This document shows positions 1-64,000 of a DNA stretch of 64,000 nt, one piece after another. This DNA comes from Cliona cf. orientalis. Lineage: Eukaryota > Porifera > Demospongiae > Clionaida > Clionaidae. Both the position numbers and the translations under genes were made by a program. Within the stretch, counting starts at the first letter, position 1, and every line of letters begins with the position of its first letter. The DNA lies in the NCBI GenBank assembly GCA_963930775.1, contig OZ005704.1, forward strand, positions 186,001-250,000, given 5' to 3'. The notes beneath the pieces are model-generated. The model was not told the origin of the DNA, searched no databases, and worked only from the letters and a program-made list of their open reading frames with translations.

Positions 1-454
1 TTTTGGTTTTCGTTCCAGCTTCATAGCTCTTTCCGTTGCTGAGATACACTTTGGCGCGCACCGCGGTATAGAATTAATGATATTCATAGCCTTTAATTAA
101 TTACGTCACGGTCTGTACATTCCAACGTGAAAACCATACGCGTTTTGCTACCCCCTGTCCCAGCTCAATAAATAGCATTTTCTGGGAGGTACTATCGATA
201 ACGGGGCTAGACGGTGTCAGATATCCCCTCTGGCACCTGCAGCTGAAAACTGCACATGGTCCTGGGCATATATGGCTTAGGGGTCGCCCAGGTTCCTCCC
301 TTGAATACCCCCCATCCCTGGAAGTATGGCCAATTGCGGTAATGTCCGCAGTGTCACTCCCAAACGGATCACCGGAGCTGCGGCACCCCGGCGCGGGGGG
401 AGGGATGATTGGGATTATTTTTTTTTTTCAAAAATCATAAATTATTCACAGTAT
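1..454. other. Unassigned sequence at window start
   Basis: I see no convincing exon, RNA gene or repeat boundary here. The stretch is of mixed composition, with an A/T run near 420-430. Short open frames are not supported by splice sites or by any protein family I recognise. Confidence 0.4.
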
Positions 455-725
455 TGCCCTCCACTATATATTTCGCCTTGCTTTGCTATGGATGCTACAG
501 CCTCGGGCCTCCGAGTGACCAATCGGATCACAGTATTTGTTACTACTACATATATAGGGTATTGTAGGTATTGTAAGGTATTATAAGGTATTGTAGGGTA
601 ATGTAGGTCAGGAATCTGATTGATCAGTAGGTGGTCCTTTATTTTGCTCGGAATGCTATAGCCTCGGGCCACTGAGTGACCAATCAGATCACAGTATTTG
701 TTACAACTATAGGGTAATGTAGGTA
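455..725. repeat. Interspersed repeat, GGTATTGTAGG family (copy 1)
   Basis: The sequence contains GGTATTGTA-type short units followed by AATCTGATTG(G/A)TCAG and, further on, a near-complement GAGTGACCAATC(G/A)GATCAC. It can therefore fold into a hairpin. The block TGCTACAGCCTCGGGCC recurs within it. The same material reappears at 1266-1440 and 18247-18511. Non-coding; probably an old non-autonomous element. Confidence 0.7.
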
Positions 726-1265
726 CCGTAAAGTCTGGTTAATAAGCGCACATGCTTATTAAGCGCATATTTTTTAATAAGCGCATGCTTCCTTCCTGTT
801 ATTAAGTATTGTCTAATAAGCGCATGCGCCCAATAAAGACGACAGTAATAGTCATCGTTCGATCAAGAGTGCTCCATGCTCCACATGGCTAGAACTAATT
901 TACCAACCTATTTTCGGATAGCCAGCTGCACGAGATCGGCTATACTCAACACTGCGATGTTCCACTGAGACAGGTTCGGACTCTTGACCTCGACCGAAGC
1001 GAGTCTCGCCAAAGAAGTCGGCTATTTTTCCACGGTTTTCTTCCAGCGATGGCTTCCGATCATACTCCCATGAACTATTACAGAGCTTAGTCCAAGAATC
1101 GCTGTGTTCATAAGGCTTGCTACCTTTATGATTGAACGCTCGAACGTGCTGGCAGTGGGCGGGGCCAAAACTTCACTCTCTATTAAGCGCATATCGTCTA
1201 ATAGGCGCATGTTTCCTTACCACCGAGAGTGATAAGCGCATGCGCTTATTAACCAGACTCTACGG
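726..1265. mobile_element. 540-bp terminal-inverted-repeat element (MITE-like), TA target site
   Basis: The ends CCGTAAAGTCTGGTTAATA at 726 and its near-perfect complement ending at 1265 form inverted repeats of about 25 bp with one mismatch. TA dinucleotides flank both sides, as expected for a Tc1/mariner-type target duplication. Sub-terminal AATAAGCGCAT motifs recur in both orientations. The only internal frame (about 60 codons, minus strand) shows no transposase motif, so the element is non-autonomous. It sits inside the older GGTATTGTAGG repeat, whose halves lie at 455-725 and 1266-1440, so it inserted later. Confidence 0.8.
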
Positions 1266-1440
1266 TATTATAGGTATTATAAGGTATTGTAATGTATTGT
1301 AGGGTAATGTTGGTCAGGAATCTCATTGGTCAGTTGGCAGTCCACTACTTCACTTCGCTTTGCTCGGGATGCTACAGCCTCGGGCCTCTAAGTAACCAAT
1401 CGGATCCCACTATTTGTTATACATACCTGTGTGATGTCAA
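1266..1440. repeat. Interspersed repeat, GGTATTGTAGG family (copy 2)
   Basis: This carries the same ordered blocks as copy 1: a GGTATTGTA run, AATCTCATTGGTCAG, the CACTTCGCTTTGC block, TGCTACAGCCTCGGGCC and then AACCAATCGGATC. It directly abuts the 540-bp inverted-repeat element, so copies 1 and 2 may be one interrupted tandem array. Confidence 0.7.
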
Positions 1441-1499
1441 TTGTGAGGCAGGCTCCTTGTTCTATGATATAAGTTAGTACAGGTAAACACTATCTTCGC

Positions 1500-1556
1500 A
1501 TAAAAATTTGCACAAATAAAAAATTTTTAACAACGAAATTTTCGCAAATTACGGTA
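1500..1556. mobile_element. Degenerate end of a TACGG/CCGTA inverted-repeat element
   Basis: The right end (ACGAAATTTTCGCAAATTACGG followed by TA) resembles an end of the complete 150-bp element at 32247-32396 (CCGTAAATCTGGAAATTTTCG at its other end). Only one end is recognisable, so this is a fragment or a decayed copy. Confidence 0.45.
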
Positions 1557-2650
1557 GCTGAGTGCAGCCAGATGGCCACTGGAGAAGCCATCCCTCACCC
1601 TTCCTCCCCCCAACCCTCGGGCCTCATGGCCAGCCACTGGGGAAGCCATCCACATCCTATCAGATCTACCAGGTACCACAATGATTTCACCAGGACATGT
1701 AAACATACACAAACCAGTGTTGACATTAATTAATTTTCTGCTAGCCCAGTACAGCAAGGCAGTACATGTGTATGTTGTGTCAGTCAGAAGTTTATGTACA
1801 TTTCCTACAACTGGCATCTTGTAAAAACATTTTGTTTGGTGCATAATATCATCTCATGTGACTCTCCTTGTGTATACACACACTCACACCTTCTCCCCCT
1901 CACCTCTATCTTATTCCATATTTGTTCCTTTGCTCGTCTGTTCTTGTCCTCCTCCTCCATGGCCCCTCCCCCTTCTCTGGCAGCAGTGGGCGTGGCTAGC
2001 TGAGTCAGCAGTGCTCCCACCTGGTCACACACCCTGGCCAGATCATGCTGGAGTGCAGTAGTAAGACACCATATATGGCTCTCACGTGTATAAGAAAGAT
2101 ACCCCTTAACTGGGATGAATGAGATGCATGGTCAATACATCCCAATTAGGGTCTTGTAACCATCTGTTGGTGCATGAGCCTCTTTCATGATTGCCTAGCC
2201 TATAGTCAAATTTTGTCTATAAAACATTTGGTTGCTATAATATATGTAGGCATATAATAGCAATCAAAGGGTACTGTATATAGCACCATATATGGCTCTC
2301 ATGGGACAAGTTTCGTATAGGAGGTCTATGGGGTGCTGGCAAAACACATCTCATTGGAAACTCGGCCTGGTTGTATACATGCACTTACTATTTTACAACT
2401 ATCACTGGTCATATGAGCACTATTGCACCATACAAATGCTCAAAACATGATTTCTGGTGAATTGGCACACCAATGGGCACAGGTCATTAGAGTGAATGCC
2501 TACAGTGGCTTCCCACACTGGATCATGTGGCAAAGGATGCTAGATTAGAGACGCCAACTGCCATAACATCCTCATTCTCACTCCTACACACCAAAGCTTT
2601 GATCTGGAATGAGACTGTACTAATGTTTTCATTCCCACTCCACTGCTCAC
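1557..2650 (-). other. Possible downstream exons of HAUS5, unresolved
   Basis: HAUS5 runs leftward into this stretch, so further exons are expected. A short open segment around 1995-2060 on the minus strand reads DLARVCDQVGALLTQLA, which looks helical, but I could not place its splice sites or align it to the family. A minus-strand segment near 2520-2580 is also open for about 20 codons. The rest looks intronic or intergenic. Confidence 0.25.
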
Positions 2651-3594
2651 CTTACAGGCTGATTCCAGCTGCAAGGAGCGTGTCTTGCTGTCACCCGACT
2701 TGGTAAAATATGATCTTTCCTTCGATTGGTGGCTAGTGGAAATACTACAGTCATGTGATATGATGTAATATAGTAGTGAGCCATATTACCTGAGTACTTG
2801 GATGCGATAGCGAATTCTCTTGCTGAATTCATTCATTACGCTGACCATACCCTGACACTTGACGGAGTGAGCCGAGAGAAGATGGCTCTTTCTGCTACTC
2901 TCCCTCACCTCCTCACCAGCCACACCCCTCACACCAGCTGCACACACACACACACACACACACACGATACATCTCATCAACACATGTGTATACTAGATAT
3001 ACTAGAGTAATCAAACGAACCAGCAGTGGCAATGTCACTCCTCAATCTTGATAGATCCGTCTCCAATTGAGTGACGGCTAAACGCAATGAGGTTAGCTCG
3101 CGATTAAGCTCCGCCCTCTCAGTCAGCAGCTGAGTTCTTGTACCACTCACATCACCAGATTGCCTAATACAGAAATTAAATTTAATAATCGCTAATTATT
3201 GAGACCCAGTGGATTAAAGTATATACTCACAGTTGAATATTCTTTCTAATCAGTTGCACTGTCTTTGGCGTGTTGATATGAGTGATCAAATACTGCCACA
3301 TAGAGTTCCCAGCACTGCTGCATAGCAACCTGTGTGGTGGGCATTAATTAGAAACAACCATTCCTGAGCCAGTACCTCCCCTACTCTACTGTTAGTGCTG
3401 CTACGATAATACTTGAATACCAGAAGAAGGTGTATCTCATCTACCTACATCTTTATCTGGTCGTTTTGTGGTACTTGGCCTCTGGGTAGACCCATCTCTC
3501 CTTCAGTCCACTGTGCCAGGTGAGCAGTAAGCTCTTCAGCTTTAGAAGCCGCGTGTTTTCTCGAACTTGCACCTCTTTTGACCGGCTTAGACAT
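2651..3594 (-). CDS. HAUS5: HAUS augmin-like complex subunit 5, 5' part
   Basis: HAUS5 belongs to the eight-subunit augmin complex, which recruits gamma-tubulin to spindle microtubules so that new microtubules branch from old ones. Exons read from the minus strand are 3449-3594, 3231-3329, 3021-3163 and 2790-2937, with 2651-2698 tentative. Phases join cleanly through exon 4. Residues 32-81 contain GEMGLP followed by MWQYLITHINTPKTVQLIRKN, which parallels the conserved HAUS5 N-terminus (EEMGVP, then a W-x-Y-I-L-x-H-V segment and a basic K-x-I-R-x-N). Residues from about 82 onward are coiled-coil-like (LTERAELNRELTSLRLAV). Exon 4's acceptor lies directly after a (GT)n tract on the coding strand. 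The reading frame of exon 5 is ambiguous and the 3' half is unresolved. The start Met at 3594 is the first in frame. The gene diverges from the first cathepsin gene. Confidence 0.72.
2941..2965. repeat. (CA)n microsatellite
   Basis: A 25-bp CA tract. On the minus strand it reads (GT)n and ends in GCAG immediately before HAUS5 exon 4, taking the place usually held by a pyrimidine tract. Confidence 0.9.
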
Positions 3595-3676
3595 CTTTTT
3601 AGGACACTACGGCTTTAATAGCACCAAAAAAGCCTTCCTCGTTAGCGCCACAAGCGATGTATAGCTTCAGAACTCG

Positions 3677-3690
3677 TTTTCCCGCCAAAA
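3677..3690 (-). promoter_or_regulatory. E2F-type site in the HAUS5/cathepsin shared promoter
   Basis: Read on the minus strand this is TTTTGGCGGGAAAA, which contains the classic E2F consensus TTTGGCGGGAAA. It lies about 85 bp upstream of the HAUS5 start codon. Control of a spindle-assembly gene by a cell-cycle factor would be natural. Binding is inferred from sequence only. Confidence 0.6.
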
Positions 3691-3781
3691 ATTAAGTCGA
3701 CTGCACATGCGCATACGAAAATAGGAACGTGAAACCATTATGGCGCGCATGGCAGGGAATGTAAAATGGATATCTCTCCCA

Positions 3782-3789
3782 TCATGTGA
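3782..3789 (+). promoter_or_regulatory. M-box-type E-box upstream of cathepsin L gene 1
   Basis: TCATGTGA, 120 bp upstream of the start codon. The same octamer lies upstream of four other cathepsin genes of the array. It matches the M-box variant bound by MiT/TFE (MITF/TFEB-type) bHLH-zipper factors, which control lysosomal genes in vertebrates. Confidence 0.5.
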
Positions 3790-3908
3790 TGGAGAACTCC
3801 TACAAGTTCTTATGTATATTTACCGCTTTCACAGTATAGTGAGGTGAGAACTTTGGTCCAGATCGGTTCACTTTATCGACGCTCACCGCCCGCCGCTGTT
3901 TATCAATC

Positions 3909-5007
3909 ATGAAATACCTTTTGGTACTCGCTATGGCAGTGCTGGTCACTGCAAAACCACTCGACGATGAATGGGAGCAATTCAAAAAGGTAATAAAACA
4001 TCATAGCAACTTGTCCGACAGACGTTATCAACTTGTTCATTTGCTTGTATTCTCTAGCAAAACATACATAATTTAGCAATTAATGATATCTTTCAACTAT
4101 CTTGCAGACATATGGCAAAAAATATGAGAGTGACAATGAAGAAATGCGACGAAACACCATCTGGCAGTCCAATAAGAAGTATATTGAAACACACAATGCC
4201 AATGCTGACAAATTCGGATTCACTCTGGGTATGAATGGATTTGGAGATCTTGAGAATCATGAGGTGGTCGCAATCTTCAACGGCTACAGACAGGAGATGA
4301 AGAATCTCTCAAATTCCAAGGCAGTGTTCCGGGCCAACCCCAACATCAAGATAGCTGCATCCACAGACTGGAGGGAGAAGGGAGCTGTTACTGGAGTGAA
4401 GAACCAAGGACAATGTGGTTCCTGCTGGTCATTCAGTGCAACTGGATCTCTTGAAGGACAACACTTCTTGAAGAAGGGAACGCTAGTCTCCCTCAGTGAG
4501 CAGAATCTTGTCGACTGCTCCACTAAATACGGTAACCACGGCTGTGAAGGAGGTCTCATGGACAATGCTTTCCGATACATCAAAGCAAACGGCGGGATCG
4601 ACACAGAGGAAAGCTACCCATACCAGGCTCACGATGAGCTCTGCCGATTCAAAGAGGCCGATGTTGGCGCAACCGACAGTAGTTACGTAGACATCCCCCA
4701 GGGGGATGAGGATGCCCTGACCCAGGCCATCGCCTCAGTGGGGCCCATCTCTGTCGCCATCGACGCCAGCAAGACTACCTTCCACTACTACAAGGAGGGT
4801 GTCTACAGCGACTCCCTCTGCTCTTCCACCAAGCTGGACCACGGTGTGCTGGCTGTTGGCTACGGTACTCAGGATGAGCAGGACTACTACATTGTAAAGA
4901 ACAGCTGGGGAGATGCCTGGGGATTGCAGGGATACATCCTCATGTCACGTAACAACGAGAACAACTGCGGTATCGCCACCCAAGCCAGCTACCCTGTGGT
5001 TGAATAG
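3909..5007 (+). CDS. Cathepsin L-like cysteine protease, array gene 1
   Basis: A secreted or lysosomal endopeptidase of papain family C1A, 326 residues. Exon 1 (3909-3989) encodes the signal peptide ([14 protein letters not shown]) and ends at the lysine pair of WEQFKK in phase 0. Exon 2 (4108-5007) carries the I29 inhibitory propeptide, with an ERFNIN-type helix ([20 protein letters not shown]) and GFGDLEN. The mature enzyme starts near residue 111, just before [10 protein letters not shown]. The oxyanion Gln and catalytic Cys are in [12 protein letters not shown] (C133), His is H272 in [11 protein letters not shown] and Asn is N292 in KNSWG, so it should be active. It is the most divergent copy around the active site at nucleotide level. 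An AATAAA lies at 5118-5123. It could also be called cathepsin L/V; the family is certain, one-to-one orthology is not. Confidence 0.95.
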
Positions 5008-5214
5008 TAGAATATCATGACATTGTATGGAGGGGGCTTAAGTTGAACGGAATAGTTTGCTGTGAATGTGATTTTTGTTTATATCTTAATATTGGCATGC
5101 ACAAGTTTGAATACCTAAATAAATTTGTTATGTAAATTTTGTAAGGTATGATAATTATCACTCAGCAGCAACAACAATCTATGTCTATACGCATGCGTAC
5201 GAAACGCGAATGTG

Positions 5215-5224
5215 GCGCATGCGC
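5215..5224. promoter_or_regulatory. GCGCATGCGC palindrome (NRF-1-like) before cathepsin gene 2
   Basis: This palindromic decamer matches the core of the NRF-1 (alpha-PAL) consensus and lies about 100 bp upstream of the start codon. Similar palindromes occur before cathepsin genes 3 and 6, two ependymin-related genes and CSE1L. Confidence 0.45.
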
Positions 5225-5275
5225 ATTGAACGTGCGGCTCGATTGAGGCGCGCACGATAAATATGATTTCAAACA

Positions 5276-5283
5276 TCATGTGA
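5276..5283 (+). promoter_or_regulatory. M-box-type E-box upstream of cathepsin L gene 2
   Basis: TCATGTGA, only 40 bp upstream of the start codon, so it overlaps the probable core promoter or 5' UTR. The 316-bp gap between genes 1 and 2 otherwise holds the gene 1 poly(A) signal and the NRF-1-like palindrome. Confidence 0.5.
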
Positions 5284-5323
5284 CGTTTGCAGATAATATT
5301 TTATTATCAAAAAACAGACAGAC

Positions 5324-6393
5324 ATGAAGCTTCTCTTGGTGCTTGCTCTAGCAGTGTTAGCCGCTGCGAGATCTTTCTCTGATGAGTGGGAGGACTTCAA
5401 AAAGGTGCATCATTTTAATAGCTATAAAGTGTCACATGCACTCATCAGTTGCCATGCAGACTGCAAAAAATAATGTTCATTCTCTCCTATGCTGTATAGA
5501 CCTATGACAAGAGCTATGAGAGTGATGAAGAGGAAACGAAGCGAAACACCATCTGGCAGGCCAACAAGGAATTTATCGAGACACACAATGCAAATGCAGA
5601 TGAGATTGGCTTTGAGCTGGGGATGAATGCATTTGGAGATTTGGAGAATCATGAAATTGTTGACCTTCTCAATGGCTACATGCAGGAGATGAAGAATAGC
5701 TCTAAGGATGTGTTCACCTACAACCCCAACATCGAGGCTGCAGCCACTGTGGACTGGAGGGAGAAGGGAGCTGTTACTGAAGTGAAGAACCAAGGACAAT
5801 GTGGCTCCTGCTGGTCATTCAGTGCAACTGGATCTCTCGAAGGACAACACTTCTTGAAAGAAGGGAAACTCGTCTCCCTCAGTGAGCAAAATCTGGTTGA
5901 CTGCTCCACTAAATACGGTAACCATGGTTGCGGAGGAGGTCTCATGGACAATGCTTTCCGCTACATCGAAGCCAATAATGGAATTGACACAGAGGAAAGC
6001 TACCCATACCAGGCTCATAACGAGGTCTGCAGGTTTAATCCCCAAACTATCGGTGCAACTGTCAGTGGCTACGTCGATATCCGACGTGATGATGAAAGGG
6101 CACTGACCCAGGCTATTCAGACCATTGGTCCCATATCGGTTGCCATTGATGCAAGTAAGTCAACCTTCCACTACTACAAGAGGGGTGTGTACTACGATCG
6201 AGAGTGTTCCTCCACCAAGCTGGACCACGGTGTGCTGGCCGTTGGCTACGGCACTGAGGAGTTCTTCAAGGAGTACTACATCGTGAAGAACAGCTGGGGG
6301 CCTAAGTGGGGAATGGAGGGGTATGTGCTGATGTCCCGTAACAGGGAGAACAACTGCGGCATCGCCACTCAAGCCAGCTACCCCAAAGTGTAG
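5324..6393 (+). CDS. Cathepsin L-like cysteine protease, array gene 2
   Basis: Papain-family endopeptidase of 324 residues. Exon 1 (5324-5404) gives the signal peptide [14 protein letters not shown]; exon 2 (5500-6393) gives the propeptide and enzyme. The exon 1 length (81 nt) and phase 0 join are identical in all six genes. The propeptide has [19 protein letters not shown] and AFGDLEN. The catalytic segments [19 protein letters not shown] and KNSWG are intact. The stretch coding for [20 protein letters not shown] and beyond is nearly identical at DNA level to genes 3, 4 and 6, silent sites included, which suggests gene conversion. A six-residue acidic/aromatic segment (EEFFKE) lies between the His and Asn blocks, where the copies vary. 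Confidence 0.95.
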
Positions 6394-6531
6394 TGTTAGT
6401 TTTGTCAAGCCACAGAACTGATAAAGTGACTTTGAGCTAGTGTACAAGTTGTTGTAGGTGTGGTATGTACAAAAATAAGATTAAACATGGGATGGCTTAT
6501 GATAAAGAGCCACACAAGATAAATAACGTAT

Positions 6532-6541
6532 GCGCATGCGC
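6532..6541. promoter_or_regulatory. GCGCATGCGC palindrome (NRF-1-like) before cathepsin gene 3
   Basis: Lies about 45 bp upstream of the start codon. This is the only cathepsin promoter of the array without the TCATGTGA octamer, so gene 3 may be driven differently from its siblings. Confidence 0.45.
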
Positions 6542-6583
6542 GTTACCGACACGTTTTGTTGCGCGACACCCACTGAATAAAAA

Positions 6584-7626
6584 ATGAAATTCTTACTGGT
6601 CCTTTGTTTAGCAGTGCTAGCCTCTGCTAGGCCTTATGATGATGAGTGGGAGCAATTCAAAAAGGTTAGCTGCTGTACTATCTTTGTGCATGTGTCAATG
6701 AGTAGCTAAAACTGAATCTTCCTCACCTGCAGACTTATGGCAAGAGTTATGAGAGTGATGAGGAAGAACAGAGGCGTATCACAATCTGGAAAGCTAATAA
6801 GAAATTTATTGAGACACATAACGCAAAAGCAGATGAGATTGGCTTTGAGCTGGGGATGAATGCACTCGGAGATTTGGAGAACCACGAAATTGTTGGACTT
6901 CTGAATGGTTATAAGCAGGAGATGAAAAACAGCTCCAAGGATGTGTTCACCTACAACCCCAATATCGAGGCTGCAGCCACTGTGGACTGGAGGGAGAAGG
7001 GAGCTGTTACTGAAGTGAAGAACCAAGGACAATGTGGCTCCTGCTGGTCATTCAGTGCAACTGGATCTCTCGAAGGACAACACTTCTTGAAGAAGGGAGA
7101 ACTCGTCTCTCTCAGTGAGCAAAATCTCATTGATTGTTCAACAATCTTTGGTAACCACGGCTGCCAGGGAGGGCTCATGGACAATGCTTTCAAGTATGTT
7201 GATGAAAACAAGGGGATCGATACTGAAAAGAGCTACCCTTACCAGGGACACAATGAGCTCTGCCGATTCAGGGCAAAGAACATTGGTGCGAACTGTAATG
7301 GTTACGTAGATATCCCCCGCAGAGATGAGACAGCACTGACACAGGCTATTCAAACCATTGGACCTATTTCTGCAGCCATTGATGCGAGTCGTGCCACCTT
7401 TCACTACTACAGGAAGGGTGTGTACTACGACCACCTCTGCTCCTCCACCAAGCTGGACCACGGTGTGCTGGCTGTTGGCTATGGCAGTGAGGAGGGACAA
7501 GAATACTACATCGTGAAAAACAGCTGGGGGCCTCAGTGGGGAATGGAGGGGTACGTGCTGATGTCCCGTAACAGGGAGAACAACTGCGGCATCGCCACTC
7601 AAGCCAGCTACCCCAAAGTTAAATGA
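6584..7626 (+). CDS. Cathepsin L-like cysteine protease, array gene 3
   Basis: Papain-family endopeptidase of 324 residues; exon 1 6584-6664 (signal peptide [14 protein letters not shown]), exon 2 6733-7626. The helix [20 protein letters not shown] replaces the usual RRNTIWQ, and AKADE replaces ANADK, so its propeptide is the most changed of the six. The catalytic Cys, His and Asn blocks are intact. The mature domain carries an extra cysteine in [11 protein letters not shown] that the other copies lack, and it uses [10 protein letters not shown] where they have (K/M/R)YGNHGC. The intron is only 68 bp. Confidence 0.95.
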
Positions 7627-7834
7627 AATTTATTGCTAGAAGTTTAATTGAGATGACCAACAGTTTGCTGTGTTTGCTTAACTCAGTATAATGTCATGTG
7701 TCCTAACATTTTGACTAATTATGTAACATGTCAACTTATAATTATTATTATGGCATGTTAATTACTGATTTGAGGTCAGTTTAGTGGATGAATTTAATTA
7801 TAATAATTATTGAGAAGAGTCATGTGTGGCCATA

Positions 7835-7850
7835 TCATGTGATGTATAAA
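7835..7850 (+). promoter_or_regulatory. E-box and TATA box of cathepsin L gene 4
   Basis: TCATGTGA at 7835-7842 is followed directly by TATAAA at 7845-7850. A second half-similar site, GTCATGTG, lies at 7819-7826. This is the clearest TATA-type promoter in the array, about 80 bp upstream of the start codon. Confidence 0.55.
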
Positions 7851-7928
7851 GCACTGCCTCCACAAGCTGCAGTCCTATTTTCTTGACGTCCTTGGAGTAG
7901 AGAAAGAGATTTTCGCTTGATCAGTGTC

Positions 7929-8966
7929 ATGAAGCTTTTCTTGGTGCTTGCTCTAGTGGCACTGGCCACTGCAAGACCTTTCACTGAAGAGTGGGAGGAC
8001 TTCAAAAAGGTATTAGAATTAATAATATTATTATTTCATGCAGACAGCTTCATTTTTTATCCAACACCCCTGCAGACTTTTGGTAAGACCTATGAAAATG
8101 ATGTGGAGGAATTACGACGAAATGCAATCTGGCAATCCAACAAGCAATACATCGAAGCTCATAATGCCAATGCTGACAAGTTTGGTTTTGAGCTTGGAAT
8201 GAATGCATTTGGAGATCTAGAGAGCCAGGAGGTGGTCGACCTTCTCAATGGCTACAAGCAGGAGATGAAGAACAGCTCCAAGGATGTGTTCACCTACAAC
8301 CCCAATATCGAGGCTGTAGCCACTGTGGACTGGAGGGAGAAGGGAGCTGTTACTGAAGTGAAGAACCAAGGACAATGTGGCTCCTGCTGGTCATTCAGTG
8401 CAACTGGATCTCTCGAAGGACAACACTTCTTGAAAGAAGGGGAACTCGTCTCTCTCAGTGAGCAAAATCTCATTGACTGCTCGACAATGTATGGTAACCA
8501 TGGCTGCAAAGGAGGTGCAATGCGTAATGCTTTCCGATACATTGAAGCAAACCGTGGAATCGATACTGAAAGGAGCTACCCATACCAGGCTCATGATGAG
8601 ATCTGCCGATTCAGACGTGCAGATGTTGGTGCAACTGATGAAGGTTATGTTCCTATCCTTCGTGATGATGAGAGAGCACTTACCCAGGCTGTTCAGACCG
8701 TTGGTCCCATCTCTGCTGCCATCGATGCCAGCAAGAAGACATTCCACCTTTACAAGAGAGGTGTGTACTACGACCCCCTCTGCTCCTCTACCAAGCTGGA
8801 CCACGGTGTGCTGGTGGTTGGCTACGGCACATTGGAAGATCAAGAATACTACATCGTGAAGAACAGCTGGGGACCTCTTTGGGGAGATGAGGGGTACGTG
8901 ATGATGTCCCGTAACAGGGAGAACAACTGCGGCATCGCCACTCAAACCAGCTACCCCAAAGTGTAG
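7929..8966 (+). CDS. Cathepsin L-like cysteine protease, array gene 4
   Basis: Papain-family endopeptidase of 323 residues when spliced; exon 1 7929-8009 (signal peptide [14 protein letters not shown]), exon 2 8076-8966. The start at 7929 matches its siblings; an upstream in-frame ATG at 7917 would add four residues before the hydrophobic core. The 66-bp intron is a multiple of three and has no in-frame stop, so an unspliced message would encode a continuous protein with 22 extra residues in the propeptide. The active-site blocks [19 protein letters not shown] and KNSWG are intact. HLYKRG replaces HYYKRG, and [11 protein letters not shown] replaces the usual [11 protein letters not shown] near the S2 region. 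Confidence 0.95.
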
Positions 8967-9102
8967 ACTATAGAGTTAATGAACTGAAGGAACACTAAAT
9001 TAAACCAAATGAACTATAATATTCTGTAGGAGTGTTGTATAACATTATATAATCTATAGATGAATTTCTTAAGGTACATCCCTCAAATGTGTGGTCGCTA
9101 TA

Positions 9103-9110
9103 TCATGTGA
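9103..9110 (+). promoter_or_regulatory. M-box-type E-box upstream of cathepsin L gene 5
   Basis: TCATGTGA, 80 bp upstream of the start codon, in the context TATATCATGTGATGATCATG. The surrounding bases resemble those at gene 4. Confidence 0.5.
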
Positions 9111-9189
9111 TGATCATGAATTTATCACTGCACTGCTAATTAATGTAGCATATCACTAGCCAGTCCTTGAAAGATCAATAGCAAGAAAA

Positions 9190-10220
9190 ATGAAGCTTCT
9201 CTTGGTGCTATCTCTAGCAGTGTTGGCCACTGCAAGACCTTTCACTGATGAGTGGGAGAACTTCAAAACGGTAAGAAAGTTGAGGTTGATGTTAGGCTAA
9301 GCTGTATGATAAAATTTTTTTCTTAGACTTATGGTAAGAGCTATAAAAGTGATGTGGAGGAAATGCGACGAAACACCATCTGGCAAGCAAACAAGAAGTA
9401 CATTGAAGCACACAATGCCAATGCTGATAAATTTGGATTCACTCTCAAGATGAACAAGTTTGGAGATCTGGAGAATCAAGAAATTGTATCGATTCTCAAT
9501 GGCTACAAGCAGGAAATGAAGAACAGCTCCAAAGATGTGTTCACCTACAATCCCAATCTTGAAGCCGCTCCAGCTGTGGACTGGAGAGATAAGGGAGCTG
9601 TTACTGAAGTGAAGAACCAAGGACAATGTGGCTCCTGCTGGTCATTCAGTGCAACTGGATCTCTTGAAGGACAACACTTCTTGAAGAAGGGAAAATTAGT
9701 CTCCCTCAGTGAGCAAAATCTGATTGACTGCTCCACTAAATACGGTAACCATGGCTGCATGGGAGGTCTCATGGACAATGCTTTCAAGTATATCGAAGCC
9801 AATAATGGAATTGACACAGAGGCAAGCTACCCATACCAGGCTCACAACGAGTTATGCCGATTCAACCCCCAAGATGTTGGTGCCACTCTTGATGGATATA
9901 CTGACATCCCACATGGAAATGAAAAGGCACTGACCCAGGCTATAGAGAGGATTGGACCCATATCAGTGGCCATCGATGCCAGCAAGTCGTCCTTCCACTA
10001 CTACCATGCTGGTGTGTACTATGAGCCACTCTGTTCCATCACTAGGCTGGACCACGGTGTGCTGGCTGTTGGCTACGACACCGACTTGGGCCAGGATTAC
10101 TACATTGTTAAGAACAGCTGGGGGCCTCAGTGGGGAATGCAGGGATACGTCCTCATGTCTCGCAACAGTGGAAATAACTGCGGCATCGCCACTCAAGCAA
10201 GCTACCCAAAAGTACTGTAA
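9190..10220 (+). CDS. Cathepsin L-like cysteine protease, array gene 5
   Basis: Papain-family endopeptidase of 324 residues; exon 1 9190-9270 (signal peptide [14 protein letters not shown]), exon 2 9327-10220. Exon 1 ends ENFKT where the others have FKK. The propeptide helix is [20 protein letters not shown] followed by KFGDLEN. The catalytic blocks are present, but the His block reads [15 protein letters not shown], with Asp replacing the usual Gly after GY. Together with [10 protein letters not shown] this marks gene 5, with gene 1, as outside the tight group of genes 2, 3, 4 and 6. It ends with a leucine (PKVL). Likely active. Confidence 0.95.
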
Positions 10221-10354
10221 ACTTGATATGAACTATATCAAAAATTAGGGTATGCAGTAAGTTATATTATTGTACGCGAATTACAGTATTGAGTTTATTA
10301 ACTTTAATGAAAAAATTATTAATAATATTTTATTACACGTATACCGAAAAATTA

Positions 10355-10366
10355 TGCGCATGCGCA
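10355..10366. promoter_or_regulatory. TGCGCATGCGCA palindrome (NRF-1-like) before cathepsin gene 6
   Basis: A perfect 12-bp palindrome about 220 bp upstream of gene 6, in the 363-bp gap after gene 5. The rest of that gap is AT-rich and then GC-rich (GCAGCGCGCGCACGC), with no other recognisable signal except the downstream E-box. Confidence 0.45.
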
Positions 10367-10470
10367 TTAATCAGCAGCAGCGCGCGCACGCATTTGATCG
10401 ACGATTACTTTCACCTTTCCTTCAACATGCACCACAAATATGCACGCATAGCTTAGCCATGTTTGTAGAA

Positions 10471-10478
10471 TCATGTGA
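10471..10478 (+). promoter_or_regulatory. M-box-type E-box upstream of cathepsin L gene 6
   Basis: TCATGTGA, 106 bp upstream of the start codon, in the context GAATCATGTGATTC, which extends to a longer imperfect palindrome. Confidence 0.5.
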
Positions 10479-10583
10479 TTCCCGGAGAGATACAGTCATA
10501 AAAATCAAGCTGCAGCCTGTCTTTTCTTCATTCTGCCAGATCTCCTCTGCAGTTCAAACCCCCAGCAACAGCAGCAGTCAGCC

Positions 10584-11663
10584 ATGAAGCTTCTCTTGGT
10601 ACTTGCTCTAGCAGTGTTGGCCACTGCAAGACCTTTCACTGACGAGTGGGAGGACTTCAAAAAGGTACAGTGAAAATTTACAATAATAATATTATGACAC
10701 TATTTAGCTAATAAAGATCACAGTTGCTTGGATACAAAATTCACGATTTTGCTTTCTCTCTCTCTCTCTCAGATGTATGGTAAGACCTATGAAAGTGATG
10801 AAGAGGAATTGCGACGAAACATCATCTGGCAGTCCAATAAGAAATACATCGACACACACAACGCAAATGCTGACAAGTTTGGTTTTGAGCTGGGGATGAA
10901 TGGATTTGGAGATTTGGAGAGTCATGAGGTGGTCGACCTTCTCAATGGCTACAACCAGGAGATGAAGAATAGCTCCAAGGATGTGTTCACCTACAACCCC
11001 AACATCGAGGCTGCAGCCACTGTGGACTGGAGGGAGAAGGGAGCTGTTACTGAAGTGAAGAACCAAGGACAATGTGGCTCCTGCTGGTCATTCAGCACAA
11101 CTGGATCTCTCGAAGGACAACACTTCTTGAAACAAGGAGAACTTGTCTCTCTCAGTGAGCAGAATCTCATTGATTGTTCAACCAGATACGGTAACCATGG
11201 CTGCAAAGGAGGTCTCATGGACAATGCTTTCCGATACATCAGAGCAAACGGTGGAATTGACACTGAAAGGAGTTACCCCTACCAGGCTCACGATGAGCTC
11301 TGCCGATTCAGAGAGGCCGATGTTGGTGCAACTCTCAGTGGCTATGTCGACATCCCTCGCAGGGATGAGAGAGCACTCACACAGGCCATTCAAACCATTG
11401 GCCCCATCTCTGTCGCCATCGACGCCAGCAAGAGGACATTCCACTACTACAAGAGAGGTGTGTACTACGACCCCCTCTGCTCCTCCACCAAGCTGGACCA
11501 CGGTGTGCTGGCTGTTGGCTATGGTACCATGGATGGCGAAGAATACTACATCGTGAAGAACAGCTGGGGACCAACCTGGGGAGATGAGGGATACGTGATG
11601 ATGTCCCGTAACAGGGAGAACAACTGCGGCATCGCCACTCAAGCCAGCTACCCCAGAGTGTAG
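10584..11663 (+). CDS. Cathepsin L-like cysteine protease, array gene 6
   Basis: Papain-family endopeptidase of 323 residues; exon 1 10584-10664 (signal peptide [14 protein letters not shown]), exon 2 10773-11663. The acceptor has a long CT tract. Exon 2 opens with [20 protein letters not shown]. Active-site blocks are intact; SFSTTGS replaces SFSATGS just after the catalytic Cys. It is close to gene 4 in the second half ([19 protein letters not shown]). This is the last gene of the array; about 400 bp later the FHA gene starts on the same strand. All six genes share orientation and the exon 1/exon 2 break, so they arose by tandem duplication. Confidence 0.95.
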
Positions 11664-12063
11664 TAGCTAGAGTGGTCAAGTGCTCTTCCGGAATGCAACT
11701 GCCAATATTAGGGTGTATTACAAACTATAATTTGTTATGGTGTAATATTAATTGTGAGTACATGTGTGATTTTTGTATGTACAGTGTTTTTTTTACACTC
11801 GTGCAATCAATCACTGTTAGCTGATGTCAATTTTAATATGAACAACATACCATGCTATGCGAAATGCATGTGCACTCAGATTCAGATTGATATATAATAC
11901 AGTGCATGGAGGGGCAAGGCAGTACTAAATTTAGTATGGTTTCTTCAACATTGTGAAGCTAATGATTCTATAAAGTTGGAAGTGGTAGGGCTTTGCTGGG
12001 AGGAAGTTTAACTGTTTATCGAGTCCCCCCGCTGGCTCAAAAGTTCCAGGCACCGAGCCAAAG
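11664..12063. other. Intergenic spacer between cathepsin gene 6 and the FHA gene
   Basis: AT-rich 3' flank of cathepsin 6 followed by a more GC-rich promoter region for the FHA gene. I see no repeat or RNA gene here. Confidence 0.5.
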
Positions 12064-15000
12064 ATGAGTGCGGTGTGGCGCGTGTGCGAGCGAGCCGAGC
12101 TGGGGCAGGTAGGGAGACAATGGGAACTCGACAAAACTCGACCGCTGAGCATCGGGAGAAGCACGGAATCAGGCATTCAAATATCGGTAAGCTCAAAGTA
12201 GCTAGGCTGAAATTTCCGAGGTGGGCATCGTTTGGAAGAATAATTTGTTTATCCTCGATTCTCTACACAGTCTCAGTCGGTGGATAACAAGCATGCTGTG
12301 TTCGAATGGAACTCCAAGAAGGTTGCCTTCACCGTGCGAGATCTCGGCAGCATCAACGGCGTAAGTAGCTGCTAACATTCACACATACACATGATACATA
12401 CCTCTGTAATACAGTGTAATAGTAATTTCTCATGAACACATGATTGGTATGAATACTGGTGGAATTTTAATATCGAGTAAGTAGGTGTGTAATAATTCTA
12501 ATATATTCTGTGTTTCTTTTCAGACATACATCAACAATCGTCCTATTAGCCGAGGGGGTAGTGGTGTGCTCAACCATGGCGATGTCGTTCGCTTAGGATA
12601 TGGTTAGCTATATTATTAATCAATATAAAATAACCACTTCCTAATTGTTTCCCTCTTATGCACTATACATGCGCACGCACACATCGTCCATTCATCGCTA
12701 CTGTGCCGGCCGGCTTTCTATAGAGAAGAGTCAAGTGCTTCGTATTGAAGAGAGGTTTCTCTCTCCTGCCAACTCCCCAGCCAAAACAGCCATGGCTGCA
12801 CACCAGAACAACACCACAAAACAAACTCACTCCTCACCCGCACATACGGCCAATGCCATGACAACAAACACTCGTAATTACAATACTAATAGCATTACAT
12901 CACCACCTCCACCTTCTCTGCCCACGGCCGTAGCTTCTCCTAGCCCTATCAGCGGTCAGCAACAGTTCATAGGTCAAGCTCAGCAGCCTCAGGCCGTCGT
13001 GGTGCACAATGTTCCTACCTATGTCCAACAGCAGAGCCCTGTTCCTTTCGTAATGCCTCAGGTAGGTCAAAATTATTGTTGAAAATTAATTATCTGTGAA
13101 TAACGTTTTTGATGATTTTGCTGTAGTATGGTTTTCCTCCCTCTCCGCCCATTTCCCTCCATCCCACTCCCGGACCTGGGGGACATGTTACAATTCCCCA
13201 CGCTCCCAATTCGGCCTTTTCTCCAATAAGCCCCGCCCATTTCCTGCATTTATCCACGCCCCCTCCCATGAGCTCCTCTTCTGGGTCTCCGCCCATCAGC
13301 GTAGACGACCTTGAGTTGTCCTCTGAGAGCAGCTCCTCCAGCTCCAAGCCTCAGAGAAGCGATGGAAGAAGAGCTGTTGAGCTCACAAACTCACCAAACC
13401 TTTCTAAAGTGAGTAAGCTTTACGGGAAGCCATCTTGGTGGGGGGAGGAGAAGGCAACAGAGAGAGATAATGATCAAGAATTTGAATTCGTGAAGCCAGG
13501 CTCACAGATTTTACGTGACTATGATCATCGTGTAAGGTCCCTCAGTAACTGTGAAGACACATCTGCTCCCCCCAGACCCCAGAGGCTGTCTGCTAGTGAA
13601 GATCTTCGAGTCCAAGCAATGAGTAACTCCAGAGACAAAGAGTGTCCTTCACCGGCATCTACGTGGACCGTCGACTTTGGTGATAGCACTCCAGCTGCTA
13701 CAAAGAAGCGGCCATCTCGATTCGACAACGTGGAGCGCCGCCCTCGTTCGGCCGATCCATCTCCAAACAGGTCCCCTCAGATCAAGAAGGACCTCCTGCC
13801 TGTAACGACCAGCTCAAGCTTGAAGCGAAGTTCATCAACGCGTCGCTCCCCCTCCTCCTCCCCCAGACGCAGCCCCGTCATGACAAGAAGGCCACAAAAT
13901 ATGACTATCAAGAAGAAGGGAGGGGAAAATAGCACCACCAGTGCTCAGCTAGGCTCAGAACAAGCTCTATCACGATCGAAGACAATCACTAAAAAACCTC
14001 TCACTTATGCTTCGGCATCTCTGACAAGATCTAAGACAACAGTGAAAAAGAGCACCCCAACACACAACGCAGCTGGTGGAAGGGTAAGGAGATCTTCACT
14101 CGAGAAAGTAACTCAAGCCGCAAGTGGGAAGACCATAGCAACAACAAAGCAAGTGTACGTCGGCAGCAAGGAGGCTTCAAGCACGAAGAACAATGTCGTT
14201 TCTTCTCTGAATGACACTTATGTCACTGATCCTCTCAGCAGCAGCTTAGACGAATCACAGTCGACACAGCAATCTGATGCCAGCCTGTCTTCTTCGAGCC
14301 AGGTAACTGCCCTAGAGACCCCAGCTAGCCAGAAGGCCGCCGCTGGCGGGATGAAGAGCTCTAGTAGTACATCAAAGATTCAGCAGAGAAGGGGAGAAGA
14401 TGGAGGAGCAGGGGAAGCTAGACCCAACTCTGCAAGGAAACAGTGGGCCAGCGACCAATCACAGGTAAGGTTTAATCATTGAAGCACATACATTGAAATC
14501 ACAACGATGCTTAGAATACATGTGCGTGTATGCATGTGGTGTGTACATGTGTGTGCATATTAATTTTGAGTGTGCATGTGTTCATGAGTATGTGAGTGTG
14601 TATCGGCTGATGCAATACTATATTAGTCGATATACATGATTGTGTTTGTTTTTCTGCATGTACTATCCCCTGAGCCGGCCGGCTGTTATGCACATGACCC
14701 CCTCCCCAGCCCTAAGTACAATGATAATCACAACTTTCATGTGACACGTACAACCTCAAGCAGCTATAGCTAGTACACTCAGCCCTTTCTGAGCTTCAAA
14801 GAGTCACGTCTCCCCCACCCACTAGCAAAATATGCTGTTGACAAATATGGTCGGCCATTATTCATAGCTCAGGTGATGTACAGTGCTAAAAGGCAATAAG
14901 CTAGCTGGCTCTACTAAGATGTTATGATAAAGGTCGACTTATTTGTACTAATATTTGTAATCACATGCATGACATTGTGTGTACGTGTATGTGTGTACAG

Positions 15001-15580
15001 GTGCCCTCTGATGGCTTGATGCTTGCCAGTATTGAGGCGAGAATTCGCCGACTCAGCAAATTGGCTCACTCCTGTTCACGTCAGTTGTCATGCCTACAAC
15101 GGTCTCTGGGGGATGTCCCTGGCATTACGGTGCATAATATCCCACCCACCAGCCCACTGGGCAGCCTGAAAGGCTCCGAGCAAAAACTACCGGAATGGAG
15201 ATTCAATAAGGTATGTATGCAGTAGTGTGTATTGTTGACGACCATTACCCAACTGCACTTGTTGCTGTACTTCAGGAAGGGGATAGTATATTTCGTGGAA
15301 TGAGAACTGTTGAAAAGTGGCTGAAAGGTAATAATTTGTACCCACCCACCCCCACCCAACTCATAACTCATTCTCGTTATATTATTCAGACATTGAGGCA
15401 ACAGTCAAATCCATTGAGATAGGTGGGGAAGGGGGCGGAGCCAGTTGCCACGACATCGAAAGCACAGACTACCAAGCTGAGTACGAGGAGAGAGAGCTGG
15501 GGAGTGAGGTAGAAGCCATTCTGATGCAGGACAGCATGGAGGAGTACTACAGCTTCTCTGACACAGAAGAGACAACTTAA
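12064..15580 (+). CDS. FHA-domain protein, CEP170-like
   Basis: A protein of 806 residues from eight exons: 12064-12186, 12271-12360, 12524-12602, 12724-13061, 13127-14464, 15001-15210, 15276-15327 and 15390-15580, all phases consistent. Residues 1 to about 100 form an FHA phosphothreonine-binding domain, with GRSTESG, VDNKHAVFEW and LGSINGTYINNRP giving the Gly-Arg, Ser-x-x-His-type and Asn-Gly signature. This matches CEP170 proteins, where it is also N-terminal (SVDKQHAV, LGSLNGTFVND). The middle is Ser/Pro/Arg-rich and disordered with many SP and RRSPSS-type sites, as in the microtubule-binding part of CEP170. A C-terminal helix (IEARIRRLSKLAHSCSRQL) is followed by an acidic tail. The likely role is at centrioles or microtubules. 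It is half the length of vertebrate CEP170, so the assignment rests on the FHA domain and layout. Confidence 0.8.
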
Positions 15581-15829
15581 GAAACGAGCGATATAGATGA
15601 GATTTTTAATCCAGTAACAATATTGTGAACTATACACACGCAGTTATATATTACGCAATCACCAATCATTTTTTGATTTCAACTGTATAATTGAAATATA
15701 ATTAGGGTACAAATGTTATGTGGTATGTGTGTAGTGTATGCATGTATGTATGTATGCATGCCAAATGCATCTGAAGTTATCAATGGACAAAGGGCCCAGC
15801 ATTATGAAGCAAGCGGCCATCATTCCCAG

Positions 15830-16288
15830 CTAGACAGAGCCACTTTCACTACTCTCCAGAGAGGAGTTGCTAGAGAATGCCATTTTGAAGGTGTAGGCCT
15901 GACCATCTGTGTGTGTGCGTGTGTGTAGCAAGGATGATCAACCCCCCTCCCCAGCAGTAGGTATTCAGGCCATGGTACATAGTTCTCTAGTTGCATCAAA
16001 GGCTTATGAATAAAGAGGGTGGGGATTTGGAACTGATGACATCACCCAAATTTTAAATTTTAACCCCTCTGCAACACAATTATTATGATACACCATGCAC
16101 TGGGGATCCTATTATCCAGGTGCAAATAATATTATTATTCTCTTTCACAGGAAGCATGCGAGGATTGGCAAGTGTCGAGTACTTACTCTGTGAGAATGCC
16201 GTCTGGTGGTTGGTCATAACAAAAGCATCAAGAGCCGAGTCAATTTCGAGCCACTCAAGAAGACCTGTTGCACTCTTACTACCACTCC

Positions 16289-16323
<35 letters not shown>

Positions 16324-17128
16324 GATACAGTATACATGTACAAAAGTTAACATACATGTACACAAGTGCTCACCTTGGGAGAAGAACTTGACTCCTGATG
16401 GCGGAGCAACACCGACCTTTGTGAATAACTGCAAACAAGGTCAATTCAGTGATTATACAGGGCATATCATGGACTGAAATATGTAATCTATGGGCATATT
16501 ATGCAGACAAACCAAAAATGGCACAACTTGCTCACAATCTTAAAATTATTAATAACGTTGTCAGTGTAGTCTATAAAACCGATAATTCTCCCACCCCTCC
16601 TCACCCCTCCCTTCCCTTCCTCTCAAACTCAGCACCACAACTGCAAAACACACTCAGCCATACATACATACACCACTACAGTCCAGCCCATAGACTCCAC
16701 AGTAAACCTTTCAAAATAAAAAAAAAACATTTTTGTACTTTGGCTTACTTCGTTGAGTTGGTCGTTAGAGATATCGGGCGGGGCGTTGTAGAAGTGGAGT
16801 ACCTTCCCTGGGCTAACTATCCTGTTTTTACTGGTACCCTCGGCCGTCATGAATCGGTTGTTTCGAGAGTTAGAGAAGTCCTTCCAGCAGGGACTGCCAT
16901 CCTCCAAGGTACCTCCCTGGCTGTAGTCAGCTATGTAGCTGTGACGAGAATAGCTGAATGGGAACAAATAAAAAATGAATTTCAACTTTGATACTTGAAA
17001 GTAGTTCACTACTATGTACTCTACTGAACAGCAATGGGAAGCCTAGAGCTAATCAAGAAAATTACCCATAATTTGTTTGAACAAGGACCCATTCAGGTCA
17101 CATGCCCTCTTGTCCCATCTCTCTCTCT

Positions 17129-17173
<45 letters not shown>

Positions 17174-20100
17174 AGCTATAAATTCTCCAAACTTGAATTC
17201 ACTTGGCTAGCTACAAACACATACGAGCAGCCTGCACACTGAGACAGATATACACCAGCAAAAGGCAAAAGGCAAAAGGCAAAAGGCCCACCACCACGCA
17301 CCTCTATAAGAAATAAAGCTCAAGCTCACTAAATTTGAACTGTGAAGCTAGCTACAAATGGAAAGGTGACCTATCTCCAACTCTATAAGAGTAATTTAGT
17401 GTGAGACTTACTTCAATTCTAGCAGAGTTCCCAGCAGCTTGTGTCCATGGAGATGATGAATGGCATTCTTAGCTCCAACTGGGTTGTCCATGTGAGCCAT
17501 GGCAGTCCCTGGCTTGTTAGGGAGAACCTTTACCTGGTGGGAGGAGAAGAAAGCAAAACTCACTGACTGCTGCTATACACTGTTCATATTTATACACATT
17601 CAAATTATCCCGCCAAAAATTGCCCTCCAAAATTTAAAACTTTTTTCCCCGCCAAAATCTCCCTCCAAAAAGTATCCCGCCAAAAATGTGCGCACAAAAT
17701 ATATCATCATAAATATCCCTCCAAAATTTGCCCTCCAAAAAATTTGCGCCAAAAGTTCATCATTAAATTGTATAAATACCCTGCCAAAAGTAATGAATTT
17801 GAATAGCATCAAAAATACCTTGAGAACGTTTCCATAGGAACAGAGGAGATTGAAGACATGGTCACAGCTGGTCCTCCCTGGAGTCAGGCCGTATATCATT
17901 ATCACAGAGCCACTGCCAGCAACAGCTGAAGTACCAACCACATTGGTGTAGGCTGACTGCTGGGAGTTGCCTGGACCGGGAGAGAGGGACAAAAAGAAAC
18001 ATAAGGTGAGTACGTTAAAGACTAGATAGATAGAGAGAGGGCAGGGGGAAGGGGAAGAAGGGAGGCCCTAGCTTGAAACAAATTTCAGCGTGCCCTATCA
18101 AAGAGAAGCCTTCTGCCTGTCTTCAAAAGCTTCAATACAACACTGCCTCATTGTGGAGGGCACTTCCAGCCAATTAACAAGAAGCTAACAATCCAGCCCT
18201 TCACCTTACAAGGACATAGTGCTAGCCAACAGCCATACTGTGGGGGTCAGTTGGAGGTCCACTATTTCACTTCGCTTGGTATTGTAGGTATTGTAAAGTA
18301 TTGTACGGTATTGTAGGGTCAAGTAGGCCAGGAATCTGATTGGTCATTTGGTGGTCCACTATTTCACTTCACTTGTGGCCTCTGAGTGACCAATCGGATC
18401 ACAGTATTTGTTACAACTATATGGTAATATAGGTATTGTAAGGTATTGTAGGGTAAAGTAGGCTAGGAATCTGATTGGTCAGTTGGAGGTCCACTATTTC
18501 ACTTCGCTTGTACTTATCAATAATTATTACTAGTTATTGAACTGACCGTAGTTATTGGCGGGATAGGCCCTGACTTGCTGCTGGGGTGGGGGCTGTTGCT
18601 GGATGGCATTCCCCCCAGCTCCTCCACGAAAGTTCTGTTGAAGTAAACGACCTACATCAGGGAGGGAAATACCCATCCGCCACAGAGAGAGAGAGATGAC
18701 GGGGAAAGGGGGGGGGAGAAAAGGGCAAGGGAAAAACCAAAATCAGGCCAAAGCATCAGCAACAGTGAACATTGTGAATACACACACACACACACAGATA
18801 AAGTGATAACACAAAACAGTTTATGCTAATCCCCAAGGAAGAAAACGCTCTAGATAAACAGTGAATCAAAGCTACACAGGCCATGTACAAACATACAGGG
18901 AACTGAAAGTGACTGAGTGCATTAGAGGTAGACAGATGAGTATTGTACAGCAATGTAATACATTGTGTAGCATATTATGTAGTATAGTGTTGTGTGTGTG
19001 TATGCGCAGGTGTCATGCCTGTGTGCATGTGCATTAGTGGGTCATATGCACTCACACATATTGCACTATGCAATGTACACACACACATACACCACAGCAA
19101 TGGAGGAGGGGGTGATCGAGGATCCCTGCCTGAATGTGGGCGGGGCCTGCTCAGTCACATGACCAGTAACACAGAAAGCTGGTTGGTTGGTCAGATGGCT
19201 GCAAGATAACACCCTGTTCGTTTGTGCAAATGGTAACGTATGCATAGTACGAGGGTTGGGAGGGTGCGTGTGCGCACAGTGCAGAGTCAAGTGACCATTC
19301 TAATTAAAGCACACCATACACATCATATAGCAGCTATAGCAGACACAACCATTCAGCATTGAGAGCCTTACCCTGGGCAGTGAAATCCCAAGTCATTTCA
19401 TCATTCTTGTACACATTCAACTTAGTAGTCTAAAGGGCAAAAAAAAAAGGTATATAAGAGAGAGGCAAAGATGAATTCCAATTACAGCCCACCTTGGCAT
19501 ATTCTATCTTCAGTGTGCAACACCCAGCATAGATGTCAGCACCATCGAGCTGCTGTTTAGCCCTTGCAGCTGAGGCATTGGACTCAAATCTGGCATCACA
19601 AGTGTTAAGGATTATACACTAAAATTTAATATCTGATAAGAAATTGAGAGCCAATTTAAATTTAGTCCCTTATCCAGCCTGCTGTAACCATTCCACGAAG
19701 AAATGCAATTTCTTTTGTTGGAGTGGTGCAGCTGTCACTAGGAGAATTAAGGGACTAGTTTATACTATAGAGGGAAGGAGGGAGGATACTCGACAAGAAC
19801 CTGCAAGCCATTTTTCCTAAACACTACGATTCGTTGCACAAAGCCATAAGGTGAACAGATTGTCCGTATCACATCCTACAGCAAGAAAGAAGGTAAGGAA
19901 TAATATTTTAATTAATATAAAGATGACTACATTTTTAGGGTAAGAACGTCAATTGATAACATAGTCTCTATAGCTGCATAATGCTATGCAGGAGATATAT
20001 CATCCAGTTGGCTCACCACGGTGATGGGGTACATGGGGTTGAATATGGTAAAGAGGAGAATGTGATTCTTGGCGTCGGGCATGTCTGGGGGAATGGTTCC

Positions 20101-20846
20101 ACCCATACTCGGGCAGATTCCATACGGAGACCTGTTACATACAGTGCATGTCATACACATTGTGGCGTAAAAATTTAAGGGTGTAGTGTACATAGTTTGC
20201 ATATTCATGTCTACTATGCATGTGCTAGCTACAAAATGTAATACATCACTGCATGGTTAATGTGTATGTACTTACCGGGTGATTTCTTGGCTCGTGGAAA
20301 AGTTGAAAAAGACAGGTCTGTCCATGATGTAGACCTGGCTTGTCTGTGTCGTCGAGACACAGCTCATGGCATCTTCAATGTTCTCAAACTCAATCAGTGC
20401 CTGTCTCATGCGTGGCATCATGGTCAGGTAACTGCAAAAATGAGTCACACAGATTTTATCACCACGATCAGCCATTCTTTCGCGAACTGGCCATTGTACC
20501 TGATTTTTCCAAACTTGGAGAGAGAAGCGACCATCTGCTGGTGAGTACATCCATCTGGAACGGCCCTTGCGTGCACAACGCGTGAAGGAGCGGTGTTATG
20601 CGGGTCTGCAGTACCCTATGTGGTTAAAAGATGGCGGACGATGACAAGGAGCTCGCGATGCGATAAGAAATCGCCCATAAAACATGCTTCCAGAATAGTG
20701 AAAATTTCAATTTGCTTCGATCGTGTCACCTTTGGTTGGGGTATTGCCACGGTAGTCACTTGTTCCTCCAGCTTCACTCTCTTCGTCTCACTGTCTAGGC
20801 CTTCAAGATCACCTGGGATTCTTTCCAACATGTGCTTCTCTGCCAT
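15830..20846 (-). CDS. HNRNPL: Heterogeneous nuclear ribonucleoprotein L
   Basis: A nuclear RNA-binding splicing regulator that prefers CA-rich RNA; 515 residues from 14 exons. Exons in coding order: 20730-20846, 20500-20615, 20276-20431, 20017-20131, 19790-19875, 19493-19589, 19372-19429, 18547-18651, 17819-17970, 17412-17533, 16749-16938, 16374-16428, 16187-16288 and 15830-15906; the frame stays open throughout. Four RRMs are seen: RRM1 about 49-127 (PSRVVHARAVPDG, RQALIEFENIEDA), RRM2 about 148-230 (AKNHILLFTIFNPMYPIT, GADIYAGCCTLKIEYAK), RRM3 about 300-375 (VIMIYGLTPGRTSCDHVFN) and RRM4 about 418-500 (VLHFYNAPPDISNDQL, ATGLLEWLEI, NGQAYTFKMAFS). The spacer between RRM2 and RRM3 is Gly/Gln/Pro-rich but much shorter than in human. 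RNNRF before RRM4 is a family hallmark. The start codon lies 162 bp from the divergent LRRK-like gene. Confidence 0.94.
15907..15927 (-). promoter_or_regulatory. CA-rich tract at the last 3' splice site of HNRNPL
   Basis: On the coding strand the last intron ends in ACACACACG and CACACACACAG, immediately before the terminal exon. CA repeats are the preferred target of hnRNP L, and vertebrate hnRNP L is known to control splicing of its own transcript. Autoregulation here is inference. Confidence 0.45.
16291..16321. repeat. (GA)n microsatellite
   Basis: A 31-bp GA tract on the plus strand. Read as (CT)n on the minus strand it forms the pyrimidine tract of HNRNPL exon 13's acceptor. Confidence 0.9.
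17131..17171. repeat. (CT)n microsatellite in an HNRNPL intron
   Basis: About 20 CT units between exons 10 and 11 of HNRNPL. On the transcript strand it reads GA. Confidence 0.9.
17259..17287. repeat. (GGCAAAA)n minisatellite
   Basis: Four 7-bp GGCAAAA-type units in the same HNRNPL intron as the CT tract. Confidence 0.85.
17605..17790. repeat. Degenerate CCCGCCAAAA / CCCTCCAAAA repeat cluster
   Basis: Eight or nine loose copies of CCC(G/T)CCAAAA(T)TT lie in HNRNPL intron 9, spaced roughly 15-30 bp apart. Related CCGCCAA(A) motifs occur at 31508-31580 in an intron of the permuted-Ras gene. Read on the transcript strand the motif is TTTTGG(C/A)GGG, resembling an E2F site, but the clustering looks repeat-derived. 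Confidence 0.6.
18247..18511. repeat. Interspersed repeat, GGTATTGTAGG family (copy 3)
   Basis: Tandem partial units in HNRNPL intron 8, with GTCCACTATTTCACTTCGCTT occurring at both ends, AATCTGATTGGTCA twice and TGACCAATCGGATCACAG once. The ordered blocks match 455-725 and 1266-1440. Confidence 0.75.
18652..19371 (-). other. HNRNPL intron 7, longest of the gene
   Basis: No exon seen. It holds several CA/TG-rich tracts, for example a TG run at about 18988-19001 that reads CA in the transcript, and a CA run at 18780-18797 that reads GT. A poison exon cannot be excluded by eye. Confidence 0.5.
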
Positions 20847-20915
20847 TACGCTTCAGCAGTGCTCCGCGCACCTCCGGATAACTAACAGTAAATCTCCGTG
20901 CACTATAATGTTCGC

Positions 20916-20925
20916 ATCACGTGAT
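20916..20925. promoter_or_regulatory. ATCACGTGAT palindrome in the HNRNPL/LRRK-like shared promoter
   Basis: A perfect 10-bp palindrome with a CACGTG E-box core; TCACGTGA is also the core of the lysosomal CLEAR element. It lies midway in the 162-bp divergent promoter. Confidence 0.45.
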
Positions 20926-21008
20926 CACAAAATCAGGTCAGCAGCTAAAAAATTTTTGCAAAGGGGACAGGAAAGCAGTGAATCCACAGTACAGAGAGAC
21001 AGCTAGCT

Positions 21009-24000
21009 ATGGCTCATTTTCCCGCTGCTGAAAACCCAGAAATCGACAAAAATCGATTCGCAGATCTGGGGCGTATGTGCCGAGAGGGTCAGCTAGAGCA
21101 ACTGAAGGAGGCTATCCAGTTCGATCGAGACATCCTCACCTACTTCAACATACGAACTCTGAAGGGAGTCACTCTACTGCACGAAGCCGTCGATGCCGAA
21201 CAACCAGACGTAGTGCAGCTGCTACTTCTGCACGGAGTCAGCCCCGATTTGAGAGCGCGGGGCGGCCTTACTCCGCTGCACGTAGCCGTGTCCAAGTGCT
21301 CAGTTGGCTGCGTCCGTGCACTGATCGAGAACGGGGCAGACATATCGATGAGAGACGAATCGGGCCAGGATGCCATCGCAAAGGCCGAGCTCCGCAGCAA
21401 GAAACGCGAGGCAGTCTTGAAACTGCTTCGTAGCAAAGGTGAGCGAGTAATAAAGAAGTTTCTTTTCATGCGGGGGGTGGGGCTTAGGCACGCATGCCAA
21501 GTCGGCTCAATTAGTGACTATTGACATCATTTTTCGCTATCCTTGCTCACAGAAATCGTTCTATTAGCGGAGAAGGGAGCTATAAAGGAGCTCGAAAAGA
21601 GATTGAAGCAGCAGACTCCTAAGCCTGAGATGAGGGATATCGAAGAAGCCATGCTAAGAGCCATTCGTAGCGGCAATGATGGATGTGTCCCCCTCCTGGT
21701 CGTGGCAGGTGCTCGACGCCTCGATTGTGCCCTCTACCTCGCCATCCAGCTGGAGAGAATCAAGGCCATAGCTATCCTCCTGCTCTGCAAAGCTACCATC
21801 AGTGGCGATACAGCTGCCATTCGCTCACTCCTCTCTGAGCCCCCAGAGTCAGCCAATGCCCCCTGGTACATGCCAAAAGTACACAAGGTTCTTTCTCAGG
21901 GCAATGTCAAAATGAGCTACCCAATAGCCGTCTCCATCTTTGAGAAGAAGTACGAGGCAACAAAGGAGCTTCTACTGAGGACAGACCTTGACATGGGACG
22001 GAAGCAGGTCGACTGGAGCAAGCTGAAGCTGACTATACTTCATTCTTCATGGATGTACTCCATCGCTCCATGGGTGGTGAGTCTGAAGCTTGTCAACAAT
22101 CATCTGAGGAAGCTACCTTCGGAGATGTCCAGTGCCACTCAGCTTAGGAGACTCGACCTTTCTCAGAATCTTCTCGAGACTGTAACTGCGGATCTGTTTG
22201 CCCTCCCAAACCTTGAATATCTCTCTCTTGGTCACAACAGGTTGAAGGAAGTTCCCGAGACAAGCAACTGGTCGGCTTCCCTTCTCTCCCTCGATCTCTC
22301 TGAGAATCTACTCAGCACCTTGCCTCAGGGCATACAGCATTCGTCGATCGAAATTCTCAACTTGAGCAGAAATCAGTTCACGTTGGTGCCAAAGTGCGTG
22401 TGTCGCATTCGCACTCTGACCTCACTGGATCTTAGCTACATGCCGATATCTTCCCTCCCGAAGGAGATGGAGCACCTGGATCATCTTGTCAATCTCAACG
22501 TCTCAAACGCCAACATCACCGACCTCCCTAACGGAGGGGGAGTGCTTCGAGGGGGGATCAGGGGAATATTCAGGGCCCGGGCCCGCTCCAACAAGCCATG
22601 CAACCACGTCAAATTGATGCTTCTCTGTCACTCAGATGTCGTCAAAACCGTCATGCTCTCGCGACTCAAACCCCACTTCAATTCCTCCCAGCAGGTGCAA
22701 AATTATCCCCTTCCTGAGATCGACGTGTTCCAGTGGTCCTTCAAACCTCTCTTCACTCGAAAGGTCTTTGTCTCCCCAAAGCTCTACTTTCACACTTGGC
22801 TCATCGGTAGCAACTACTCCTGCCGATCCATCTTTCCCTGCTTCTTCACACCGAGCGCCCTCTACGTCATCGTGTGGGACAGGACCACCACAGCCGACCT
22901 GAGGGAGCAGATCAAGCCGTACATCGACCTCCTCATTCGCTACGTTCCCTCGGCTAACATCTTGATCATAGCCGTCCTTCCGGAGCAGTATGAAGGGTGG
23001 ACTAGTGAGAGGCAAGCTGAAGGGCTGGCTGGAAGGCTGAACAACTTCTTCTCCAAGCCTAGCTACCAGTCTCTCTGTTACCACGGAGTCCTAATGGTGG
23101 TGGCAAATCCCAACGTCAAGGAGGGACAGAGTGATCTAAAGCAGCGACTGTACGATGCGGCTCAGCAGATGATCGTCAACGGCCAACAGATTATCGGTCG
23201 CCTAATTCCCGAGACCTACTTCTCCCTCATCCCCGTGCTGGAAAAGGAGCAGCAGACGTTCAGGTCAAAGTCCAAGCCTGGTGTGCTGGAGGAGAGCACT
23301 ATTTGGATGCTTTTTGACAAGGCCCTTGCCTCTGACCCTCCCGACAAGATGGAGCTTCCTGTTATGGTCGACTTCCTCAAGGAGGCCGGGCTTCTGCTGC
23401 ACTACGAAGATCCAAACGATCATCTCGATCGGTGCTACTTTACACGACCAATTTGGCTCTACAACACGTTGCTACGAGTTGTACGTCATGCCCTGGAGCA
23501 CCGTAGTCGTCTCTTCCTCACTCACAGCGAGCTCTGCTCGCTTGCAAACATCAGCTGGAGCAAAGACATCGCTCAAGCTCTCATCCGATTGATGATTCGC
23601 TACGCCATTGTCCTACCAATTCGCCACGATCAGTACCTCATCACTTGTCTTCTCCCCCACTCTCAGCCGCCAACCGACGTCCTCTACTGCGGCATGCTAA
23701 GGAGACAGTTTGCTCCGAAGATCCACAGTATACCAATCGATCTCTGGAGTAGATTGCTGTGTTCTATCATCTCCAACCTGTCTCGGATCACAGACGTGAG
23801 CAAGCTCAAGAAGGAGTCAAAGAGTAAGGGGAAGGAGAAGGGACATGACACAGACGATGAAACAGACGAGCATGGCCTGGCTACTACAACGGCCAAGAGA
23901 CAGCCACCTGAATATTTTGATCGAGCACACAGCGACCCAAATTTGCTTTCCAGGGTCAGTAAGATGGTGCAAGAAGGTAGTCAAAAATCGAAGGAGCCCC

Positions 24001-27000
24001 CCAACCTAACAACAGCCAAGGAGGCTGACAGAGAGGAAAGTACGGATTCTCAAGAAAAGACAAAAGGAGAAACTGGAGGCAAAGATGATCAAGCGGATGA
24101 TCAGATTAGAATGGAGGACATTTTGATTAATGTACAGCCAGCGAGTTTGCCAGAGGAGAGCGAGAGTGTGTTGGACCGTCACCCTCGAGGTTTTACTCGG
24201 CTCCAGCTGACTCAGTCTCTGCACACTGAGGACTCTTCTTGCGACAACACACCAGCGGACAGCCCCAACGGTAATGGCTCCAAGCCTTCTTCTCCTAAGA
24301 AAACACCAGGCCAGCTGCCACTGAATTCACCGGATCAGTCCGAGACAGAGAAGAAGGAGGAGGTAGCTTCAGCTGAAGTTGAAAAGGAGTCAGTGAAAGA
24401 GGGAGAGAAATCAAACGAAGAGCCAAAGGAGAGCAAATCTAGTGAGGCGCCACCATCAGGGCAACCTGGTGCAGCTGCTGAAAGCAGAATCCAGAAAGGA
24501 ATCAAAGAAGATTCACCAATTTCACCAACAGCAGGGGATCAGAGGCTGACGTCCAGAATTTTGCGACTGACTTCACCCGTGAAACACTTCAGTCGGGATA
24601 GATCGGGCAGTCCTGGATCTTCTGACTCCACCCACACCCCACCCACTGGCAGCGCACCAGTCAATGGACAGCTGCAAGCTAGCATTCCTCGGCATTCGTC
24701 AGAGGGGTCTAGGCTTCACAGAAATGTCAGTGCTCCGTCCAAGAAGAGAGATCCATCCAGACGTTCACTGTACGCCAAACCAGCTGCCATCGACAAAGGT
24801 GTGGAGATATGGGAGTCGGGCATGATCTATAACCACAAAGGTATAAAGTTCAGCATCTTTCCTTGTATTTCAGAAGTCTCGACGGTGGAGGAGAGAGGAA
24901 TCGAAATCTGCTGCACTCGAGACAACTATGGCTACACCATCATGGCTCGACTGTGTTGGCTGGTTCAGAGAAACCTCGAGGAACGATTTCCCAACCTCTT
25001 TTCAACGGAAACACCTCTTCAGAAACACGAGCTCACGCAGATAGCCATTTGTCCCACCTGCCTCGAAAAAAACGAGAGAAACCCTTCCTGCTTCTTGATC
25101 GAGGCATGTGTTCACGCCCTACAGATCAAGGGTGAACACAATTGTAGGTACCACCCTGAAGCTATCCCGCTACGAGACCTCGTCCCCGACTATCTCCTGC
25201 TCGATTTCCCCTCTCACCTCCGTCTCACAAAGACAATGTTCGAGTACAACGAAGCCAAGCCTCTTCACCGAGGCAGACAGACAGTTCTCCACAATGGTCA
25301 CTTCAACGGGAAGGAGGTAGCCATCAAGATGTATTATCAACTGGATAGTAGATCCATCACTCTCCCTCTCTCTTGTGTGAGAAGAGAAACAGACATGCTC
25401 AGCTCACTCAATCACCCGAATATCGTCAAGACCTTTGGCTTTTGTCTCGATCCTCCCTGCGTGCTCGTGGAGAAGGCTTCTCTTGGAAATCTCTACCAGA
25501 AGCTGATGGACACTGAGGTGAAGATCAGCAGAACTGTTCGGTTTCACATCGGCTGTCAAGTTGCCTCCGCCCTTAGTTATCTCCATCAACGTGATATCAT
25601 CTATCGTACACTAAAGGCAAGCTCCATTCTGCTATGGTCTCTGGATTTCAAGTGTGAAGCCAGCGTTAAGTTGGCTAACTTTGAGCGAGCGGCCTACCAG
25701 TCCCCAAGTGGACTAATGAGCAAGACAACATTCTCCTCTTACCCCGCACCAGAGATGCTGAGGTACTCCTTCAGAGAAGAGTACACAGAGAAAGTGGATA
25801 TCTACTCATTTGGCATCCTCCTCTACGAGCTAGTGACAAGATGGCAGCCCTATGGAGGAACAAGCAATGGCGCTCACTCTCAGAAACCAAAGCTATCCGG
25901 CGTGGTAACCACTAGCTATAGCACCATAGTGAAACTTATGGAGGAGTGCTGGCAGGAAGAGTCCCTGTCCCGCCCCTCAGCCGATGACCTCCTTCTGCAG
26001 CTGTCCCAGCCCTCCTTCCAATGCCACATTGCTTCTCAGGTGCTCCGTGATTGTGTCTCTGTGCGTGGATGCTGTTTTGTGCCCTCAGTCAGACAGATTT
26101 GGGTCTATGGAGAGTATAATAAGACTAGCCTGTGTGGTGATGGAGAGATCTCTGAAGGAACACAAGTGTTCATTCTCAATGCTGAAAATTTGACCGTACA
26201 GGGAAGCTTGGAGCTACGAGAGAGAGCCAGCGCCATTTTCACTGTCGACAACAAGGTGTGGATTGGAATGACAGAGCTGTGCGTCCATGCTTACGACACC
26301 ACAACATTCCGATTCACCGATCGATTCCATCTTGACGATTCAGCTACCATCATTGCCGACAACGACTGCTACGTGTTCGTCGGTCAGGCCAATGGTCAAC
26401 TCAAGTGCTACTCCAAGCTGCAGCTGCAGCGAGGAGACTGTCAACCAGTCGTCGTAGAGATAGGAGACAAGGCCATCATCGCTATGGTTACGGTTGGTGA
26501 CATCATCTGGTTGGGTTGCGGGAACGAGCTTGTGATTCTGAGTGCTGAGGACGAAGTAACAATGGAACGAAGAGCACAGGTGTGTGATTCATCGGACCAG
26601 GTATACGGCATGGCAGTCTCCCACGACACAAACACTGTGTGGTGCCTTGGCCGTAACTCTCATAGTATCACATCGTGGGACATTCACACCACGGAGAAGA
26701 AGAGTACGATAGACCTCTCCGAGTACCTGAAGTGGATCTGCTGTGAGTTGAACTATGACCCCAGCTTCGTAAGGATGGTCTCGATCGAGTGCGTCAGTGA
26801 CACTCTGTGGGTGGGGCTGTCGTATGGAGTGATTCTGATCCTAACGGACGCCGAACAGCCGGAGAAGATTATCCACTTCAAGGCTCACAAGCAGGCCACG
26901 AAGTGTCTCCTCAAGATTCCCCATAGCAACGATCTCCATCAGCACCACGATCATCCCGTGATTCTTAGCGGAGGGTTCGGGGAAGTATCCTCTCTCTCCA

Positions 27001-27104
27001 GCATGGCGTCCGAACAGAACGGTGTGGTTATGCTGTGGCATGCGTTCACTGCAAATGAATTTAGCACAGTCTCTAAGAGGCACAATAACTATGTCATGCA
27101 CTAG
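21009..27104 (+). CDS. LRRK-like Roco protein with degenerate GTPase and kinase sites
   Basis: A protein of 1993 residues; exon 1 21009-21438, exon 2 21553-27104, one 5.5-kb exon. Domains in order: ankyrin repeats about 45-140 (TLLHEAVDAEQPDVVQLLL, TPLHVAVSK), leucine-rich repeats about 315-480, Roc about 495-690, COR about 690-880, a disordered acidic Ser/Pro linker about 890-1220, a protein-kinase fold about 1375-1640, and a WD40-like C-terminus. Layout and length fit LRRK1 (about 2015 residues in human). The Roc P-loop is replaced (LLCHSDVVKTV at 500-510, no GxxxxGK), and the DxxG and NKxD-type motifs are not recognisable. In the kinase, VAIK (K1402), the helix-C Glu, PAPE and DIYSFG remain, but HRD is YRTLK (T1496) and DFG is ANFE (N1519), and the glycine loop is lost. 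It is predicted to be a scaffold-type pseudokinase and pseudo-GTPase. Confidence 0.92.
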
Positions 27105-27379
27105 CACAAGTGTGTCTGATTAATGGTAATTTTTTTTTTGTGGAACGAAATTTTTGTGTATACGTATACGTGTGTACATAGCGAATTTTTGATGTCATGT
27201 CATGTTTGTGTGCTGCACTTTGTGAACTCCATAAACTATTTTTAGTAACCTTTCGGCGGAAGTGCCCAAATATGGATGGCCGTTCTAAAAATAGATAGCC
27301 CGCGCCCGCGCGCGTATTCAGTATTTAAGGCGAACACGAGCGCTACTAATGTATCAACACACCGTGATAGTGCAAGAGG

Positions 27380-31957
<4,578 letters not shown>

Positions 31958-32051
31958 TGTCATCATATTATTATAGTACAATTAATTTTATAACTGTTTG
32001 CAATGTTATCTGTGTGTAGAGATTGTGCTAAAAATTAATATTATTTTGTGT

Positions 32052-33486
32052 CTACAATGTTTGATGTGCAGGACGTGTGGTGTTATGAGCACTTTTCAGT
32101 TGCTGTTCTTGTAACTTCTGCCATGCAATCTGTAGAAAGAAATTAATAATCATTTTTACAGACTGACGCTCAGATTTGAGTGGTATAGAGAGCATGGTTG
32201 CCTTGCCATAGACAACTAAAACTATACACGTACACAGTCCTAATTACCGTAAATCTGGAAATTTTCGTTGTAAAAATATTTTCGTAGTCGATGGTGGCTA
32301 CGAAAATTAATCTTATGAAAATCAGCATGTAAACACTAATGCGGTAAGGGGTCATTCCTACGAAAATTTTTTACACGAAAATTTCCAGATCTACGATATC
32401 CATGGTCTTACATTGAGCAGGGCCCTGAGGGTGGCACACTCTGCCTCCTCCATTGGATCTCTGCGGCTGCTTTGTTCAGCTGCATCCAATCTTCGACAAA
32501 CATCAAGAAGCTATACAACAGAAATAATAATTAGTTTCTTAATAATATTATTATTATAGTGTCTTATACTTACTGTGGCTGCATTGATAGCCAACTCCGG
32601 TGAAGAGAAGGAGCCGTTCCTGTGTGTCTGTTCAGTTTTAGTGTCATCGTCTTCTCCCCTGAGGGGATGAGGTTCGAGGGAGAGAGACTCAACAGTTGGA
32701 GGTGGTTGAGGTAGCTTGTCTGAGTTGCTAGGGAGCAGACGGTCGGCAGGTGACTGCTTGTGAAGATCAAGGTGATCCTTACTGGAAGCAGTCAACAGAT
32801 GTGCTGCTGACAGGGACTGATGAAAAAAAAAAATCAACAATTTAGACAACTGATGTAATTTGGCAAATTGACTACCTTGATGAGTTCCAGTTTCTCCTTT
32901 TCAAGTCTCTCCACCCTCTTCTTCATCTCTGCCAGTGCCTCGCGTGTGCTCATACCACTCCAAGCCTCTTTTCTTTGTCTCCCTGCGACCCGGCCATCTT
33001 TGAGTGTAGTGTGACTGGTTGCCCCTGTAAACTGCGGCAGTCCTTCTCCTCTCCTGTTCAGCTTGGACATGATGTTGGTGTGAAGGTGGAGGGAGGTAGC
33101 CTCGGGTGGAGTGAGTTTGTTGCTCTCCTCTCCAGCACTGGAGTGGTCCAGATAGAGGCACATTTCGCGCAGTTCTTTATTATCGCGAGCCAACTTCTCC
33201 ACCTGCTCCTGTAGTAGCTGGACTTTGACCTCATAGGTGTCCATTTCGTTCTTTAGGACTCTGGCTGTGTACTGGCCAAAGTTTTGCCACTCTCTCGCCA
33301 GCTGCTCGCATCGATGGTATCGGTTTTCGAGAAGGGTAATTCGACCACGAAGGTCCTTATTCTCTCTGACGAGCTCATGGCTGCTTCTGTCGACCTTTTT
33401 CAGTCAAAAGTAACATTATTACGCTTAAATTTACGGAACGATATCATTAATTTTTATACCTTCTCTTCACCTGCTCTCCCCTCCAT
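32052..33486 (-). CDS. CCDC85-family coiled-coil protein
   Basis: A protein of 321 residues from five exons: 33460-33486, 32876-33394, 32574-32816, 32412-32510 and 32052-32129, all in phase 0. The first coiled coil (about 10-75) contains ENKDLRGRITLLENRYHRCE, and the family hallmark follows in ARDNKELREMCLYLDHSS, which parallels AENRELRDLCCFLDSER of vertebrate CCDC85B. A second short coiled coil lies at about 155-180, then a Pro/Ser-rich acidic region, and a helical tail ending in LLNIAWQKLQEQQ. CCDC85 proteins act at adherens junctions and as transcription co-regulators in vertebrates; the role here is unknown. Intron 4 holds a 150-bp mobile element that begins 15 bp after the donor site. 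Confidence 0.82.
32247..32396. mobile_element. 150-bp inverted-repeat element in CCDC85 intron 4
   Basis: CCGTAAATCTGGAAATTTTC at the left end and its near-complement GAAAATTTCCAGATCTACGA at the right end, flanked by TA on each side. The interior is AT-rich and also self-complementary (TTTTCGTA / TACGAAAA), so the whole element can fold into one hairpin. Confidence 0.82.
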
Positions 33487-33597
33487 GTTTACTCTGCATA
33501 ATATTATGGTGGGTGGGGCTCAAGCTCATTGCATGCAAGTGGGAGCCCCGCCCCCTCCTGTGTGTGCACGACCCCGTACCGTATTATGCGCTATGAT

Positions 33598-33605
33598 CTC
33601 GTGAC
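33598..33605 (+). promoter_or_regulatory. CTCGTGAC motif before ependymin-related gene 1
   Basis: This octamer lies 21 bp upstream of the start codon. The same octamer occurs upstream of genes 2, 3 and 4 and with one change at gene 5. It differs by one base from CACGTGAC, half of a CLEAR-type element. Confidence 0.4.
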
Positions 33606-33625
33606 GATTACTTTGCATCGCTACT

Positions 33626-34695
33626 ATGATGGAGATGAAGCTCGTCGCTTTTGTGTTGCTCGTTCTCGGAGCTTTGGCGTCTGCACAGCTGCCGCGCTGT
33701 CGTAAGTGCCAGAATATCTGTAGATAAAACATGATTGGATATTCTTATTAATCGATCGTGTAGAATCTCCGCGGAGATGGAGGGCAAACATTTTGAGGGT
33801 GAGCTATATAATATATATTCTTTTTAAGAATAACAGTCATTAAGTATTAACGATTCTAGCTCACGTGTATTATTGTTAGCTTTAAGCTTTAATAATTAAT
33901 TATAATATTATTTAGCTGGATGTGGATTATTATGGTTGCTAGAATAATGCAATGAGTGTGGATTCACTCCATGGTATAGATTGAACCAACTAGAAGACTG
34001 GAGATCCGTGGCAGGATAGCATACGACGCTGAACTTGAGCGGTTCCGTATCCTGGAGGATGAAACATCTCCTGTGGAGCCTGAGGACTACTATGGTAGAT
34101 ACTACTACTTTCAAGAGGTATGGGGAGCACTATAATAATGTTATTATTATTATAGATGAGTACACTGTATGATGAGGAAATTGTTATGATAAAAATTCAT
34201 ACAGAGAGTATACTACAGTGTGAATCTGAAGACGAGGCAGTGCTACAGGAAGCCGCTATACAATGAGACATTCCGTCCCATTGGTGTTCCCTTCGATGCC
34301 AAGCCTGGCGGAACAGGTGTGATTGGCACTAGCGCCCTCGAGGGAGCCGGAGTGGCCGTCGATAGCTGGTATGGTACCAGTGATGGTGAGCACATAATTA
34401 ATTGTTTGCAATAACTGTGCCCTATTCAGCTCTGATCTCTATGATGTAATGAATCAATGCAGAGGGTGGTAATTATCTTGAAACGTTCACCAATGTTGGC
34501 TGCATTCCAGTCAGTGACCAGTACTACTCTCAAACTGATAATTTCTTTGCCTCCACTTTGTAAGTCTTTACTTTTAATAATAATAATATTGTGGTGTGCT
34601 ATGTCTTAAGTTTCAATATAAACTGCAGCTTTTATGATGTTGCTGAGGGATTCAACCCTGATGATTTTGTCCTTCCAACATTCTGTTTTGAGTAA
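33626..34695 (+). CDS. Ependymin-related protein, array gene 1
   Basis: A secreted protein of 197 residues with the ependymin (EPDR) fold, a LolA-like beta sandwich with a hydrophobic pocket known in vertebrate EPDR1. Exons: 33626-33701, 33764-33798, 33980-34117, 34205-34385, 34463-34559 and 34629-34695, with phases 1-0-0-1-2. The signal peptide core is KLVAFVLLVLGALASAQ; a start at 33635 is equally likely. Four cysteines at family positions: LPRC, RQCYRK, VGCIPV and TFCFE. The strand motif IRGRIAYDAELERFRILED and the sequon in NETFRP are shared with all siblings. The last exon has YDVAEGFNPDDFVLP. Confidence 0.9.
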
Positions 34696-34807
34696 AATGG
34701 ACTTATTTGATGTTTGCATTCGCCATACTATCTTTTGAGTTTGATTGTCGACAATAAATGCATAAAATATTACACCCAGCCACGTAATATCAAGCGCGCT
34801 CAAATGT

Positions 34808-34827
34808 CTCGTGACAAAAGTCACGTG
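34808..34827 (+). promoter_or_regulatory. CTCGTGAC plus CACGTG E-box before ependymin-related gene 2
   Basis: CTCGTGAC at 34808-34815 is followed five bases later by TCACGTG at 34821-34827. Together they lie about 70-90 bp upstream of the start codon. Confidence 0.45.
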
Positions 34828-34895
34828 CGACTACGTATAATATACTGCGCTCATCTCTAGAACTGAACACAAAGAGACCTGTCACCGATAGCGAA

Positions 34896-35809
34896 ATGAA
34901 ATCATTTCTTGCTTTGCTGTTTCTAATTGGAGTCGTTGCGGTGAACGCCCAAACACCGCAGCGTTGCAGTAAGTGCTTGTAGTCATAACAATTATCATCA
35001 CATGCGCAGTATATAGCTATTTTCTAATATTATTATAATTAATGCAGGGTCTCCTGCAACATGGAGAGCAGACGTTGTCAGGGTTAGTATAATTAGTATT
35101 AAATTTTAGCTAATCTAGATAAGTGTAGAATCTACCCCTTTTTTAAAGATGGAGCCAACGAGGAGGACTGAGATTCGTGGTAGGATTGCTTACGACGCTG
35201 TGCTTCAGCGCATTCGTATCCTGGAGAACGAAGAGTCCCCAGCTGAGCCAAGTGAATTCTATGGCCAATATTTATACTTCAAAGAGGTAGCTAATCATTA
35301 TCTAACAAATTTTATTAGTTATTATTCACGTATGTGACAGCGGGTGGAATACTCTGTGAATCTGAGGACGCGGCAATGCTCCAAGCGGCCTCTGAACGAT
35401 ACCTTCCGTCCAATTGAAGTCCCCTACACTGCAAAGTTTATTGACAAGCGTGAGATTGGAAGCAATGCTGTGGCCGGAGCTGGTGTGGAAGTTAATTTGT
35501 GGGCAGGAGATACCAATGGTAATAACATCTTTAGATATTAAACTCCTAAATAATTGTGATTTTGTCATTTTTGAACATCTGTAGAGGGTGGCCGATACAT
35601 TGGAGCATGGACTAATGTTGGCTGTATCCCAGTCAGTGATCAGTATTACAGTGCCCAAGGAGACTTTGCCAGCATGTTGTAAGTATGGCTGGCAATTACA
35701 GAATCCATAATTTCATTTGTACTGTAACATCTTCATATGCAGCTTTTACAATGTACGTGAAGGTTACGACCCAGATGATTTTGTGCTCCCAGAGTTCTGC
35801 TTTATGTAG
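34896..35809 (+). CDS. Ependymin-related protein, array gene 2
   Basis: A secreted EPDR-family protein of 194 residues. Exons: 34896-34968, 35048-35082, 35149-35286, 35341-35518, 35585-35678 and 35743-35809. Signal peptide KSFLALLFLIGVVAVNAQ, then TPQRC. It is closest to gene 1 (EPTRRTEIRGRIAYDAVLQR against EPTRRLEIRGRIAYDAELER), so the pair is a recent duplication. All four family cysteines and the sequon LNDTFRP are present. It ends FCFM. Exon lengths of 35 and 138 nt for exons 2 and 3 are exactly those of gene 1. Confidence 0.9.
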
Positions 35810-35940
35810 GAAGTACTCTACTGGGGGGAACTTTCAGCAGTGCATGCTTATTTATTAAATACTCTAAGTTGATTATAAATATTGTGATTATCATAATTAA
35901 TTGTGACGCTGCCAACAAAGACCACGCCCATTCCCACGCA

Positions 35941-35965
35941 CGCAAATTCAAAGATAACTCGTGAC
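35941..35965 (+). promoter_or_regulatory. Conserved promoter block before ependymin-related gene 3
   Basis: CGCAAATTCAAAGATAACTC runs directly into GTGAC, about 85 bp upstream of the start codon. Genes 4 and 5 carry the same block with few changes. Confidence 0.45.
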
Positions 35966-36049
35966 TCGCGACGTCCTTCAGTCGGTGTGCCTCAGGGTTA
36001 GATATTAACCTCGTACAGGTCTAAATTTGACAGCGGTTGTTTCGACATC

Positions 36050-37107
36050 ATGAAGTTGCTGCTTCTTCTTTTCCTTGCTTCCAGCGCAGTATTGGCTGCT
36101 GCGCAAACTCCACAACGCTGCTGTAAGTCGATTAATAAACCGTGTAGCGAGCGCATATTATTACTTTTCTCTTCTATACAGATGCTCCACCTGAGTGGCA
36201 CGCGCACGTATTCAGGGTATAATAAAATTTAATTTTGTTTGATATATGCCTTGAGTTGGAAATTCCGGCGAATGCAGGGCGTTCGGGAGGGTTCTGTCTT
36301 CACCGCCTACCGTGAAAGCTTTGCGTATGATGTGGGTAATCTCCGCTACCGTTATCTGGCGGGACTGGAAGATGAGCGTGAACCAGCATATGCTCATTAT
36401 TTCTTTTATAAAGATGTATGGTACACTATGTAGCCAGATACATTATTGTTAATACGCTGTAGTAGCTATAATATATTATATGCATTAATGATTAAGATTT
36501 GCATTCACCTTAGTATCTTCTTTTTCATGCCCGCGGAACAGAAATATTCGCTCTATGCTAACTTCACCACAAGGATCTGCACGAGGCAGTATCTCAATGA
36601 GACCTTCCGCCCCTTTGGCGTTCCTGACAATGCTAGATACGTTGGCACAGTGGAGATTGGATCCAACATCGAACCAGGGCTTGGGCTGGAGGTCGCTGTC
36701 TGGGAAGGAGATACTGATGGTAAATCCTATAAGATAATTAATTTTTAATATCCACATTAATTTTATTTAATAAATAATTGATGTTGAGAAGACTACCTAG
36801 AACCAGAAAGCTTAATTTACCGTATTCATGAACATTGTTATCACAACACAGAGGGTGGATACTTTTCCAGCTCATTCACAACCAAACTCACTCAGCCGGG
36901 GACGGGAGAGCCTTGGGATGGAGAATACTGCCTTCCAGTGACTGATTCCTATTCAAGGGGCACTTACTACTACCGAACACATAGGTGTGCCATTAATTAT
37001 TATACAATTGATGGATGTGACAATATTAAATGCTTCACAATAGGTTCTATGATGTGGAAGCTGGTTTCAATCCTGATGACTTTTCTCCTCCAGATTTTTG
37101 TACCTGA
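36050..37107 (+). CDS. Ependymin-related protein, array gene 3
   Basis: A secreted EPDR-family protein of 206 residues, the longest of the nine. Exons: 36050-36122, 36182-36216, 36278-36415, 36542-36719, 36852-36984 and 37044-37107. Signal peptide KLLLLLFLASSAVLAAAQ. Genes 3, 4 and 5 form a subgroup with WHAHVFR or WHAHLFR in exon 2 and FYKD closing exon 3. Exon 5 carries an insertion of about a dozen residues (KLTQPGTGEPWDGEYC) before the third cysteine, shared only with gene 4. The sequon is LNETFRP. It ends DFCT. Confidence 0.9.
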
Positions 37108-37283
37108 TATTGTACAAACCTCTAACTAAATGCCGTTCGGTAACAACTATTAACTATAAGTTTGAGTTTACACTGATGCTAGTATATTATTAATTTGGTC
37201 GCCTGTTGTCAATAATAAATTTGCGAATGCGCGAGCGCAATCATAATGATGCCGCGTATAAAAAGACCACGCCCATCTCACGA

Positions 37284-37313
37284 CGCAAGCGAATTCAATG
37301 ATTAACTCGTGAC
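37284..37313 (+). promoter_or_regulatory. Conserved promoter block before ependymin-related gene 4
   Basis: CGCAAGCGAATTCAATGATT followed by AACTCGTGAC, about 70 bp upstream of the start codon. This is the longest version of the block seen at genes 3 and 5. Confidence 0.45.
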
Positions 37314-37380
37314 TATTTTCAGCAGTGTGAACGCCCAATTCATACCTTCATCGAAAAATTCCTGAGACGAGGCTACGAAG

Positions 37381-38306
37381 ATGATGTCTCTGCTTCTTTT
37401 TCTTGCTGCCAGCGCTGTTTTGGTCTCTGCGCAAACTCCAGAACGTTGCAGTAAGTTGGTGGCCATGGCCTATAATGCTCGCTCTATTAATTTAACCCTT
37501 TTCTCTTCTTGTTACAGTTACTCCACCCTCGTGGCATGCTCATGTATTCAGGGTAAGACGTTATTAAACATTTGCTTGATAGGGCTTGCAAATTTCATGA
37601 ATTCACATAATATAGGCAGTTCGCGAGGGTTCTGTCTTCACCGCCTACCGTGAACGGTTTGCGTATGACTTGGGTAATCTTCGCTTCCGGTACCTAGCAG
37701 GATTGGTGGAGGAGCGCGAACCAGCTTACGCTCACTACTTCTTCTATAAAGACGTAAGCTGTTACAATACAGCATGAACATTGATTAGAATGAATTTGGT
37801 ATTCATTGAACAGAAATACTCTCTCCGTGCTAACTTCACCACAAGGACCTGTATGAGGTACTACCTCAATGAGACCTTCCGCCCCTTTGGCGTTCCTTAC
37901 GATGCTAGATACGTCGACACAGTGGAGATTGGATCCAACATTGGACCAGGGCTTGGGCTGGAGGTCGCTGTCTGGGAAGGAGAAACTGAAAGTAATACTA
38001 TTATTGGCTGATACATTGATCTATTAGCTAGCTCACAAAAATCTATTGTAATACAGGCGGAGGGTACTTTTCCAGCTCATTCACAACCAAACGCACTCAG
38101 CCGGGAGAGCCTTGGAATGGAGAATACTGCCTTCCAGTCTCTGATGCCTATATAAGGGGTGATACCTACTACTCATCACATAGGTAAGTTCTTTTCTATC
38201 AATAATATTGGCTGACCTGATGAAAACTATTATACTTCACAATAGGTTCTATGACGTGGAAGCTGGATTCAATCCTGATGACTTTGTCCCTCCAGATTTC
38301 TGTTAA
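37381..38306 (+). CDS. Ependymin-related protein, array gene 4
   Basis: A secreted EPDR-family protein of 202 residues. Exons: 37381-37450, 37518-37552, 37616-37753, 37814-37991, 38057-38183 and 38246-38306. Signal peptide MMSLLLFLAASAVLVSAQ; the second Met could also start it. It is closest to gene 3, with near-identical exon 4 and 5 DNA (for example FSSSFTTK and TQPGEPWNGEYCLPV), so this is a recent duplicate pair. It has four cysteines and LNETFRP, and ends PPDFC. Confidence 0.9.
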
Positions 38307-38458
38307 TATTATATACCATGCAGGAATAGTAACGCACTGAACGTTGACGTTGTAACTAATATTTGGGTTTCAGACGTTTGTATGCACTTAGCAATACCAC
38401 ATGAAATCTTTTTTGTTGGCTGTTTAGCATCATTTTGCGCGTGCGCAGATCGATAATT

Positions 38459-38490
38459 GAGCGAATTCAAGGATCCCGTGACTGCGTGAC
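38459..38490 (+). promoter_or_regulatory. Conserved promoter block before ependymin-related gene 5
   Basis: GAGCGAATTCAAGGAT is followed by CCCGTGAC and then a second copy, TGCGTGAC. It lies about 90 bp upstream of the start codon and has one change from the gene 3/4 octamer. Confidence 0.4.
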
Positions 38491-38576
38491 TGGATCGAGG
38501 CTGTACGCTAAGAAGTTCTAACAACTCAATCGAATCTACGTCGCTATACCTCGTCTGTTGATTGTCAAAGGGGAAA

Positions 38577-39575
38577 ATGAAGTCTCTACTCATCATCTTG
38601 ATAGTTGGTGTGGCCATGGTGGCCGCGCAGGTACCAGAGAGATGTGGTAAGTTGCTGCGTATTCCCTAAGTACGAATCGAAAAGGGGCGGACCGCTGCAT
38701 GATAGCGAGATTTTGACTATGACGGTATCTATTTGGTTACTATAATATTATCGTGAAAATTATTTTACCGCTATAAAATTATTTGCATTCATAACACAGA
38801 GGCACCAAGGGTGTGGCATGCACATCTCTTCAGGGTCAGTTGCAAAAGATATTGAAAGTTTTAGCACTTTACACCTGGTACAATCATTATGTACAGTTTG
38901 TACGTGAAGGCTCCAGCATCTCTCGCTTCACTGGGAGGATTGCATACGATGAAGAAAATCTCCGCTTCCGTTTCTTGGAAGGACTAGCTGATGAGAGGGA
39001 ACCTTCATTTGCTCACTACTTTTTCTACAAAGATACACCAGTATGTACTACTTGATCTATACATGCAGCTGTAGGGTCGACCCTTGCTAACTAATAATTA
39101 TTATTTAAAGCACTATGAGCTTCGTGTGGACTTCAACTCTCAAACATGTGAGAGGCGTTATCTCAATGACACCTTCCGTCCATTTGGTATCCCCTATGAT
39201 GCCAAGTATGTTGACACACTGGAAATTGGATCCAACATTGAACCAGACCTCGGCATTGAGGTATACGTTTGGGAAGGCGTTGATAGTACAAGTAAGGATG
39301 TTGTGAAAAGCCAATTAGCTAGCTACTCTGTACTAATAGCTATTTATTATATATATCTACAGATTTTGGCACCTATACCAGTACATTCACAACCAAAGGA
39401 TGTCTTCCAGTGGCTGATGAATACATGAGAGGCACATACTATTATTCCTCACATGAGTAAGTTAATTTCATGCGACAATCAAACCATTATGAGATGATTA
39501 AATTTGTTTAGTTTCTACGATGTGGAAGCAGGCTACAATCCTGATGATTTTGTCCCTCCAAGTTTCTGCCGATGA
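38577..39575 (+). CDS. Ependymin-related protein, array gene 5
   Basis: A secreted EPDR-family protein of 195 residues. Exons: 38577-38646, 38800-38834, 38897-39040, 39111-39291, 39363-39456 and 39512-39575. Signal peptide KSLLIILIVGVAMVAAQ. Exon 3 is 144 nt rather than 138 because the donor lies two codons later (KDTP where gene 3 has KD). The sequence FTGRIAYDEENLRFRFLEG shows the usual strand motif. It has LNDTFRPFGIP and a third cysteine in KGCLPVADEY, and ends PSFCR. It lacks the exon 5 insertion of genes 3 and 4. Confidence 0.9.
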
Positions 39576-39751
39576 TTAACTGCAGACAGAACCACACAGA
39601 TTGTATAGCTCTAGCTGACTCAGTAGTCTATGCAGTTGAGTTAATTCTTGTTAAGTAATACATAAAATTAATTATAATTGACCACACCCACTACCATGCG
39701 CATTGCGCGTACACGTACACGTACCCAAGTTGCACATTTCCGACGGTCAAG

Positions 39752-40856
39752 ATGAGGTTTCTATCAAGTTTGGTGATCGTCTCCTGCTTTGCATTAGCGG
39801 TGGCGCAAGAGCCTGAGCGATGCAGTAAGCTATATTAAAAATACAACAATAATTAAAACAGCTGCCTGACTCATCATTCTCTATCGCGCGCATGCACGCA
39901 GACTCTCCCCCAAGATGGACGGCTCGCATCACAAGGGTACGTGTTAAAGTTTACATAGTTATCCAGTACGTAGCTACTCTAGCGGCTAGTTAAAAGTTTA
40001 TTTATACATTTTATAATTAGATCTGTTATCGTTATTGAATCACAGATAGAACCAAATAGAAACACGGAGGCTCGTGGTACCATAGCCTACAACAGAGACG
40101 GGGAAGAATATCGCATTATCGAGGAACGCTTTGAACTCAACAGCACCAGAGAATCCTATGATACCTTCTATCTCTATGCACTGGTGAGAATGCTACCTGT
40201 TTTTAATATCAATGCTGTTGTAGCTACAAAGTCAAATATTGCGCCATTATTAAATTTTATTAAAACCCAGAAATCTGTAGTAGCTGGGGGGATCACAATT
40301 AAAATTTAATTATCATGCCCTTTTTTTGGCAGAAAACACGTTATCGTGTCAACCTTCAGACAAAGCAGTGTGAAAAGCGCATTCTTAACGATACCTTCCG
40401 TCCTATTGGTGTCCCTGACTATGCCAAATATGTCGATACTGTTGAGATTGGTTCCAACGCCGTACCAAACGCAGGAATAGAGGTCAATTTCTGGGCAGGA
40501 GACAATCCAGGTAAATGTATATAGCCATTGCATAATTATTATTACTATGACTAAAAGGATCTAGCTACTAGACTAGTGTGATACCTTTCATTTGCTTTTA
40601 GAGTACAATGATCGTTATGTTGGTGCGTTCACTAGCGTGGGATGTGTTCCCGTGATGGATCGCTACTACTCCACGTCGGGAAGCTTCTCCATCACTAATA
40701 GGTACTATCATTATAGCTGGTGTGATAAAAGTGATAGTCTAGATTTAATGTGCATCCCTACAATGTCATTTACGTTACAGTTTCTATGACGTTGTGCCCG
40801 TGACAGAATTCAACCCATCTGAGTTCAAACCCCCGGAGGAATGTCTCCAGCTCTAG
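39752..40856 (+). CDS. Ependymin-related protein, array gene 6
   Basis: A secreted EPDR-family protein of 199 residues and the most divergent of the array. Exons: 39752-39824, 39902-39936, 40046-40183, 40333-40510, 40602-40701 and 40781-40856. Signal peptide RFLSSLVIVSCFALAVAQ, with an unusual cysteine in the hydrophobic core. Exon 3 keeps ARGTIAYNRDGEEYRIIEE but ends LYAL instead of FYK(E/D). The sequon is LNDTFRPIGVP. The C-terminus is changed: FYDVVPVTEFNPSEFKPPEE, then CLQL after the fourth cysteine, where siblings have the consensus FNPDDFVPP. Confidence 0.88.
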
Positions 40857-41118
40857 TGATAATGAACTTCATCCACTGCAATAATACTATACTATGATTG
40901 ATACTATGATTGTATGATCTTGATTCTTTGTGTTGTGTTTAACTTTAATTCTGCTGATTTTCATTGCTGGACGGCACATGATCAAATTTCCCGCTCCGCG
41001 ACGCATGCGCGAGACCGGCCAGAGCTGAGCAATGATTAATTAATAATAATTTTTATAAACTACCACTACCACTCCACGCGTCATCATTCCCATGTTCAGC
41101 TGAAAAGAGCAAAAAAAA

Positions 41119-42246
41119 ATGAAGGTACTGATCCTGTGCTTGCTCGCTGGTGTCGCTCTGGTGACCGCGCAGATCCCACAGCGCTGCGGTAAGTGGCGCT
41201 GGCCGCTAGTGTCAGCTCTAACTAGCCTACACTCACGTTGACCCTTGTTCTTTCTTGCAGTTACACCGCCCGCTTGGGTTGCCCACATCTCAAGAGTAAG
41301 TTAATAAAATTGCTGGTATTACAATTTTTATCATACGCATGTGCTACAGACTGAACTTGACTTCATTAACGGGAGGACAGAGATTCGTGGGAGAATTGCC
41401 TACGATGAAGTCAATGAAAGATTCAGAGTCCTTCAGCAATATGAATTTCGCAATCCAAGCAGTGATTACTTTTTTGGTCGTTATTTCTTCTATAAAGAGG
41501 TAAAAAATATATATATTATATTATAGAACTGACTCAACTGTCATGCAAACATTAATATCTCTGTTGCTCATATAGAAAATGGAGTATCGTGCCAATTTTA
41601 CTACCAGGTCCTGTGAAAAGCGCTTTCTCAATGACACATTCCGTCCGTTCAGCATCCCCTTTGACGCCCGGTACATTGATACTGTTGAGATAGGGTCCAA
41701 TTTAGCTCCTGGAGACGGGGTGGAGGTGTATGTCTGGGGAGGACAAACGCCAGGTAAGCCACACAACATAATTTTAGTGACCAGCTGTGGGAAACTTGAC
41801 CATTTGGGATTTTTTTTTTTTTTGTTTTGTACGTACATGTAGCTTGGTGTATGTATGGAGTAATGTACTGTAGTGTAGTGTAGTATAATCGAGCTTAATA
41901 TCCGCTTTATGTTATAACAAAAGTATACTCATATCTTCCTAATAATAGTCCTTTTTCTCATAGTATCTCTATACCAGCAGTGATTCTGGCCTATTACAGT
42001 CACGACAGTTTATTTTTGTGCTCTACAAATTAGGAGGTGGGTTTTACACTGGTACTTGGACCACGAAGGACTGCATCCCTGTCAGTGACACCTACAATAG
42101 AGGATACTTCATGACCACCTCTTTGTACGTATTATTATTATAATATTATTATTATTTCCTTGATTACTATAACAATTCCCTGCAGCTTCTATGATGTGGA
42201 AGGAGGTTTCAATCCGGACGATTTTGTCCCTCCAGATTTTTGTTGA
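41119..42246 (+). CDS. Ependymin-related protein, array gene 7
   Basis: A secreted EPDR-family protein of 194 residues. Exons: 41119-41188, 41261-41295, 41350-41499, 41576-41753, 42034-42124 and 42186-42246. Signal peptide KVLILCLLAGVALVTAQ after a run of nine A before the ATG. It pairs with gene 8: both have FRPFSIP in exon 4, VWGGQT or IW(G)GGQT at its end, and GGGFYTGTWTTKDC or GGFYSGSWTTKDC in exon 5. Exon 3 is 150 nt. All four cysteines and the LNDTFRP sequon are present. It ends PPDFC. A CGCATGCGC motif lies upstream, at about 41002-41010. Confidence 0.9.
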
Positions 42247-42418
42247 TGCTTGAGAAACTACTCATCCAACTTTGTTTTCACAAGTTGAACTTATTTTCAG
42301 TTTGAAAACTATAATGATAGATGACATAGTAGCTAGCATACACAGCATTTTTGCAATATTGCATAAGTACACAGAACATTACGTTGTGATGGGGATTCTT
42401 GCCAAAATGACATACTTT

Positions 42419-42430
42419 TGCGCATGCGCA
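42419..42430. promoter_or_regulatory. TGCGCATGCGCA palindrome (NRF-1-like) before ependymin-related gene 8
   Basis: A perfect 12-bp palindrome only 38 bp before the start codon, with a CACGTG E-box (TTCACGTGTG) between the two. Identical to the palindrome at cathepsin gene 6. Confidence 0.5.
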
Positions 42431-42467
42431 CGATATCCTGATCATTCACGTGTGCAATATCTGGAAA

Positions 42468-43390
42468 ATGAAGTCTGTTCTTGTTCTGGTTCTTGCTCTG
42501 GGCCTCTTCTCTCTGACTGCCGCTCAAACGCCAGAACGATGTGGTACGTACAGTGACTATTGAAGCATGGATCTACCTAGCTATTTTATAATAAATTATA
42601 TCATTCCAAATGCAGAGTCTCCGGCGTCATGGCATGCCCGTATCGCGAGGGTAAGAGTCTCGACCCGGCGTTCCCCAGTGCTATAGTATATTAAATTCTT
42701 TGTACGTGCAGAGCGAATTTGAAGGAGGAAGGCGAGTTTTCATACGAGGAAGGATCGCCTACGATGAGGCCAATGAGCGGTTCCGGATTTTGGAGGGGGA
42801 AGAGACACATGATGGAAGTATACGAGTATTCACTGGTCGCTACTACTTTTATAAGGAGGTAGATATGCCACATTATTATTGAAATTTTATATAATATTAT
42901 TTTGGGCTTTCGTATAGAAAACCGAGGTCTTTGCCAACTTTACTTCGGAGAAGTGCATGAAGCGTCCTCTCAACGAGTCCTTCCGGCCATTCAGCATCCC
43001 CTACGATGCGAAGTATATCGACACCATTGAGATCGGTTCTGACATCACAAGTGGGACTGGAGTGGAAGTCTATATCTGGGGAGGACAGACTGAATGTGAG
43101 AAAATTTTTTTACACATTATTTTTTATTATTGAATATGTCTATGGTAGTTGGTGGGTTCTACTCTGGCAGTTGGACCACCAAGGACTGCATTCCCATCAA
43201 CGATAACTTCTATAGCAACAACTTCTCAGCTGAAACATTGTATGTTGTAGATTCTCAATCTCCATGGCAATGATACCATTCGTTCACTCATACCATGGTA
43301 TTGTGGACACACTCACTCACATACAGCTTTTACAATGTTGAGGCAGGATTCAGCCCCGAAGATTTTGATCCTCCGAGCTTCTGTGAATAA
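42468..43390 (+). CDS. Ependymin-related protein, array gene 8
   Basis: A secreted EPDR-family protein of 196 residues. Exons: 42468-42543, 42616-42650, 42712-42858, 42918-43095, 43149-43239 and 43327-43390. Signal peptide KSVLVLVLALGLFSLTAAQ. Sister of gene 7. Exon 3 (147 nt) reads RVFIRGRIAYDEANERFRIL. The sequon is LNESFRP, the only copy using Ser. It lacks the basic TR(Q/S)C motif (SEKCMK instead). It ends FNVEAGFSPEDFDPP followed by SFCE. Confidence 0.9.
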
Positions 43391-43471
43391 AAACTGCTGG
43401 ACTTTATAGTGCTGAACAGGACATAAAAATTAGTGTGTCTATTTGCTGCAAATTATTATCATGATCTGAGC

Positions 43472-43491
43472 TATATATATATATATATATA
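43472..43491. repeat. (TA)n microsatellite
   Basis: Ten TA units in the spacer between ependymin-related genes 8 and 9. Confidence 0.85.
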
Positions 43492-43680
43492 GCCAGTCAC
43501 GTTTGATGGCCTGTGGTGGCGGGTCAAAGTTGTAACATGCCTTGGTGGTTTCTATAATCACATCAATATTCTAACATGCACACGTGGTAGTCACCTGCGC
43601 GCATGCTCGAGCTCCCCCGCGCACAAGTCAAACGCATTCTTGTACGACATTTTCTTCACTGATATCAACTATATTCCAGG

Positions 43681-44984
43681 ATGAAGGAATTTCTGTTTCT
43701 GTTGGCCGTCGCCAGCTTCACTCTGGTCGCTGCACAAGAGCCGCAGCGCTGTAGTAAGTTATGCTACTACACTCGCATGATATGCATGGATATCGTATTG
43801 TTGCGAGCCAGCGCTCAGCCCCTCCTCTTCGAACTGCTCCATGGCGGCGCGCGCAATATACCCTTATTCTCTACTCTCTCTCTCCAGCTGCCCCTACTTC
43901 TTGGCATGCGCACCTCTTCCAAGTAAGTTTCAGTTTTACTACAGCCAGAGCATAACACTTAATATAAAACTACATGTATAGGTGTCGCCATTCAATAAGT
44001 TTGAGGTGAGCGGACGTATCTACTACGATCAAAACGAAGAAAGGATTGCTATCAAAGAAGAAGTAATCTCTGGAGATGAGAAAGACTACTACCAGGACTT
44101 CGCTTTCTACAAACAAGTGAGTCTGCAGACCTAAAGAAAACATTGGTGTAAGCGGCTTGCAATATAAGGGGGGACCCTTACATGATGATGTAATTGGGAG
44201 CTTACATGTAAGCGGCTTACAATAATTATAATGTAAGCTGGTATAAGCCACTTACAATGTAATGTGACTGATAAGCTGGTGTAAGCGGTTTACAATATTA
44301 CAATTGAAAAGCGTGCTTACACCAGCTTACCAATTACATTATATTGTAAGCCACTTACACGCAAGCTCCCAATTACATTGTAAGGGTCCCCCCTTACATT
44401 GTGAGCTGCTTACACCAGATTACCAATTACATTACATTGTAAGCATCATCTACCCCTCCCCCCACACACACACGCCATGCATACATACTCACACTCACAA
44501 TTATAATTTTTATCACTGATGAAAACCACAGCGCATTAGGTACAGGTACAATGCTAGGACGCAGCAGTGCTACAAGTATGTCCTGAACGAGACCTTCCGT
44601 CCGTTTGAAATCCCCTTTGAAGCCAAGTTTGTGGACAGACTGGAGATCGGCTCCAATGCAGTGCCAGGGGCAGGAGTGGAGGTAGACGTCTGGGAGGGGG
44701 ACACCAGGGGTAAGGGGGTAATTAACCTTGACCCCTTCTTGTACGAGGCATCATATTGTTCACTCTCACTTAGATGGTGGTCATGCAGTGAGTGTGTGGA
44801 CTGTTGAGCAGTGTATTCCAGTCAGTGAGCGCTACTTCTCTCAAAAGACCGGCTTCGTTGTTTCAGAGTAAGCTATTTTTTATGTAAAAACGTGAGAATT
44901 ATTTCTTGTCACGCCCCTAGTTTCTATGACGTTGAGCTGGGGTACAATCCTGATGATTTTGTCCCTCCTTCTGGCTGTCAGTAA
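43681..44984 (+). CDS. Ependymin-related protein, array gene 9
   Basis: A secreted EPDR-family protein of 192 residues, last of the array. Exons: 43681-43753, 43888-43922, 43982-44116, 44532-44709, 44774-44867 and 44921-44984. Signal peptide KEFLFLLAVASFTLVAAQ. Exon 2 has WHAHLFQ; exon 3 is short (135 nt; FEVSGRIYYDQNEERIAIKE). Exon 4 has VLNETFRPFEIP; exon 5 has EQCIPVSERY; it ends DDFVPP, then SGCQ. Intron 3 is enlarged to 415 bp by a long inverted repeat. Orientation, exon count and intron phases match all eight siblings. Confidence 0.9.
44145..44443. repeat. Long imperfect palindrome of GTAAGC(C/G)(G/A)CTTAC units
   Basis: About 300 bp in intron 3 of ependymin-related gene 9. The left arm (GGTGTAAGCGGCTTGCAATA, then GGGGGGACCCTTACAT and TGTAATTGGGAGCTTACA) is mirrored on the right (TGCAAGCTCCCAATTACA-type, GTAAGGGTCCCCCCTTACAT, GAGCTGCTTACACC). 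Short units of GTAAGC/GCTTAC recur inside. Looks like a foldback element; no coding capacity. Confidence 0.75.
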
Positions 44985-45707
44985 CTCACTGTAATCCTGA
45001 CAATTATTATTATTATGACCTGATTATTTATTATGCTGAATGTAGAACATTATTATCATTGGACAGTATAATAATTATTATGATAAGAGTTACCATACCC
45101 CAATAGCCCTCCCTAGCTACAGAGAGAGCCACATGTGCTGTCGTCTCGTCCCCAGACCCCGCCCCAAAAGGAGGGGAAAGGGTCTGGGGACTGACGAACA
45201 TTTGCTTGGTTTGGCCAGCTTTGGGTACATTCACGTTCACATGCTGCGAACTGGTGAAGATAACGAGTTACAGTACTATAAACACCATGCAATAATCACA
45301 ACGATAAAGTCATCACCTCATCAACACCTCTGAGTGAATGGTCTGTGGAGGGTGTGAGAAGGGAGGGATGGGATACCTCCATGCAGCTGCTATGGTCACC
45401 TATTTTTTACCAACAGGAGACAATCCAAAGGTGATAAAACTATCAAATTCAAACTCAAATGTGCCAAAATGCAAACTCAAGGGTCTGCGATAACAAACTA
45501 CCTGTACCACACACACATGACCTCAGTAGCCAAATTCCAGCCCATTATAGATTTATTACAAATACTCTGAATAAAGTCATGGCAAAAATTAATTGAGATG
45601 TAATGGAAATAGCATGGGCACTGCCACTCAAGAAGACACATACATACACAAAAAGGTCAAATTATAAGTCATTAAATTTTTTTCTCAATTTTCGTTTTTT
45701 TCCCCAG
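44985..45707. other. Intergenic spacer between the ependymin-related array and CSE1L
   Basis: Convergent 3' ends. AT-rich, with a short GC-rich inverted motif near 45150-45195 (CCCCAGACCC and GGGTCTGGGG). I see no gene here. Confidence 0.5.
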
Positions 45708-48700
45708 CTAGAGCAGTGTGGATATGTTGGCCAGTTGCATATAGCTTTGCAGGAATTGTGTTGCATCGTTGCTCAGGCCTGACTGTATCATGCCTTGCAG
45801 CTGGCCTGGGTGTCGCGAGGAAAGCTTGTGGAGACTGTGGGCAAGGTGAGCCTTAGCATTGCTCACCATCTCCCCAAACGGATCGTGCTCCTTCGTGCCG
45901 GCAAAGATCAGCTGGGAGAAGGCCGTCTGATAGCCTGGGGTGTCGTCTACCTCGATAAAGTGCTCGTCGTCTGGCAAGCTGTCGTCCTCTGGGAGCTCAA
46001 AAAGGCTAATGAGCGCTTGGAGTAGGGGCACCCAAAGCTTGATGTAAGGCTCGGCCAACATGGCTGGGGTCTCCGTCAGGATTTTTGTGATTCCAATGGC
46101 ACAGATTTTTCTCTCTGTCGGACCACTGACTTTTTGAACGTCAGTGATGAATACTTTCTCCAATACCAGTTGGAAGAGCTTTGGTTGAATGGAATCGATG
46201 ACTTCCACCAAAGCCGAGCCACCAAACTTGCCAGCAAAGAGGGAGAAAAAGACAAGGAGACCTTTGACGTACTTTGTCGTTCTGCTGCTCTGCAGTCGCT
46301 GGAAGAGAAGGATAAAGATATTCTTGAGCTGGGGAGAGAGAACTGCTGAGTCGACGTTTTCAATCAGGCTATTGATGAGATAGAATCCTTCGTGGTCGTT
46401 GGATTTGGATGCAATTAGCTTCTGAAAAACACCCAGCAAAGCACCTAACTTGTCACCCTTGGTGATATCAGCCGGTGACTTCTCAGTAAACGCCTGGAGC
46501 AGCCTAACAAGTGCGGGAATGTTGCCAGTACGCTCCCAGAGTGCCGGAACGAGAAGGTGGGGATAGATATTTATGTACGCTTCTGGAATGGGGGGAGGGC
46601 GGAGCTCCAGGAGTAGGGACAATATCTGAAAAGCATAAGGTAGAAATTCACTCACATCACGAACCAGAATACTCATGATAATTGGAAAGAGAGCCGTTTC
46701 GAACTTCTCGGTAGACAGTGGTGCCACGCGACACGAAAATCGGATCACGCAGCAAATCGATTCAAACAGGTAGTGGTTGAAGTGTGGCTTTCTAGGATTC
46801 TGGCTAACGACATTCAATTTGGCTGCCAGCTGCTCAAGCAATGTCTCGGAGAATTGAGCCATCTTTTCCTTCATGGTTGACATCGATCGAAGGATGGCCT
46901 TCATCACATACTCATTCTCCTCAGAGCCGGGCATCTTTAGAGCATTAAAGAGATTGGTTAGAACGTTGGCTAGGTGAGGCTCGAGGTCGGTGGCTGTTAT
47001 CACGGCCTGACCATCACTCCGTCTCAACATGAGAAGCTTCTCTAGGCAGTGAGCAGCGTACGTGTGCACTACAGCGCTGGGGGCAGCCAGGTGGGAGGTG
47101 AGGAGAGGGAGCGTGGGGACCAAAGTATCTCGGGGTAGAACGCTGCGAAATGTGGTGAGATAGCGGATCGAGTCGGCTCTCAGGACAGGTTGCTTGGCTA
47201 GGTTGGGGTTCTGAAGCTCTGGCAAGCACTGCGAGGCAAATATATCGTTGACGTCAACCAAATCACTTGTCTTCGTGGTGCCATCTTTCGCCGTTTTCGA
47301 TTTGGCAGCAATTGCAGCAATCAAGAAAAGAGCTGTATCTTTACATTTCCAATTCTCGGTCGTATCCTGAGCGTACTGCTGTAGAAGAGTAGTGATATAA
47401 CCACTGAAGATTGCTGTCACAGGGCCTTCAAAATGTCGACAAAGACTTCGCACCAGGCTACAGGCCGAGTGCCGTCTCGTACCCACGTCAGATCCCTCAA
47501 GATCCCGGCGCAGGTACTCCTCCGGATTATCTTCAAACAGCTCCTCGTCCGCTTCACGGATTACCATATTTGGAACGATGACCTTCTCGCAAATCTCCTT
47601 CAGCGTAGTCTCGTTGGCAAAGAGGTCTTTGTAGACGGGTCGCTCTGATACAGACGCCAGAAACTCCAACGCATTACTGACAAGGTGATCGTGCTTCGGC
47701 TTGATATCCGTACTGATCAGAAGAGTCCAGATCGACTCAACGAACGCAGGGATGTAGTCAGAAAAATCGTCGTCATATTTCTGTGCAAACATGCTTGCAA
47801 CTTCGCAGATCTGTGTCTTGACCTTCTCCAGATGCCCCGCCTCCTCATCATCGTCTGTCTCGAGGAGCTGGTTGTCGGTGCCAAGAAGAGCTAAAAAGTG
47901 AGTCATCCATCGCTTGAGGTTGTCGTCGGCAAAGTGGTCAGGCATCTCCTGGGAGGTGAGGTTGTAGAAGACCTTGCAGATTTGGAGGAGGGAGCTGAAC
48001 AAAACCTAGAAATGAGAAACATACATGTATACCCAGAGATAAAAAACCACAGAAATGTCTGAAAAACAGCAGGTGAATATCTAAGTTGATAGTGCCTGTA
48101 TACATGTATATGTACACATATAAGTTGGTAGCGATCACAGTCACCATATGCACTGGTCACATACATCAGTGTACATGTATGAGACACCCATCATGTTCAC
48201 ACACTACATGTGTACATTAGTCTTTGCGATGGGAATTAACTTGATTGAAATGGTTAAATGATACACTGTTACATGGAATTGAATATCAAAATCACGCAAA
48301 TCTGATGTTGGGACACTTCCCTCAATGGAGGACAGCGTAAACACAATTATCTATTATTTTTCTGCTAAAATAAGCAGTAGATACTTTCCAAGTTAGGCCT
48401 TCGGGGGCTAAGCCGCTTGTAGAAACAAAAATTTATGCTCCTGTGGTGTAATAGAAATCACTGGAGGATAATGACTCCCGTCCGGCGGCCAGATGCAGGG
48501 AATACCCACAGTGGAGCAAAAGTTCGCAAAAGGTCTACTATAGCTACAATGGAAAATGGAGCAACTGAAACAAAAACAAATATTTTGCTGATTTAGTTAA
48601 TGAAAGATAAACTTTCAAAAATGTCCCTTCTTGAATAAAGAAACACGCACAGTCATAGTGACACCGGCCGAGCATGATAGTTTAGGCTTACTCTGGCGTG

Positions 48701-51003
48701 TCAACATTCATTCATCCATGCACATGTACATGTACATGCACACACACACCCCTCATACACCCCATTATACAATTGCACATGTGTACGCCATGTACATGTA
48801 ATGGTATGCACACCTTCACATGCTTATCAATGGAATGTCAAACAGTTTCTGCAGCCTCAAGGCCGGCCCAACAGCGTGGTACACCACATGACCAATGTCA
48901 CACACGCCTAGGGCCACCAGGTTCATGTTTATTCTTACCAGGTGGTACCACCAAAAGATAAGAAGATTCACACTCCACGAGGCATTCACTGTTATGTAAG
49001 GCGAAAAAGCACACAGCCCATGACTTTGGCTTTGGCCATTACATTTTATCACATGGTTTTTACAGCCAGCAGATTCTCACCCAGTAGAGCTAATCATGGA
49101 GATAAAGGTAGCAATGAATGGCCGTATATGGAACCCTCCCCCAGGCAAGGAGAGAGCAAACACAGCCAAGGTCAACCTGTAGCACGATAATCATGACCAG
49201 CAAATATTGTCTGACCACATTTCTCAGGTGCTTGGGACATAACATGATAATTCTTATGATAGGATGGATCCTGGGAAATACGTGATTTCATATGGTAAAG
49301 GGTGACCCCCAGTACTTGCTGCGGTGCATACACCATTTTTAAAGTGCTGGTCGCATAATTTTTTATCGTGGCAATGAATAATACATTAAGAAATCGCACA
49401 AATTTTTTGAGGCCCATTTTGACTGATTCACATAATTTTTGTCATGCAGCATACTATTATCACTTTATGGTACCACAATTTACCCTTTTTCGCAATCAGC
49501 ACAGGCTTACCTTCAGCACAGGAGGGTTTTGTGCATGCTGGGAGGCCAGCTGTAGGGTGGCATCAAACAGCTCCGTGAATGGCGCAGCAAACGTGTCAAG
49601 GACGATCTTAATCTCCTTCCAGAGCTCTTGGGACTTGAACTCGTGGCGGTACCTCTTGGTGAGGGAGTGAGCAGTGCGGAGGACACCGTTGATCTGGTGG
49701 AAGTCACCACTCTTGAAGTGGTCCACCATCTCCTTGAGGAGACCCTCCCACTTGGTGGGAAAATCCTCACGACCTGAGAGTTAATAATATTAATAAACTT
49801 ATGCATTATTGCTCATTTGTATGAGAATTGGTTAGCATAATTACCGTACTTAATCTAATACTACAAATGGAAAAAAAAAATAATTTCAATTTTGAAAAAC
49901 GTGCGTTTTTCTGGTAAAGGTCGTCAATCGCTACATATATAAACGTTATGAGAATTCATAAAATGCTAATTTATTACGTTAAATTGGATTATGCGTTGTA
50001 TTCGATTAACTATGGTAAACACATGCAGTAGTAGCCTCACATTCCTAGGCCTCATTTCACTATGTACTGCATACGTTGAAATTAAAATTAAAATTTTAGA
50101 TCAGGGGGGGGGACAAGACTAACATATGAGTACGAGTGTATTTGGGGTGTATTTGCAATATTATGTATGTGGGGTGTTACATACCGATAATTGTGATGGC
50201 ATCGCTGAGCTGCCTCTGTAGGGACTCTGGGGTCCGCAGCATCAAACCAACAATGTTCTTCTTGATCAGTTCACGGTCAGTCTCCGATATCTACATGTAG
50301 GTACACATGTATAGATGGATTCCGCAAATCGATTATCCAGCGGCGCTAATTAGCTAAGCGGCCGAAGTCGACGTTTTACGCCTACTGCCGTTCTCAGGCT
50401 TGTAAGAATCGTCTTGGATACCAAGACCGACTGCTTGGAGCTTCTCTTTGTATCGATTCTTCGCTTTATTGCTCAGACCTTCGAAATAGTCGCTCGTTTT
50501 CGAAAAAAACTTGACACGTTTCAATACAACAATATGCAGCATTGGCCTTTTTGCCTACAAAGGGTGTGGCAGTAGGCGTGGTACGTCGACTTCTGCCGCT
50601 TAGCTAATTAGCACCGCGGGATAATCGATTTGCGGAATCCCTCTATATGCAACAAGAAGACAAATTTACATCAAGGGCTTGTTCATATAACATTGAGTGG
50701 GGGCATATGGTACAGGGTCGTCAATGCCACAAACCACATGTGCTGCCTCACCTTATTGGGCTTGTCTTCGACAATTCTCCAGTTTCTCTTGACAAAATTC
50801 TTAAAGTTGATACTTGCAGCGAGCCGTATGTGCATCTCGACCTGCTCGCTGTCCGTGAGCTGCAGCAGCAGCGCGGCGTAGTTTTGCGTGCCCTCCACGG
50901 ACATGAGATAGTCTTCGGCGGGCTTCCGAATCTCGTACTTGTCAGAGAGAGTCTGCGTGAGATAGCCAGCCAGCGCTTGAAGGTTCTCCGGTGTAGCCTC
51001 CAT
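45708..51003 (-). CDS. CSE1L: Exportin-2 (CSE1L/CAS), importin-alpha re-exporter
   Basis: A nuclear transport receptor that returns importin-alpha to the cytoplasm with Ran-GTP; 972 residues against 971 in human. Exons: 50752-51003, 50185-50290, 49511-49773 and 45708-48005, the last holding 766 codons including the stop. The protein is HEAT repeats throughout. Conserved blocks include RNWRIVEDKPNK and KKNIVGLML in the importin-beta-like N-terminus, GVLRTAHSLTKRYRHEFKS, TDDDEEAGHLE, RRDLEGSDVGTRRHSA, KPHFNHYLFESICC, WERTGNIPALVRLLQAF, GVFQKLIASKSNDHEGFYL, LFELPEDDSLPDDEHFI and DTPGYQTAFSQLIFAGTKEHDP. The start aligns with the human N-terminus. Introns 1 and 2 each hold a mobile element. Assignment is secure. 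Confidence 0.97.
48006..49510 (-). other. CSE1L intron 3 (1.5 kb)
   Basis: No exon seen. It contains ACATGTACATGTACATG-type short repeats around 48720-48805 and CA-rich stretches, but no clear inverted-repeat element. It is the longest CSE1L intron by far. Confidence 0.55.
49844..50015. mobile_element. 172-bp inverted-repeat element in CSE1L intron 2
   Basis: Ends CCGTACTTAATCTAATACTA and TTGTATTCGATTAACTATGG, flanked by TA on each side. It is the same family as 29774-29948 in the opposite orientation: both contain AATAATTTCAATTTTGAAAA-type and CTGGTAAAGGTCGTCAAT-type blocks or their complements. Non-autonomous. Confidence 0.8.
50317..50640. mobile_element. 324-bp element with long inverted repeats and a captured coding fragment, in CSE1L intron 1
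   Basis: Arms of about 66 bp start GGATTCCGCAAATCGATTAT and end in the complement, ATAATCGATTTGCGGAATCC, with roughly 90% identity. They include CTAATTAGCTAAGCGGC and a GTCGAC. Between the arms, on the minus strand (50354-50542), an open frame reads DYFEGLSNKAKNRYKEKL and then QAVGLGIQDDSY. That composition looks like a real protein fragment and resembles N-termini of uncharacterised transposon-associated proteins of cnidarians and sponges as I recall them. Probably a deletion derivative of a larger DNA transposon. Confidence 0.7.
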
Positions 51004-51508
51004 CCTGTATTCGAGACTAGGGAGGAAGAGCAGGGGATTCTAATTAATACCCACCATCATACATGCATGTGAAAGCGCACACGAACTGACAGAGTGTTTG
51101 TATGTACAGAAGGAAGAGGTAGTATATCAAATAGGTGATAACTATTGTTAACGACTCACCGAAATTTTACTCTTGCTTCGAGATATCACAAGCCACGACT
51201 GAAGCAACCACTTCAGAACACATGGAAAAGAGCGGTTTGAACTGCACGCATGCGCAATGGATACAATAATATTACTCCGCCCATCGCGCGCGCCGTATAC
51301 ATAAGATTTCACATTACCAGGAATTATGATTTGTAGCCAGGACATGCAGGATAAGGTACACAAAAGAAAAAGGCAATAAATCATCAAAAATTAATTATAA
51401 TTTGAGGAGTAACATGCCTGTTACCATGTATTAATAATAAGTACAGAATTTTCCACTAGAAATAATAATTAGAAGATTGTCACTAGTTATCAGCAGCTGT
51501 GGACCTGT
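51004..51508. other. CSE1L promoter and RRBP1/kinectin 3' flank
   Basis: Head of CSE1L meets tail of the RRBP1/kinectin gene, both on the minus strand. A CGCATGCGCAA motif (NRF-1-like) lies at about 51247-51257, and CGCGCGCC near 51286. No further gene seen. Confidence 0.5.
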
Positions 51509-54500
51509 TCACACCTCACTCTCGGTCTGGTTAGGCTTACGAGTGGGGCTCAGGGATTGCTAGTGGAGGGAGGGCAGGAGGGAGAGAGGGGGAAGGGGGA
51601 GAGAAAATGAATAGAACATTACGAGGCTAGCTATTGCCGGACTCACAACTTTAGCATTGAGTTCCCTGTTCGAGTTCTTCATGATATCCACCATCTGCTG
51701 TGACTCCAGTAGCATCTTCCTCACACCATCCAGCTCTTCCTCAAGCTGACAAAAAACAGTCAACATCAACGACAGCACAACTGACAGTTGAACTAGACGT
51801 GTATATACCTGTTGATACTTTTTCTCCGATGTCTGTCTTTGTTCAGTCTCCGAGGCCACTTGTGCATTCAACTCTTGTAGCTTTTTCTCCCACTGTGTGA
51901 ATGAAAACAAGAGTGCACATTATACTCTTGAAACAACTTACAGTAGAGCATGTGATAAGTACACGGCTGACCCTTACCTCCTCAGCTGCCTGCTGTTGAG
52001 CTCTGTCTTTAGCTTCAGTCGCTTGGTCAAGAGAAAAGCGAAGATTTCCAACCTCCTAATGTGCACGTCAGTATATAGAGGAGGAATATAAACTCATGAG
52101 CATGAAATAAAGTAATAAGTAACTTGACTTACATCTTTGTAGCTGTCCCTCTCGCACTCGGTCTCCTTTAACCTTTCCTCGATTTCACTGAGCCGGCTCT
52201 CCACTGCGGTCGACTCTGCCTCCTACAAAATTAAAACCACATAATACCAGACAAAGTCACTTTTGTTCTTTTTCTACTTTTTCTACTCACCTCAAGCTGG
52301 TGCTGCAGTCTTGCTGATGTCTCTCGTTCATTTCTCAACTGTTCCTGTAGACCTCGGTTGGAAGCCTTCTCCTACAAGCCACAAGAAATCATCTTTTGTT
52401 CATCAAGAAAAAGCCAAGAAGCTTACTCTCTCTATCATGACATCCTTCTCCTTGGCAGCCTTTGTCTGCTTGACAACCTCACTCTGAAGCTTCTCAAGAA
52501 TGCTCCTCTGTAATTTGGATGATGTAATATGACGTAATCACACATCCTTCCTCGTACACAAATGGCTTACAGTTGTCTCCAGGGTCGTCCTGATCTGTTC
52601 CGCCTCCTCACGAGAAGTCCCCTGATCACTTTCATGAAGATTCTCTAACTCACTCTGAAGACTAGAAATCTAAAATTTTTTAAATTAGAAAATTTAATCA
52701 ATTTCTCCTTAGTTGGCATGGTCACCATTCAATACCTGGTCCTTGTAGCCCTGTAGCAGTTCCTCAACTTTGACCTCGAATTCGTCCATCCATTTTGAGG
52801 GTTCGCTAGCGTCGATCTTGATGGAGGGGAACAGCTGCTGGAGGAAGCTCTGTTGCTCCTCTCTCGCCTTCTCCACTGTCTCTGTCTTGATGGACTTGCA
52901 GCGCTTCTCTGTCTCAATGTGAGCAGCCTTTAGCTTCGCCTCGCAGGCCTTCTCTGCCGCAGCTGCCTCATCCTTGGCCTTCCAGCAGCTATCACGAAGA
53001 GCCTGGACAGAAAATAACATTAATTTTTATTCACCTTCTCTCCCCCTACCTCTTCTTCCCTTCCCCCAATCTCAATATATCTCTCCCCCCCTCCCCCTCT
53101 CTTATCACACATGGAACACTTACATTGTTTTTAATCTTGAGATCTTCCAGCTTCTTCTCAAGCTCCTTGACCTGTTGTTTGAGCTCGTCTCTCTCTCCTT
53201 CGACCTTGGAGAGCTCCTCATTGCCCTGGTCGGGAACGTCCACCGGCCCATTCCCAGTCCCGGTGCTGACGGCAGTGGAGGAGGAACGAAGACTCTCCAA
53301 CTCAATCTGTAGCTCCTAATATGGAAACAGACAGTAATATTACAAAGGAACCTCCAGCGTATCTACGGAAGTGCTGAGTCAGCATAATCTGAATCTAGCG
53401 ATATAGTTTTACTATATAAGGGATATATACAACACTTGTCATGCAAACCTCGCATATTTGTAGATATAATACTATTACATATCTTAACTGGCGTAATAGT
53501 GAGCCAATCTGAACCACCTTCCGGCAAATTATAACGCCACCCAAACTATGACTCCATGTTACACCATGTTTCCGACACTGAACTTTCCCCCTTCAGCCAA
53601 GGCAGACAAACTTAATTGATCAAAGTTCACTCAATCATAGAAAAATTAGGAGTTCTCAAAGTTGACACCACATGCAACGGCTATCCTAACCTTACCTTCT
53701 TTGATCCTCTCTCTTGCTGCAGCTGCTCACTGACCGCCTTCAGCTGACTCTCGAGGCCAGAACACTTCTCCACTTGCACTCGAAGGTCGTCCAGCTCTCT
53801 ATCCTTGTCTCCATGGCTACCCTCGAGGTGAGTTATGGTCCCCTGGAGCTGTTCCTTCTCTAGCTGGTGCTGGGAGCTGAGCTCCTTCTGAACTCTCGCC
53901 ACTTCTTCTGCGTTCTTTCTCTCTAGTTCAGCACGGAGAGCCTCGCTGTTGGCCTGGAGGGAGGAGTCGCTGTTCTGTCGGAGTTTGTCGAGCTCGGCAC
54001 GAAGGTTGGTGTTGTCTGCCTCAAGGGAGGTGGCCTTCTGCTTGAGAGTGTCTCTCTCTTCACGCAGAGGGTCAAGGACCTGAACCTCTCCTTGGAGGCT
54101 GGACTGATCACGGCTCATCTGCTCAAGGGAGCTCTACAAGAGAAACAAAGATGACCACACTAACAGCAACTGTATACCAAAATTAAGAGTACACATTTCT
54201 ACATGAAAATGGGACATTATTTAAATTTTGGTAAATTGGCCAAAATGGCATACTCTCCCCCCCCCTCCTCCTACCCCTGAAATAAATCCTGTAAGCAGAT
54301 CCCCGGTCGGTACCTGTAGCTGTGAGTTCTCATGTTTGAGCGTGTCAATGCAGCCCTCCAGCTCGGCAATTTTCTCCTTCATCTTTGGTTCGTTGGAGCG
54401 AGATGACCTAGCCGCCTGGAGGTCAGCCTTCAGCGTCGAGTTGGTGTCCTCCAGCTCCTTCATCTGTTTCTTCATAGACTCCAGAGCTGCCTTCTGGCTC

Positions 54501-57500
54501 GAAGTAACAGTCTCCCTGGGATACAACATACATAACCATTGTACCGTCTGTGGAATTTTTTGCTAATGAGAGCAAATGGAAAAATTGGCCAAAATTTTCA
54601 CGTATACAGCATCTAATTAGCCTATTAGTGGCGACTCACAATACAAACCTTTTTTACTACCACAATTTACTCCACTATGAACATGTGCCGAGTTGTTTCT
54701 CAAAATCAACAAATACCAACCACCACAGACCGACATACATACATACATCATGCTGAGAGTGACCAGTAGCTTACGTTGAATCCAGGGATTTCTTGAGCAT
54801 GGTGTTCTGTTCTTGTAGCTTCTCGATTGTCTCGGCCGAAGACTGAGCCTTCGTCTGCTTCAGCTCTTCCTCTAGACCGGAAATCTTGGTCCGAGCAATC
54901 ACGAGGTCATTGTTCTGTGACAGTGGACAAAAGGTAATGCCTACATCGGCAGTTCTTACGAGATAAGTTACCAGTAACGTTATCTTTCCCTGGAGAGTGT
55001 GGTCCACAGACTGGTGACGCATCTTCTCGTTCTGAATCTCAGCCCTCAGCTCCTTGATCTTGTTGCTGTGAGCAAGCACAGTCTTTTGAGCTGTGGGGAA
55101 AAAGTAACAAATTAATGGGAGCCATACACTACAACAAGAAGCTAAAGAGCTTAAAAAATAGGATGTTCTAGATGGTGTACGGGCATACCCCAAGGACAGT
55201 ATCTCACTGGAGAATGGCGGAGGACTGTCCTACGATGTAATGCCCATGTCACATGATACCCCCCATGCGTATAACCACCTCTGCACGAGGTCAAAGGTCA
55301 GATTCAGAGGTGGAAAGATCCATGGGGGTGCAAAACAAATGTTTAGTGTATCTCATCCCAACCAACATTCCTCTAGTACCAGGCACAGTGGCACAACCAA
55401 CCCAGGAGCCCCCCCCCCCCCCCCCCCTCTCTCTTACAGACCTACTCACCCTTACATATCATATTTCCCTCAACACACACACACACACACACACAGGAGC
55501 ACACCTGGGGTTTCCATGGCTACCTCACTGTCAACATAAACAGAAAGAAGCTTGACTCTGTACTGTATAGACTGAGCTAATTAGAATAGCAGGAAGTGGG
55601 AATTCCACTGCACCAAGGACAACCTCCATGTATGGTGATAGTGGAGGGCTTTGTTTGATATCAAGATCATGGCCTCTTTCAGGGAAAAGGGAAAGAGGAG
55701 AAGAAAAGAAGAGAGAGGGAGGAAGGAAGGGGGGTAGGGAGAGATAGAAAGAAGGGAGGTGGTGACAGCTTCTTTCAGTGAAAAGAGAGAGGAGAAAGAG
55801 ATAAGGGGGAGTAGGGAAGAGATGGAGGGAGGTAGTGAGTGTCCTAGGGGGTCAATATGAGAATGGATGAAACCATTACTGTTCCTTGCATTATTGATTG
55901 ATTCCCAAACAGTGCTCAACCACAGTTCATTCATACATTAACTAACGCATACCTGCCCTCATGCACTCACAGGTGTACGGACATACCTTCTTCAAACTTA
56001 TTCTGCAAGTCCTGGTTCTGTTTCTTGAGAGTTTTAACATTCTCAGGACGCATGCTAGCCTGTAGCAAACGACAACAACAAACAAATCATACGCAAACCA
56101 TAGCTAGCTAGCTACTAGCAGACAGCCATTAGCTATATAGTAGCCATGCTCCAAGAGTGCTAACTTGAGCTCACAGAAATGCTACAAATGTGCAATAATG
56201 AGGTGCTAATCGGAAAGGAGAGACAATAGGGTGAGAGGTGTAAATGAGATTGCGGTTGTCACCTACCGCCTGCCACTCTGCATTCGTGTTCATCTTCTCC
56301 AGAAGGACATCCATCAGCTGTTGGATGTCCTCATCAGAGAGAGAGCTCGAGATCACTATGTCCGAGATACGAGAAGCAGGCAGCGCCTCTACACCATCTG
56401 AATGGAGACAGAGAGACAGAGAGAGATAGGGAGACATAGAGAGAGAAATATTATACACGCTGTACTTGGCATCAATAACACAAAACAGTATACACAAACT
56501 TGAGTGCCTAAGTCTAAACAACTCTTACCGCAGACAACAATCGTTTGAGGCTAGCCATATCTCAATGCAAGTCTCAATACCATACTATAATAGCTATACA
56601 TGTACAGAGCATTCAATACTGATCTGATCAAACACATGTGCTATGTAGCCTACGCAGGGTCGTGTCTATAGGAGTGTAGAGAATGCAACAGGTGCACGTG
56701 AAACAAAGGATCAGCCTACTCTGGCTTGTCTAAGTACACAGTTCTCTACACGTTTCAATGACATTTTTCACAGGTAAAGGTGGGTATTAATTGGAAAAAT
56801 TTCCGCTCAAGACTACTCACCAAATGCAGTCAGTGGCTGCTTTGGTCGAACTTTGGACTTCTTGGCAGCTGGTTTCCCACCACCCGAGGGAGCGACAGTA
56901 TGAGGGTGTGGTTTCTTAGACTTGACTCCTCCCACTAGGGTGCCGGTGGAGGCCATCTCCTCCTCCTCTGGCTCCTCAAAGAGCGGCTGCACCGTGCGCT
57001 GGATCTGGAGCCAAACCAAAACAATGAAAGGAACTTAGAAACATTCGCAATACTCGCACTGCACATGTACAATACAACAATTACATTAGTACTAGTTAAA
57101 TATCCACTACTTGGTGACATTAAAATGCATACATATATTATACTATATAGCACGGGTTTCGATAATTTTCCAGCCGTACCTGTTGCTGGGCAAACACGGG
57201 AGATTGCTGCTGCTTGTTGGGGTGTGGGGTGGGAGGGCTGGTACGAGACGTCTTTCCCTCGTCCACCTTAGGAGGCGTGTCCAGGTGGAATCCGACCTTG
57301 CTTCGTGGTGACCTCTCAGGAGTGGCCTCCTTTGGAGCAGCTGCTACAGCAGCCATAGTATTGCTGCTGCTGCCAGACGAAGACGCTGCAGGAACCTTCA
57401 GGATGCTCTTACGAGGCGGCTGGCCATCGTCCTTAACGAGAGGGGTGTCCTCTTGAGACTCCTCCCCTCCTTGGTCGCCCCTCTTTGGACGGCGTGGCCT

Positions 57501-57731
57501 GCGTCCTTGTCCCTTCTTTGCGACGGCCCGAGGGCTGTTTCGGTACTCCTTCTCTCGGAGGACCTCATCCGCCTGCCTCGACGCTTGAGCCTTTGCCTCT
57601 TCAAAGCTTCTCTGGCGATTTGAACCGAGCCAGAAGACGACAGCAACCGTAGCTATGACAAAGACCACCCCGATGCTGACCGGGAGGAGAACGGTAACGA
57701 GATCAGTTGGAATCTCATCCATCACAGCCAT
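51509..57731 (-). CDS. Ribosome-binding protein 1 / kinectin family ER protein
   Basis: A protein of 986 residues from 18 exons: 57180-57731, 56821-57004, 56267-56397, 55987-56059, 54972-55090, 54775-54914, 54314-54515, 53696-54133, 53124-53315, 52736-53002, 52571-52669, 52427-52507, 52291-52371, 52133-52222, 51978-52055, 51809-51892, 51647-51745 and 51509-51559. One N-terminal membrane segment (about 9-35; VTVLLPVSIGVVFVIATVAV) anchors it in the ER, followed by a basic, Pro/Ser-rich cytosolic region. From about residue 310 on it is almost all coiled coil. Two blocks tie it to RRBP1 and kinectin: SSSLSDEDIQQLMDVLLEK (family: MxFSExEAxxxxxxLxEK) and FLQQLFPSIKIDASEPSKWM, with kinectin's VLKKLFPKV followed by a conserved W. 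It lacks the decapeptide repeats of mammalian RRBP1, so it may represent the single ancestor of the pair. Confidence 0.88.
55091..55986 (-). other. RRBP1/kinectin intron 4 (0.9 kb)
   Basis: No exon seen. It holds a 19-base C tract (55409-55427), a CA run (55473-55495) and a long purine-rich stretch on the plus strand (about 55680-55840), which is pyrimidine-rich in the transcript. Confidence 0.6.
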
Positions 57732-58435
57732 GGTGCGGTGTTAACTCACAAGGGGAGAGAGATGGCTGAATGGGAGAGAGAGAGAGGGAAAGGTCATGGA
57801 GTTCAATGAGGCGCATACACCACATCACTGTACTAACACGTGGCCAGTCAACTGCGCGCAAATGGACCTGCTACACAAAAATCGACATGGTTGGCCAACG
57901 TGCCATATCGCGGCCACTGTACGCGTACAGCAGCGCACTTATTGAAATCGATCGCTGCATCGCCTTCTACAACAATTGCTTGTTTACATAACACGGTGGC
58001 CATCCTACACTCGATCCAGGGCCCGAGGCCAGCTGACTACTTAATTTGAGCTGATGGCCGAACGCAAATCGCGCGCCTCCGATCATTAACTCACCTAAAT
58101 CCAGATATCCTAGCACAGAGCAGATCGGTTGTAAAAAATCGCGAGAGAACGTTCCGTGTCTTTAGGGCGATTCAGCGATGAAGGCAAACTCGACGACAAT
58201 GATGCTCCGCACAAAGGCCATGCAATGGAAATACACTGATTCCTGGATCCGGCCCACGGCAAACACAATATCACGTGCAAACTCCGTTTAATAACCAGGA
58301 ACCTCCCCTTTTAATACGCCAGTCAGCTGGTCCCAACAACCCGCCAAAATTCAAATGCTATGTTTTCAAAATAATATTGACCGATTTCAAACAAACTCAG
58401 AGAGAGTGCATTATGATAGTGCTAATAAATAATTT
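57732..58435. other. RRBP1/kinectin promoter and DNAJC17 3' flank
   Basis: Intergenic. It contains ACACGTGGCC near 57836, ATCACGTGCA near 58271 and a CCCGCCAAAATT motif near 58340 like the degenerate repeats of the HNRNPL intron. No gene seen. Confidence 0.5.
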
Positions 58436-59980
58436 TCAGCTTTCTTCTTGTGCTAACTGCTGAGCCAGTCTCTTCCTCTCCTCCGCCTGCCGTAGCCTCA
58501 TTAGAGTAATACTCTCATAGTCACTGTCTCTCTGCAAACTACCACTGCCACTGCTGCTGATATTATTGGCCGGAGTTCTAGTCGGTTGATAAAAGTCACT
58601 GAAATTTGGTAATCTTTGATGTTCTGCCGATTTAACGTGCGCTGCTTTTTCTTCTTGCACACTTCTTCTCTGAGGTTCACCACTCAGCCAGCTGAGGGAG
58701 AGGGGGTTGCCAGGGAGACCACACTCATGCACAGATCCAACCGCAGCTTGCTGGAGCAAAGATAATCAATGTAGTGTCTCATCCTAGGCTAGACACACAT
58801 GCGTTTCTTAGAGGGAGCTTACTGCGTCCGTGGCATGGTGGTAGGACACAATAGCCTTGCCTTTCTTTCTGGTGGAGATGAGAATGTGATGGATTGGGCC
58901 AAACTGAAACAAAAATTAATGGAAAATAATAGTATCCAATATCAGTCAATATCCAGTGATCATATTATACCTGAGAGAGAAGACGTTGTAATGTCTCTTC
59001 AGAATATCCTCCATTAGTCTGGTCTGACTTCTTAGCCTTCCAGGTCACCTTGAGAGTGGGTAGCTGATCTCCTTCCTCCTCCTCCTCCTCCTCTGCTTCT
59101 CTATCTATAAACAAAAGTACGCATCACATGACCTCTAGTACTCGTGAAGAGCTTCTTGTGAGATGACTACGATGTTGTCAACTGACCGTTGGTTGCTTTC
59201 CTCAGCTGCTGTCGTATAAGCTCCTCCTGCTCTTTGACCTTTCTGAACCCTTCCTCCCGTAGTCTCTCAATCTACGATTATGAAAAAATCACAAGTGTTA
59301 TAACTCACAATACCAATCTTGTCCATACATCTAAATTATATACAACGATCGTATGTACAAAATAATCATTGCATGTACCTCCTTCTGCATGCGTTTTGCC
59401 GCCTCTCTCTCGTCCTCCATATGCTGCACATGTTCACTCTCCTTGCTCTCCAACGCTATAATATTATTATTATACAGTGTTATATTTTCTGCAAATTACA
59501 AATTGTGTAGCTTACTCACATTCTTTCAGTTTCTTCCGCTTGGCGTCGAGTTCAGCGTGTCTGATCTTTGCTCGTTGCTTTGCCTTCAGCCATTGGTCAT
59601 AGGCAGCCTGTAGTGAGAGAGGCCACCAATCACTGCATGTCATATCATCGATACATCTAGCTATCATGCACAAGCTTCTTGCCTTGGCTGCAGGATCACT
59701 GAGCACATTGTAAGCCTTAGAGAGCCTTTGGAATCGTTCTGCAGCTGTGGGATCATCTGGGTTCTTGTCAGGGTGATATTTCAAAGCCTTCTTCCGATAA
59801 GCACTTGTGATCTGTAAATTTCAAACACATGCAGATATAAAGCTAGCTTTTTACAAAATATTTAGTTGTCTCTACCTCTTTATCTGTAGCTTGAAATTCG
59901 ATACCTAAGAATTTGTAGAGGTCCTCCACTCCCAGCTCGGAGAGAATGTCCTGTGGAGCTTTACTCTTGCCTTGAGCCAT
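58436..59980 (-). CDS. DNAJC17: DnaJ homolog subfamily C member 17
   Basis: A nuclear J-domain protein linked to spliceosomes; 337 residues from eight exons: 59876-59980, 59683-59811, 59520-59607, 59379-59455, 59187-59271, 58971-59104, 58823-58903 and 58436-58750. J domain about 18-85: [32 protein letters not shown] (HPD intact) and [15 protein letters not shown]. Then [14 protein letters not shown] and a Glu/Arg-rich helix ([20 protein letters not shown]), and an RRM about 180-250 ([40 protein letters not shown]). The C-terminus [17 protein letters not shown] matches human ERDYESLVMMRMRQAAE. Intron 2 begins with GC instead of GT (AAG|GCAAGA), needed to join AAK to AAYD as in the family. It is 75 bp and open in frame. 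The start lies 83 bp from divergent LSM1. Confidence 0.94.
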
Positions 59981-60063
59981 TTTTCGAACCGTCGAGGCTA
60001 CGATGATAGTGTGCGTTAAATAGAATTTTTTGGTGTTCTCTATTTGGAATAATAGCCTGCAGC

Positions 60064-62538
60064 ATGGATGAGCTTGAGGCTGAGGATGCACCAGCGGCGA
60101 GTAGGCCTGCTACTGTGGATGATGGAGAGATTGGCGGCCACACCTATCTCCCTGGTACAGCCAGTCTAGTCCAGGAGATAGACAGTAAGCTCAAAACTAC
60201 CTAATTGGCAAGGGATGCAAGTTGGTGGTGTGACGATCTTTACCAAATGATTCACAGAAAGATTGCTGGTTGTTCTGAGGGACGGTAGAACAATGATAGG
60301 CTACCTCAGAAGCGTGGATCAGTTTGGTGAGTCGAATAGTAGTAGCATCACTGCCACCTACTCCCGGCCCAGGCTGCCTCCTGCATTTAAGGCCACTGTA
60401 ACTTAAATACTTGTTTCCCGTCCTCTCCTATGCCTGGAGAGCATGCGGGCGGGCGGTCATTAGTCATTATTCATTATGTATGAATATCATTATGTAACCA
60501 CTAAACCTTGCCCACTTCCTGTGGTTTGCAAGGAGCATGACTAGCTGGCTTGCTATAGCAATGCATAATGAATTTTGAGGCGGCTACAAAATAAGCGTGC
60601 GGGCGGGTGACGGGAAACAAGGAATCAAGTTACAGTGGCCTAATACGATTCCCTCCTATCTCCAGCCAACTTGCTGATGCAGGATACCATCGAGCGTATC
60701 CACGTTGGAAAGCAGTTTGGAGACATTCCCCGCGGCATCTATCTGATCAGGGGAGAGAATGTCGCTCTCTGTGGAGAAATTGTAAGCCTCTACCGTTAAC
60801 TATTGTGAAACAAATTTTTAATGATTGCACACGTCCAGATTTCTCGGTAGAATAATATAATTTTTTCTCTCTATGAACCCTTGACCATCTCCCCAGTAGC
60901 TGCACAGTGTAATGGTGCATGTGGTAAAAGGTCGTCAATAGAATGCGTACACATCGATCGATGCTGGCCCCAGAAATCGTGGAGATGGCGTCTAAGATCG
61001 ACTCTCAACCTTGATAGCGACAAGTTTCGATGCTTCAATCATAGAGACGAACTCGACAACACAGTATTCCTTCCGAACTTCAGGTTGGTCACGCTGCTGC
61101 AGTCGCGCGCGGGCCAGCCCCTTGTGGCAGTGATGCGTGCTACATGTGCTATATATAGCGCAAGGCTAGCTTTATTTATCCATGGCATTACGTAAGCCAA
61201 GAAAACACGTGAAGTTCAACCAACAGTACTTCTCAGAGAAAGTAGCGCTCAGGTTGTAATCTATTCGCTGGATACACGCGTAAGATACTCTACATATTTA
61301 CTGATTTTCAAGTCTCAGAAAGGCTCCAGCGAGGCCCTGAATTTTCTCATAATTACCTCATAGATTACACCATAGGTTTCATCATAATTACACTATAATT
61401 ACCTCATAACCACAGAAAAGTAAATTGTTACTGGGGAGATAATGAACAACTCAGAGACTACGTCCAGAGTCCCTCATGAATACGCCGCCATAAATTCGAA
61501 CCAGGACACATCGACAAACTGCGCATGCTCCGTATACGCGTACAATATTGGGGCGCGCGGCTTGAGCCGGTTGACCTTCACCCCCATGTGCTCGACTGAA
61601 TAGGGAAATCCCCCCCGAGTGCGAGCTCGCCAAAGAAAGCGAACCGAGAAAATCGCCATATCTCATCGATAGTCCACGATGTCTTCTACGCTAGGTTCGA
61701 ATTCTGGGTCCCAACAACCTTTCATGCGCGCTAAATATTTTGAAACAGTTTCACAGGAATTACATCATAAGTTTCATCATAGGTTTCATCATCATTTCAT
61801 CACAATTTCATTATAGCGAGAGCCGAATTCTTTGTTTCTAATTGGGACTCTGGACGTAATGAACAACTTAGAGACTACGTCCAGAGTCCCTCACGAATAC
61901 GCCGCCATAAATTCGAACCAGGACACATCGACAAACTGCGCATGCTCCGTATACGTGTACAATATTGGGGCGCGCGGTTTGAGCCGGTTGACCTTCACCC
62001 GCCATGTGCTCGACTGAATAGGGAAATCCCCCCGAGTGCGAGCTCGCCAAAGAAAGCGAACCGAGAAAATCGCCATATCTCATCGATAGTCCACGATGTC
62101 TTCTACGCTAGGTTCGAATTCTGGGTCCCAACAACCTTTCATGCGCGCTAAACATTTTGAAACAGTTTCACAGGAATTACATCATAAGTTTCATCATAGG
62201 TTTCATCATCATTTCATCATAATTTCATCATAGCGAGAGCCGAATTCTTTGTTTCTAATTGGGACTCTGGACGTAATGTATAATTGCATACGTATATATA
62301 TTAGATGTTCAATGCATAGAGCCAGACTGAACAGTGTTAATAGTTTATGGGTAATGGCCCCTCGCAGGATGCAGAGCTGGAGAGCAACCAGCCTCTGGAG
62401 AAGGTGAGTATCGATGACATCCTCGAGGCCCAGAGGGTCCAGCAGGAGGAGAGGGAGAAAGAGAAGAAAAAGAGAGTGGATATCTTGAGAGCTCGGGGCA
62501 TGAGGCCATTGGATCAGGGGGAGGACACTTGTGCATAG
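60064..62538 (+). CDS. LSM1: U6 snRNA-associated Sm-like protein LSm1
   Basis: A subunit of the cytoplasmic LSm1-7/Pat1 ring that binds oligoadenylated mRNA 3' ends and promotes decapping; 158 residues. Exons: 60064-60184, 60258-60326, 60666-60781 and 62368-62538. The Sm fold about 32-108 has LPGTASLVQEIDKRLLVVLRD-type start (human MPGTASLIEDIDKK), then GRTMIGYLRSVDQFANLL, ERIHVGKQFGDIPRGIYLIRG (Sm2) and NVALCGEI. The C-terminal helix VSIDDILEAQRVQQEER matches human VSIEEILEEQRVEQQ. An acidic N-terminal extension of about 28 residues precedes the human start position. Intron 2 holds one inverted-repeat element and intron 3 (1.6 kb) holds two tandem copies of another. Confidence 0.95.
60391..60640. 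mobile_element. 250-bp inverted-repeat element in LSM1 intron 2 (PIF/Harbinger-like)
   Basis: The left end GGCCACTGTAACTTAAATAC and, as complement, the right end GGCCACTGTAACTTGATTCC match over the first 14 bp and again at TTGTTTCCCGTC. Both ends are flanked by TAA, the target duplication typical of PIF/Harbinger elements. Both sub-ends carry GCGGGCGGG-type motifs. No coding frame. Confidence 0.7.
61459..61858. mobile_element. 400-bp inverted-repeat element, copy 1 of a tandem pair, LSM1 intron 3
   Basis: The ends TACGTCCAGAGTCCC and GGGACTCTGGACGTA are exact complements; the outer TA may be the target site. The right third contains a run of CATCATAGGTTTCATCATCA-type repeats. The upstream flank ATGAACAACT(C/T)AGAGAC is repeated between the two copies, so the pair came from a 417-bp tandem duplication rather than two insertions. 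Confidence 0.82.
61876..62275. mobile_element. 400-bp inverted-repeat element, copy 2 of a tandem pair, LSM1 intron 3
   Basis: Same length and about 97-98% identical to copy 1 by eye, with scattered single-base differences (for example CGTATACGTG against CGTATACGCG). The small minus-strand open frame in both copies shows no protein family. Confidence 0.82.
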
Positions 62539-62749
62539 CCCCTGTCATTCACCGACTGATTAGTTGATCCTTCCAAATCATGAGTCACTATTCATTCTGT
62601 AGCTTCATCGTTATTATTATTTGTTTCAGTCTTGTGTTGTATTACAATTTTTTTTGTTAATGGTACATCCATGATTTTTTGCTATCATGCCATAATTATG
62701 CACATAATAATATTATTACATGTATATTATACATGTGAATTTACTTCCA

Positions 62750-64000
62750 TTACCAACCAACTTTATCAAGATTACTCTTGTCACTGCCATCGCCTATGGC
62801 ACCAAAATTACTAATTTTACCAATTTTACCAACTTTACCAAGATTACTAATTTTACCAGTTTTACCAACTTTACCAAGATTACCCTTGTCACTGCCATCC
62901 CCTACGACACCAAAATTATTAATTTTACCAAATTACTAATTTTACCAATTTTACCAACTTTACCAACATTACCCTTGTCGCTGCCATCCCCTACGACACC
63001 AAAATTATTAATTTTACCAAATTACTAATTTTACCAATTTTACCAACTTTATCAACATTACCCTTGTCGCTGCCATCGCCTACGGCACCAAAATTACTAA
63101 CTTTACCCTTGTCACTGCCATCGCCTATGGCACCAAGATTACTAATTTTACTAATTTTACCAACATTACCCTTGTTGCTGCCATCGCCTATGGCACATAA
63201 ATTACTAATTTTACCAATTTTACCAAGATTACTAATTTTACCAATTTTACCAACGTTACCAAGATTACCCTTGTCACTGCCATCGTCTACGGCACCAAAA
63301 TTACTAACTTTACCAACTTTACCAAGATTACTAATTTTACCAACTTTACCAAGATTACCCTTGTCGCTGCCATCCCCTACGACACCAAAATTATTAATTT
63401 TACCAAATTACTAATTTTACCAATTTTACCAACTTTACCAACATTACCCTTGTCGCTGCCATCGCCTACGGCACCAAAATTACTAACTTTACCCTTGTCA
63501 CTGCCATCGCCTATGGCACCAAGATTACTAATTTTACTAATTTTACCAACATTACCCTTGTTGCTGCCATCGCCTAGGGCACATAAATTACTAATTTTAC
63601 CAATTTTACCAAGATTACTAATTTTACCAATTTTACCAACGTTACCAAGATTACCCTTGTCACTGCCATCGTCTACGGCACCAAAATTACTAACTTTACC
63701 AACTTTACCAAGATTACTAATTTTACCAACTTTACCAAGATTACCCTTGTCGCTGCCATCGTCTACGGCACCAAAATTACTAATTTTACCAACTTTACCA
63801 AGATTACCCTTGTCACTGCCATCGCCTATGGCACCAAAATTACTAATTTTACCAACTTTACCAAGATTACTAATTTTACCAATTTTACCAACTTTACCAA
63901 GATTACCCTTGTCACTGCCATCGCCTACAGCACCAAAATTACTAATTTTACCAATTTTACCAACTTTACCAAGATTACCCTAGTCACTGCCATCGTCTAC
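62750..64000. repeat. Nested tandem repeat (satellite-like), runs off the window end
   Basis: Units of 9 bp (ATTTTACCA / ACTTTACCA) build 36-bp blocks that alternate with another 36-bp block (ATTACCCTTGTCACTGCCAT, then CGCCTA(T/C)GGCACCAAA). These are arranged in a higher-order repeat of 386 bp: the sequence at 63061 recurs at 63447. An early part around 62880-63060 has a 90-bp period instead. Long open frames rich in Leu-Pro-Thr exist only because the unit is a multiple of three. I regard it as non-coding. Confidence 0.85.

Follow-up and report, generated by a model that had tools for sequence, protein, structure and literature searches.

A LRRK-like gene family in a sponge genome with the catalytic motifs of both the GTPase and the kinase replaced

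The LRRK-like gene located at positions 21009..27104 (+ strand) of the window, that is, the whole 64-kb stretch of DNA analyzed here (C16:186001-250000), probably encodes a maintained dual pseudoenzyme, in which a pseudoGTPase and a pseudokinase are joined in one chain. Key residues of both catalytic centers are lost, the losses are shared by all six loci of the gene's family, and the Roc (Ras-like) and kinase domains are under purifying selection. The most likely role of the product is that of a scaffold without catalysis, or of a partner acting allosterically or by competition, which we infer by analogy with known systems.

The span given by the original prediction is not a single open frame. 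A gene is indeed present there, but its frame is interrupted by a 114-base intron. In detail, two open stretches of the same frame (21009-21524 and 21543-27104) are found, and a stop at 21522-21524 rules out one uninterrupted frame. This stop is accounted for by a GT-AG intron (21439..21552, +), which removes it. Exon 1 (21009..21438, +) carries the start codon and the ankyrin repeats (Pfam Ank_2, 2.7e-25), and exon 2 (21553..27104, +, stop codon included) carries the LRR-Roc-COR-kinase-WD40 part; the joined product has 1993 aa without stops. A counterpart of exon 1 lies beside four paralogues with 69-70% nucleotide identity. The intron junction and phase, compared by eye, are equal in these four open paralogues, and their intron sequence is unlike that of the window copy. 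A retrocopy origin of the window copy was rejected because the paralogues have the same intron junction.

The order of the domains, as determined by Pfam and by alignment to LRRK1/LRRK2, is ANK-LRR-Roc-COR-kinase-WD40, the same as in human LRRK1 (8e04, 8e05, 8fac). The best solved relative is also human LRRK1 (8e04, E 9.6e-82), with LRRK2 reaching at best 5.6e-65. Thus, the complete LRRK1 layout proposed earlier stands as regards domain order, but the label "LRRK1" is better taken to mean a LRRK-like protein that falls on the LRRK1 side. Besides the kinase, exon 2 gives Pfam matches to LRR_8 (1.7e-14) and Beta-prop_LRRK2 (1.9e-21). On the + strand, the leucine-rich repeats (LRR_8 and LRR_14 stretches) occupy 22077..22535, the degenerate Roc domain 22587..23144, the COR-A region 23145..23780, the part of COR-B that follows a long loop and starts with WxxG 24807..25199, the pseudokinase domain 25227..26018 (aligned to the LRRK1 kinase), and the WD40 propeller 26019..27101; the boundaries of Roc, COR-A, and the pseudokinase were set by us. 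Since Roc (17.9 bits) and COR-B (14.2 bits) score below the Pfam cut-off of 27 and COR-A has no Pfam match in the window copy at E up to 0.1, the assignment of Roc and COR rests on the alignment to LRRK1/LRRK2. For paralogue A, the COR-A score (35.1 bits) falls just short of its cut-off (35.3), and a relative with intact motifs (O_C16_401) has scores of 79.9 (Roc), 70.1 (COR-A), and 29 (COR-B). The AlphaFold models (mean pLDDT 58.7 and 58.3) are too poor for judging pockets, and in the Roc-COR model residues 1-95, which include the P-loop and G3, are nearly all below 50; fold retention is therefore deduced mainly from sequence. The list of the second fold search was filled by propellers, and its LRRK2 row (8tze) aligns 631 residues with an rmsd of 10.2.

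The catalytic motifs were placed by pairwise alignment to LRRK1 and LRRK2 and by alignment to relatives with intact motifs. In Roc, the P-loop GxxxxGK[ST] has become CHSDVVKT (22626..22649, +), with both Gly gone and Lys-Thr retained. G3 (WDxGG) reads WLIGS within TWLIGS (22794..22811, +), where Asp is replaced by Leu and one Gly is kept, and G4 (THLD in the intact relatives) reads VLPE within AVLPEQ (22971..22988, +). In the kinase, the Gly-loop GxGxxG has been converted to HRGRQT, with the first and third Gly gone. The catalytic loop is YRTLKASS (25602..25625, +; HRD Asp to Thr, Asn of HRDxxxxN to Ser), and the former DFG is found in KLANFER (25668..25688, +; Asp to Asn, Gly to Glu). The Lys of the VAIK region (25317..25340, +), the helix-C Glu, the APE Glu, the DxxxFG Asp, and the helix-I Arg are all retained. 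By comparison, human LRRK1 has its own motifs intact, that is, GPPRQGKS, WDIGG, THLD, FCDLK with the catalytic-loop Asp, and DYG.

The alignments bear out the replacement of the P-loop and of DxxG (G3) claimed by the original prediction, as well as the retention of the VAIK Lys, helix-C Glu, APE Glu, and DxxxFG Asp. Residues T1496 and N1519 occupy the HRD and DFG Asp positions in the joined protein exactly as claimed (YRT and NFE). More catalytic positions are lost than it listed: G4, the Asn of the catalytic loop, the Gly of DFG, and the Gly-loop were absent from it. It had also named an alternative in which the canonical motifs lie a few residues away from their assumed places. This was rejected by the alignments and does not apply, because none of the patterns GxxxxGK[ST], [HYF][RC]D, D[FYL]G, and [NT][KH]xD was found when the exon 2 protein was searched; the sole D[FYL]G of the full protein is a DLG at residue 19, in exon 1. 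As judged for a LRRK-type Roco protein, the sequence lacks the G1, G3, and G4 motifs of GTP binding, and the HRD and DFG Asp of an active kinase. The kinase matches Pfam PK_Tyr_Ser-Thr at 3.1e-31 with the HRD and DFG Asp and the catalytic-loop Asn gone, as in a pseudokinase, and the pseudoGTPase, with G1, G3, and G4 gone, is assigned to the Roc fold from a sub-threshold Pfam score, the LRRK alignment, and a low-confidence model.

The search of the 217-Mb genome (149 contigs) showed that the window copy is a member of a small family with the double loss and not a lone oddity. With the COR-B-kinase-WD40 part as query, four copies were found close to one another on contig C2, namely A (10.946 Mb, 90% identity), B (10.965 Mb, 88%), C (10.974 Mb, 85%), and D (10.978 Mb, 81%). 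Copy E (C2:4.31 Mb) is fragmented, with 64-71% identity by piece and stops inside the matches; its frame is split into two overlapping reading frames, for which an assembly error is possible. The Roc-COR search returned the same six loci, the five outside the window showing identities of 93, 92, 91, 72, and 67%. The window copy and four paralogues have open frames of 1582-1866 aa.

All six loci lack both Gly of the P-loop, the Asp of G3, G4, HRD, and DFG, and the catalytic-loop Asn. HRD Asp to Thr and G3 Asp to Leu are identical in all of them, and the DFG Asp position reads N, G, N, H, N, and N. The Lys-Thr of the P-loop is retained in four of the six copies (Lys is Q in the broken copy E), the VAIK Lys and helix-C Glu in five, and the helix-I Arg in all. 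Such drifting replacements would be predicted once the chemistry has become dispensable.

A duplicated block that includes neighboring genes was considered and is unsupported, as the DNA similarity to the C2 pieces compared spans 21175 to 27104, within the gene. In the rest of the window, the only similarity to the C2 pieces at E 1e-10 is a 93-base match (31505-31596). Each open C2 paralogue (in pieces L046, L047, L048, and L049; C2:10.94-10.99 Mb) is preceded by its own frame, which by eye looks protein-kinase-like. These frames share the terminal motif LNNIMS.LNNAINPERKTKV, and the one from L047 gave no tblastn match in the window.

Selection was examined per segment in the window copy and copies A, B, C, and D with a codon model written for this analysis, whose one-ratio likelihoods agree with IQ-TREE within 0.1. 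Omega is 0.21 in LRR, 0.19 in Roc, 0.23 in COR-A, 0.22 in COR-B, 0.21 in the kinase, and 0.23 in WD40. Neutrality (omega = 1) is rejected in all six folded segments (2dlnL 49.7 to 214.4), including Roc (2dlnL 96.1, 174 codons) and the kinase (2dlnL 132.0, 263 codons), the values of which resemble those of COR and WD40. The dN/dS check proposed for the two domains thus revealed purifying selection in both and, together with the double loss at six loci, supports the claim that the fold is selected while catalysis is not. On the window branch, omega is lower in all six folded segments (LRR 0.039, Roc 0.028, COR-A 0.015, COR-B 0.022, kinase 0.014, and WD40 0.074; p 0.011 for Roc and 5.2e-6 for the kinase), so that constraint is strongest in the window copy and more relaxed in the C2 copies. 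These single-tree estimates are approximate, since gene conversion between chromosomes is likely to have made the paralogues a mosaic. This is indicated by the identity to copy A at 4-fold sites, which varies between 0.27 and 0.95 over the length of the gene, and by the per-segment trees of the family, which differ from one another. Silent-site similarity to A and B is near-identity in the middle of 21553-27104 and divergence at both ends, with sharp changes between them.

These results bear on the possibility that the family is a decaying one, where the loss of the enzyme would reflect a gene that has become unnecessary, with copies lingering by duplication. The broken copy E (assembly error aside) and the looser C2 copies, with a pairwise dN/dS of 0.19-0.81 by segment between A and B, are in its favor. 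On the contrary, the long open frames of the window copy and four paralogues, the same intron junction and phase in five copies, and the rejection of neutrality in every folded segment make it very improbable. For the window copy, with 1993 aa open and neither a broken frame nor neutral evolution, a pseudogene was rejected on the codon models.

Another explanation is that Roc and the kinase are redundant passengers held by folding stability, with selection acting on the ANK, LRR, and WD40 arms. Folding alone could produce the similar omega of all folded segments (0.19-0.23). However, a weaker constraint in Roc and the kinase than in the arms would be expected and is not observed, and the COR-B loop of the same chain is far looser (0.64). 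We regard this explanation as improbable.

The two centers might also hide a cryptic enzyme, working with other residues or chemistry as in some atypical kinases, or might hold a nucleotide as a structural cofactor. The VAIK Lys, the helix-C Glu, and the P-loop Lys-Thr are kept in most copies and the helix-I Arg in all, and the kinase omega of the window branch is very low (0.014). Against this, the catalytic base, both metal-binding residues, and two Gly of the Gly-loop are gone together, as are G1, G3, and G4, and the DFG Asp position drifts among N, G, and H, unlike a repurposed catalytic residue. A cryptic enzyme is accordingly unlikely. As a reservation about the dual pseudoenzyme reading, weak or metal-free nucleotide binding by the family is possible, because the P-loop Lys-Thr, the VAIK Lys, and the helix-C Glu are mostly kept. 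Activity is also retained by some of the proteins placed among pseudokinases or pseudoGTPases, according to a table in PMC5593906.

In the same genome, a very large Roco expansion extends across contigs C2, C7, C14, C16, and others, including a tandem cluster with long open frames on C16 (0.87-0.95 Mb), and several of its members have lost only the HRD Asp of the kinase. The genome search with PF16095 (COR-A) gave at least 150 matches, those scored among 290 candidates; the window copy is not among the 150 scored matches, and four of its paralogues are. Out of 26 Roc-COR matches, 17 entered alignment A1. Of the 58 kinase-WD40 matches, the six-locus family, 13 more distant LRRK-like relatives covering both domains, and a further gene (L030) were used, and 37 kinase-only matches were left out.

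The 13 relatives show 26-27% identity in the kinase-WD40 part. Three of them (O_C16_401, O_C16_918, and O_C16_5516) have the P-loop, G3, HRD Asp, Asn, and DFG intact, with Tyr in place of the HRD His in each. For the proposed check on an active paralogue, the genome thus offers relatives with intact motifs at both centers, whose identity is only 26%. The HRD Asp is gone in five of the 13 and the DFG Asp in one, which indicates that erosion of the kinase is frequent in this expansion. The P-loop is intact in ten, the sequences of the other three being cut short there, and among the readable rows it is lost only in the window family and L030.

L030 (L030:1-4917; C17:6733358-6738274) is a second, more distant LRRK-like gene in which both centers are degenerate, and its best solved match is LRRK1 (E 1.1e-55). 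The second P-loop Gly is gone, in an ambiguously aligned stretch, and no GK stands where the P-loop would be expected; neither the G3 nor the G4 motif is left, and the HRD and DFG Asp are replaced by N (HRN) and G (AGF), respectively. Its long C-terminal tail is rich in tyrosine and proline, with YDVP/YSVP-type repeats, and resembles a tail used for docking.

In the Roc-COR tree, with its midpoint root disregarded, the window family forms its own long-stemmed clade. It adjoins L030 with weak support (83/31), where long branches meet. A split supported at 95/90 has the window family, L030, and human LRRK1 on one side and human LRRK2 with ten other rows on the other. In the COR-B-kinase tree, from which LRRK2 is absent, it is L030 that joins human LRRK1 (89/75), the window family being placed elsewhere. 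With LRRK1 and LRRK2 as the only two human references and long branches blurring the exact placement, the window family leans to the LRRK1 side of the LRRK-like proteins. The double loss in the window family and in L030 may reflect one shared event or two separate ones. A tentative extension of the argument is that scaffolds of this pseudo-LRRK kind evolved once or perhaps twice (the window family and L030) as non-catalytic partners of the expanded Roco kinases. If so, the LRRK architecture would have a conserved job needing neither catalytic activity.

The COR-B loop is under low constraint. It is expanded to 349 aa (23760..24806, +), as delimited by comparison of the landmarks LWSRLL and WxxG, between which there are 351 aa in copy A, 344 in B, 162 in C, 90 in D, and 48 in E. 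The same landmarks are about 52 aa apart in human LRRK1. The loop omega is 0.64 (2dlnL 4.1; window copy, A, and B only; 326 codons), and the window branch is not significantly tighter (0.42 vs. 0.87, p 0.1). Two RxxSxP motifs, RAHSDP (23922..23939, +) and RNVSAP (24720..24737, +), are located in it, which we speculatively take to be 14-3-3-like. Two were observed against 0.25 expected in shuffles, and 2.4% of 5000 shuffles reached this count, the motif having been picked post hoc. One of them is missing in copy A and neither occurs in the loops of C, D, and E, and they may be considered as a lead only. PMC10643122 locates a kinase-inhibiting loop of LRRK1 at this position and describes, in the cnidarian LRRK4 clade, a COR-B loop that exceeds that of other LRRKs by more than 200 residues. 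The window copy shares this trait of a very long loop, which is absent in D and E, a long loop by itself being weak evidence of belonging to that clade.

Several known systems resemble parts of the window protein. The pseudokinases TRIB1, HER3, SgK269, and ULK4, named in PMC8141879, have, like the window kinase, a kinase fold without key catalytic residues, whereas the window pseudokinase is part of a Roco chain, next to a pseudoGTPase. Similarly, the p190RhoGAP pseudoGTPases combine a Ras-like fold with degraded G motifs in a large protein, as the window Roc does; they are not Roc domains and, as described in PMC5593906, are apparently not joined to a pseudokinase, whereas the window Roc is. 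The engineered LRRK2 mutants D2017A, K1906M, and A1904F, reported in PMC6660771, offer a LRRK chain with a dead kinase, and A1904F keeps conformation-linked behavior (some filament formation). These mutants are man-made and affect the kinase only, whereas the window gene is natural and its GTPase motifs are gone too. In the literature searched (LRRK/Roco with sponge, Porifera, Amphimedon, cnidarian, pseudokinase, or pseudoGTPase, and sponge pseudokinases), from which subscription papers are mostly absent, no Roco protein dead at both centers appeared in the titles or abstract openings among the matches listed.

On this basis, the Roc domain would be without the usual GTP binding or hydrolysis and the kinase without the usual phosphate transfer. 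Roc-COR may be kept as a module of dimerization and architecture, and the kinase fold may offer a surface for docking or allostery. The ANK, LRR, and WD40 domains would be arms that bind partners, and the 349-aa loop would be a flexible segment, perhaps one under regulation. Known pseudokinases influence their active relatives. By analogy, the window protein could be a non-catalytic scaffold, or could be an allosteric or competing partner for those Roco kinases of this genome whose motifs are intact.

In both LRRK1 and LRRK2, a GTPase and a kinase are coupled, and LRRK enzymes are linked to Parkinson's disease. How much of LRRK1/LRRK2 biology is structural and how much catalytic is an open question on which the window protein bears. 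A natural LRRK chain, in which the residues of both activities are lost and Roc and the kinase remain strongly constrained, is evolution's independent experiment. Whatever this protein still does should be free of ordinary catalysis, and the surfaces conserved in it are candidate non-catalytic interfaces of the LRRK family.

Other genes were observed in the window. A tandem array of six frames of papain-family (cathepsin-like) cysteine proteases is located at 4102-11663. At 28414-28815, a single frame contains the C-terminal half of a Ras and, directly after it, an N-terminal half of Ras/Roc type, perhaps because tandem Ras genes are read through as one. On the - strand, 45708-48002 contains a coding frame of CSE1/CAS (exportin-2) of 764 aa, which serves as a conserved landmark.
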